DNA of 37,474 bases from positions 1 through 37,474 of the forward strand of contig JAIFNG010000126.1 in the NCBI GenBank assembly GCA_020047815.1, written 5' to 3'. This stretch comes from Anaerolinea sp. (GTDB taxonomy: Bacteria > Chloroflexota > Anaerolineae > Anaerolineales > Villigracilaceae). Numbering within the stretch: position 1 is the stretch's first letter; each line of letters opens with the position of its first letter. Below, one piece after another: positions 1 through 37,474 of the stretch. Both the position numbers and the translations under genes were made by a program. The notes beneath the pieces were generated by a model. It searched no databases and had not been told where the DNA came from. It was given only the letters and a program-made list of their open reading frames with translations.

Positions 1-8
1 TGAACAGG

Positions 9-14
9 TATAAT
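9..14 (+). promoter_or_regulatory. Likely -10 box of the secG promoter
   Basis: A perfect sigma-70 type TATAAT lies about 30 bases before the secG start codon. Its -35 partner would fall outside the window. A strong AGGAGG ribosome binding site (31-36) follows at good spacing to the ATG at 45, which supports secG having its own transcript start here. Confidence 0.5.
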
Positions 15-44
15 CTATCCGCTAATTTCAAGGAGGCACATCGT

Positions 45-269
45 ATGGAAAAGTTTTTGGATATTGCGCTGATTATAACCTCAGTAGGTTTGATCCTTGG
101 CGTCATCCTGCAGAGTAAAGGCGCAGGATTGGGCGGCCTGACCGGCGCAGATACTGGCGGTGTATTTACCGCCCGTCGTGGCATTGAACGCATCCTTTTC
201 TGGGTGACGATCGTGCTGGCTGTGGTCTTTTTTGCCCTCGTCTTCGCTGTTATCATCCTCGGACGCTAA
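45..269 (+). CDS. secG: Preprotein translocase subunit SecG
   Basis: SecG is the small auxiliary membrane subunit of the SecYEG channel that exports unfolded proteins. The 74-residue product has the family layout: a membrane helix at about residues 4-24, a polar Gly-rich loop with the typical SKGAGLGGL and TGGVFTARRG segments, and a second helix at about 50-72. Its length is normal for SecG. AGGAGG sits 9 bases before the ATG. A GC-rich hairpin directly follows the stop, so the gene is probably transcribed alone. Only the upstream neighbour is unknown because the window begins here. Confidence 0.93.
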   Translation: MEKFLDIALIITSVGLILGVILQSKGAGLGGLTGADTGGVFTARRGIERILFWVTIVLAVVFFALVFAVIILGR

Positions 270-284
270 GAGTCTCACGCCTGT

Positions 285-330
285 AAAGGCCGCCGGGTCA
301 TTGCCCTCATATCGGGCGGCGGCGGCCTTT
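285..330 (+). terminator. Rho-independent terminator of secG
   Basis: AAAGGCCGCC (285-294) is complementary to GGCGGCCTTT (321-330). A GCCC/GGGC pair lies within the loop, and the hairpin is followed by a T-rich CTTTATTT. It starts 16 bases after the secG stop. Confidence 0.8.
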
Positions 331-350
331 CTTTATTTCCCTAACCAACT

Positions 351-2039
351 ATGAAAAAACTACGCTGGCAGATTTTGGTTGTTGCGGTCACCATCGTGAT
401 TGTTGCTTTGTTGCTGCTCAGCCAACAACCAATAAGCACCCCCTTTCTTCCCGAAGCCGCGCCTGGCGGTATCTATACCGAGGCGCTGATCGGTTCCATG
501 GGGCGGCTTAATCCCATGCTGGATTGGAATAACCCTGCGGATCGCGATATCAACCGGCTGATTTTTAGCGGGTTGATCCGTTTTGATGCACATGGCTTGC
601 CGCAGCCAGACTTGGCTGAATCATGGGGAACATCCTCGGATGGCATACTGTATAATTTCTCTATCAGACCCAACGCGGTCTGGCATGATGGCGAACCAGT
701 TACATCAGATGATGTGATCTTTACCATTGAGTTGATCAAAAGCAGTGGGTCGTTCTTCCCCCAGGACATCAAAGATCTATGGTCTCAGATCGAGATCAAA
801 AAATTTGACGATAAAACCTTTCAATTTAAATTACCCGAACCATTTGCGCCATTTTTGGACTACGCCACCTTTGGCGTTTTGCCGAAACACCTGCTTGAAT
901 CAATCTCTGCCGACCAACTTGCAACTGCCGAGTTCAATTTGAAACCTATTGGTACGGGACCATATAAATTCGATTCCCTGATGACCAGCGGTGGGCAGAT
1001 CAGTGGGGTGTCGCTCAGAGTCAATGATGAATATTATTTGTCAAGACCGTATGTCGAGCAGGTAGTGTTTCGCTATTATCCAAATGCTGCTACTGCCTTT
1101 GACGCTTATCAACAGGGAGAAGTGCTTGGCATTAGCCAGATCACAAATGACATCCTGGACTCCGCCCTTATGGAGCCAACCCTTTCAGTCCACACCAGCC
1201 GACTGCCGCAGATGGGATTGGTTTTTCTAAATCTTAATAATCCCACAGTGCCTTTTTTACAGAATGTGAAAATTCGACAAGCGCTTCTACTGGGTATGAA
1301 TCGCAATCTTATCATCTCGCGTATCATGCACGGACAAGCCATTATTGCAGATGGTCCCATCTTGCCGGGGTCATGGGCATATTATGATGAGATCGAACAT
1401 TTTGACTACGACCCTGATACTGCCGCTAACTTGTTGAAGGATGAGGGATTTGTAATTCCTGCTGGCGGTGGGGATGTGCGCGCCAAGGACGGGCAATTCC
1501 TTACCTTTGCGCTGGTTCACCCAAACGATGATGTTCATACGCGAATTGCACAATCCATCCAGGCGGACTGGGCATTAATTGGGGTAAAAGTTGATCTACA
1601 ACCCGTGACGTACGATTCACTGGTGAATGATTTCCTCACCTCACGGAACTATCAAGCTGCGCTTGCAGACTTGAACACCATGCGCACACCGGATCCCGAC
1701 CCATACCTTTTTTGGCATCAATCGGAAGCCACCGGCGGACAGAATTACTCGCAATGGGACGATCGCACTGCCAGTGAATACCTTGAAACGGCCCGCATCG
1801 AGGCAGATTTTGATTCCCGTGCGCGTTTGTATCGTAATTTTCAGGTAGTTTTTGCAAAGGAACTTCCCTCCCTGCCATTATATTATCCCGTCTATTCCTA
1901 TGGAGTCGATACACAGGTGCAAGGTGTTCAGGTTGCGCCGATGTATGATGTCAGTGACCGTCTGGCGTTGATTTCAGAATGGTATCTCATTACAAGGCGT
2001 GCGCTTGAACAAACTCCTGTGCCGACGGTTTTGCCGTAG
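351..2039 (+). CDS. Peptide/nickel-type ABC transporter substrate-binding protein (SBP family 5)
   Basis: The 562-residue protein has the fold signature of extracellular solute-binding family 5 (DppA/OppA type), which delivers oligopeptides or similar solutes to an ABC importer. Visible family features are GSMGRLNPML near residue 48, LAESWGTSSDG near 109, WHDGEPVTSDDVIFT near 135, and the late AQSIQADWALIGVKVDLQP and DPDPYLFWH segments. A hydrophobic segment at about residues 6-23 is a signal anchor or Sec signal. There is no lipobox cysteine, which is unusual because many Gram-positive-type relatives are lipoproteins. No permease or ATPase gene adjoins it, so it is an orphan binding protein here. 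The substrate cannot be told from sequence alone. Confidence 0.88.
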   Translation: MKKLRWQILVVAVTIVIVALLLLSQQPISTPFLPEAAPGGIYTEALIGSMGRLNPMLDWNNPADRDINRLIFSGLIRFDAHGLPQPDLAESWGTSSDGILYNFSIRPNAVWHDGEPVTSDDVIFTIELIKSSGSFFPQDIKDLWSQIEIKKFDDKTFQFKLPEPFAPFLDYATFGVLPKHLLESISADQLATAEFNLKPIGTGPYKFDSLMTSGGQISGVSLRVNDEYYLSRPYVEQVVFRYYPNAATAFDAYQQGEVLGISQITNDILDSALMEPTLSVHTSRLPQMGLVFLNLNNPTVPFLQNVKIRQALLLGMNRNLIISRIMHGQAIIADGPILPGSWAYYDEIEHFDYDPDTAANLLKDEGFVIPAGGGDVRAKDGQFLTFALVHPNDDVHTRIAQSIQADWALIGVKVDLQPVTYDSLVNDFLTSRNYQAALADLNTMRTPDPDPYLFWHQSEATGGQNYSQWDDRTASEYLETARIEADFDSRARLYRNFQVVFAKELPSLPLYYPVYSYGVDTQVQGVQVAPMYDVSDRLALISEWYLITRRALEQTPVPTVLP

Positions 2040-2084
2040 AAGATTTATGTAGAGATGGGATGGCGGTGTTCAGCCCAGTTATTG

Positions 2085-2573
2085 ATGATGTCCACCCAAA
2101 AAGATTACCACTACCTATCCGTGGGTGTTTCTCAATTGGAGAATTACCTGTTATCAAAAGAGTTATATTATCCGCTCAGTTTGGAATTGCCGCCATTGAC
2201 TCTGGGTGGAGTTCTTTTGTCTCTGGCACGGATGGGAACGCAAGCGGCCAAATTTGATGAACAGGTAGAGGCAGTCCACTTAAAATGGCGATCGGCTTGG
2301 GCGGTAAAGTCCACCCAGGAGATTCGAGCGCGAAGCGAACTTTGGGCTAATTATCTGGCTGAATACCTCGATGACCCAAAACTAGGAGCACGTCTTTATG
2401 CGCAAAATATCCGCTATCGGGCAATGATGAACCTGCTTGGTAAGATCGAAGACGATTCGGATGCTTTTGTTAAAAGTGTTTTCAAAGAAGGCAGGTTCGT
2501 CTGGGAAGATGAATGTGCGCCAAATTTTTCCCGCAAAACTTTTTGGTTTTTATTCGGAACGTTGAAGGAGTAA
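2085..2573 (+). CDS. Conserved-looking hypothetical protein, alpha-helical
   Basis: No enzyme motif is recognisable. The product is about 162 residues if translation starts at the ATG-ATG pair at 2085/2088. A longer form from the ATG at 2055 is possible, but its extra ten residues look unlike protein and neither start has a strong ribosome binding site. The body is helical and charged, with aromatic-rich patches (KDYHYLSVGVSQLENYLL near the start, WANYLAEYLDD in the middle) and a C-terminal WEDECAPNF. I believe similar short proteins occur in other Anaerolineae, but this is from memory. The stop is three bases before the M20 peptidase ATG, so the two are probably co-transcribed. Confidence 0.7.
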   Translation: MMSTQKDYHYLSVGVSQLENYLLSKELYYPLSLELPPLTLGGVLLSLARMGTQAAKFDEQVEAVHLKWRSAWAVKSTQEIRARSELWANYLAEYLDDPKLGARLYAQNIRYRAMMNLLGKIEDDSDAFVKSVFKEGRFVWEDECAPNFSRKTFWFLFGTLKE

Positions 2574-2576
2574 ACC

Positions 2577-3944
2577 ATGTCTGACGCAAAAAGTGCAATT
2601 GAGTACGCTCATAGAAACCACGAGCGCTTTACGAAAGAGCTGTCCGAGTTCATCAAGATTGAATCGATCTCAACAGATGAGGAATATAAGCCGCAGATCG
2701 AAAAAGCCGCAGAATGGGCGGCGGACCATCTGCGCAGGATCGGCATCGAAAATGTAAAACTTATGTCCACTGGTGGACATCCTGTGGTCTATGGTGACTG
2801 GTTGAAAAAGCCGGGAGCACCGACGGTTTTGATCTATGGACATTACGATGTTCAGCCCGTTGACCCGATTGAATTGTGGGAGACTGCGCCTTTCGAGGCA
2901 ACTGTTAAAGGAGACTATCTTTTTGCGCGGGGTTCTTCAGACATGAAGGGACAAGTGATGGCAACATTAAATGCTGTTGAATCCATCATGCAGGCGGGTG
3001 ATTTTCCCGTCAACTTAAAGTTCATGTTGGAAGGCGAAGAAGAGATTGGCTCCCAAAACATGGGTACATTTTTACCCCGCCATAAGGAATTATTTAAAGC
3101 TGATTTTTGTTTGAACCCCGATGCGGGCGCAATCTCAGCCGATGATCCCACCATCACCTTTGGTCTACGCGGACTTGCGTATTTTGAATTGCATGTCTAT
3201 GGTCCACCGCGTGATTTGCATTCTGGTTTGTTTGGCGGTACGGTGCATAATCCGGCGCAGGCTTTGGCAGAATTGATCACCGGGATGCACGATGAAAACG
3301 GTACCGTGACTTTGCCGGGGTTCTATGCTGCCGTGCGCCCTGTTACTGACCAGGAACGCGAAGCGACTGCAAAACTTCCAACAACCGCGGAAAGTTATCT
3401 GGAGCAGACTGGCGTGCCTGCCTTGTGGGGGGAAAAGGAATACGCTCCTGCATTACGAACAGGCGCGCGTCCGACACTTGAAATCAACGGCTTGCTTTCT
3501 GGCTGGACAGGACCCGGTTCAAAAACGGTACTACCCGCCAAGGCAATGGCAAAAATTTCCTGCCGCCTCGTCCCAGACCAGGACCCTGTTGAAGTTCATA
3601 AGCAGTTGGTGAGATATATGGAAGAAAATGCGCCCAAGACCATCACTTGGGAAGTGAAATCCCTGCATGATAGCCCGTGGGCGATTACTGATATAAACAC
3701 CCCTGGCGTGCGTGCCATGGCTGCGGCAATGGAGACAGTTTGGGGTAAGCCGCCTTTATATCGACGTGAGGGCGGTTCGATTGGTGTGGTTGCCATGCTG
3801 CAAAATATTTGCGGAGTTGAATCGGGTCTGGTGGGCGGCGGTTTGCCCGATGATAATGTCCACTCGCCCAATGAGCGGATGCACCTGCCAACCTGGCATA
3901 AGAACATGGATGCGTTCATCCATTTCTTTTTCAACATGAAATAG
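2577..3944 (+). CDS. M20 family dipeptidase (M20/M25/M40 metallopeptidase)
   Basis: This is a cytosolic, probably di-zinc, peptidase that cleaves dipeptides or acyl-amino acids. At 455 residues it matches the CNDP/DapE-like subgroup. The metal and catalytic motifs are intact: GHYDVQP with His89, GSSDMKG with Asp122, the EGEEEIG cluster at 152-158, NPDAG with Asp182, and a C-terminal GLPDDNVHSPNE supplying the last His. The dimerisation domain lies between, with LRGLAYFELHVYGPPRDLHSG at its start. AAGGAG precedes the ATG at 2577 and overlaps the end of the upstream hypothetical gene. Together with the binding protein two genes upstream, it would fit peptide uptake and breakdown, but that link is only inference. 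Confidence 0.92.
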   Translation: MSDAKSAIEYAHRNHERFTKELSEFIKIESISTDEEYKPQIEKAAEWAADHLRRIGIENVKLMSTGGHPVVYGDWLKKPGAPTVLIYGHYDVQPVDPIELWETAPFEATVKGDYLFARGSSDMKGQVMATLNAVESIMQAGDFPVNLKFMLEGEEEIGSQNMGTFLPRHKELFKADFCLNPDAGAISADDPTITFGLRGLAYFELHVYGPPRDLHSGLFGGTVHNPAQALAELITGMHDENGTVTLPGFYAAVRPVTDQEREATAKLPTTAESYLEQTGVPALWGEKEYAPALRTGARPTLEINGLLSGWTGPGSKTVLPAKAMAKISCRLVPDQDPVEVHKQLVRYMEENAPKTITWEVKSLHDSPWAITDINTPGVRAMAAAMETVWGKPPLYRREGGSIGVVAMLQNICGVESGLVGGGLPDDNVHSPNERMHLPTWHKNMDAFIHFFFNMK

Positions 3945-4063
3945 AGTCATTTCATTGCGAAGCAATGTTCTCTTGCCGTGGCAACCTCCAGATATGACGG
4001 ATGGCGTTACAGGTGGAGAGTACGAGCGTCCTCGCAAGGACATGATAAAGGACTTATAGGTAA
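3945..4063. repeat. Degenerate intergenic repeat-like segment
   Basis: The gap between the peptidase and the DUF1385 gene contains TCATTGCGAAGCAATG, CCGTGGCAACCTCC and GCGTCCTCGCAAGGAC. These pieces resemble the partly palindromic dispersed elements built around CATTGCGAGG and GAAGCAATCTCC that occur in many Anaerolineae-like genomes. TTGC-GAAGCAA is itself palindromic. There is no second clean copy in this window, so the call rests on resemblance. Confidence 0.35.
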
Positions 4064-4942
4064 ATGGAAGATAGAATTATCACATATGGTGGACAAGCGG
4101 TTATTGAGGGAGTAATGATGCGCGGGCAGAAGGCATATGCCATTGCCATGCGCGCGCCGGATGGCACGATTGCTATCCACACGGAAAAACTTGCCAGGGT
4201 TTATCGTTCTGGAATCACCAAAGTACCATTTTTGCGCGGTTCCATTCTTTTATGGGATGCTCTTGGCTTGGGAATGAGCGCACTGACGATCTCTGCGAAC
4301 ACCCAAACGGGTGAAGATGAAAAACTGGAGGGTCCCGCTCTTTACTTAACCCTGGGTTTGTCTCTCACCCTTGGCATCGGCCTCTTCTTTTTACTGCCTG
4401 CTGGCATTGGTGGTTTGGCTGAACATTATCTTGGCTGGAGTCCATGGCTGAACAACCTGGTCGAGGGGGTCCTTCGCTTGCTCTTTCTGGTGGGCTATAT
4501 CTGGGCAATTAGCTTTATGCCTGATGTGAAACGTCTTTTTATGTATCATGGTGCAGAGCATAAAACCATCAATGCTTTTGAGGCAGGAGCGGAGTTGACC
4601 CCGGAGGTTGTGGCGAATTATCCTATTGAACATACGCGATGTGGAACGGCATTCCTGCTGACTCTGGTTTTGCTTTCCATTTTGGTATTTACCGCGTTGG
4701 GCCCCATGTCAATTTATTGGAGGCTTGCCACTCGCATCTTGTTTATCCCCATCCTCGCAGGCGTTGCCATTGAATATATCCGCTGGACGGCAAATCATCT
4801 GGATAGCCCGTTTGTTCAATTGTTGATCAAGCCGAATTTGGCGTTGCAGCATCTCACCACGCGTACTCCCGATCACTCCATGCTGGAGGTGGCAATTGCG
4901 TCATTTCAAGCCATGCGAAAGGCAGAGCAGGAGGCGACCTAA
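4064..4942 (+). CDS. DUF1385 family membrane protein (YqhQ-like)
   Basis: The protein starts with the family hallmark GGQAVIEGVMMRG and carries the second hallmark MYHGAEHKTINAFE near residue 165, which has two His and a Glu that could bind a metal. There are four or so membrane segments: about residues 88-115, 132-155, 195-220 and 222-240. The family is widespread (Bacillus YqhQ, Chloroflexi, Thermotoga) but its function is not established. The length of 292 is normal. It is preceded by a 119-base repeat-like gap and followed by ridA on the same strand. Confidence 0.85.
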   Translation: MEDRIITYGGQAVIEGVMMRGQKAYAIAMRAPDGTIAIHTEKLARVYRSGITKVPFLRGSILLWDALGLGMSALTISANTQTGEDEKLEGPALYLTLGLSLTLGIGLFFLLPAGIGGLAEHYLGWSPWLNNLVEGVLRLLFLVGYIWAISFMPDVKRLFMYHGAEHKTINAFEAGAELTPEVVANYPIEHTRCGTAFLLTLVLLSILVFTALGPMSIYWRLATRILFIPILAGVAIEYIRWTANHLDSPFVQLLIKPNLALQHLTTRTPDHSMLEVAIASFQAMRKAEQEAT

Positions 4943-4983
4943 AGACGTTTTATCGCGACAGGCGGTAAAATGAAAATATCTGT

Positions 4984-5011
4984 CGTGCGTTATCAATTTG
5001 ATTAACGCGCG
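4984..5011. promoter_or_regulatory. Inverted repeat upstream of ridA (possible operator)
   Basis: CGTGCGTTA (4984-4992) pairs with TAACGCGCG (5003-5011) over nine positions with one G-T pair, around a 10-base AT-rich spacer. It sits 26 bases before the ridA start and just after a TAAAAT (4966-4971) that could be a -10 box. The position suits an operator or 5' leader hairpin. No T-tract follows, so it is not a typical terminator for the gene before it. Confidence 0.3.
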
Positions 5012-5037
5012 AAATAATTCATCACAAAGAGGTAATC

Positions 5038-5421
5038 ATGAAAAGAGAGATTGTTCATACCGACAAGGCTCCCAAAGCCATAGGACCTTACTCACAGGCA
5101 ATTCGTACCGATTCAATGATCTATACTGCAGGTCAACTCGGACTTGACCCCGCCACTGGGGAATTTGTTGCAGGCGGGGTCGAAGAACAGACCCGGCAGT
5201 CGCTCACCAATTTGAAGAACGTGCTCGAATCGGCTGGCTCCAGTATGGAAAAAGTGGTTAAGACCACTGTCTTCCTTAAAGATATGGCAGACTTCCCGAA
5301 GATGAATCCCGTGTATGGTGAATTTTTCGCTGAAAACCCGCCTGCACGCAGCACAGTAGCCGTTGCAGGTTTGCCAAAAGGCGGACTGGTCGAGATCGAA
5401 GTGATTGCGCTGGTTGAATAG
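5038..5421 (+). CDS. ridA: RidA family reactive intermediate deaminase
   Basis: RidA (YjgF/YER057c/UK114) hydrolyses reactive enamine/imine intermediates released by PLP enzymes such as threonine dehydratase. The 127-residue product is full length. It has the N-terminal AIGPYSQAI, the GQLGLDPATG loop, and the active-site Arg104 in PPARSTVAV, with Glu119 and Glu121 in GGLVEIEVIAL. The ATG at 5038 follows GAGG at suitable spacing. It acts in the cytosol as a homotrimer by family knowledge. Confidence 0.95.
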   Translation: MKREIVHTDKAPKAIGPYSQAIRTDSMIYTAGQLGLDPATGEFVAGGVEEQTRQSLTNLKNVLESAGSSMEKVVKTTVFLKDMADFPKMNPVYGEFFAENPPARSTVAVAGLPKGGLVEIEVIALVE

Positions 5422-5527
5422 TTAATAACCAGACCTAAAAACTTATTCCCAGTCTTAGTCGAAAGGTCTGTCTATTCCAGGCCTGCGCTTCGACCATGCT
5501 CAGTGTGGAGTAGTTTTTTTCACTGCC
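5422..5527. other. Short intergenic region before the response regulator
   Basis: AGACC (5432) and GGTCT (5465) form a weak dyad. GCTTCGACCATGCTCAG nearby resembles another common dispersed motif (TGAGC-n-GTCGAAGC). A run of seven T lies just before the response regulator start. No gene or convincing promoter is visible. Confidence 0.25.
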
Positions 5528-6208
5528 ATGAACTCAGAACTGATCCTCCTGGTTGATGATGAACCATCCATTATTCAACTCTCGCGCATGTATTTTGAGC
5601 GGGATGGTTTTCGTGTGCAGGAGGTTGGTGATGGTGATTCGGCGCTGGAGGCGGTAGCGCAGCATCGCCCCGCGTTGATTGTGCTGGACGTGATGCTTCC
5701 CAAGCGTGACGGGTTCGAAGTCTGCCGGAAACTTCGCGCCAGCGGCGACCAGACGCCCATCATCATGCTGACAGCCCGTGATGAGGACATTGACAAAATC
5801 CTTGGCCTCGAACTTGGCGCTGACGACTACCTGACCAAACCTTTTAATCCGCGTGAGTTAATTTCCCGCGTCAAAGCGATTTTGCGTCGGAGCGACAGCA
5901 AACAGAAGGGGGATGGCAATCCCGTCCATTGTGGTGATTTGACAATTGATCCTGGTTCCCGTGAAGTACGTATTGCCTCGTGCACTCTTGACTTGCGGAC
6001 CCAGGAATTTGATCTTTTGCTCACCCTGGCCAGGCAGCCTGGGCGTGTATTCAGCCGTGAACAGTTATTGCAGCTTGCCTGGGGTTTCGACTTCTACGGT
6101 CAAACTCGAACGGTGGATGTTCACATCGCACATCTCCGGAAAAAAATCGAAGGGTCAACTTTGAAGATCGAAACGGTGACAGGCGTTGGATATAAATTAA
6201 TCACTTAA
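5528..6208 (+). CDS. OmpR/PhoB family response regulator
   Basis: A two-component DNA-binding regulator of 226 residues. The receiver domain (about 5-118) has the acidic pair in LVDDEPS, the phosphoacceptor Asp54 in VLDVMLP, the switch Thr in MLTARDED, and Lys in YLTKPFNPREL. A winged-helix domain (about 130-225) follows, with LRTQEFDLLLTLARQPGRVFSREQ split across its helices and a C-terminal RTVDVHIAHLRKKIE and GVGYKL. It is followed 50 bases later by a histidine kinase, its obvious partner. The pair sits immediately before the surface glycan genes, so control of those genes is plausible but unproven. Confidence 0.95.
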   Translation: MNSELILLVDDEPSIIQLSRMYFERDGFRVQEVGDGDSALEAVAQHRPALIVLDVMLPKRDGFEVCRKLRASGDQTPIIMLTARDEDIDKILGLELGADDYLTKPFNPRELISRVKAILRRSDSKQKGDGNPVHCGDLTIDPGSREVRIASCTLDLRTQEFDLLLTLARQPGRVFSREQLLQLAWGFDFYGQTRTVDVHIAHLRKKIEGSTLKIETVTGVGYKLIT

Positions 6209-6258
6209 CAAGGTACATGTGATCTGCCTGTCGACATGTTTTCAGGCTCACTTCCCTA

Positions 6259-7722
6259 ATGTTTTCCTCTCTCCGCTCCCGAATCTGGTTAAGTTATGCG
6301 CTGCTCATTGTCACGGCATTGAGTATTGTGGCTGTGATTCTGTTTGTTTCTCTTTTGCGTAATCCCATTTTGTATCGCCAAACGACGGAGAGGTTGAAAG
6401 CTGTTCAGACAGTTTTGGTGGAGCGCGAGAGCCTTCGACCGGCAAAGAATTTAACTGTTGTAGCGCCGGAGCTTGCTCGTGCGTTCAACGTCCGCGTGTT
6501 GTTGTATTCACAGGATAAACAGCTGATTTGGGATACATCATCCGGGAACGAAGTGCCGCTGCCATTTCCTGCGAAAAAAGTACTTGCCCGGAGTGTTCCG
6601 CTGGCAAGGGATGAAAACGGCGTAGCGTGGTTATATGTGACCGAGAACCTCCCAGATAATACACATTTGATCATTGCGTCAGTACGTCCTCGCTTTTCAA
6701 TTGTGAATCTGTTTACCGATGATTTTCTTCCGACCATCTTCCAGAGCGGATTAATTGCCCTGCTTCTTTCCCTGGTGGTTGCTTTTTTATTTGCCCGCTG
6801 GATCGCAGACCCTTTGCAGAAGATCGTTATTGCGGCGCGGGCAATGCCCGCAGCGGAGATAAAGCCCATAGAATCGCAAGGCCCGCATGAGGTGCAGGAA
6901 TTGACACGCGCCTTTAATTCGATGATCGCGCGTACGCAGGCCAGTCAAAGATCCCAGCGTGATTTCATCACCAATGTCTCGCATGAATTAAAAACGCCGC
7001 TCACGTCTGTTCAGGGATTCGCGCAGGCACTACTGGACGGCACTGCGGATTCAGAGAAGGCTCGTCAGCAAGCTGCGCAGGTGATCTATGATGAATCGGC
7101 GCGAATGCATCGTATGGTGTTGGATCTGCTCGACCTGGCCAAGCTCGACGCAGGCACGGCGGATATTACAATGTCTCCTGTGGATGTGCCAGGGTTGTTG
7201 AATTCGATATGTGAAAAGTTCACGCCCCAATCCCTAACAGCGGGTGTTCAAATAAAGATGGAAATTGCTACAAACATGCCATGGCTCTCTGCAGATGGAG
7301 ACCGCCTCGCTCAAGTAATCACCAACCTTGTGGATAATGCGCTTAAGTTTACTCCGCGTGGCGGCGTGGTAACCATCCATACGGAAGTTTTGGATAATGG
7401 GATTATCAGCAAGCAGATGGACTCTGGAAAACAGATGCTGATTTCTGTTTCTGATACAGGGGTGGGGATCCCTCCGGAATCTCAGACGCATATCTTCGAA
7501 CGTTTTTATCAGGTGGATCCTTCCCGCCGGGGCGGCTGGAAACATGGGGCTGGGCTGGGGCTGGCAATCGCGCTTGAGATTGTGCAGATGCATGGTGGTA
7601 GAATTGGCGTCCGCAGCAGGTTGGGCGAGGGGACAACCTTCGATGTTTTTTTGCCTTTGAGAAGTGTACAAACGGCAATTACACACTTAAACAAGGATAC
7701 GAGTAAAAAAATAATTACATGA
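6259..7722 (+). CDS. HAMP-domain sensor histidine kinase
   Basis: A membrane sensor kinase of 487 residues. TM1 lies at about residues 10-31, then comes an extracytoplasmic domain of roughly 120 residues, then TM2 at about 155-176. A HAMP linker (WIADPLQKIV onward) leads to the DHp domain with phosphoacceptor His242 in VSHELKTPL. The catalytic ATPase domain has an N box (NLVDNALKFTPRGG), G1 (DTGVGIPPES), F box (IFERFYQ) and G2 (GAGLGLAI). All boxes are intact. It phosphorylates the upstream OmpR-type regulator. The signal is unknown. The glycosyltransferase starts 22 bases downstream and may share the transcript. Confidence 0.94.
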   Translation: MFSSLRSRIWLSYALLIVTALSIVAVILFVSLLRNPILYRQTTERLKAVQTVLVERESLRPAKNLTVVAPELARAFNVRVLLYSQDKQLIWDTSSGNEVPLPFPAKKVLARSVPLARDENGVAWLYVTENLPDNTHLIIASVRPRFSIVNLFTDDFLPTIFQSGLIALLLSLVVAFLFARWIADPLQKIVIAARAMPAAEIKPIESQGPHEVQELTRAFNSMIARTQASQRSQRDFITNVSHELKTPLTSVQGFAQALLDGTADSEKARQQAAQVIYDESARMHRMVLDLLDLAKLDAGTADITMSPVDVPGLLNSICEKFTPQSLTAGVQIKMEIATNMPWLSADGDRLAQVITNLVDNALKFTPRGGVVTIHTEVLDNGIISKQMDSGKQMLISVSDTGVGIPPESQTHIFERFYQVDPSRRGGWKHGAGLGLAIALEIVQMHGGRIGVRSRLGEGTTFDVFLPLRSVQTAITHLNKDTSKKIIT

Positions 7723-7744
7723 CACGTAATGCATCTCACCTATT

Positions 7745-8749
7745 ATGAATCCATCTGTATCCATCATTGTCCCTTGTTATAACGAGGAAACCACCATACG
7801 CTTCTTGCTCGATGCTGTTCTTTCTCAGACCTATCCACGCGCAAGGATCGAACTTGTCGTTTCTGATGGCATGTCTACAGACCGCACACCAGAGGTGATT
7901 GCGGCCTTTCAGGCAGAACACCCTGATCTGGTGGTTCACGTAGTGAATAACCCGGCGCGATCAATTCCTTCGGGGCTGAATCAAGCAATTCGAGGGTCGA
8001 GCGGTGAAATTATTGTTCGTCTCGATGCCCACTCCATGCCGATCCCGGAATACATTGAACGCTGTGTCTTGGCACTTCGATCAGGCAAAGGTGATAATGT
8101 GGGCGGTGTGTGGGAGATTCGCCCGGGGGCAGAAACATGGATCGCAAAATCAATTTCATTTGCAGCGGCACATCCACTGGGTGTGGGTGATGCCATGTAT
8201 CGGCTTAATACCAAGTCGGGCGCTGTGGATACTGTACCTTTTGGTTCGTTTTACCGGACATTGATTGATAAAATTGGGATGTTCGATGAAACCCTATTGG
8301 CAAACGAAGATTATGAGTTCAACACTCGTGTGCGCGAATCGGGCGGCACGGTCTGGCTTGATCCATCAATCTGTTCTGTGTATTTTTCCCGCAGTACACT
8401 TGGAAAACTGGCGGCGCAATATTGGCGCTATGGTTTTTGGAAGTTTAAAATGCTCAAGCGTTATCCCCATACCTTGCGTTGGCGGCAGGCATTGCCGCCG
8501 CTCTTTGTATTCTTCTTATTTATTCTTATTGTGTTATCCTTGTTCGTTGTATTTGCACGCTACCTTCTGGCTGCCCAGTTATTCGGTTATTATTTGATAC
8601 TGACCCTGGCTGGCATCAAACTATCCTTCAAAAAAAAATCAGGACCACTTCTGCCTGGACTTCCGCTCGCGATCTCTACCATGCACATGGCATGGGGTCT
8701 GGGATTTTTATGGAGCGCCATTTCCGGCCTATTTACCAAGCATGGCTGA
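7745..8749 (+). CDS. Family 2 glycosyltransferase, ExoA-like
   Basis: The first 250 residues form a GT-A domain: VSIIVPCYNEE at the start, ELVVSDGMSTDRT near 38-48 for nucleotide binding, and LDAH (93-96) in the place of the DXD metal motif. Acceptor-side residues ANEDYEFNTRV lie near residue 187. The C-terminal 80 residues hold two to three membrane helices, as in ExoA-type succinoglycan glycosyltransferases that extend polyprenyl-linked sugars at the cytoplasmic face. The last eight bases overlap the next gene (sugar transferase), which suggests coupled translation. Donor and acceptor sugars cannot be read from sequence. Confidence 0.88.
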   Translation: MNPSVSIIVPCYNEETTIRFLLDAVLSQTYPRARIELVVSDGMSTDRTPEVIAAFQAEHPDLVVHVVNNPARSIPSGLNQAIRGSSGEIIVRLDAHSMPIPEYIERCVLALRSGKGDNVGGVWEIRPGAETWIAKSISFAAAHPLGVGDAMYRLNTKSGAVDTVPFGSFYRTLIDKIGMFDETLLANEDYEFNTRVRESGGTVWLDPSICSVYFSRSTLGKLAAQYWRYGFWKFKMLKRYPHTLRWRQALPPLFVFFLFILIVLSLFVVFARYLLAAQLFGYYLILTLAGIKLSFKKKSGPLLPGLPLAISTMHMAWGLGFLWSAISGLFTKHG

Positions 8750-10208
8750 TATTTACCGACCTTCACTACGATTAAGACCAAGCGAACAACGCTTTATTTT
8801 GTTGCTGGGTGATCTGATCGCATCGGCAGGCGCGATGTTTATTGCGTTGTATGTTTGGTATCAATTTTCCCTGGCACGTGAGATCGAGCGTTTGGTTGAG
8901 AGGGGCTTTAATGTTGATCGTGCTGAGCGCGTTGCCACCGCCATTATTGATCTTAAGACTCCGGCCTGGTTTTATCTTCTCCCATTGGTCTGGCTTTTAT
9001 TGATGGTGGATTCCTATGAGATACACACCGCATCCAATTGGAGAAAAACCCTGCGTTCGATTGCAGTGGCTCCGCTCGTCGGGTTGTTGGGTTACTCACT
9101 AATATTCACCATCAATCAAGATCCGAACTCACTTCCACGTATTGGCATTGGCGCGTTTCTTGTGCTCGCCTCGTTATTAACTTTGATCTGGCGTGGTATC
9201 TATATTCGGCTCTACACTTCGTCAGGCTTCATGCGCCGCGTGATCATTGTCGGTGCGGGCAAGGCAGGTCATTCGCTTGCGGATATTTATCGTAAGATCA
9301 GTCCCCCGCCATTTTTGTTGATCGGATATATTGACGATGACTTAAAAAAACAGGGAAAGTCTTATCATGGTTTTGCCGTGTTGGGAGAAAGTAAAAAGCT
9401 GCTTGATATTGTCGAAGATTACCATGTCTCGGATATTGTTGTAGCTATCAGCGGTGAGATCAAAGGAGAGACCTTTCAGACCATTTTGGACGCGCAGGAA
9501 AAGGGTGTCGAAATTGCACGCATGCCCATCATGTATGAAGAGATGACCCAGCGTGTACCTGTGGAGCATCTTGAATCAGACTGGGTGATCCGCTCGTTTG
9601 TTGACCAGGTTCGTATAAGCGGTATGTATGAGTTGTTCAAGCGCCTGATGGATGTTGTTGGGGGTCTGGTGGGTTCATTAATTTTTCTGCTTATTCTTCC
9701 ATTTTCCGCGCTTGCGATTATTGTTGAGAGCGGATTTCCTGTTTTTTATTCACAGGAGCGGTTGGGTAAGGGTGGTCGCATTTTTAAGATCTATAAATTC
9801 CGATCGATGAAACAAAATGCCGAGGAAGACGGCGAAGTGAAGCTTGCAACGATCGATGACCCACGCGTGACTCGGGTTGGGGAATTTTTGCGCCGTACTC
9901 GCCTGGATGAAATGCCGCAGTTTATCAGCGTGCTGACGGGTGAAATGAGTCTTGTCGGTCCGCGTGCTGAACGTCCTGAGTTGGTGGCGCAGTTTCAAAA
10001 ACAAATTCCTTTTTACCGCGCACGTCTGTTGGTTAAACCTGGCCTGACAGGTTGGGCGCAAATTAATTATGGCTATGTGGCTACCGTAAAAGAAACGGTG
10101 GTCAAACTTGAGTATGATCTTTATTACATTAAGCACCGCACCCTGAATATGGATTTCACCATTGTTTTGCGTACCATTGGCACGGTCTTACGAAGAACGG
10201 GCAGGTAG
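8742..10208 (+). CDS. Polyprenyl-phosphate sugar-1-phosphate transferase (exopolysaccharide initiating enzyme)
   Basis: This 488-residue protein has the WbaP/WcaJ/CpsE layout: N-terminal membrane helices (about 18-40, 75-92, 105-125, 130-150), a central Rossmann-like CoA-binding domain ([13 protein letters not shown] near 165) and a C-terminal bacterial sugar transferase domain (about 295-488). The last domain shows its membrane anchor, then [29 protein letters not shown] with the catalytic Asp-Glu pair, [11 protein letters not shown] and [13 protein letters not shown]. It transfers a sugar-1-phosphate from a nucleotide sugar to undecaprenyl phosphate, starting repeat-unit assembly. It overlaps the upstream glycosyltransferase by eight bases. 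Confidence 0.93.
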
Positions 10209-10262
10209 TTTTTCAAACTTCGAAATGCACTCTGCATCAGATACTTTTGGAGAAAAATTAAA

Positions 10263-11189
10263 ATGAAATATCTCATCACAGGCGGGGCAGGTTTCATTGG
10301 TTCACATATTGCTCGTGCCCTGCTCAACCAGGGTGCGGAAGTTCGCATTCTCGATAACTTTTCATCTGGTAAACGTGGGAATTTAAAAGGACTCGATGTT
10401 GAGATCATTGAAGGCGATTTACGGGATATTTCCCGCGTAACCGAAGCGGTGCGTGGTGTGGGAATTGTCTTTCATGAAGCGGCATTTGTCTCCGTTCCAG
10501 AATCCATGGAAAAACCACAGGAATGTTTCGATGTTAACATCACCGGTACATCCATTTTATTTGAGGCCGCACGCAAGGCTGGTGTACAGCGGGTTGTTAT
10601 TGCCTCAAGTGCTGCTGTTTATGGTGATTCAACCGCCATGCCCCTCGTGGAAGACACGCCGCTCCATCAATTGTCTCCCTATGCGGTTTCCAAACGTGTG
10701 GATGAAATGTATGCTGAACTGTATACTCGTTCATTCGGATTTGAAGTTGCAGCGCTGCGCTATTTTAATGTGTACGGTCCCCGTCAGCGGCCTGACTCGA
10801 TGTACGCTGCCGCTGTACCGATTTTTATCCGCCGTATGTTGGACCAAAAACCCATTACTATCTTCGGCGATGGCGGACAAAGCCGTGACCTGGTAAATGT
10901 GCACGACGTGGTGCAAGCCAACCTGCTGGCCTCGCGTCACCCTGACGCGCCTGGACAGATCTTCAATATCTGTACGGGTGTCGAGACTCGTCTGCTTGAT
11001 TTGCTTGATATTCTCTACGAAATATTCCCCAATGCCCCCAAACACGTTCATGCCGAACCTCGTGCAGGCGATATCTACCGCTCTATTGGAACGCCCAGAA
11101 AAGCAATAAATATCCTTGAATTCCGTCCCCAGGTCACCCTCGCCGAAGGCATAAAGGAAGCTGTTGAAGAGATGCGGGGGAATGAATAG
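10263..11189 (+). CDS. NAD-dependent epimerase (UDP-glucose 4-epimerase family)
   Basis: An extended short-chain dehydrogenase of 308 residues. GGAGFIG (7-13) binds NAD. The catalytic set is SSAAVYG (115-121) with Ser/Thr and the Tyr140-x3-Lys144 pair in SPYAVSKR. YFNVYGPRQRP and GDGGQSRDLVNVHDV are the usual substrate-binding segments of GalE/WbpP-like epimerases. It probably interconverts UDP-Glc/Gal or their N-acetyl forms to supply the adjacent glycan pathway. The exact sugar is not decided by these motifs. The ATG at 10263 follows GGAGAAAAATTAAA. Confidence 0.9.
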   Translation: MKYLITGGAGFIGSHIARALLNQGAEVRILDNFSSGKRGNLKGLDVEIIEGDLRDISRVTEAVRGVGIVFHEAAFVSVPESMEKPQECFDVNITGTSILFEAARKAGVQRVVIASSAAVYGDSTAMPLVEDTPLHQLSPYAVSKRVDEMYAELYTRSFGFEVAALRYFNVYGPRQRPDSMYAAAVPIFIRRMLDQKPITIFGDGGQSRDLVNVHDVVQANLLASRHPDAPGQIFNICTGVETRLLDLLDILYEIFPNAPKHVHAEPRAGDIYRSIGTPRKAINILEFRPQVTLAEGIKEAVEEMRGNE

Positions 11190-11268
11190 AAAGTAAATGG
11201 TGAGTGGAAAATAGTTTCACAATGTTTTTTCTCACTTTATTCATCTTTCCCTTTCTCATTAATTCCCC

Positions 11269-13161
11269 ATGTCCTCCTCCCGTCATCACGTTCGCAATCG
11301 ATTCGTCTTAATTGGCGACCTCGCCCTCATCATTTTCTCCGTGTTGGGGAGTTTTGCGTTGCGGTTGGATGTGAATCAGCTTCCATTTTATTTCCCTGCC
11401 GCGTTGATGATGTGCGCCGCGGCACTGCTTATTAAGGTTCCAGTCTACTTTTATTTTGGTTTATATCGCCGCCTGTGGATTTACGCCAGTACAAGCGAGT
11501 TGCGGCTGATCACTGTTGCCGTCACAACGGCTTCCGTCTTGACTTCGGGGGCGATGCTTATATTGATCACTTTGGGGATCCTTCAACCTGGAATGCCGCG
11601 TTCTGCGCTCGGCATTGATTGGCTGCTCTCGCTGGTCCTCATTGGTGGCTCACGTTTCGCCTTGCGTATTCTTGCAGAGCAATCCAATGCTCCGCGTGAA
11701 GGAAAGGCAAAGCGTGTGCTCATCATTGGAGCAGGCGATGCAGGTGCGCTCGTCGTGCGCGAGTTGCAAAGACCATCCCAATTAAATCTCATTCCGATCG
11801 GCTTTCTCGATGATGACCCTGCCAAACAAAATCATCAGATTTATGGCGTTTCTGTGATTGGCAAGGTTAATAAACTTTCAACCATTCTCGACAACCAGCA
11901 GGTGGACGAAGTCATCATCGCCATTCCCTCTGCGCCCGGAAATATCATTCGTTTGGTTAATGACGCCTGCCGTACCAAGGGCATCCCTTCGCGCACCATG
12001 CCGGGAATTTACGAACTTCTTGGCGGTAAAGTCAGTGTCAATCGTCTCCGCGAAGTGGATATTACCGACCTGTTGCGCCGCGAACATGTCCGTGTGAATG
12101 ATGATAAAGTGGGGCAGGCGCTCGAGGGCAAACGTGTCCTCGTCACGGGCGCAGGCGGATCCATAGGACGTGAGCTCTGCCGTCAAATTGCTCGGCGTAA
12201 TCCCGCCGAGCTTGTTTTGCTCGGGCATGGCGAAAACTCCATCTTTGAGATCTTGCTCGAACTGCAAGGCAATTATCCATCTCTAAAACTCATCCCCATC
12301 ATTGCGGATATTCGCAACGACCAGCGGCTTGATTCGGTTTTCAAAATGCACCAACCCCAGATCGTTTTTCACGCCGCTGCACATAAACATGTCCCATTGA
12401 TGGAAGCAAACCCTGTTGAAGCGGTATCCAATAATGTGTTTGGCACCCGCAATCTTGTGCAGGCTGCTCTCGTTCACGGGGTCGAACGCTTTGTGCTCAT
12501 CTCCACTGATAAAGCCGTTCGTCCTTCAAGTATTTACGGTGCAACCAAACGCCTTGCCGAAATGATTGTTCTTGATGCGGCACACCAAAATAATCGTGCA
12601 TTCACGGTGGTTCGCTTTGGCAATGTACTCGGCTCGCGCGGCAGCATCATTCCGATCTTTAAAAATCAAATAGCAAACGGTGGTCCCATCACCATTACAC
12701 ATCCCGATATGGCTCGTTTTTTCATGACCATTCCCGAAGCTGTTTATCTTGTTTTGCAAGCCTCATCCATGCAGGGTGGCGGCGAAGTTTTTGTGCTTAA
12801 CATGGGTGAACCTGTCCGTATTCTTGACCTTGCCGTGGACCTCATTAAACTCTCCGGTCTGGAGCCGCACAAGGATATTGAAATCACATTTACTGGTATT
12901 CGTCCCGGTGAAAAACTTACGGAAGAGCTCTGGGAATCTGATACTGCTCTCATACAGACTCCACACCCCGATGTTTTTCGCCTCGATCAGGATTCTTCTC
13001 TGTCAAGCCTGAACTTGATTCAGGCGATTGATCAGTTGACAGACTTAAGCCTTTCCGAAAACCGCTCGGCCCTTACGCAGCTCCTTGACCGATTAATTCC
13101 GGGTTCCACCATCACTGCATCCCAACCCTCCGATCTTCAACCTTTGATTCTGGATCTTTAA
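11269..13161 (+). CDS. CapD/WbpM-like nucleotide-sugar 4,6-dehydratase/epimerase
   Basis: A 630-residue membrane-bound enzyme of the polysaccharide biosynthesis CapD family. Four N-terminal membrane helices (about 10-30, 40-65, 80-100, 108-130) are followed by a CoA-binding-like domain with LIIGAGDAG near 150, then the catalytic SDR domain from about 285 with TGAGGSIGREL. HAAAHKHVPLME and the STDKA-then-SIYGATKR active site (Tyr about 423, Lys about 427) are typical. Relatives convert UDP-GlcNAc to 4-keto-6-deoxy sugars for glycans or protein glycosylation. The next gene starts three bases after its stop. Confidence 0.92.
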   Translation: MSSSRHHVRNRFVLIGDLALIIFSVLGSFALRLDVNQLPFYFPAALMMCAAALLIKVPVYFYFGLYRRLWIYASTSELRLITVAVTTASVLTSGAMLILITLGILQPGMPRSALGIDWLLSLVLIGGSRFALRILAEQSNAPREGKAKRVLIIGAGDAGALVVRELQRPSQLNLIPIGFLDDDPAKQNHQIYGVSVIGKVNKLSTILDNQQVDEVIIAIPSAPGNIIRLVNDACRTKGIPSRTMPGIYELLGGKVSVNRLREVDITDLLRREHVRVNDDKVGQALEGKRVLVTGAGGSIGRELCRQIARRNPAELVLLGHGENSIFEILLELQGNYPSLKLIPIIADIRNDQRLDSVFKMHQPQIVFHAAAHKHVPLMEANPVEAVSNNVFGTRNLVQAALVHGVERFVLISTDKAVRPSSIYGATKRLAEMIVLDAAHQNNRAFTVVRFGNVLGSRGSIIPIFKNQIANGGPITITHPDMARFFMTIPEAVYLVLQASSMQGGGEVFVLNMGEPVRILDLAVDLIKLSGLEPHKDIEITFTGIRPGEKLTEELWESDTALIQTPHPDVFRLDQDSSLSSLNLIQAIDQLTDLSLSENRSALTQLLDRLIPGSTITASQPSDLQPLILDL

Positions 13162-13164
13162 CCC

Positions 13165-14154
13165 ATGCCCGAAGTTGATCTCGCTGACTGGAATCATTTT
13201 CTAAAGGCTCATCCCAACGTCCATTTATTGCAAATGGGGGACTGGGGTGAGCTAAAAAAAGATTTTGGATGGGTGCCAGCCAGGATCATATTCGACCATG
13301 ATACCGGTGCCCAAATCCTCTTTCGCCGGCTCCCTTTGGGGCTATCTCTCGGATACATGCCAAAGCCGGTATTTAGCGATAAATTTATGGACGTCAGTGA
13401 TCTATTCTGGGATGAAGTTGATTCTGTTTGTAAAAAGCATCACGCCATCTTCTTGAAAATGGAGCCTGATCTGTCTCAGGGGGTATCGTCCATGGTTCCT
13501 GACCGATGGTCTGTATCCCCGCACAACATCCAACCTCCCCGCACCATTGTGATTTCAATTAATAATAGCGAAGAACAAATTTTAGCCAGCATGAAACCCA
13601 AATGCCGCTATAACATCCGTCTCGCTGAAAAAAAAGGTGTGACCATCCGCGCATGGGACGACATTCCAGCTTTTCATGAAATGATGACCGTCACAGGCGG
13701 ACGCGACAACTTCGGTGTCCATTCAAAAGAATATTATCAACGTGCATATCAGTTGTTTTATCCCAAAGGAAAATGCGAATTATTGGTTGCCGAATACGAA
13801 GGGAAACCGCTTGCTTCTCTGATGATATTTGCAAACGGTAAACGTGCCTGGTATGTATATGGCGCATCCAATGATTCCGAACGTAACCGAATGCCGACTT
13901 ATCTTTTGCAATGGGAAGCCATCCGTTGGGCAAAAGCACGGGGCTGTGAAGAATATGATCTCTGGGGGGTCCCCGATGAAAGCGAAGAAACGCTCGAATC
14001 CAACTTTGAAACCCGCCACGATGGCCTCTGGGGTGTTTACCGCTTCAAACGCGGTTTCGGCGGTCAACTCAAACGGGTCGCGCAGGCAGTGGATCGGGTT
14101 TACAATCCGCTGGTATATTGGTTTTATAAGAGCTACTTAAGGCGGAATTTGTAA
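13165..14154 (+). CDS. FemAB-family aminoacyl/acyl transferase (first of a tandem pair)
   Basis: The protein has the double-GNAT architecture of the FemABX family, whose members add amino acids from aminoacyl-tRNA to peptidoglycan precursors. The hallmark MKPKCRYNIRLAEKKGV (near residue 143) starts the second GNAT half, and YGASNDSERNRMPTYLLQWE (near 229) and YDLWGVPDE then LWGVYRFKRGFGG close it. The N-terminal half carries LLQMGDWGELKKDFGW. It lacks the long coiled-coil arm of staphylococcal FemA. The gene follows the CapD-like gene after three bases and precedes a paralogue by 12 bases. The acceptor could be peptidoglycan or a surface glycan. Confidence 0.85.
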   Translation: MPEVDLADWNHFLKAHPNVHLLQMGDWGELKKDFGWVPARIIFDHDTGAQILFRRLPLGLSLGYMPKPVFSDKFMDVSDLFWDEVDSVCKKHHAIFLKMEPDLSQGVSSMVPDRWSVSPHNIQPPRTIVISINNSEEQILASMKPKCRYNIRLAEKKGVTIRAWDDIPAFHEMMTVTGGRDNFGVHSKEYYQRAYQLFYPKGKCELLVAEYEGKPLASLMIFANGKRAWYVYGASNDSERNRMPTYLLQWEAIRWAKARGCEEYDLWGVPDESEETLESNFETRHDGLWGVYRFKRGFGGQLKRVAQAVDRVYNPLVYWFYKSYLRRNL

Positions 14155-14166
14155 AAATTTCACAAT

Positions 14167-15363
14167 ATGACCCCGGATTTTGGACCATCCATGCAAAACA
14201 CCCAATACACTTGGAACCAAATTATTTCCACCCTGCCCAACCCCCATTTTCTCCAAACTTATGAGTGGGGACAGGTAAAGGCGGCCTACGGCTGGATTCC
14301 GTTCTACGCCGTCTGGACCGATGATGGAAAATTTCATGTATTCCGATCCACGGATAACTGGTCATTGAAGCCAGAAAACTGTCAGATGGCATGTCTCATT
14401 CTCAAAAAACAGATACTCAGCCGCGGCTTCTCCGCGCGCCTGTCCATTCTCTACGCGCCAAAAGGTCCGCTGTTGAATTGGTCAAATGAATCTCTGCGGA
14501 ATCGTGCGTTGAATGATCTGCAGGCCTTTGCCAAAAAGCAAGGAGCTGTCTTTCTCAAGATCGACCCTGATGTTGTGCAGGGGCGCGGCATCCCCGATCT
14601 GGAGGAAGATTCCGCTGATAAAAGCGGACTGGCTGCGAAGGCGCAATTAACACGTCAGGGATGGCTCTATTCGTCAGATCAAATCCAATTTCGAAACACA
14701 GTCCTCATTGACTTATTTGCCTCTGAAGAAGAAATGCTGGCACGGATGAAACCCAAGACCCGCTACAATGTTCGCCTTTCTGAAAGGAAGGGCGTTGTTG
14801 TGCGTGTAGGTGATATCAATGACCTGCCGATGCTGTACAAAATGTATGCCGAAACCAGTGTCCGTGATGGTTTTGTGATCCGCGACGAGAAATACTACAT
14901 GACGGTCTGGAAGTTGTTCATGCAAAATCAGTCTTTGACTTCCAAATCTCAACCTTTGGCCTTTCCCTTGATTGCCGAGGTTGAAAATATCCCCGTTGCA
15001 GCCATCTTCCTCTTCATGTTTGCAGGGCGCGCATATTATGTTTATGGGATGTCGAGCAACCTCCATCGTGAAAAAATGCCGACCTATCTTCTACAGTGGG
15101 AGGCTATAAAGCGTGCCAGATCAAGCGGCTGTTCCATCTACGACCTGTGGGGAGCTCCCGAGGTTTTTGACGAAAGCGACTCGATGTGGGGGGTGTACCG
15201 TTTCAAGGAAGGCTTGGGCGGGCAGGTGATTCGCACCCTTGGTGCGTATGATTTTGCACCTGCTAAACTTTGGTATAAGTTGTACACTAATATTATGCCG
15301 CGTGTGCTCGATGTGATGCGTTTACGTGGTAAAGAGAAAACGAAACAAGGAATAAGTACTTAA
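14167..15363 (+). CDS. FemAB-family aminoacyl/acyl transferase (second of a tandem pair)
   Basis: A paralogue of the preceding gene, longer at 398 residues. It repeats the same signature blocks: FLQTYEWGQVKAAYGW near the N-terminus, MKPKTRYNVRLSERKGV near 194, YGMSSNLHREKMPTYLLQWE near 294 and MWGVYRFKEGLGGQ near 338. Extra length lies in the N-terminal half (about residues 50-140). The start is uncertain: the ATG at 14191 (MQNTQ) has a GGA at better spacing than the ATG at 14167. Tandem duplication followed by divergence is the simplest reading, by analogy with femA-femB pairs where each adds a different residue. Confidence 0.84.
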   Translation: MTPDFGPSMQNTQYTWNQIISTLPNPHFLQTYEWGQVKAAYGWIPFYAVWTDDGKFHVFRSTDNWSLKPENCQMACLILKKQILSRGFSARLSILYAPKGPLLNWSNESLRNRALNDLQAFAKKQGAVFLKIDPDVVQGRGIPDLEEDSADKSGLAAKAQLTRQGWLYSSDQIQFRNTVLIDLFASEEEMLARMKPKTRYNVRLSERKGVVVRVGDINDLPMLYKMYAETSVRDGFVIRDEKYYMTVWKLFMQNQSLTSKSQPLAFPLIAEVENIPVAAIFLFMFAGRAYYVYGMSSNLHREKMPTYLLQWEAIKRARSSGCSIYDLWGAPEVFDESDSMWGVYRFKEGLGGQVIRTLGAYDFAPAKLWYKLYTNIMPRVLDVMRLRGKEKTKQGIST

Positions 15364-15428
15364 CAAATATTGTGCGTATAAATGACTTATGCGCCATGGT
15401 ACATTCAATACGGAAATAAGGAGACCCC

Positions 15429-16397
15429 ATGAGATCAGTCGCCCGTTTTAATTTCGCTCATCTACCCACTCCGGTGGAAGATCTCCCTCGGCTCACTCAA
15501 GCCCTCGGCGGACCGCGCATCCTTGTCAAGCGTGATGACCAAACAGGACTTGCCTTTGGCGGAAACAAAACCCGCAAGTTGGAATTTCTTGTCGCAGAAG
15601 CCCGCGCGCAGGGTGCAGATTTATTGATTTCTGCGGGTGCGATCCAGTCGAACCACTGCCGTCAAACTGCCGCCGCCGCTGCCCGCTTTGGGTTTGACTG
15701 CATCCTTGTTTTGACAGGTGAAAGACCAGCTCAACCTTCCGCGAACTTTCTTCTTGATCAACTCTTTGGCGCAGAGATCATCACCGTTGCAGACCGCAAA
15801 GACCGTGACCGAATTTTGCAGGAGACTTTTGATCATGCCGTTGCCGCAGGAAAAAAACCTTATCTTGTGCCATATGGCGGTTCCAGTGTTACAGGAGCAA
15901 TGGGATATACCTTTGCCATGGAGGAATTCATGCAGCAAAATGTAAAAGTGGATTGGATCGTCTTCGGCACCTCTTCAGGCGGGACACATGCGGGAATTGT
16001 GCTTGGGCAGCGGTTGTTTGGTTTCAGTGGCAAGGCGTTGGGAATCAGCATTGACGAGCCGGTAGCCCGGCTCAAGGCGAATATCTCTGCCCTTGCGACC
16101 CAGGCCAGCGAACGCCTCGGTGAGCGCATTGAATTCACAGGCGATGATGTATTGGCAAATGATGATTATTGTCAGGCAGGCTACGGTAATTTTGGGGAGG
16201 GCGAACGGGAGGCGATAAAATTATTTGCCCACAATGAAGGTCTTTTGCTTGATCCGGTTTATACTGGACGTGCCGCCGCGGGGATGATCGACCTCATCCG
16301 CAAGGGATATTTTAAGAATGACGAAACGATCTTATTCTGGCATACAGGCGGCCAGCCTGCATTATTTGCAGATAAATATTCACGGGCTGTGGTTTGA
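15429..16397 (+). CDS. PLP-dependent D-cysteine desulfhydrase / ACC deaminase family enzyme
   Basis: A fold-type II PLP enzyme of 322 residues. The Schiff-base lysine is Lys47 in AFGGNKTRKLE, by alignment from memory with Lys51 of ACC deaminase. GAIQSNHCRQT carries the conserved Ser74, and GTSSGGTHAG binds the phosphate. The C-terminus reads GGQPALFADKY, closer to D-cysteine desulfhydrase (PALFA) than to ACC deaminase, which has a catalytic Tyr there. D-cysteine or another D-amino acid is therefore the better substrate guess. AAGGAG lies 6 bases before the ATG. It converges with the deacetylase gene. Confidence 0.85.
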   Translation: MRSVARFNFAHLPTPVEDLPRLTQALGGPRILVKRDDQTGLAFGGNKTRKLEFLVAEARAQGADLLISAGAIQSNHCRQTAAAAARFGFDCILVLTGERPAQPSANFLLDQLFGAEIITVADRKDRDRILQETFDHAVAAGKKPYLVPYGGSSVTGAMGYTFAMEEFMQQNVKVDWIVFGTSSGGTHAGIVLGQRLFGFSGKALGISIDEPVARLKANISALATQASERLGERIEFTGDDVLANDDYCQAGYGNFGEGEREAIKLFAHNEGLLLDPVYTGRAAAGMIDLIRKGYFKNDETILFWHTGGQPALFADKYSRAVV

Positions 16398-16465
16398 TCA
16401 CGAACCTTGAACTGCACGCCAATGAAGTGATCGTCCTGGGGCATATTTAATTCTTAAGTTTTCAC

Positions 16466-17245
16466 TCACTCCACGCATGTCCTGGTCAGGGATATTCCTG
16501 TCCCCACATCACACCCCATCGAGTTGGCCTGCTCTCGCAAATAATCGTCATAGAGAGTGCTCATCGTCACCAACTCCCAATTATTTTCTCTCAGCCACGG
16601 GTACACTTGTACACTGGAATTGTAATCCTGTGTGCGGATATGCATTTGGATAATATCGCCGCCTTTCCCTCTTTGAATGGCTCTGGTGACAATATCAGGT
16701 TCGCCGCCACCCCCAATTGAGAAGAGCGTTGCGACCAGTCCCCGTTCCTGGCAAAGGACATCCATCGTATAACTGATGATGTCATATGGTGGACGCACAA
16801 AGTGCACGTTATATTCTCTGCCCAGTACTTGAGTCAATGCACCATGCCATTTGTCGTAATCCATTAATGCGGTGGCCGGTGACATGACCCCGAGGTTAAC
16901 ATGGTCGAAGGTATGGTAGCCGATCTCGTGACCCTTCTCCACCAGCCGCTTCCAAATACCGGGGTCTTGTTCTTCCAAGTTTAGTAATTTTGAGCCGACG
17001 GGAAAAAAAGTAACTTTAAACTCAGGATATTCATTTAGTAAAACTTCCAGGTCCTGCATTTTGTTCAGCAAATAACAATCGTCATAGGTGAACGCCATGC
17101 GTTTGAGTTTTCGGCTGCCGTTCCAGATCAAAGGCGCTGTGAAATAGGGCTCATCTTCCTGCGCAGGGATGAATTTGCTCGCTGAAATTCCAAGCAGGGT
17201 GATGCTGCTGATTTTTAAAAAGTCTCTTCGTGAAAAACTGCCCAT
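16466..17245 (-). CDS. Tat-exported polysaccharide deacetylase
   Basis: A NodB-homology (carbohydrate esterase 4 like) protein of about 259 residues. The ATG at 17245 is preferred because it places a twin-arginine signal at the very N-terminus: SRRDFLK then a hydrophobic stretch ITLLGISASKFIPAQ. The longer frame from 17338 would bury this signal behind an implausible leader. Catalytic motifs are FTYDDCY (the Asp pair), GHEIGYHTFDH (His-x3-His metal site), VRPPYD and a late QMHI with His. It removes N- or O-acetyl groups from a surface or wall polysaccharide outside the membrane. A tatA gene lies 3.6 kb away. Confidence 0.86.
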   Translation of the reverse strand: MGSFSRRDFLKISSITLLGISASKFIPAQEDEPYFTAPLIWNGSRKLKRMAFTYDDCYLLNKMQDLEVLLNEYPEFKVTFFPVGSKLLNLEEQDPGIWKRLVEKGHEIGYHTFDHVNLGVMSPATALMDYDKWHGALTQVLGREYNVHFVRPPYDIISYTMDVLCQERGLVATLFSIGGGGEPDIVTRAIQRGKGGDIIQMHIRTQDYNSSVQVYPWLRENNWELVTMSTLYDDYLREQANSMGCDVGTGISLTRTCVE

Positions 17246-17392
17246 TTTGCTAGTTTCCTTTGTACCAGGCGAAGTGAGAGGATCCAGGGTTCGAACGTAG
17301 CCGAAGCATTGGGGGAATGAACGCTTAATTATTTGCACATCCGTTTATTCTGCTTTGCTGTGCAATGCGCATGGTTCTACTCAAGCGAAGAT

Positions 17393-18190
17393 TTATTCCA
17401 CAACTTCCACGTTCATGCCAATTTTGATATTCCCCTCGCCGAGCGGTATGGCATTCATACCGAACATCACACCGCCCTCCTGCATTCGATATTTGCTCAA
17501 TGTTTTGAGGGGTTCCTTGTTTTTTTCAAGGGTATCCTTATCGATCATGGTTACCACACAACGCGGACAGGGCTTGACAAGCGCGATTTCAATTCCGCCA
17601 ATGCGTATCCGTTTCCAGGCATCCTCGGCAAATGGCTGACATCCCTTTACCACCATGTTCGGGCGGAATCGATCCATGGGGAGTTTGAAATCAAGCCTTG
17701 AATTCAAGTCCGACAGCGACTCTTCCGAAATGACCAGAATAGGGTAACCGTCTGCAAAGCCCGTGTGGTCTTCGTCACTCACAGCATAGTCAGGGTTCAG
17801 TTTGCGCTTGAAGTGCGGGTCCACATGCACCAGCCGCACCGGATTGCCGAGCCACTCCGAAAGCCAGTTTGCGGGTTCATCGCCCTGATCAATGGCGCCA
17901 ACATCTGTGCTTTTCCAAATATTTACAGGGGTGGACGGTCCCGCCTTTCGAATCTCAAATTGCAGCGAATTAAATTTTGGCGCGGAAAGAGTTACTGAAC
18001 CACCCTTCAAGGTCGGGGTGATAAGTGCAAGGCTTGCGTTTTCGCGTTGGGTGACAAACTCACCTTTGGGTGTGACTACCATCATGCGGCGGTCGTTGGC
18101 AAGCCCCATTCGCTCAACGCGCGATTCAGTAACATCAAACCCGCGGCAGGCTTTGATGGGGTAATAGGTGAGGTTGGATAGCTCTATCAT
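17393..18190 (-). CDS. MOSC domain protein (YcbX/mARC-like)
   Basis: A 265-residue protein with an N-terminal MOSC_N beta-barrel (ELSNLTYYPIKACRG and MGLANDRRMMVV within the first 40 residues) and a C-terminal MOSC domain. PCPRCVVTMID near residue 208 contains the cysteine that binds the molybdenum cofactor in mARC and YcbX, which reduce N-hydroxylated compounds. FRPNMVVKG and GNIKIGMNVEVV are further family blocks. No separate electron-donor domain is fused. It probably depends on Moco, in line with the mogA-like gene elsewhere in the window. It is 26 bases downstream of the L7/L12-like gene. Confidence 0.87.
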   Translation of the reverse strand: MIELSNLTYYPIKACRGFDVTESRVERMGLANDRRMMVVTPKGEFVTQRENASLALITPTLKGGSVTLSAPKFNSLQFEIRKAGPSTPVNIWKSTDVGAIDQGDEPANWLSEWLGNPVRLVHVDPHFKRKLNPDYAVSDEDHTGFADGYPILVISEESLSDLNSRLDFKLPMDRFRPNMVVKGCQPFAEDAWKRIRIGGIEIALVKPCPRCVVTMIDKDTLEKNKEPLKTLSKYRMQEGGVMFGMNAIPLGEGNIKIGMNVEVVE

Positions 18191-18216
18191 GTCCGCAATT
18201 GTACCGCAAGGAAAAC

Positions 18217-18477
18217 CTATATCCCCCGCTTTTTCTTGATATCCTCCACTGCTGATTTGGCAGCCGCCAGACTTAAACCCGTTTTTTCGCGAAAGAGCTT
18301 GATGGCTTCGAGCATGTTGCCAGCTCTCAGGGCTGTAATGATTTGTGGATCATCACCCTCACTGGAATTTTCGGAGATGGTTAGAGAAAAATGTTTATAA
18401 AGATATTCGACCTGCGTTTCGAGCCTGACGATGCGTTGCCTGAGTAACGCAATTTCCTGTTCTTCAAATGACGACAT
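18217..18477 (-). CDS. Small protein with ribosomal L7/L12 C-terminal-like domain
   Basis: The 86-residue protein has a predicted coiled coil at about residues 4-35 (EIALLRQRIVRLETQVEYLY) and a C-terminal segment ALRAGNMLEAIKLFREKTGLSLAAAK split by a turn, then VEDIKK. That tail matches the helix-turn-helix of the L7/L12 C-terminal domain, which normally recruits translation factors. It is not the ribosomal stalk protein: it lacks the L12 N-terminal dimer domain and its usual neighbour rplJ. Such stand-alone proteins exist in several phyla and their role is unknown. It lies in line with the MOSC gene. Confidence 0.72.
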   Translation of the reverse strand: MSSFEEQEIALLRQRIVRLETQVEYLYKHFSLTISENSSEGDDPQIITALRAGNMLEAIKLFREKTGLSLAAAKSAVEDIKKKRGI

Positions 18478-18547
18478 TTGCGGCCTCCATGAAAATATTT
18501 TGACCGATTATAGTTGTTGGTTTTGGACAGTATATCGTGCAGATGTC

Positions 18548-19927
18548 CTACCCGGAGTTATCCTGGTCCAATGCATTGATCGGTCTATGGGTGGAGAGCC
18601 ATTCTGCCCGCCTGCGGAATAGATCAGGAACCGCCTGATTGGCATCAGAGATCAGCTCGTGGAGATCGGCGGTAAGGAGCTCGCCTCCATCCACAACGAT
18701 CCTGCCTGCAACCATGGTCATATCCACATCCCCGCCTTGAACAGCGTGAACAAGATTGTGGTGCAGGTTTCCGTCGGAGCCGGTAAGTAAAGGGGTCATA
18801 CGCGGCGTATCGGTGCGGACCGCAATCAAATCTGCCTGCTTTCCAATTTCAATGGAACCGATCTCAGTCTCCATTCCCAGAGCGCGTGCACCTGTGATCG
18901 TTGCCATTCGACAGACCGACCAGGCATCGAGTGCGGATGCATCCATCCGTGAAATTTTTGCCAGCAGGGAGGATGTCTTCATTTCCTCGAACATGTCCAG
19001 GTTATTATTTTCCTTTTCCCCATCAGTCCCGAGACCCACCGCGAGGCCGCTGGCAAGAAGGTCCACAACCCGCGCCGCCCCGCTGGCAAGTTTCATGTTG
19101 CTGATCGGATTATGGGCGATACCGACCTGACGTTCCGCCAGCAGCTCGATCTCGTGGTCTGAGAGCCAGACACAATGTGCAAGCAGGGTGTGGGGCGCAT
19201 CCAGCAAGCCAAAGGATTCAAGTGCTTCGATGGGACGCATGTTGTAGCGTCGCCGGGTTTCCTCCACATCGAATTTGCTTTCGTTGCTGTGAGTGTGAAA
19301 GCCGACTTGATAATGTCTGCTCATGTCGATTGCGCGTTTCCAGGCATCGGATGTGGCGTAGAACATATGCTCAAGACCCACCCAAACCTGAACCCTGCCA
19401 TTGGCGCCGCCGTGCCATTTTTTGATCAACGCTTCGTTTGTTTTGAGCGTTTCGAAATAATCATGATCGGGGTGTTCAGCCACGTATGGCACAAGGAGCG
19501 CGCGGATTCCCAATTGTGCTGCCGCGTTTGCACTGCCCTCCATATGCCGCCACATATCCACAATGGTGGTTGTCCCGGAGAGCATCGCTTCGGCATAACA
19601 AAGGAAGGATGCGATCTCAGCCTCACGTGGATTGATTACGCGGTGCATTGGATCAATGTATTGTTGAAGCCATTCCCAGACGGGCAGACCCTCTGCTGTG
19701 CCGCGCAGCAAGCCGGAGTGCGCATGGGTATTGACCAACCCTGGCATCAGTAGTCGATTCTCCAGCCGCTTTACTCCGACCCCGGGGTAGGCGGCGATGA
19801 CTTCGTCTGCTTTCCCTACACATTGAATTCTGCCGTCTGAACCGACCAGGACTGCTCCGTTTGAAATAATATCGTTATTCACGTTAAGCAGCATTAATTG
19901 GTTGGCATGTAGAATAACTGTGGTCAT
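18548..19927 (-). CDS. Amidohydrolase, MTA/SAH deaminase family
   Basis: A metal-dependent hydrolase of 459 residues in the 5-methylthioadenosine/S-adenosylhomocysteine deaminase (MtaD) and TrzN/AtzA-like group. LVNTHAHSGLLRG gives metal His68 and His70. The other metal ligands appear in GFHTHSNES and LLAHCVWLSD, and the last Asp in LGTDGEKENNNLDMFEEM. That last motif matches the usual GTDGAASNN-LDM with small changes. EIGKQADLIAV near the C-terminus is the typical closing beta sandwich. It would deaminate an adenosine or guanine derivative in salvage. AAGGAG precedes the ATG. No dedicated partner genes adjoin. Confidence 0.88.
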   Translation of the reverse strand: MTTVILHANQLMLLNVNNDIISNGAVLVGSDGRIQCVGKADEVIAAYPGVGVKRLENRLLMPGLVNTHAHSGLLRGTAEGLPVWEWLQQYIDPMHRVINPREAEIASFLCYAEAMLSGTTTIVDMWRHMEGSANAAAQLGIRALLVPYVAEHPDHDYFETLKTNEALIKKWHGGANGRVQVWVGLEHMFYATSDAWKRAIDMSRHYQVGFHTHSNESKFDVEETRRRYNMRPIEALESFGLLDAPHTLLAHCVWLSDHEIELLAERQVGIAHNPISNMKLASGAARVVDLLASGLAVGLGTDGEKENNNLDMFEEMKTSSLLAKISRMDASALDAWSVCRMATITGARALGMETEIGSIEIGKQADLIAVRTDTPRMTPLLTGSDGNLHHNLVHAVQGGDVDMTMVAGRIVVDGGELLTADLHELISDANQAVPDLFRRRAEWLSTHRPINALDQDNSG

Positions 19928-20302
19928 ACGGTTGCTCCTTTATGATTGACATGGTACTTCATTTTTCTTGTCATCCTGAAATGAGGCAGGTTGAATATCC
20001 ATAAACCGGGAAGGCTGCGAGCGCGATTTCCAAAAGACATCTCTGCCCAGCACGAAGTAGTTTTCAAATATCGGCGGGCCTTTCACGGTTTCTTGTGGTT
20101 GCCTCCGCCTGTTTACAGAATTCATTCAAATATAACTTGAGCTGGCAGATCAGAATAGCCTTATTGCTGTTATGATGAGTGAAAACACGCATGGTACGCA
20201 TTATTATAAAAGATGCCTTGGTTTATTAATTTATGATTGTATGGAAGAGTGCGTAATTGGGCAGACGTGAAGTGTTGAAGAAATGGAATTGGAGGTATCA
20301 TT
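19928..20302. other. Divergent intergenic region
   Basis: About 375 bases separate the divergently read amidohydrolase and the small gene at 20303. It holds the ribosome binding sites of both. CTTGTCATCCTGA near 19968 recalls a common dispersed motif. AT-rich patches (20200-20245, including TTATTATAAAAG) could contain the promoter of the downstream gene. A 61-codon frame on the minus strand (19940-20125) has no coding character. Confidence 0.4.
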
Positions 20303-20701
20303 ATGGTAAAGAAAATGAACAGAAGAAAAGGCGGATTAAGGACAGGTGATGGACATCCTGCTGTTGGCGGAGGTTTTCAGGGAAGCAATATTGGGACGAC
20401 TGACCATCAGGCGGTTTCCGATCAGGATGTTAATATTTCGTCGCTTTTTCAAACTATTTACAACTATGTAGACAGGCATCCAAAGCTTCAAGCAGGAAAA
20501 AAACAGGATGCAAAGGAACAACTTCAGGAAATTCAGAAAGCACTTGAAGAGCTTAAGCCCGATGAGAATTTTATAGAGCGGCGTTTTCGCAACCTGAAAC
20601 GGATGTCGCCTGATATTGTCGAAATGGCTTTTGAAATCTTAAAAACCTCATCAGGTGGCGTGGCGGAAGTTATAAAACGTATAATAAATAAGGTGGCGTA
20701 A
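20303..20701 (+). CDS. Small helical protein resembling the stand-alone partner of effector-associated-domain systems
   Basis: A 132-residue protein with a Gly-rich basic N-terminus, then from about residue 50 a helical domain: SSLFQTIYNYVDRHPKL, a charged helix AKEQLQEIQKALEEL, and ERRFRNLKRMSPDIVEMAFEI with a closing EVIKRIINK. That order (xRRLRNIKRMAPDILxV then a hydrophobic Gly-rich stretch) is one I recall from Chloroflexi and cyanobacterial proteins where it is joined to or encoded beside caspase-, TIR- or NACHT/STAND-type proteins, often behind a Gly-rich nucleating strand. Here no effector gene is adjacent. GGAGG precedes the ATG. Function is unknown and the family assignment is from memory. 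Confidence 0.65.
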   Translation: MVKKMNRRKGGLRTGDGHPAVGGGFQGSNIGTTDHQAVSDQDVNISSLFQTIYNYVDRHPKLQAGKKQDAKEQLQEIQKALEELKPDENFIERRFRNLKRMSPDIVEMAFEILKTSSGGVAEVIKRIINKVA

Positions 20702-20772
20702 AAGGAATTTGTGCAAGGCGAAGGTGAAGATATGCCAGGTTTGGGTTTTACTGATGACTTATCTGTAAAATG

Positions 20773-20800
20773 AAAAAGGTCACTTGCAGGTGACCTTTTT
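20773..20800. terminator. Bidirectional terminator between the 20303 gene and tatA
   Basis: GGTCAC (20778-20783) pairs with GTGACC (20790-20795) around a six-base loop. AAAAA before and TTTTT after extend the stem and provide T-tracts on both strands. It serves the + gene ending at 20701 and the - gene tatA ending at 20822. Confidence 0.85.
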
Positions 20801-20821
20801 CATTAAGTACTACTTCAAATA

Positions 20822-21007
20822 CTATTTCTTCTCTTCCGAACTGTCAGATTGTTCGGGCTGTTCTTCCTTGGTGCCTAATCCCTCACGGAAGTTCTTGATA
20901 CTGCGTCCAAGCTCCCCGGCGATCTTGCCAATGCGCCCAGGTCCAAACAAGAGAATTACTATAACGAGAATGACGATCCATTCTGCACCACGTGGTAGTC
21001 CTAGCAT
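20822..21007 (-). CDS. tatA: Twin-arginine translocase subunit TatA/TatE
   Basis: At 61 residues this is a minimal TatA-type protein of the folded-protein export pathway. The N-terminal membrane helix (about 9-22, EWIVILVIVILLF) runs into the conserved FGPGRIGKIAGELG hinge and an amphipathic helix GRSIKNFREG, then an acidic/basic tail. It lies 57 bases after fabH on the same strand and may be its operon partner. No tatC is present in the window. The deacetylase at 16466-17245 is a likely Tat substrate. Confidence 0.9.
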   Translation of the reverse strand: MLGLPRGAEWIVILVIVILLFGPGRIGKIAGELGRSIKNFREGLGTKEEQPEQSDSSEEKK

Positions 21008-21064
21008 AAAATACTCCTTATTTGAAATTCGACCTTTATCCTACCACAATTGAAAAAAAAGTGG

Positions 21065-22168
21065 CTAAACTTCCTTGCGTGACAGAAGCCCTTCAATAAA
21101 GCGAATGGCACGGCGAACAAAGGAGCGCAATCTGGCAAACAGGCGATACTGTTCGGGGTGGACATGTTTCTTGGCGGGTAGCGGACCTGTCCATTCAACG
21201 ATCATCGCGCCCCAGGTCAGACCTCCACCAAAGCCAACGAAAGCGATTTTATCCTTGGGTTTGATCTGTCCTTTTTGTATGGCTTCAATGGTTGCGATCG
21301 GGATGGAGGCGGTGGACGTGTTGCCGTAACGCTCCACATTGATTACAAATTTATCCAACGGCATTTTCAGGAATCTGGCGGCAGCTTCAATGATCCGATA
21401 ATTGGCCTGGTGTGGAACGATCCATTGGATATCATCGGTGGTCATATTCAACTTTTCCAGGGCTTCGGTTACAGCGCGTCCCATGACCCGTGTGGCGAAT
21501 CGGAAAACTTCCTTCCCATCCATCTGGATAAAGTGGCTGGCTTCACGCAGAGTGGCTTCCGTGGCCGGATGATGCGCACCGCCGGCGGGGATAATTAAAG
21601 AATTTGCGCCGGAACCGTCTGAGTGCATTACTGCAGAAACCACGCCGCCGGGTTGGTCGCTTGCCTGTAAAACGAAGGCACCCGCGCCATCACCGAACAG
21701 GATGCAGGTGTTTCTGTCCTTCCAATTGACAAAGCGGGAAAGGACTTCGGTTCCGACGATGAGCACATTTTTTACGGAACCACTGCGAATGGCTTGCGCC
21801 CCCATATTGGCTGCAAAGATAAAGCCGGTACAGGCGGCTTGCAGATCAAATGCGCCGGCTTTGGTGGCTCCAATCTGGTCCTGAATAATACAGGCTGTTG
21901 CAGGAAATATATATTCAGGCGAAGACGCCGTGCAGATGATCAGATCCAACTCAGTCGGGGCAAGGTTCGCAACCTTTAATGCTCGGATCGCCGCTTCCAC
22001 ACCCATCGTGGACGGGAAGTCGGTTTCGCGGGCAATATGTCGCTCTCGAATTCCCGTGCGTTCACGGATCCATTCATCATTGGTGTCTACAAGTTTGGAT
22101 ATATCGTCGTTGGTAAGTATCGGCTCTGGGACGTACATACCCCAGCCCGTAATGTGCGCGAATGGCAT
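21065..22168 (-). CDS. fabH: 3-oxoacyl-ACP synthase III (KAS III)
   Basis: FabH starts fatty acid synthesis by condensing an acyl-CoA primer with malonyl-ACP. The catalytic triad is visible: Cys in LQAACTGFIFA (about 113), His in WIVPHQANYRI (about 247) and Asn in ERYGNTSTASIP (about 277). NTNDEWI-type and RTGIRERH motifs at the start are classical. The protein is 367 residues, about 35-40 longer than typical FabH. The excess is a Lys/Arg-rich C-terminal tail with an amphipathic look (ARLRSFVRRAIRFIEGLL). It starts ten bases after the fabF stop, so the two form an operon. Confidence 0.92.
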   Translation of the reverse strand: MPFAHITGWGMYVPEPILTNDDISKLVDTNDEWIRERTGIRERHIARETDFPSTMGVEAAIRALKVANLAPTELDLIICTASSPEYIFPATACIIQDQIGATKAGAFDLQAACTGFIFAANMGAQAIRSGSVKNVLIVGTEVLSRFVNWKDRNTCILFGDGAGAFVLQASDQPGGVVSAVMHSDGSGANSLIIPAGGAHHPATEATLREASHFIQMDGKEVFRFATRVMGRAVTEALEKLNMTTDDIQWIVPHQANYRIIEAAARFLKMPLDKFVINVERYGNTSTASIPIATIEAIQKGQIKPKDKIAFVGFGGGLTWGAMIVEWTGPLPAKKHVHPEQYRLFARLRSFVRRAIRFIEGLLSRKEV

Positions 22169-22178
22169 TGCTTCTCCT

Positions 22179-23420
22179 TTATTTGTTGAAGCGGCTCAAT
22201 ATCAATGTCGCATTATGTCCGCCAAAACCAAACGAGTTTGACATGACATGTCTCGGTTTGGCATTCCGTGGCTGGTTGGGAACATAATCCAGGTCACATA
22301 TGGGATCGGGTGTTTCGTAGTTCATGGTGGGCGGCAAAATATTTTCTCTGATGACCAGGGAGCAGATCACCGCTTCCAATGCGCCCGATGCACCCAGCAA
22401 GTGACCCGTCATGGATTTGGTGGAGGAAACGGGAATTTTATAGGCCTGTGCTCCAAACAGGGTTTTGATGGCAGTGGTTTCACTTTTATCGTTCAAATAA
22501 GTGGATGTGCCATGGGCATTGATGTAATCAATATCATCGAGATTAAGGCTGGCGCTTTCCACTGCAAGCCGCATGGAATTTACTGCACCCGCCCCATCTT
22601 CGGCAGGTGCGGAAATATGATGTGCGTCGTCAGTTGTACCATATCCTGAGAACTCGCACAGAATGTTTGCATCGCGTGATTGGGCATACTCTAGAGACTC
22701 AAGAATTAAAATGCCTGCTCCTTCACCCATTACAAAACCATCCCGGTCCTTGTCAAATGGGCGTGAAGCTTTTAGCGGATCATCATTCCGGGTCGAGAGG
22801 GCTGTCATTACATTCATCCCTGCCATGGCGATCGCATTGATGGCTGCCTCTGACGCACCGGCGATCATTACATCTGCCGCGCCGCGCCGTATCATTTCCA
22901 CGGCTTCCCCCAGTGCGTTTGTACCGGATGCGCAGGCGGTTGCAAGAGACATATTGGGTCCCCGCGCCCCAACCCGGATGGCAATATTGCCCGCCGCACC
23001 GTCAGAGATCATCATCGGGATCAGGAACGGGCTGACCCGGTCCGGCCCACGTTGTTTCATCACTTCGTATTGCTCGATCAGTGTGTTGATCCCGCCGATA
23101 CCAGTGCCGATTAATATTCCCACGCGGTCGCGGTTTGCTTCGTCAATGGTCAGGTTAGAATCAGCCAAGGCCTCCAGGGCGGCGGCTGTGGCAAACTGGG
23201 TGAAGCGGTCCATTTTTCGGGCATCGCGTGTGCCAAACAAGGCAATTGGATCAAACCCCTTAACTTCTGCTGCAAACCTGGTTTTGTGTGCGCTCGCGTC
23301 AAAAGTTGTGATGGCTGCTGCACCAGACTTTCCTGCCAGCAGAGCCTGCCAGGTGTCTTTTACATTATTCCCGACCGGGCTTACACAGCCAAGTCCTGTT
23401 ACAACTACACGTTTTCTCAT
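22179..23420 (-). CDS. fabF: 3-oxoacyl-ACP synthase II (KAS II)
   Basis: FabF elongates acyl chains in fatty acid synthesis. The 413-residue protein begins with KRVVVTGLGCVSPVG and contains the active-site Cys in TACASGTNALG (about 165), His in INAHGTSTYLND (about 305) and His in KSMTGHLLGASGALE (about 340). SNSFGFGGHNATLI near the end closes the family signature. AAGGAG precedes its ATG. It leads the fabF-fabH pair. A small palindrome lies 35 bases upstream. Confidence 0.94.
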   Translation of the reverse strand: MRKRVVVTGLGCVSPVGNNVKDTWQALLAGKSGAAAITTFDASAHKTRFAAEVKGFDPIALFGTRDARKMDRFTQFATAAALEALADSNLTIDEANRDRVGILIGTGIGGINTLIEQYEVMKQRGPDRVSPFLIPMMISDGAAGNIAIRVGARGPNMSLATACASGTNALGEAVEMIRRGAADVMIAGASEAAINAIAMAGMNVMTALSTRNDDPLKASRPFDKDRDGFVMGEGAGILILESLEYAQSRDANILCEFSGYGTTDDAHHISAPAEDGAGAVNSMRLAVESASLNLDDIDYINAHGTSTYLNDKSETTAIKTLFGAQAYKIPVSSTKSMTGHLLGASGALEAVICSLVIRENILPPTMNYETPDPICDLDYVPNQPRNAKPRHVMSNSFGFGGHNATLILSRFNK

Positions 23421-23454
23421 TCGCGTTCTCCTTAAAATTGGTCAAGCCGGTTAT

Positions 23455-23469
23455 CTTGAAATTATCAAG
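23455..23469. promoter_or_regulatory. Palindrome upstream of fabF (possible operator)
   Basis: CTTGA-AATTA-TCAAG is a 15-base dyad located 35 bases before the fabF start codon. Its size and position suit a dimeric repressor site for lipid synthesis genes. No regulator gene is adjacent and only one copy is seen, so this is a weak call. Confidence 0.3.
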
Positions 23470-23620
23470 AGTTGGAACTAACGGTAAAATCTCCCGAATC
23501 TTTCCATGCTCAGGAAATGATTTATTATTTTAACCCTTACGCAATCCGTTGGGTCGCCGATCTCGTTGATGAAAAAACCGCCTGGTTCTACCGACTGTGA
23601 AGGTGTGCATGGCGAACCAA

Positions 23621-23667
23621 CTATATAAAACAGGGACAAGCTGCATACTTGTCCCTGTTTTATATAG
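23621..23667. terminator. Strong bidirectional terminator
   Basis: A perfect 20-base inverted repeat (23621-23640 with 23648-23667) flanks a seven-base loop. The core is CAGGGACAAG/CTTGTCCCTG, flanked by AAAA and TTTT. It lies 36 bases after the stop of the HAD-DinB gene, which is read leftward, and insulates it from fabF. Confidence 0.85.
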
Positions 23668-23703
23668 TAACACTGGCTGTGCCCGGAAGACACGCGAAAA
23701 ACG

Positions 23704-24900
23704 CTATAAATTATTTAGAGTATCCCAGGCTTGTTGAATATGTAATCTGTCATGCTCAGCTATAAAGCTGATCACCTCAAGGAAGTTGGTTGGACCAAAA
23801 ATGGCGTGGCGTGCTTTCCGATCCCAGGCCGAGACCTCGGTTGTGGCCTCTTTGAGCATGTTCAGCGTTTTGCGCCTCGCCTCGTTGAATTCCTTTAATG
23901 CCACGGCGCAATCTTCGTGCAGGTAATCCCTCTGATTCGCCCAAACGCTTGTATCAGGCCGGGGGATGAAAGGTTCGTCCTGTTCATTGAATAATTTAAT
24001 TTGCATCTGATGGATTTCCCGTTCGGTGTCGCGCAAGTGGCTGACAATTTCTTTAAGACACCATTCGTCCGCCATGGGCTTTTGTGACCAGGCAGACCGA
24101 TCCAATTTGCGGGACAATCCGTTTAGTGTTGCAGGGGTGGCAGATAAAATTCCCAGAATGGAATCGATTGACTTGAAGGACGGGATGAGGGATACGGGAT
24201 CAGTGGATTCAAGCCATGGGCGCAAGTCAGATAATTTGCCCCAGCTCAATGCTTCAGATCCTGGTGGGGGGGTGGGATCGTCACTGATATGATAAGTTCC
24301 CAACCCAAGCCTTTTTGCAGGTTGGATGTCCCGTTCCAGGTCATTTCCCACCATCAAAACGGGACCATCGGGAAAACCCATGTGCCCGATCACTTCGGCA
24401 TAGTAGGCAGGGTGTGTTTTTGTAAAGTGAAATTGTTCGAAAGATGAAACGAGTTCAAATTGTTCAGGTTCAAAGCCGGCCCAGCGCAATCGATGATGGG
24501 TTGCTTTGCGCGGAAAAAGCGGGTCCGTGGCTATGGCAATGCGGTAGCCCTGGGACAGAGCCCAATCCACAAAAGGTTTTGCCTCTGGCTTGGTGGTTGT
24601 AACGCCGCCCAGTGTGGGGAAGATGTTGTCGTAAAAATTTTCGATTGCATCTGCAATTTTATCCTTCGGAGAATCGATCTGGCGATAAAAAACCGCGTTG
24701 AACACCTGTTCCAGGGTCTGTGAAAAATCCTCACTTTTCATCATCTGTTTCGTACCGGCTGCCAATGCACGGAGCATGAGGTCGGGGGCAACGTGCGGTG
24801 TAAGCTCCCGCGCCAATGCCTGAAAATAGGCAGGGATGAAAGAATCGATATTCGTATTTAGCAGGGTATCGTCAAGATCGAGCAGGAGTGTCAGTGTCAT
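23704..24900 (-). CDS. HAD hydrolase - DinB-like domain fusion
   Basis: Two domains are joined in one 398-residue chain. The first (about 1-215) is a HAD-superfamily phosphatase: DLDDTLLNT (motif I nucleophile Asp8, acid Asp10), IATDP (motif II), a Lys in HFTKTHPAYY (motif III) and MVGNDLERD (motif IV). The second (about 225-398) is a four-helix DinB_2-like bundle with metal-binding His candidates in EIVSHLRDTE and in AEHDRLHIQQAW. DinB-like proteins are often thiol-dependent metal enzymes or damage-induced proteins. The frame is open throughout, with no sign of sequencing error. It is 25 bases downstream of the eight-Cys gene. The substrate is unknown. Confidence 0.87.
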   Translation of the reverse strand: MTLTLLLDLDDTLLNTNIDSFIPAYFQALARELTPHVAPDLMLRALAAGTKQMMKSEDFSQTLEQVFNAVFYRQIDSPKDKIADAIENFYDNIFPTLGGVTTTKPEAKPFVDWALSQGYRIAIATDPLFPRKATHHRLRWAGFEPEQFELVSSFEQFHFTKTHPAYYAEVIGHMGFPDGPVLMVGNDLERDIQPAKRLGLGTYHISDDPTPPPGSEALSWGKLSDLRPWLESTDPVSLIPSFKSIDSILGILSATPATLNGLSRKLDRSAWSQKPMADEWCLKEIVSHLRDTEREIHQMQIKLFNEQDEPFIPRPDTSVWANQRDYLHEDCAVALKEFNEARRKTLNMLKEATTEVSAWDRKARHAIFGPTNFLEVISFIAEHDRLHIQQAWDTLNNL

Positions 24901-24925
24901 ATTTTTGACTCCCCCGGAGTCGTGG

Positions 24926-25255
24926 TTATTCTTTTATCTCAAAATTAAAAGGCAGATCATGGCACTCCCCGCAGCCCACCTGTGGTTCGTTTACAATGCG
25001 TTTTGTTTTTTCACAAAATGCACTTACCTGCACCCGCCGTTGAAAGAAAGAGAAGACGGAACGATTGATGACAGCTGTCAGGTGCATGTGCTGGCATGAG
25101 TTCGCGCGGGCTATATCCGGCACAGGACAGGTTGTGCATAGATCGCGCGACCAGATCTGTCCATTAATTTTTAGCAGCCGGCATTCTTCCACATTGCGAC
25201 CACGATAATAGTCGCCAAAGAAGTGCGGGCATTCACGCCCTGCGGGTGTTTTCAT
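24926..25255 (-). CDS. Eight-cysteine protein of unknown function
   Basis: No family is recognised. The start is set at the ATG at 25255 because it lies seven bases after the efp stop. The longer frame from 25420 would run inside efp. The 109-residue product has eight Cys: 9, 25, 40, 43, 54, 81, 95 and 98, including two CxxC pairs (LCTTCP and VGCGECH), plus His at 11, 56, 58 and 99. This pattern fits two zinc sites or one or two iron-sulfur clusters. There is no signal peptide or membrane helix. It is expected to share the efp transcript. Confidence 0.75.
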   Translation of the reverse strand: MKTPAGRECPHFFGDYYRGRNVEECRLLKINGQIWSRDLCTTCPVPDIARANSCQHMHLTAVINRSVFSFFQRRVQVSAFCEKTKRIVNEPQVGCGECHDLPFNFEIKE

Positions 25256-25262
25256 GGTTTGG

Positions 25263-25820
25263 TTATACGCGGGTAAGATACTCGCCTGTGCGGGTGTCCA
25301 CGCGGATGGTGTCGCCGACAACCACAAAATTTGGGCATTGTACCTGGATCCCGGTTTCGGTGGTAACTTTTTTGGTGACACCTGTGGCTGTATCCCCGCG
25401 GATTGCCATGTCGGCTTCAACGACTTTTAAATCCACCGAGGTGGGCATTTCCACATCAATGGGCTCGCCTTTATAGAAGGTAAGTTTTACTTCCATGCCT
25501 TCCTTCAAGTACTTGGAGCTATCTCCGAGGGATTCCTTTTTGATCCCTGGTTGTTCAAAAGTCACATTATCCATAAAGTAATACAGGTCGCCATCATTAT
25601 ACAGGTACGAAACATTGGCAAAATCCAGGCTTACATCCTGTACAGACAACCCGGAGTTGAAGGTGCGTTCAATGGTGGCGCCGGTTAATAGGTTTCGGGC
25701 TTTAATTTTAATGTTGGCGTTGCCGCGCCCTGTTTTATTGTGGCTGTAGTCCAGCACTTTCAACAGGTTTCCGTCCAATTCGAATGTAACACCTTTGCGT
25801 AGTTCATTTACATCAATCAT
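25263..25820 (-). CDS. efp: Translation elongation factor P
   Basis: EF-P relieves ribosome stalling at polyproline by entering the E site. At 185 residues the three beta-barrel domains are complete: the KOW-like N-terminal domain, a middle domain (FNSGLSVQDVSLDF to YYFMDNVTFEQ) and the C-terminal OB domain ending in VGDTIRVDTRTGEYL. The tip of domain I reads NKTGRGNAN, so the residue normally modified is Arg32 rather than Lys. Arg32 is seen in the EarP-rhamnosylated clade and also, from memory, in Thermus. The Thermus-like context GRG suggests the latter type. Confidence 0.95.
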   Translation of the reverse strand: MIDVNELRKGVTFELDGNLLKVLDYSHNKTGRGNANIKIKARNLLTGATIERTFNSGLSVQDVSLDFANVSYLYNDGDLYYFMDNVTFEQPGIKKESLGDSSKYLKEGMEVKLTFYKGEPIDVEMPTSVDLKVVEADMAIRGDTATGVTKKVTTETGIQVQCPNFVVVGDTIRVDTRTGEYLTRV

Positions 25821-25921
25821 GCTTGCACTTTCCTTGTTTGTTTGATTTTTTTAGCGGGCGGATTATACCAATGAGTTGCAGGTCATGGCTAGGTTGCGGG
25901 CATGTTCTAAACATGACCGGT

Positions 25922-26416
25922 CTAATGCGAAGCCTCAGATTCGGGGTCATTTGTCAGTAGTTGTACGGCGTGGGGGAGAACAGGTAATATTGTCTGCAAA
26001 TTTTCCACTGCCCCCATGGGGCTGCCGGGCAGATTTACGATGAGCGTGCTTCCGCGGATGCCGGCAACGGCGCGGGAAAGCATGGCATGCGGGGTCTTTT
26101 TTAAACTTTCGGCGCGCATGGTTTCTGCCAGACCGGGGGCTTCACGCTGGATGATAGCGCGTGTGGCTTCAGGTGTGATGTCTCGCTGGCTAAAGCCTGT
26201 ACCGCCTGTGGTGAGGATGACATCAGCTTCGCCGCCGTCTGCCCACTCGATCAGCACGGCACAGATGGCCGATTCATCGTCGGGAAGGATCGCTTGTTTG
26301 ACGACAGACCAGTTGTGCCGTTGGATGATTTCCACCAGTGCGGGACCGGACGCATCAGCGCGTTCCCCTTTTGCAGAGCGGTCTGAGAGGGTTAATATTC
26401 CAAAACGAATTGTCAT
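25922..26416 (-). CDS. MogA/MoaB-type molybdopterin biosynthesis protein
   Basis: A MoCF-domain protein of about 164 residues that would adenylylate molybdopterin (MogA role) late in Moco synthesis. RFGILTLSDRSAKGERADASG at the start (shown split here: GILTLSDRSAKGE, DASG) is typical. ILTTGGTGFSQRDITPEAT is the substrate loop, and VNLPGSPMGAVENL closes it. The start at 26416 is chosen because its ATG overlaps the TGA of the upstream GNAT gene in an ATGA junction, a sign of coupled translation; the frame extends upstream to 26461 without support. The MOSC protein in the window also uses Moco. Confidence 0.88.
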   Translation of the reverse strand: MTIRFGILTLSDRSAKGERADASGPALVEIIQRHNWSVVKQAILPDDESAICAVLIEWADGGEADVILTTGGTGFSQRDITPEATRAIIQREAPGLAETMRAESLKKTPHAMLSRAVAGIRGSTLIVNLPGSPMGAVENLQTILPVLPHAVQLLTNDPESEASH

Positions 26417-26835
26417 GGGAATTCCTTGCCAAAGATGCGGTCTTCCTTCATTTCGAACCAACCCCGGTTTTCATAAAAATTGATCGCGCGTTCATTTTCT
26501 GCCACAACCAGCAGGTAACATTTGACACAACCTTTTGCCTGCAGTCTTTTTTCCACTTCACGGAGCAACAGGTCGCCGATCCCCAATTTGCGGAAATCCT
26601 GGCGGACTGCAAGATGATAGATCAGGCCGCGCCGTCCATCGTAGCCGCCGATGACACTGCCGATTATCTCTTTATTTGATTCTGCAAGCAGGAAAAGGTC
26701 TGGATCGCGTTGAATTTTTTTTTGAATTTCTTCAAGTGAGTCTGAGCGGCCTACTTTGACCCCCATTTCGATGTTTTTCCACAGATTCAATGTGGCAGGG
26801 TAATCTTCCGGGAAACGAAATTCGCGGATGTCCAT
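26413..26835 (-). CDS. GNAT family N-acetyltransferase
   Basis: A single-domain GNAT of 140 residues. The acetyl-CoA motif A is LAVRQDFRKLGIGDLLL (RxxGxG at RKLGIG). Motif B is ERAINFYENRGW, the usual side-chain or peptide N-terminus type. The acceptor cannot be told. It sits between a receiver protein (4 bases upstream) and the mogA-like gene (ATGA overlap), so it belongs to the hsp20-lon operon. Confidence 0.85.
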   Translation of the reverse strand: MDIREFRFPEDYPATLNLWKNIEMGVKVGRSDSLEEIQKKIQRDPDLFLLAESNKEIIGSVIGGYDGRRGLIYHLAVRQDFRKLGIGDLLLREVEKRLQAKGCVKCYLLVVAENERAINFYENRGWFEMKEDRIFGKEFP

Positions 26836-26839
26836 TGCA

Positions 26840-27205
26840 TTAATTAGAGGTGATCGTCTGTTTCAAGAGGGTGATCAATTCATTGGGCATATATGGCTTG
26901 AGTAAAAAGCCGTTTGCGCCGCGATTAATACACTCTTCCCTGACATTTGAACCCGAAGACATGACGATGCGTGTCAGCGGCACGTCTTCTGATTTTCGGA
27001 TTGCCTCCAAAATATCCAAACCGCTTTGGTTTAAAAGATGTACGTCCATTAAAAGTACATCTGGATTTTCAAGGCGCACGGCGGCAAGGATATCGGCATC
27101 TGCCTGTGTTGCCGACACATCATATCCTTCCATCTTCAATAGGGTCGTCAACAACGCGACCATTGTCACATCATCTTCGGCGAGCAGCACTTTTAACTTT
27201 TTCAT
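26840..27205 (-). CDS. Single-domain response regulator (CheY-like receiver)
   Basis: A stand-alone receiver of 121 residues with the acidic pair in LLAEDDV (10-12), phosphoacceptor Asp54 in LLMDVHLL, Ser in RIVMSSGS and Lys in [11 protein letters not shown]. No output domain is attached. Its start codon lies within the lon reading frame: the two genes overlap by 35 bases, which implies coupled translation. The kinase partner is not in the neighbourhood. It may signal by protein contact. Confidence 0.9.
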
Positions 27206-29807
27206 TCTTCTTTGCTTTCGTTGTAATGGATTTTTTCTTCACGGATTTCTTTGGCAGTTTCTTTACAGGTTTTGCTTTTTCAAGCGCGGCATTAATAACA
27301 TCCTCCACAGATTCGGCGAAGATGAATTTCATCGAGGCTCTGATTTCCTCAGGTACATCATCAATATCCTGCTCATTGCGTTTTGGCAGAATAACCGTTG
27401 TCAGTCCGTTGCGATGTGCCGCCAACACTTTCTCCTTGACGCCGCCAATTGCCAGAACCTGACCTCTTAATGTGATCTCACCGGTCATTCCGATCTGCGG
27501 TTTGACTTTTCGCCCCGAGATCAATGACACCAGGCAGGTTGCCATGGTAACCCCGGCGGATGGACCATCCTTGGGTTGAGCCCCGGAGGGGATGTGCATG
27601 TGAATGTCAAATTTATTGAAGAACTCAGCCGATATTTTTAATGAAGCGGCACGTGAGCGGACATAGGACAAAGCCGCCCGCGCTGATTCCTGCATCACAT
27701 TGCCGATGGATCCTGTCATTTGAAAGCCGCGTCCGCCGGGCATGGCGGTGGCTTCAATAAAGAGGATGTCACCGCCGAAGGACGTCCATGCCAGCCCTGG
27801 TACTACGCCTGGAATGGAGATGCGCTTGTTGAGTTCCTCCGGACCAAAAAAGATGGGATGGTCAAGATATTCATCCAACAGTTCGGGGGTGATGTCGGAA
27901 TTTTCGATCTTGCCTTCAGCGATCTTTGTGCCCACCTTACGGCAGACAGCCCCGATCTTGCGCTCCAGGTTGCGTACACCCGCTTCGCGTGTGTACTGGC
28001 GAATGATCATCTTCAAGGCATCATCTGAGAATGAGATCTCTGCTTCATGCAAACTGTTCTCACGGATCTGGCGAGGGATGAGATATCCGCGCGCAATTGC
28101 CAGTTTTTCATTTTCGGTATACCCTGAAAGGAAGATCAATTCCATGCGGTCAAGCAGGGGGCGGGGAATCGTCTCCAATGTATTTGCTGTGGTGATGAAA
28201 AATACCTGTGACAGGTCATAGGCAACTTCGAGATAATTATCCCGAAATTCCCCATTCTGTTCGGGGTCGAGCACTTCCAGCAAGGCAGAGGCGGGATCAC
28301 CGTGGAAATCGTAGGTGAGTTTATCCACTTCATCGAGCATAAAAACGGGGTTCTTTGAATCCACACGGCGCAGGGATTGAAGGATGCGTCCCGGCATCGA
28401 GCCAATGTAGGTGCGGCGGTGTCCGCGAATTTCGGCTTCGTCACGTACGCCGCCGAGTGAGGAACGAATGAACTTGCGTTCCATTGCCCGCGCAATGGAT
28501 TGTCCCAATGATGTCTTGCCCACGCCAGGAGGCCCTACAAAGCACAGGATCACGCCTTCCCGCTCATGACGGATGAGATCATCCGAGGGCTTTTTCTCTT
28601 CGTCCTTGCGGTCAAGACGCAGTTTGCGAATGGCAAGAAATTCGAGGATGCGGTCTTTAACATCTTCGAGCCCAAAGTGATCTTTGTTCAGGATCTCTCG
28701 TGCGTGAGATATGTCAAGGTTGTCCTTTGTTGATGTGGACCACGGCAGCGAGACCAGCCAGTCGAGATAGGTGCGGATTACGCCATACTCCGCCGCCGCT
28801 GTGGGCAGGCGCGACAACCTGTCCAACTCGCGTTTGGCCTGTTTGTACGCTTCCTCGGGCATTTTCGCGTCTTCGATCTTTTTGCGAAATTCCTCTGTCT
28901 CAACTGATTGTTCATCCTTGTCGCCCAACTCACGCTGGATGGCTTTCATCTGCTCCCGCAGGAAATATTCCCGTTGAACTTTTTCGATCTCGCCGCGTGC
29001 TTCATTCTGGATCTTTTGTCCAATTTGAAGGACTTCGGCCTCACGTACCAGCAGTCCGATCAGTTTTTTTAATTTTTCGTACACAGAATCCAATTCAAGG
29101 ATTTGCTGTGCATCCTTCAAATCGATCCGCTGAAAATTTGCGATGGTGTACACGGTCTGCAGCGGGTCATCCAGCGAAGTGATTGAGTTTGCAAGTTCAT
29201 CGGGAAAGGATGGGATCATTTGTGTGATCTGCTGAAACTGGTCACGGGCATTGCGAGCCAGCGCTCCGGTTTCAATGTCATCTTCCACGGTTTCTGGAAT
29301 GAGATGAACGTGCGCTTTTAAGTATGGCTCTTCTGCAGTGAATTCGCCCAGTCGAAACCGTTCCATCCCTTGAACAAGGAGGCGGACAGTACCGTCCGGC
29401 GCGCGCAATAAACGATGCACAGTGGCAATGGTGCCGATCTGGTATAGTTCATTTGGACCGGGTGTTTCCTGCTCCGGGTCAAGCGCAGCAACCAATCCAA
29501 CCAGCTTATCACCGCCCACCACATCATCCACCAGTTTGATCGAGCGCGCCTGCCCGACTGTCAGCGGGACCGCGGTGTTGGGGTAGACCACAACCCCGCG
29601 TAATGGCAGAATGGGGAGCACACTCGGGAACTTTTGTCCTTCGTTTTTCACTTCTTCTCCCGGGGTGGAGGAGTCATCATTTTTTGGGGGAAGCGAATAT
29701 ACCGACGACATGATCATTTTGATCAATTCATTGTCGGTTTCTCCAATGGATTGGAGGAATTCATTAATACCAGATTGCCAACGTTCAGCGGGCATGTTTT
29801 TATTCAA
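27171..29807 (-). CDS. lon: ATP-dependent Lon protease
   Basis: A full LonA of 878 residues. The N-terminal substrate domain starts at about residue 64 ([19 protein letters not shown]). The AAA+ module has Walker A GPPGVGKT (about 425-432), Walker [10 protein letters not shown], and the sensor segments. The serine-lysine protease domain has Ser750 in PKDGPSAGV and Lys791 in [10 protein letters not shown]. Two oddities: about 60 extra residues precede the first domain, and the last 40 residues are a Lys-rich tail ([19 protein letters not shown]). ATG at 29807 overlaps the hsp20 stop by eight bases, which supports this start. It degrades misfolded proteins in the cytosol. Confidence 0.95.
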
Positions 29808-30198
29808 CCTTAATTTGGTTTGATGTTGCTTTGGGGATGATGACGGTTAAAAACCCGTCCTTGTATTCTGCGCGTGCCTGTTCCATATTAACGGGACCAG
29901 GAAGACTGACCGCAGTTGAGAATTTTCCGAAACGAATTTCCATCTGTTGGTAGGCGCGTCGTTCCGTAAAGTCGGGGCGCGAGCCTGAGATCAGCAGGGT
30001 GTTGTTTTCGATCATTACTTCAAAATCATCTTCCCGCATCCCCGCTATCTCCAAACGAGCCACGTACTCCTTTTCCGTTTCATAAACATCTGTGGGCGGA
30101 CTCCATATGTTGGAGCGTACGTGCCAGCTTACCGCGTGAAGTATCTCGCGGCGTTTTTCCAACTGAGTTGTGTTTGATTTGCGAATGATGGCGGGCAT
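29800..30198 (-). CDS. Small heat shock protein, Hsp20/alpha-crystallin family
   Basis: A 132-residue ATP-independent holdase. The alpha-crystallin domain covers about 35-125: [20 protein letters not shown] in two parts ([21 protein letters not shown]), [29 protein letters not shown] and the A-x-x-x-n-GFL/V motif as [13 protein letters not shown]. The C-terminal IxI/V motif is short. AAGGAG precedes its ATG. Its last codons overlap the start of lon, so a chaperone and a protease are produced together. No CIRCE element was found upstream. Confidence 0.92.
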
Positions 30199-30320
30199 AA
30201 TCCCTTCTCCTTACTTACGCATCCGCGCGAAACCTGTAATTCTTAATTGTCTAAAGCAGATTCTGCGTTTGGCTATTTCTTTGAAATGCAATATGCTTTC
30301 ATCTTGTTGCTGTAATCATG

Positions 30321-30395
30321 TGGTGCCTCTACTAGGAATCGAACCTAGATCGACGGTTTAGAAGACCGTTGCTTTATCCGTTAAGCTATAGAGGC
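30321..30395 (-). tRNA. tRNA-Arg (anticodon UCU)
   Basis: Read on the minus strand the cloverleaf is complete: acceptor GCCTCTA with TAGAGGC, D stem GCTT/AAGC, anticodon stem ACGGT/ACCGT around loop CTTCTAA (anticodon TCT), T stem CTAGG/CCTAG around TTCGATT, discriminator A. The CCA end is encoded (30321-30323 reverse complemented). It decodes AGA. Confidence 0.95.
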
Positions 30396-30499
30396 ATTTG
30401 GAAAATGAAGAAGCAGATCATAAAAAGGAAAATTACAGGAGTTTTTTTCTTTCATGGAATGCTTCCATCATGGTTACCCAATCATACCCGGCAGATTTA

Positions 30500-30949
30500 T
30501 TAAGCTTCATCCTCTTTATCGGGACTTGGGACGTTTGCCTGGTATGGTCTCAATCCCCGATAGACACGCGGTCCTGAGATCGTTCTTAAAATAATGTCAG
30601 CGGGTCTTTCAAGCCTTTTCGAGAGGTCATCGGCTGACATGGGGACATTGCCATTTGCCAGAAAAACCCGGAACACTGCTTCCACCATGGCGGTATGTGA
30701 ATCGGAAAATTCGGGTAATAAAGCGCAATGACTCATTAGCGTATGTTGAATACCGTCCACCGCTTTTACTTCTGCGGTTTTGGGGTCGATCCAGTCAATC
30801 ATGCCGCCTTCCTCGACCTCGGTAAAGGCTTCCTGGTGCTCAGCGCATAATAATGAACGCAGAAATACATGCCAGTCCCGCTCATTCTTTTTCCACCAGT
30901 CAAAATCAATATGGAAAGGTGTTTTGGTTGTTGGTTTAAGCAGGCTCAT
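30500..30949 (-). CDS. Conserved-looking hypothetical protein (149 aa)
   Basis: I do not recognise it. It is acidic at both ends, with FHIDFDWWKKNERDWHVFL near the N-terminus and a C-terminal segment ADDLSKRLERPADIILRTIS that resembles a small winged helix. RVYRGLRPY is a basic patch at the end. It follows the 523-residue protein with a four-base overlap, which points to a shared complex or pathway. Downstream, after about 100 bases, is tRNA-Arg. The function is not inferable. Confidence 0.75.
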   Translation of the reverse strand: MSLLKPTTKTPFHIDFDWWKKNERDWHVFLRSLLCAEHQEAFTEVEEGGMIDWIDPKTAEVKAVDGIQHTLMSHCALLPEFSDSHTAMVEAVFRVFLANGNVPMSADDLSKRLERPADIILRTISGPRVYRGLRPYQANVPSPDKEDEA

Positions 30950-32517
30950 GCCAGGTCCTCGTTTAGTCTGAAGTGCAGGTCGCCAACATGCTTGTAGGCG
31001 GGACTGGTTGCCAGTAGGGAGAAAATTGGCGCAGGCGGCACACGGCGCACAAGGTTGACCGCCGCATATAATTCCTGCGCGTGTACGTGGCCTTGCGGGT
31101 TGGATTTAGTCAGTTCACGCATAACCAGGAGTACCAGGTCTTCAAAGGATTGTTTCTTTTCCCAAACGGGGTCAAGTGACTTGAAGTCGGGGACATGGAT
31201 CGTCATGCGCTCGTTGAATTCTGCACTGATGGCTTGTTTTAACATCGCAAAAACAAAGCCGCCATCCTTGCCGACCAATACGGTACGGACCCAATCCTTT
31301 GAGGATCGCTGGCTTTTTACTTCCACGATCACTTCGCCGGGTTCCTCTCCGCGCCGAACCTGCACAAGCGAGCCAGGGATCAATTGATGGGTTTTATACC
31401 ATTCGCGCAATCCAAATACATAGCCCTTGTTTAGCACGACCCAGGCGGGCATGCGCTGTTTGGTCTTGCCATCCACCAGTGTGAAGCGTACACGTGATGT
31501 TTCGTAGGCGGTGGGGAACAACTTCCGCGCCCGGGCTGAGATGGGCAGTGTGCCTGCGCGCAAATGCGGATAGATCAGCGGAATGGTGATAGATGAAATA
31601 TCCTCGCGGGAATCATTTTCATTCGTTGGGGTTAATTCATCGTCCAGTTGAGCTTCGAGGTTTAACATGGCCGGAGAGAGGTTCTCACGATCATGTTCGA
31701 TCTCGGAGTAACGCAGGGGCAAGGGCGTTTCTCTGACATGGTCCGGTTCAAGACGGTGCAAACACCACAAGACTTTCCCTGCGGGTCCCACTTCATCGAA
31801 GCGGTCATCACATTGCAGGGCATAGTTCACGGAAAATTCCGCCAGCCTGGGGTTTATTCCGGCAGGCAATTCTATATCCTTGATGAGCGCTTCAGTGGAA
31901 AGCGGTTCGCCAGCGGAAACGTCCAAAACAGCTTCGGCGAGGTTTAATTGTCCCTGCCCAATATCGATCAGTAAGGCGCGCGGAAACCAGCGCCCGGCGA
32001 TTTTTACCAGTCCCTCATCCTGGGTAAAAGCTGCTTCCAGTTTCTTTTCGATGAGAGGACCATGCTCGTTTAGAATTAGAACCGGATTCATCTCATCCTG
32101 CTCCGGCTCTGGAATTGGAGCTTCATTCAGAAAATGCGACTCAAGATTTGCTGCAAACAGGCGTTCAGAGTGGTCATCCATTTCAACGGTGAGTACATCA
32201 AAATTATGGACTGTCGGGTTTACCCCAACACGCAGCGCTGTAACCAAACCGTGCTGCCAGTCCAGTGCAGGGAAAATAAGTTCATCGCCGATCTGGTATT
32301 TTTCTTTTGGAAGGAAATTCCTGGCACTGGATTTCCGCTTTTTTTCTGCGGAAGCGCGTTCCATCTTGATGCGTGATTCAATGAATTCTGCACATAGGTC
32401 ACGCACCGCAAGCGGCGTCTCACGCTCAAACAAAACATTGTGTAAATTTTCGACGTCTTGTGGGGTGATTTGAAGGGATAACCAATACTCGTTGGGAAGT
32501 AATAATACGCCTGACAT
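30946..32517 (-). CDS. Large hypothetical protein with possible winged-helix ends (523 aa)
   Basis: No family is certain. The N-terminal 60 residues (LFERETPLAVRDLCAEFIE) look like a helix bundle. YQIGDELIFPALDWQ then GLVTALRVGVNP, near residue 75-105, suggests a beta-rich module, and KTKQRMPAWVVLNKGYVFGLREW near 345 another. The last 60 residues (HAQELYAAVNLVRRVPP, FSLLATSPAYKHVGDLHF) resemble a HARE-HTH-like winged helix with a closing short strand. There is no membrane segment, nucleotide-binding loop or obvious catalytic motif. It is the first gene of a two-gene unit ending in the 149-residue protein (4-base overlap). Confidence 0.75.
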   Translation of the reverse strand: MSGVLLLPNEYWLSLQITPQDVENLHNVLFERETPLAVRDLCAEFIESRIKMERASAEKKRKSSARNFLPKEKYQIGDELIFPALDWQHGLVTALRVGVNPTVHNFDVLTVEMDDHSERLFAANLESHFLNEAPIPEPEQDEMNPVLILNEHGPLIEKKLEAAFTQDEGLVKIAGRWFPRALLIDIGQGQLNLAEAVLDVSAGEPLSTEALIKDIELPAGINPRLAEFSVNYALQCDDRFDEVGPAGKVLWCLHRLEPDHVRETPLPLRYSEIEHDRENLSPAMLNLEAQLDDELTPTNENDSREDISSITIPLIYPHLRAGTLPISARARKLFPTAYETSRVRFTLVDGKTKQRMPAWVVLNKGYVFGLREWYKTHQLIPGSLVQVRRGEEPGEVIVEVKSQRSSKDWVRTVLVGKDGGFVFAMLKQAISAEFNERMTIHVPDFKSLDPVWEKKQSFEDLVLLVMRELTKSNPQGHVHAQELYAAVNLVRRVPPAPIFSLLATSPAYKHVGDLHFRLNEDLA

Positions 32518-32702
32518 ACTCAGCCTTGAAATGAATTTACGCTTTATGCGTGGTTTATTAATAATTATACCTTACCTTGCAGATACTATCTATCCTTTTG
32601 TAAAAAAAATTGCATGTAAGAAAATGTAAGACATCCACATCAAAGTTTTTTGAAGATAAATGTTGGCGAATAAAACTTTATTAAACTGGAAAAGGATGGT
32701 AT

Positions 32703-33191
32703 ATGAAAAAAAAATTGATCTTTAGTCTCGCTTTGCTCTCTCTCCTTATCGCTGCTTGTGGAGGGCAAAATGTTGCGCCTGTATCCACCGCGCCGGCCCA
32801 GGCAGATTCCCAGCCCGTTGTCGTTTCCACCTCGACCGCGATTCCCGCATCTGTTGAAACGGATATACCGACAGAGGCAGCCATGCCTGCTACAGAAGTT
32901 CCTGCCGCTGGCACGGTTAGTTTTGCAAATGATGTCATGCCCATCCTCGCGCTTAGCTGCAATGATTGTCACGGCGGCAAGCAGACAAAAGCGGGTCTTG
33001 ATCTGACAACATACGACAGCCTGATGGCGGGCTCCTTTGATGGGGTGGTGGTCCTGGCAGGTAATTCCGCTGAAAGCATTCTGGTTCAGCTGGTGTCGGA
33101 TGGCGAGATGCCCAAGCGCGGACCCAAATTAACCTCGGAACAGATCCAGACCATCAGCCAGTGGATCGACGCCGGCGCTTCCAATAATTAG
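32703..33191 (+). CDS. Monohaem cytochrome c-like lipoprotein
   Basis: A 162-residue exported lipoprotein. The signal peptide (KKK then a hydrophobic core) ends at a lipobox LIAAC with Cys19 as the lipidated residue. A linker of about 50 residues rich in Thr, Pro, Ala and Ser follows. The C-terminal domain has a CNDCH haem-binding motif (Cys86, Cys89, His90), a likely axial Met136 in DGEMPKRGP, and a closing QISQWIDAGA-type helix (seen as TISQWIDAGA). It matches the small PSCyt1-like/planctomycete cytochrome domain. It probably carries electrons or binds haem on the outer face of the membrane. It is monocistronic, with AAGGA before the start. Confidence 0.87.
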   Translation: MKKKLIFSLALLSLLIAACGGQNVAPVSTAPAQADSQPVVVSTSTAIPASVETDIPTEAAMPATEVPAAGTVSFANDVMPILALSCNDCHGGKQTKAGLDLTTYDSLMAGSFDGVVVLAGNSAESILVQLVSDGEMPKRGPKLTSEQIQTISQWIDAGASNN

Positions 33192-33217
33192 ATAAAGTAT
33201 GCCGTTCTGAGGTTTGC

Positions 33218-33248
33218 ATATTACCCCGAAAGATCTTCGGGGTAATAT
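33218..33248. terminator. Terminator-like hairpin after the cytochrome gene
   Basis: ATATTACCCCGAA (33218-33230) pairs perfectly with TTCGGGGTAATAT (33236-33248) around a five-base loop, 26 bases after the stop. The flanking sequence is AT-rich but lacks a long T-run, so termination efficiency is uncertain. Confidence 0.65.
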
Positions 33249-33919
33249 TATAAAGACGGGCACCCATTACACATTTTCTCAAGCGGTTCAATCCTCAGTT
33301 GGCGAAAGGTGATGCTTCACCAAGCGACTAAAATTATAGTCCGCTGGACGGATTTTATGAGGCGGGTATACTATTGGATAAACAGACTAAAACCGTTAAA
33401 GACCAGTCAGATCCAATATTTAACTATACGAAAAGCGGTGAAAAAAATAATTTGCAGTCTGCCCAAAATATCGTGAAAACCGTCCGGGAACCGTGAGGTT
33501 GTATCTTGTACCCCGGTTGTATTTTCCCTATTTTTCGTACAACTTTAAGGTTGTATCTTGTATCCCTTTCTTTAAAAAGGGATACAAGATACAACAAGTC
33601 GATACATTACTATGGGGAAGATTATTCCTTCCCCGGGGAAAGAACGAAGGGGGGAACCATCGCAGGCAGGCCAAACCACCGAACATTTATCCCAGGCTGG
33701 ACAATGTCATAAAAGGGCAGTTTGCGCATAACCATTCACCTTCTGCGAACTGCTTCCCTTTGCGATAAGAAGCTTTTTCACCTTTTCCTTTGTCCTCTGT
33801 GGATCTGTGAGTTCATGACCATCAGTGCTGTCTCAGCAGTCAACCTGCCCTTTCAGCTCTTTCAAGCAGCGCAAGATGTTACTGTGTAAAGCATACATTG
33901 TGCGTGCAGAGTTCCCAAC
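33249..33919. other. Hairpin-rich intergenic region
   Basis: No gene is supported. Open frames here (such as 33493-33768) have composition unlike the neighbours and run through palindromes. The stretch contains repeated GGTTGTATCTTGTA motifs, a perfect 20-base inverted repeat (listed separately), and an imperfect inverted repeat around AGTTTGCG and TGCGAACT (about 33712-33765). Confidence 0.6.
33550..33595. repeat. Perfect 20-base inverted repeat with direct-repeat copies nearby
   Basis: The left arm (33550-33569) and right arm (33576-33595) are exact reverse complements around the loop CTTTAA. The left-arm core GGTTGTATCTTGTA also occurs as a direct copy at 33498-33511, and a shorter GGTTGTATTTTCCC at about 33514. 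This could be a terminator, a mobile-element end or an RNA hairpin. There is no T-run and no upstream gene within 300 bases. Confidence 0.7.
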
Positions 33920-33958
33920 AAAAGAGGGGCTGTCCTTTTTTGGGACAGCCCCTCTTTT
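33920..33958 (-). terminator. Rho-independent terminator of the nfnAB-like operon
   Basis: AAAAGAGGGGCTGTCC (33920-33935) pairs with GGACAGCCCCTCTTTT (33943-33958) around a seven-base loop. On the minus strand it lies 18 bases past the stop of the gene at 33977 and ends in TTTTG. The same hairpin is followed by TTTTT on the plus strand. Confidence 0.85.
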
Positions 33959-33976
33959 TGTCAGTAATTTATTAAT

Positions 33977-35374
33977 TTACCAGACGCCGGTCTTCAAATA
34001 CTCATCAATGGCGCTGGCAGCGATCTTTGCCTGTCCCATGGCGAGGATGACCGTTGCGCCGCCCGTGATAATATCACCAGCTGCGAACACGCCCTTCTTG
34101 GAGGTTTTCATCGTTGCCGTATCCGCCGCTACTGTGCCGTTTTTCATCGTCTTAAGTTCGGGCGTGGTATTGGCGATCAATGGGCTGGGACTTTGACCAA
34201 TGGCAATGACCATCACATCGGCCTCGATGAAGAAGTTGGACCCTTCGATCGGTACGGGTTTACGGCGGCCAGAGGCATCGGGTTCACCCAGTTCATTCTT
34301 GATACACTCCAAAGCAGTTACACGCCCATCCTTCCCGTGGAATGCCACTGGCGTGGTCAAGAGGTTGAATTGCACGCCTTCTTCTTCTGCATGGTGGACT
34401 TCTTCAGCGCGGGCGGGGAGTTCGGCACGTGATCGGCGATAAACAATGATGGACTCTTTTGAGCCAAGCCGCAGGGCGGTGCGAGCCGCATCCATGGCGG
34501 TGTTGCCGCCGCCAATGGTTAAAACTCGGTTGCCGCGTGAAACGGGGGTATCGTACTCGGGGCGGTAGGCTTTCATCAGGTTTACACGGGTGAGGTATTC
34601 GTTGGAAGAGTAGACCCCGCCCAGGTTCTCTCCGGGCAGACCCATAAACCAGGGCAGCCCTGCGCCTGTTCCCAATAAAATGGCGTCATATTTTTCCAGC
34701 AATTCATCCAGGGTCGCAACACTGCCGACAATGAAATCCAGATGGACATCGGCGCCCAGGCTTTTTACATAATCCACTTCGCGTTTGACAATTGCCTTGG
34801 GTAGACGGAATTCGGGAATGCCGTAGACGAGCACGCCGCCCGGTTCATGCAGGGCTTCAAAAACATCCACTTCATGTCCCATGCGAGCCAGGTCGGCCGC
34901 GGCGGTTAAGCCAGCGGGACCCGAACCGACGACTGCAACTTTCCGGCCGGTTTGCGGCGGTGCCTGGGGGATCGCGATCTTGCCTTGTCCCGCCTCCCAA
35001 TCAGCGACAAAGCGTTCCAGCCGGCCTATGCCGACGGGTTCAAATTTTTTGTTGAGTACGCACACCCCTTCACATTGAACTTCCTGCGGGCAGACGCGCC
35101 CGGTAATGGCGGGCAGGGCGTTGGTTAGTTTGATCATATCCACCGCGCCTTGAAAGTCGCCATCTGCGACCAATGCCAGGAAACCGGGGATGTTCACATT
35201 GACGGGGCAGCCGTCCATGCAGGTTGGCCTGGCGCACTGCAGGCAGCGACGAGCTTCCTCCATCGCTTCTTCCGGGGTGTAACCGTATGGAACTTCCTGA
35301 TAATTATGAACACGCTCACCGGCGGGCTGCTCAGGCATCTTTACTTTGCAGGGAACGATTATTTTCTTAGCCAT
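33977..35374 (-). CDS. nfnB: NfnB-like NADPH-binding FAD oxidoreductase subunit (GltD-like)
   Basis: Of 465 residues, this protein has an N-terminal double [4Fe-4S] module: Cys44, 47, 52 and 56 in CLQCARPTCMDGC and Cys95, 101 and 105 in RVCPQEVQCEGVC. It is followed by an FAD domain (VAVVGSGPAGLTAA near 147) and an NAD(P)H domain (RVLTIGGGNTAMDAARTALR near 295). ATG at 35374 is chosen because AGGAGG precedes it. The long frame to 35512 overlaps the partner gene. Databases often call such proteins glutamate synthase small subunit, but the partner here is an FNR-like subunit, as in NfnAB, which couples NADH, ferredoxin and NADP. SudAB is the alternative. Confidence 0.88.
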   Translation of the reverse strand: MAKKIIVPCKVKMPEQPAGERVHNYQEVPYGYTPEEAMEEARRCLQCARPTCMDGCPVNVNIPGFLALVADGDFQGAVDMIKLTNALPAITGRVCPQEVQCEGVCVLNKKFEPVGIGRLERFVADWEAGQGKIAIPQAPPQTGRKVAVVGSGPAGLTAAADLARMGHEVDVFEALHEPGGVLVYGIPEFRLPKAIVKREVDYVKSLGADVHLDFIVGSVATLDELLEKYDAILLGTGAGLPWFMGLPGENLGGVYSSNEYLTRVNLMKAYRPEYDTPVSRGNRVLTIGGGNTAMDAARTALRLGSKESIIVYRRSRAELPARAEEVHHAEEEGVQFNLLTTPVAFHGKDGRVTALECIKNELGEPDASGRRKPVPIEGSNFFIEADVMVIAIGQSPSPLIANTTPELKTMKNGTVAADTATMKTSKKGVFAAGDIITGGATVILAMGQAKIAASAIDEYLKTGVW

Positions 35375-36251
35375 TTTGACCCTCCTTGATGCCGTTCTCG
35401 AACATGATATCCGTCCGGCACTTGTGATCCTGTTCCTTCCAGCGTTCAACGGCCTGTCTTTCTTCGTCTCTGAAAAATGACAATCGTGAGAGGAGCAGAT
35501 CCCAATCCACATGATGGCCGTCGAATTCAGGTCCGTCGACGCAGACGAATTTTGCGCCTGAGTCCATCACCACCCGGCAACCACCGCACATGCCGGTTCC
35601 GTCCACCATGACGGTGTTCAGGCTGACGAGGGTGGGGACGTTGAAAGGCTTGGTGGTCAGGGAGGCAAACTTCATCATGATTGAGGGGCCGATCGCCCAA
35701 ACCTGGGCAATGTCTTTATTCTGTTCCAGGATCTCCTTGAGCGGCTCGGTGACGAGTCCTTTGCGTCCGTAGGAACCATCATCGGTGCAGATGATGACAT
35801 GATCGGTTTCGGCGCGCATTCTGTCCTCCCAAAACAACAGAGATTTGTTCCGGGCGCCAATAATTGCCGTGACGTGGTTGCCGGCTTGTTTTAGCGCGCG
35901 GGCAATGGGGAAGATGGGCGCAATGCCCACACCGCCAGCGACAACGATCACTTTGCCGTAATTTTTGATCTCGGTGGCGTGTCCCAATGGACCGACCACA
36001 TTTTCAAAGTATTCCCCTTCTTCCATCAATCCCATTTGCATGGTGGATTTTCCGACTTCCTGGAAGATGATGGTGATTGTCCCTTTTTCTGCATCAAAAT
36101 CGGCAATTGTCAGGGGAATGCGTTCACCAGTTTCGTCCATGCGGACAATGACGAATTGCCCCGCTTTTGCCTTGTGGGCTACGAGCGGCGCTTCAAGAAC
36201 CATCAGTTTGACAGTTTCGCTAAAAACTTCTTTCCGTAGGATTTTATACAT
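35367..36251 (-). CDS. nfnA: NfnA-like ferredoxin-NADP reductase subunit
   Basis: A 294-residue FNR-type protein. The FAD domain has RIPLTIAD (45-52) in place of RxYS/T. The NAD domain has VVAGGVGIAPIFPIAR (about 103-118). The C-terminal [2Fe-2S] site is Asp217 then Cys222, Cys225 and Cys237 in VDGTGMCGGC and FVCVDGPEFDGH. That Asp plus three Cys arrangement is known for NfnA. It overlaps the next gene by eight bases, so the two subunits are made together. It would serve NADPH supply from NADH and reduced ferredoxin during fermentation. Confidence 0.88.
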   Translation of the reverse strand: MYKILRKEVFSETVKLMVLEAPLVAHKAKAGQFVIVRMDETGERIPLTIADFDAEKGTITIIFQEVGKSTMQMGLMEEGEYFENVVGPLGHATEIKNYGKVIVVAGGVGIAPIFPIARALKQAGNHVTAIIGARNKSLLFWEDRMRAETDHVIICTDDGSYGRKGLVTEPLKEILEQNKDIAQVWAIGPSIMMKFASLTTKPFNVPTLVSLNTVMVDGTGMCGGCRVVMDSGAKFVCVDGPEFDGHHVDWDLLLSRLSFFRDEERQAVERWKEQDHKCRTDIMFENGIKEGQNG

Positions 36252-36534
36252 GGAGTTTGTTTTCCTTGTGCTTAAAAATTAAAACTAAATGTCCATAAGG
36301 ACTTGTCAGTTTTACCATAAAACCCGTGGAATGACGTTAACAGGCTTGAAATACTGGCTGTTTTTTCAAAAGTCGGGAATTTCATAATGCCAATTAGGTG
36401 AAGAAATTCCCCCCTGAAAAAAAATTTCACCATTATCCAGCGCTTGGAGGGTTGGTTCCAACCAGGAAATTTTCACCAGCAATAAAGCGATTTAAGCTGC
36501 CTCGGGGACTGTGCAGATATTAACATTATTTTTA

Positions 36535-36555
36535 CTCACCTTCCTTCAAGGTGAG
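36535..36555. terminator. Hairpin, possible weak terminator
   Basis: CTCACCTT (36535-36542) pairs with AAGGTGAG (36548-36555) around a five-base loop. On the plus strand it is followed by TTTATAATCTTTT. It overlaps the stop of the minus-strand open frame described next. Confidence 0.4.
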
Positions 36556-36802
36556 GTTTATAATCTTTTAATAATTTGCATTTGGGGAATGCAGAATTCC
36601 CAATCTCATCTGGCAGAACCTGTTCCAGTAATTTTTCTTCAACCGCTTTATTTACCTGTACCGGATCTTTGGGAAATTTAGATAATAGGAAAAGCTCAAT
36701 ATCAATATTTTGGTGATATCTTTTTTTGATTTCCTTTACAAAACAAATGGATGAGAAAAATAACCAAAATGGCAGATGGTTATTTGAGAACTTATTTAAA
36801 CG
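36536..36802 (-). pseudogene. Possible gene remnant, protein-like open frame without a start codon
   Basis: Read on the minus strand, 88 codons between a TGA at 36803-36805 and a TGA at 36536-36538 translate to a protein-like sequence: aromatic-rich at first (LPFWLFFSSI), then charged and helical (VKEIKKRYHQNIDIELFLL, FPKDPVQVNKAVEEKLLEQ, FPKCKLLKDYKPHLEGR). No ATG, GTG or TTG lies suitably in frame. The composition resembles the tail of a real protein. I do not recognise a family. Confidence 0.25.
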
Positions 36803-37082
36803 TCAGGAATGGTGGTTGTGCAGAAAAATATGGTGTCCATGATGGAAGATTGCCCGTAGGAATTGGGCGATGGGGCTGGGGTGGTGCTCTCAGTGATCCT
36901 GAAAACTGCTGTGGTGGTTTGCCGGAGACCTCGGTGGAATTGGATCCAGTTTGAGCATGAAAGACCATTTCGCAAGAATGGTATGGAAGACCGGTAGAGG
37001 CGTAAACATTTTCTGCTCTTTGCCGCAGACTTGCAGATGATATGCCATTTTGGTAAGGTATCCCGGTTGGCCGAGTAACGCA

Positions 37083-37474
37083 ATGAATCGTAAATATTCC
37101 TTTTTGAAATCAAAATTTAACCTTGCCATGTTCGTATGCGTATTGATCATGGGGGTGATTGGTTCCGGCTGGGTCGCTGTGCGGACAGAGAACGAGATTC
37201 GCGCTGACCTGCTCAAGCAGGCGCATCTGCTCTCAAAGACCATCAATATCGAGGATGTCGAGTCTCTCTCAGGCACACCGGCAGACCTGGCATCTCCCCA
37301 ATACCAGCAGATCAAGCAACTGTTGATCTCTGCACAGGGGGTGGATACGCAATACCGGTTCCTTTATTTGATGGGACGCAACATTGACGGTTCAATTTTT
37401 ATTTTTGTCGATTCGGAGCCGGGTGATTCGCCCGATTATTCTCCGCCGGGAGAAATATATTCCGAGGCATCCCC
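37083..37474 (+). CDS. Membrane-bound sensor protein, 5' part only
   Basis: The open frame begins at ATG 37083 and runs off the window, giving 130 residues. A membrane helix lies at about 15-33 (AMFVCVLIMGVIGSGWVAV). The following extracytoplasmic part has RTENEIRADLLKQAHLLSKTI split by a turn, ASPQYQQIKQLL, YRFLYLMGRNIDG, FIFVDSEPGDSPDYSPPGE. I recall this N-terminal module (YLMG-DG-VDSEP-DYSPPGxxYxEAS) from histidine kinases and GGDEF-type proteins in deltaproteobacteria and Chloroflexi. The output domain is beyond the window. Upstream in-frame stop at 37038-37040 limits the start; no strong ribosome binding site is visible. Confidence 0.8.
   Translation, partial: MNRKYSFLKSKFNLAMFVCVLIMGVIGSGWVAVRTENEIRADLLKQAHLLSKTINIEDVESLSGTPADLASPQYQQIKQLLISAQGVDTQYRFLYLMGRNIDGSIFIFVDSEPGDSPDYSPPGEIYSEAS

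What the first reader, a model, noticed from the sequence alone, without database searches (positions are those of the whole stretch)
24926..25255. Eight-cysteine protein directly coupled to efp
A 109-residue protein of no recognised family has eight Cys (9, 25, 40, 43, 54, 81, 95, 98) with two CxxC pairs and begins seven bases after efp. It could be a new metal-binding partner of translation or of EF-P, or a thiol/iron-sulfur protein. The HAD-DinB fusion, whose DinB fold often binds metal, follows 25 bases later.
Basis: partly seen in the sequence, partly recalled or inferred. Interest (0 to 1): 0.55.

Follow-up and report, generated by a model that had tools for sequence, protein, structure and literature searches.

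The report
Class-wide eight-cysteine protein beside efp
A small protein of no known family with eight conserved cysteines, probably holding two metal ions or clusters, is widespread in one class of Chloroflexota and often sits right behind the gene for a ribosome helper (EF-P), but it persists where that neighbour is gone.

Summary
It is a real, constrained gene of no family in Pfam or NCBIfam. Homologues occur in 87 of 101 relatives and 182 of 249 genomes of the class (probably Anaerolineae); 263 genomes of other classes gave one weak hit, which is junk. Cys 9, 25, 40 and 43 are invariant in 142 of 142 distinct proteins; Cys 54, 81, 95 and 98 are kept in 131, 141, 141 and 139. One natural variant has lost exactly the last four, so two separate four-Cys sites are the best reading. 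The efp link is old but not obligatory: efp lies directly upstream in 84 of 136 assessable loci (21 families) and not in 52 (29 families and three more loci), where the neighbours share no theme. I read it as a class-restricted, cytosolic, two-site metal protein in an ancestral efp operon; a dedicated EF-P partner is possible but not favoured. AlphaFold models were too poor to test the sites, and the metal was not testable.

The parts
24926..25255 (-). eight-Cys protein gene (P0001, 109 aa plus stop), new family
25229..25231 (-). codon of Cys9 (site I; invariant 142/142)
   Evidence: position computed from the start codon at 25255
25181..25183 (-). codon of Cys25 (site I; invariant 142/142)
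25127..25138 (-). codons of Cys40-x-x-Cys43 (site I, CxxCPVP; both Cys invariant 142/142)
25094..25096 (-). codon of Cys54 (site II, 131/142)
25013..25015 (-). codon of Cys81 (site II, 141/142)
24962..24973 (-). codons of Cys95-x-x-Cys98 (site II, GCGxCH; 141 and 139 of 142)
25263..25820 (-). efp, elongation factor P; the gene directly upstream
   Evidence: PF08207
23704..24900 (-). HAD-DinB fusion; the gene directly downstream
25862..25891 (-). promoter-like site (10 of 12 matches) upstream of efp, candidate promoter for efp - eight-Cys - HAD-DinB
   Evidence: a consensus match only

Best explanation
A class-restricted, cytosolic two-site metal protein. Site I (C9, C25, C40, C43) in the N-terminal half is the indispensable centre; it sits among the invariant or nearly invariant R18, G19, R26, L27, W35 and P46, which likely form its working surface. 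Site II (C54, C81, C95, C98), in a predicted strand-rich C-terminal half, is a second, more dispensable and probably structural site. The gene is expressed from an old operon with efp and a HAD(-DinB) hydrolase, but the protein works as a small housekeeping adaptor or scaffold, not as an obligate EF-P subunit. Shown: the gene, its constraint, its distribution, the Cys pattern, the linkage and its exceptions. Inferred: metal binding, the division into sites (one clear co-loss), that the efp linkage is ancestral, and the role. Zinc or Fe-S is open: CxxCP in site I leans to Fe-S, GCGxC after a predicted hairpin leans to zinc (both motif associations recalled).
For: Cys 9/25/40/43 invariant in 142 of 142 distinct proteins; Cys 54/81/95/98 in 131, 141, 141, 139; the variant L122 has lost exactly the last four, L141 has lost C54 and C98. 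Loss of C54 goes with loss of another C-terminal Cys: 2 of 11 against 1 of 131, Fisher p 0.016, without correction for kinship. No hydrophobic N-terminal stretch in the sequence (by eye). Present in 182 of 249 class genomes, 128 of 161 of high quality; 87 of 101 relatives. efp directly upstream in 84 of 136 assessable loci, 21 families (families). Where unlinked, the chosen neighbours share no theme.
Against: No metal was measured. AlphaFold gave mean pLDDT 53 and 61, so the sites could not be tested, and no fold matched. The co-loss rests on one sequence plus a partial case. Of the 11 proteins without C54, nine keep C81, C95 and C98, so C54 may not be a necessary ligand. The role is inference only. 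Eight Cys could also work as redox thiols.
Confidence: 0.55

Rival explanations
1. Dedicated metalloprotein partner of EF-P or of translation: it binds EF-P or the ribosome and is kept behind efp so that both are made together.
For: efp directly upstream, same strand, in 84 of 136 assessable loci, over 21 families and several deep branches of the gene tree; gaps mostly under 150 nt, a few overlaps. In 8 of the 14 relatives without the gene, efp was not found either; three of these eight (G012, G070, G089) are 92-97% complete, so a joint loss is possible beside missing contigs.
Against: 29 families, and the loci L040, L044 and L074, have it away from efp. Pfam hits of unlinked upstream genes are EamA transporters, lysA, a DnaQ/DinG-like helicase, gyrase B, SSB, UPF0182 and others; RNase PH (1 of 32) is the nearest to RNA work. 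Six genomes have efp and no detectable gene, with the same Arg at the EF-P tip. L040 and L122 carry it directly behind the helicase that lies upstream of efp in L131, L132 and L141 (and further upstream in L133 and L135); most simply, efp left and the gene stayed.
Confidence: 0.17
2. Thiol or Fe-S redox sensor: site I holds an oxygen- or redox-labile cluster that changes the protein's binding to a partner.
For: CxxCP in site I; helices predicted in the N-terminal half (low confidence); WhiB among the stray Pfam hits (1 of 44 members, E 0.19).
Against: No DNA-binding domain recognised; WhiB Cys spacing (recalled) is not met; no WhiB structure came up with the profile at E 10. GCGxCH and the strand-rich C-terminal half look more like zinc (recalled).
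Confidence: 0.2
3. Functional partner of the HAD(-DinB) hydrolase rather than of EF-P.
For: HAD follows in 68 of 81 efp-linked loci with enough sequence. In L089, L112 and L113, families without direct efp linkage, a HAD without fused DinB still follows; in L189 the two genes overlap by 4 nt.
Against: 41 of 46 unlinked loci with enough downstream sequence have no such HAD (phmmer with the window protein, which may miss distant ones); in L155 a HAD frame follows efp without the gene.
Confidence: 0.08

Closest known systems
WhiB-type [4Fe-4S] proteins (PF02467)
   Same: small, Cys-rich, a CxxCPV stretch (WhiB motif recalled)
   Different: Cys spacing C-x15-C-x14-C-x2-C, four more Cys; profile match in 1 of 44 members only, E 0.19; no WhiB in the PDB search
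Zinc ribbons and treble clefs in general
   Same: two CxxC pairs, predicted strands between Cys 54 and Cys 95
   Different: five Cys precede the strands; no sequence or fold match
c-type cytochromes (CxxCH)
   Same: GCGxCH at 94-99; weak profile match to a cytochrome c555 construct, E 0.022
   Different: residue 99 is His in only 113 of 142; no export signal seen
Lineage-specific novel families such as FESNov (PMC10849945; passages seen)
   Same: unknown family that marks a high-level lineage, with purifying selection
   Different: whether this family is in that catalogue was not checked; the main text names no Chloroflexota

Membership tests
WhiB (PF02467) | C-x(n)-C-x2-C-x5-C cluster ligands (recalled) | tested here: not met
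   invariant spacing is C-x15-C-x14-C-x2-C in the window protein; the next Cys is 11 residues further and not invariant
WhiB (PF02467) | profile match | tested here: not met
   1 of 44 members, E 0.19
c-type cytochrome | conserved CxxCH and export | tested here: not met
   His in 113 of 142; no signal-like stretch in the sequence (by eye)
Any Pfam or NCBIfam family | match to a curated profile | tested here: not met
   P0001: none at E 10; 44 members: best E 0.018 in Pfam and 0.026 in NCBIfam, one member each
Zinc ribbon | two Cys pairs on two knuckles around one Zn | tested here: inconclusive
   model confidence too low
EF-P-associated factor | constant linkage or co-occurrence with efp | tested here: not met
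   84 linked of 136 assessable loci; efp without a detectable gene in 6 genomes
EF-P-associated factor | physical or genetic interaction with EF-P | not testable with these tools
   needs the bench

The most novel reading that the evidence does not exclude
A lineage-specific metalloprotein that serves EF-P or the ribosome in this class: the ancestor had it in the efp operon, and later separations broke only the operon, not the function. EF-P here carries an Arg at the tip, so the protein might take part in an unknown modification or rescue step.
Probability: 0.13. Interest if true: 0.75.

Novelty: new variant of a known kind. Interest (0 to 1): 0.45.

Why it matters
A protein kept in 128 of 161 high-quality genomes of one bacterial class, under strong selection, in no public family that I searched, with four Cys invariant in 142 of 142, points to a basic lineage-specific function and a possible new metal site. 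It is a new family; as small multi-Cys metal proteins are a known kind, I rate it a new variant of that kind until metal and fold are known.

Tried and rejected
Families: Pfam, NCBIfam and PHROGs gave only stray hits (PHROGs best E 0.01, one member). PDB by profile: a cytochrome construct at E 0.022 with a 21-position stretch around GCGxCH, and a virus capsid at E 1.1; both rejected. Structure: two AlphaFold jobs with 10 sequences each, pLDDT 53 (window protein) and 61 (L039); Foldseek best E 2.0, VIA-align none at Z 2; nothing concluded except tentative secondary structure.

Fusion with HAD-DinB: L017 reads as one 524-residue frame. The DNA (L190) shows a palindromic repeat between the genes, read through in frame, and HAD keeps its own ATG; rejected as evidence of a natural fusion. 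Weak hit outside the class (G436, E 2e-5): a low-complexity Arg/Thr/Ser frame with a stop, not a homologue. Viral contigs (1 of 8 scans), plasmids, phages: no relatives. EF-P modification: EF-P of the six genomes without the gene has the same Arg tip. Literature: four searches listed nothing that looks to be on this protein, judged by titles and starts of abstracts; one paper on unknown families was found and seen in passages only.

Limits: gene calls in the loci are mechanical; the tree has 113 columns for 93 rows; same-genus rows are many, so family counts are safer than locus counts. One search set 6 of 142 proteins aside for under 900 nt of upstream sequence; some unlinked calls rest on little more than that. 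Searches used 34 chosen loci of the 58 without efp, giving 32 upstream and 25 downstream genes, some perhaps wrong frames. For dN/dS, 3 of 8 pairs gave no dS. Other phyla were not searched systematically: only the pattern scan, whose 9 loci are all Chloroflexota by title.

Full report
What is there. On the minus strand of the window efp (25820-25263), the eight-Cys gene (25255-24926) and a HAD-DinB gene (24900-23704) follow each other with gaps of 7 and 25 nt. A promoter-like site with 10 of 12 matches lies upstream of efp (25891-25862); none lies between efp and the eight-Cys gene, two of 9 of 12 lie inside efp, and a weak terminator-like stem lies inside the eight-Cys gene (25240-25227, five pairs). 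Such sites are consensus matches only. The three genes are probably one unit.

Is it a gene? Yes. Homologues are found in 87 of 101 relatives (58 of 66 of high quality) and in 182 of 249 genomes drawn from the class (128 of 161 of high quality), one match per genome in the listed rows except G228 and G296 with two. In the phylum draw of 301 genomes 35 rang; 34 belong to the class, and the one outside it (of 263, taking the unlisted rows as outside the class from the order of the listing) is junk. dN/dS to five relatives is 0.034-0.105 with dS above 1; for three more dS was not defined.

Absence. Of the 14 relatives without the gene, none rang with the profile either. In eight of them, all five of the same genus included, efp was not found either; missing contigs are a likely cause, but G012, G070 and G089 are 92-97% complete, so a joint loss is not excluded. 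Six have efp without a detectable gene; three of these are all the f12 genomes seen, a likely true loss. In L155 a HAD frame follows efp without it; in L157 an FtsH-like frame follows (FtsH recognised by eye).

The cysteines. In 142 distinct proteins (154 loci) C9, C25, C40, C43, R18 and W35 are invariant; C54 is Cys in 131, C81 in 141, C95 in 141, C98 in 139. L122 keeps the first four and has lost all of the last four; L141 has lost C54 and C98; L137 lacks C98 in the alignment but has a Cys one place on. Nine of the 11 proteins without C54 keep the other three C-terminal Cys. The partition, four N-terminal and four C-terminal, is the main structural inference and rests on one clear case.

Structure. 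The second model has helices at 12-18 and 22-31 and strands at 59-66, 75-82 and 87-89, with block means of pLDDT 75-81 in 61-90. No solved structure matched. Coordinates are not returned, so Cys distances could not be measured.

Linkage to efp. In the first 74 loci (mostly of the own order, with duplicates) 70 have efp upstream on the same strand; L031 has only 53 nt upstream, and L040, L044 and L074 have no efp in the stretch held. Over 142 distinct proteins 84 are linked, 52 are not, 6 cannot be judged. By family the linked ones are 14 of the own order's 15 seen (f1-f11, f13-f15; no copy was found in f12) and 7 others (f55, f59, f60, f62, f67, f68, f69); 29 families are unlinked, as are L044 (f7), L074 (f10) and L040 (family not known) (my tally). 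On the gene tree the label needs 13 changes, at least 6 forced by well-supported branches, so linkage was old and lost several times, or gained several times. I favour the first: a DnaQ/DinG-like helicase precedes efp and the gene directly in L131, L132 and L141, and further upstream in L133 and L135, while in L040 and L122 a relative of it directly precedes the gene; and in L189 the order is efp, a cation-efflux-like gene (by eye), a UPF0182 gene (from L112 of the same genome), the eight-Cys gene, HAD, all on one strand. efp was found in 25 of 26 unlinked genomes tested; in one of them, G109, it is this near neighbour.

What unlinked neighbours say. Upstream genes of 32 loci: EamA transporters 4, lysA-like 2, the helicase 2, and singles such as UPF0182, gyrase B, SSB and RNase PH. 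Downstream genes of 25 loci: HAD 3, phosphorylase 2, singles otherwise. There is no translation theme.

Conclusion. The protein is a new, class-restricted family under strong constraint, most likely with two metal sites. The efp neighbour is a real and widespread link, probably old, but not a constant one, so the claim of an EF-P partner becomes a minor reading. The metal and the role need the bench.

Noticed in passing
L190 1605-1680 (G036): A palindromic repeat (GCGACATTTATGTCGC and a near copy) sits between the eight-Cys gene and HAD-DinB and is read through in frame, making an apparent 524-residue fusion.
   Followed up: partly
window 25263-25820: EF-P has TGRGN at the tip loop, Arg where E. 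coli has the modified Lys (mapping recalled); the six efp genes without the eight-Cys gene have Arg there too. What modifies it in this class was not looked into.
   Followed up: partly
G106, G110, G196 (L164/L186, L161/L188, L178/L187): Three of 26 class genomes have two efp-like matches.
   Followed up: no
L089, L112, L113: The HAD partner occurs without fused DinB; in L113 a separate DinB gene follows, so the window's HAD-DinB may be a fusion of neighbours.
   Followed up: partly
L032 (DYDH01000020.1): Titled Herpetosiphon sp., but its gene, efp and HAD show the same identities to the window as L004 of the window's own genus; probably a misnamed MAG.
   Followed up: no
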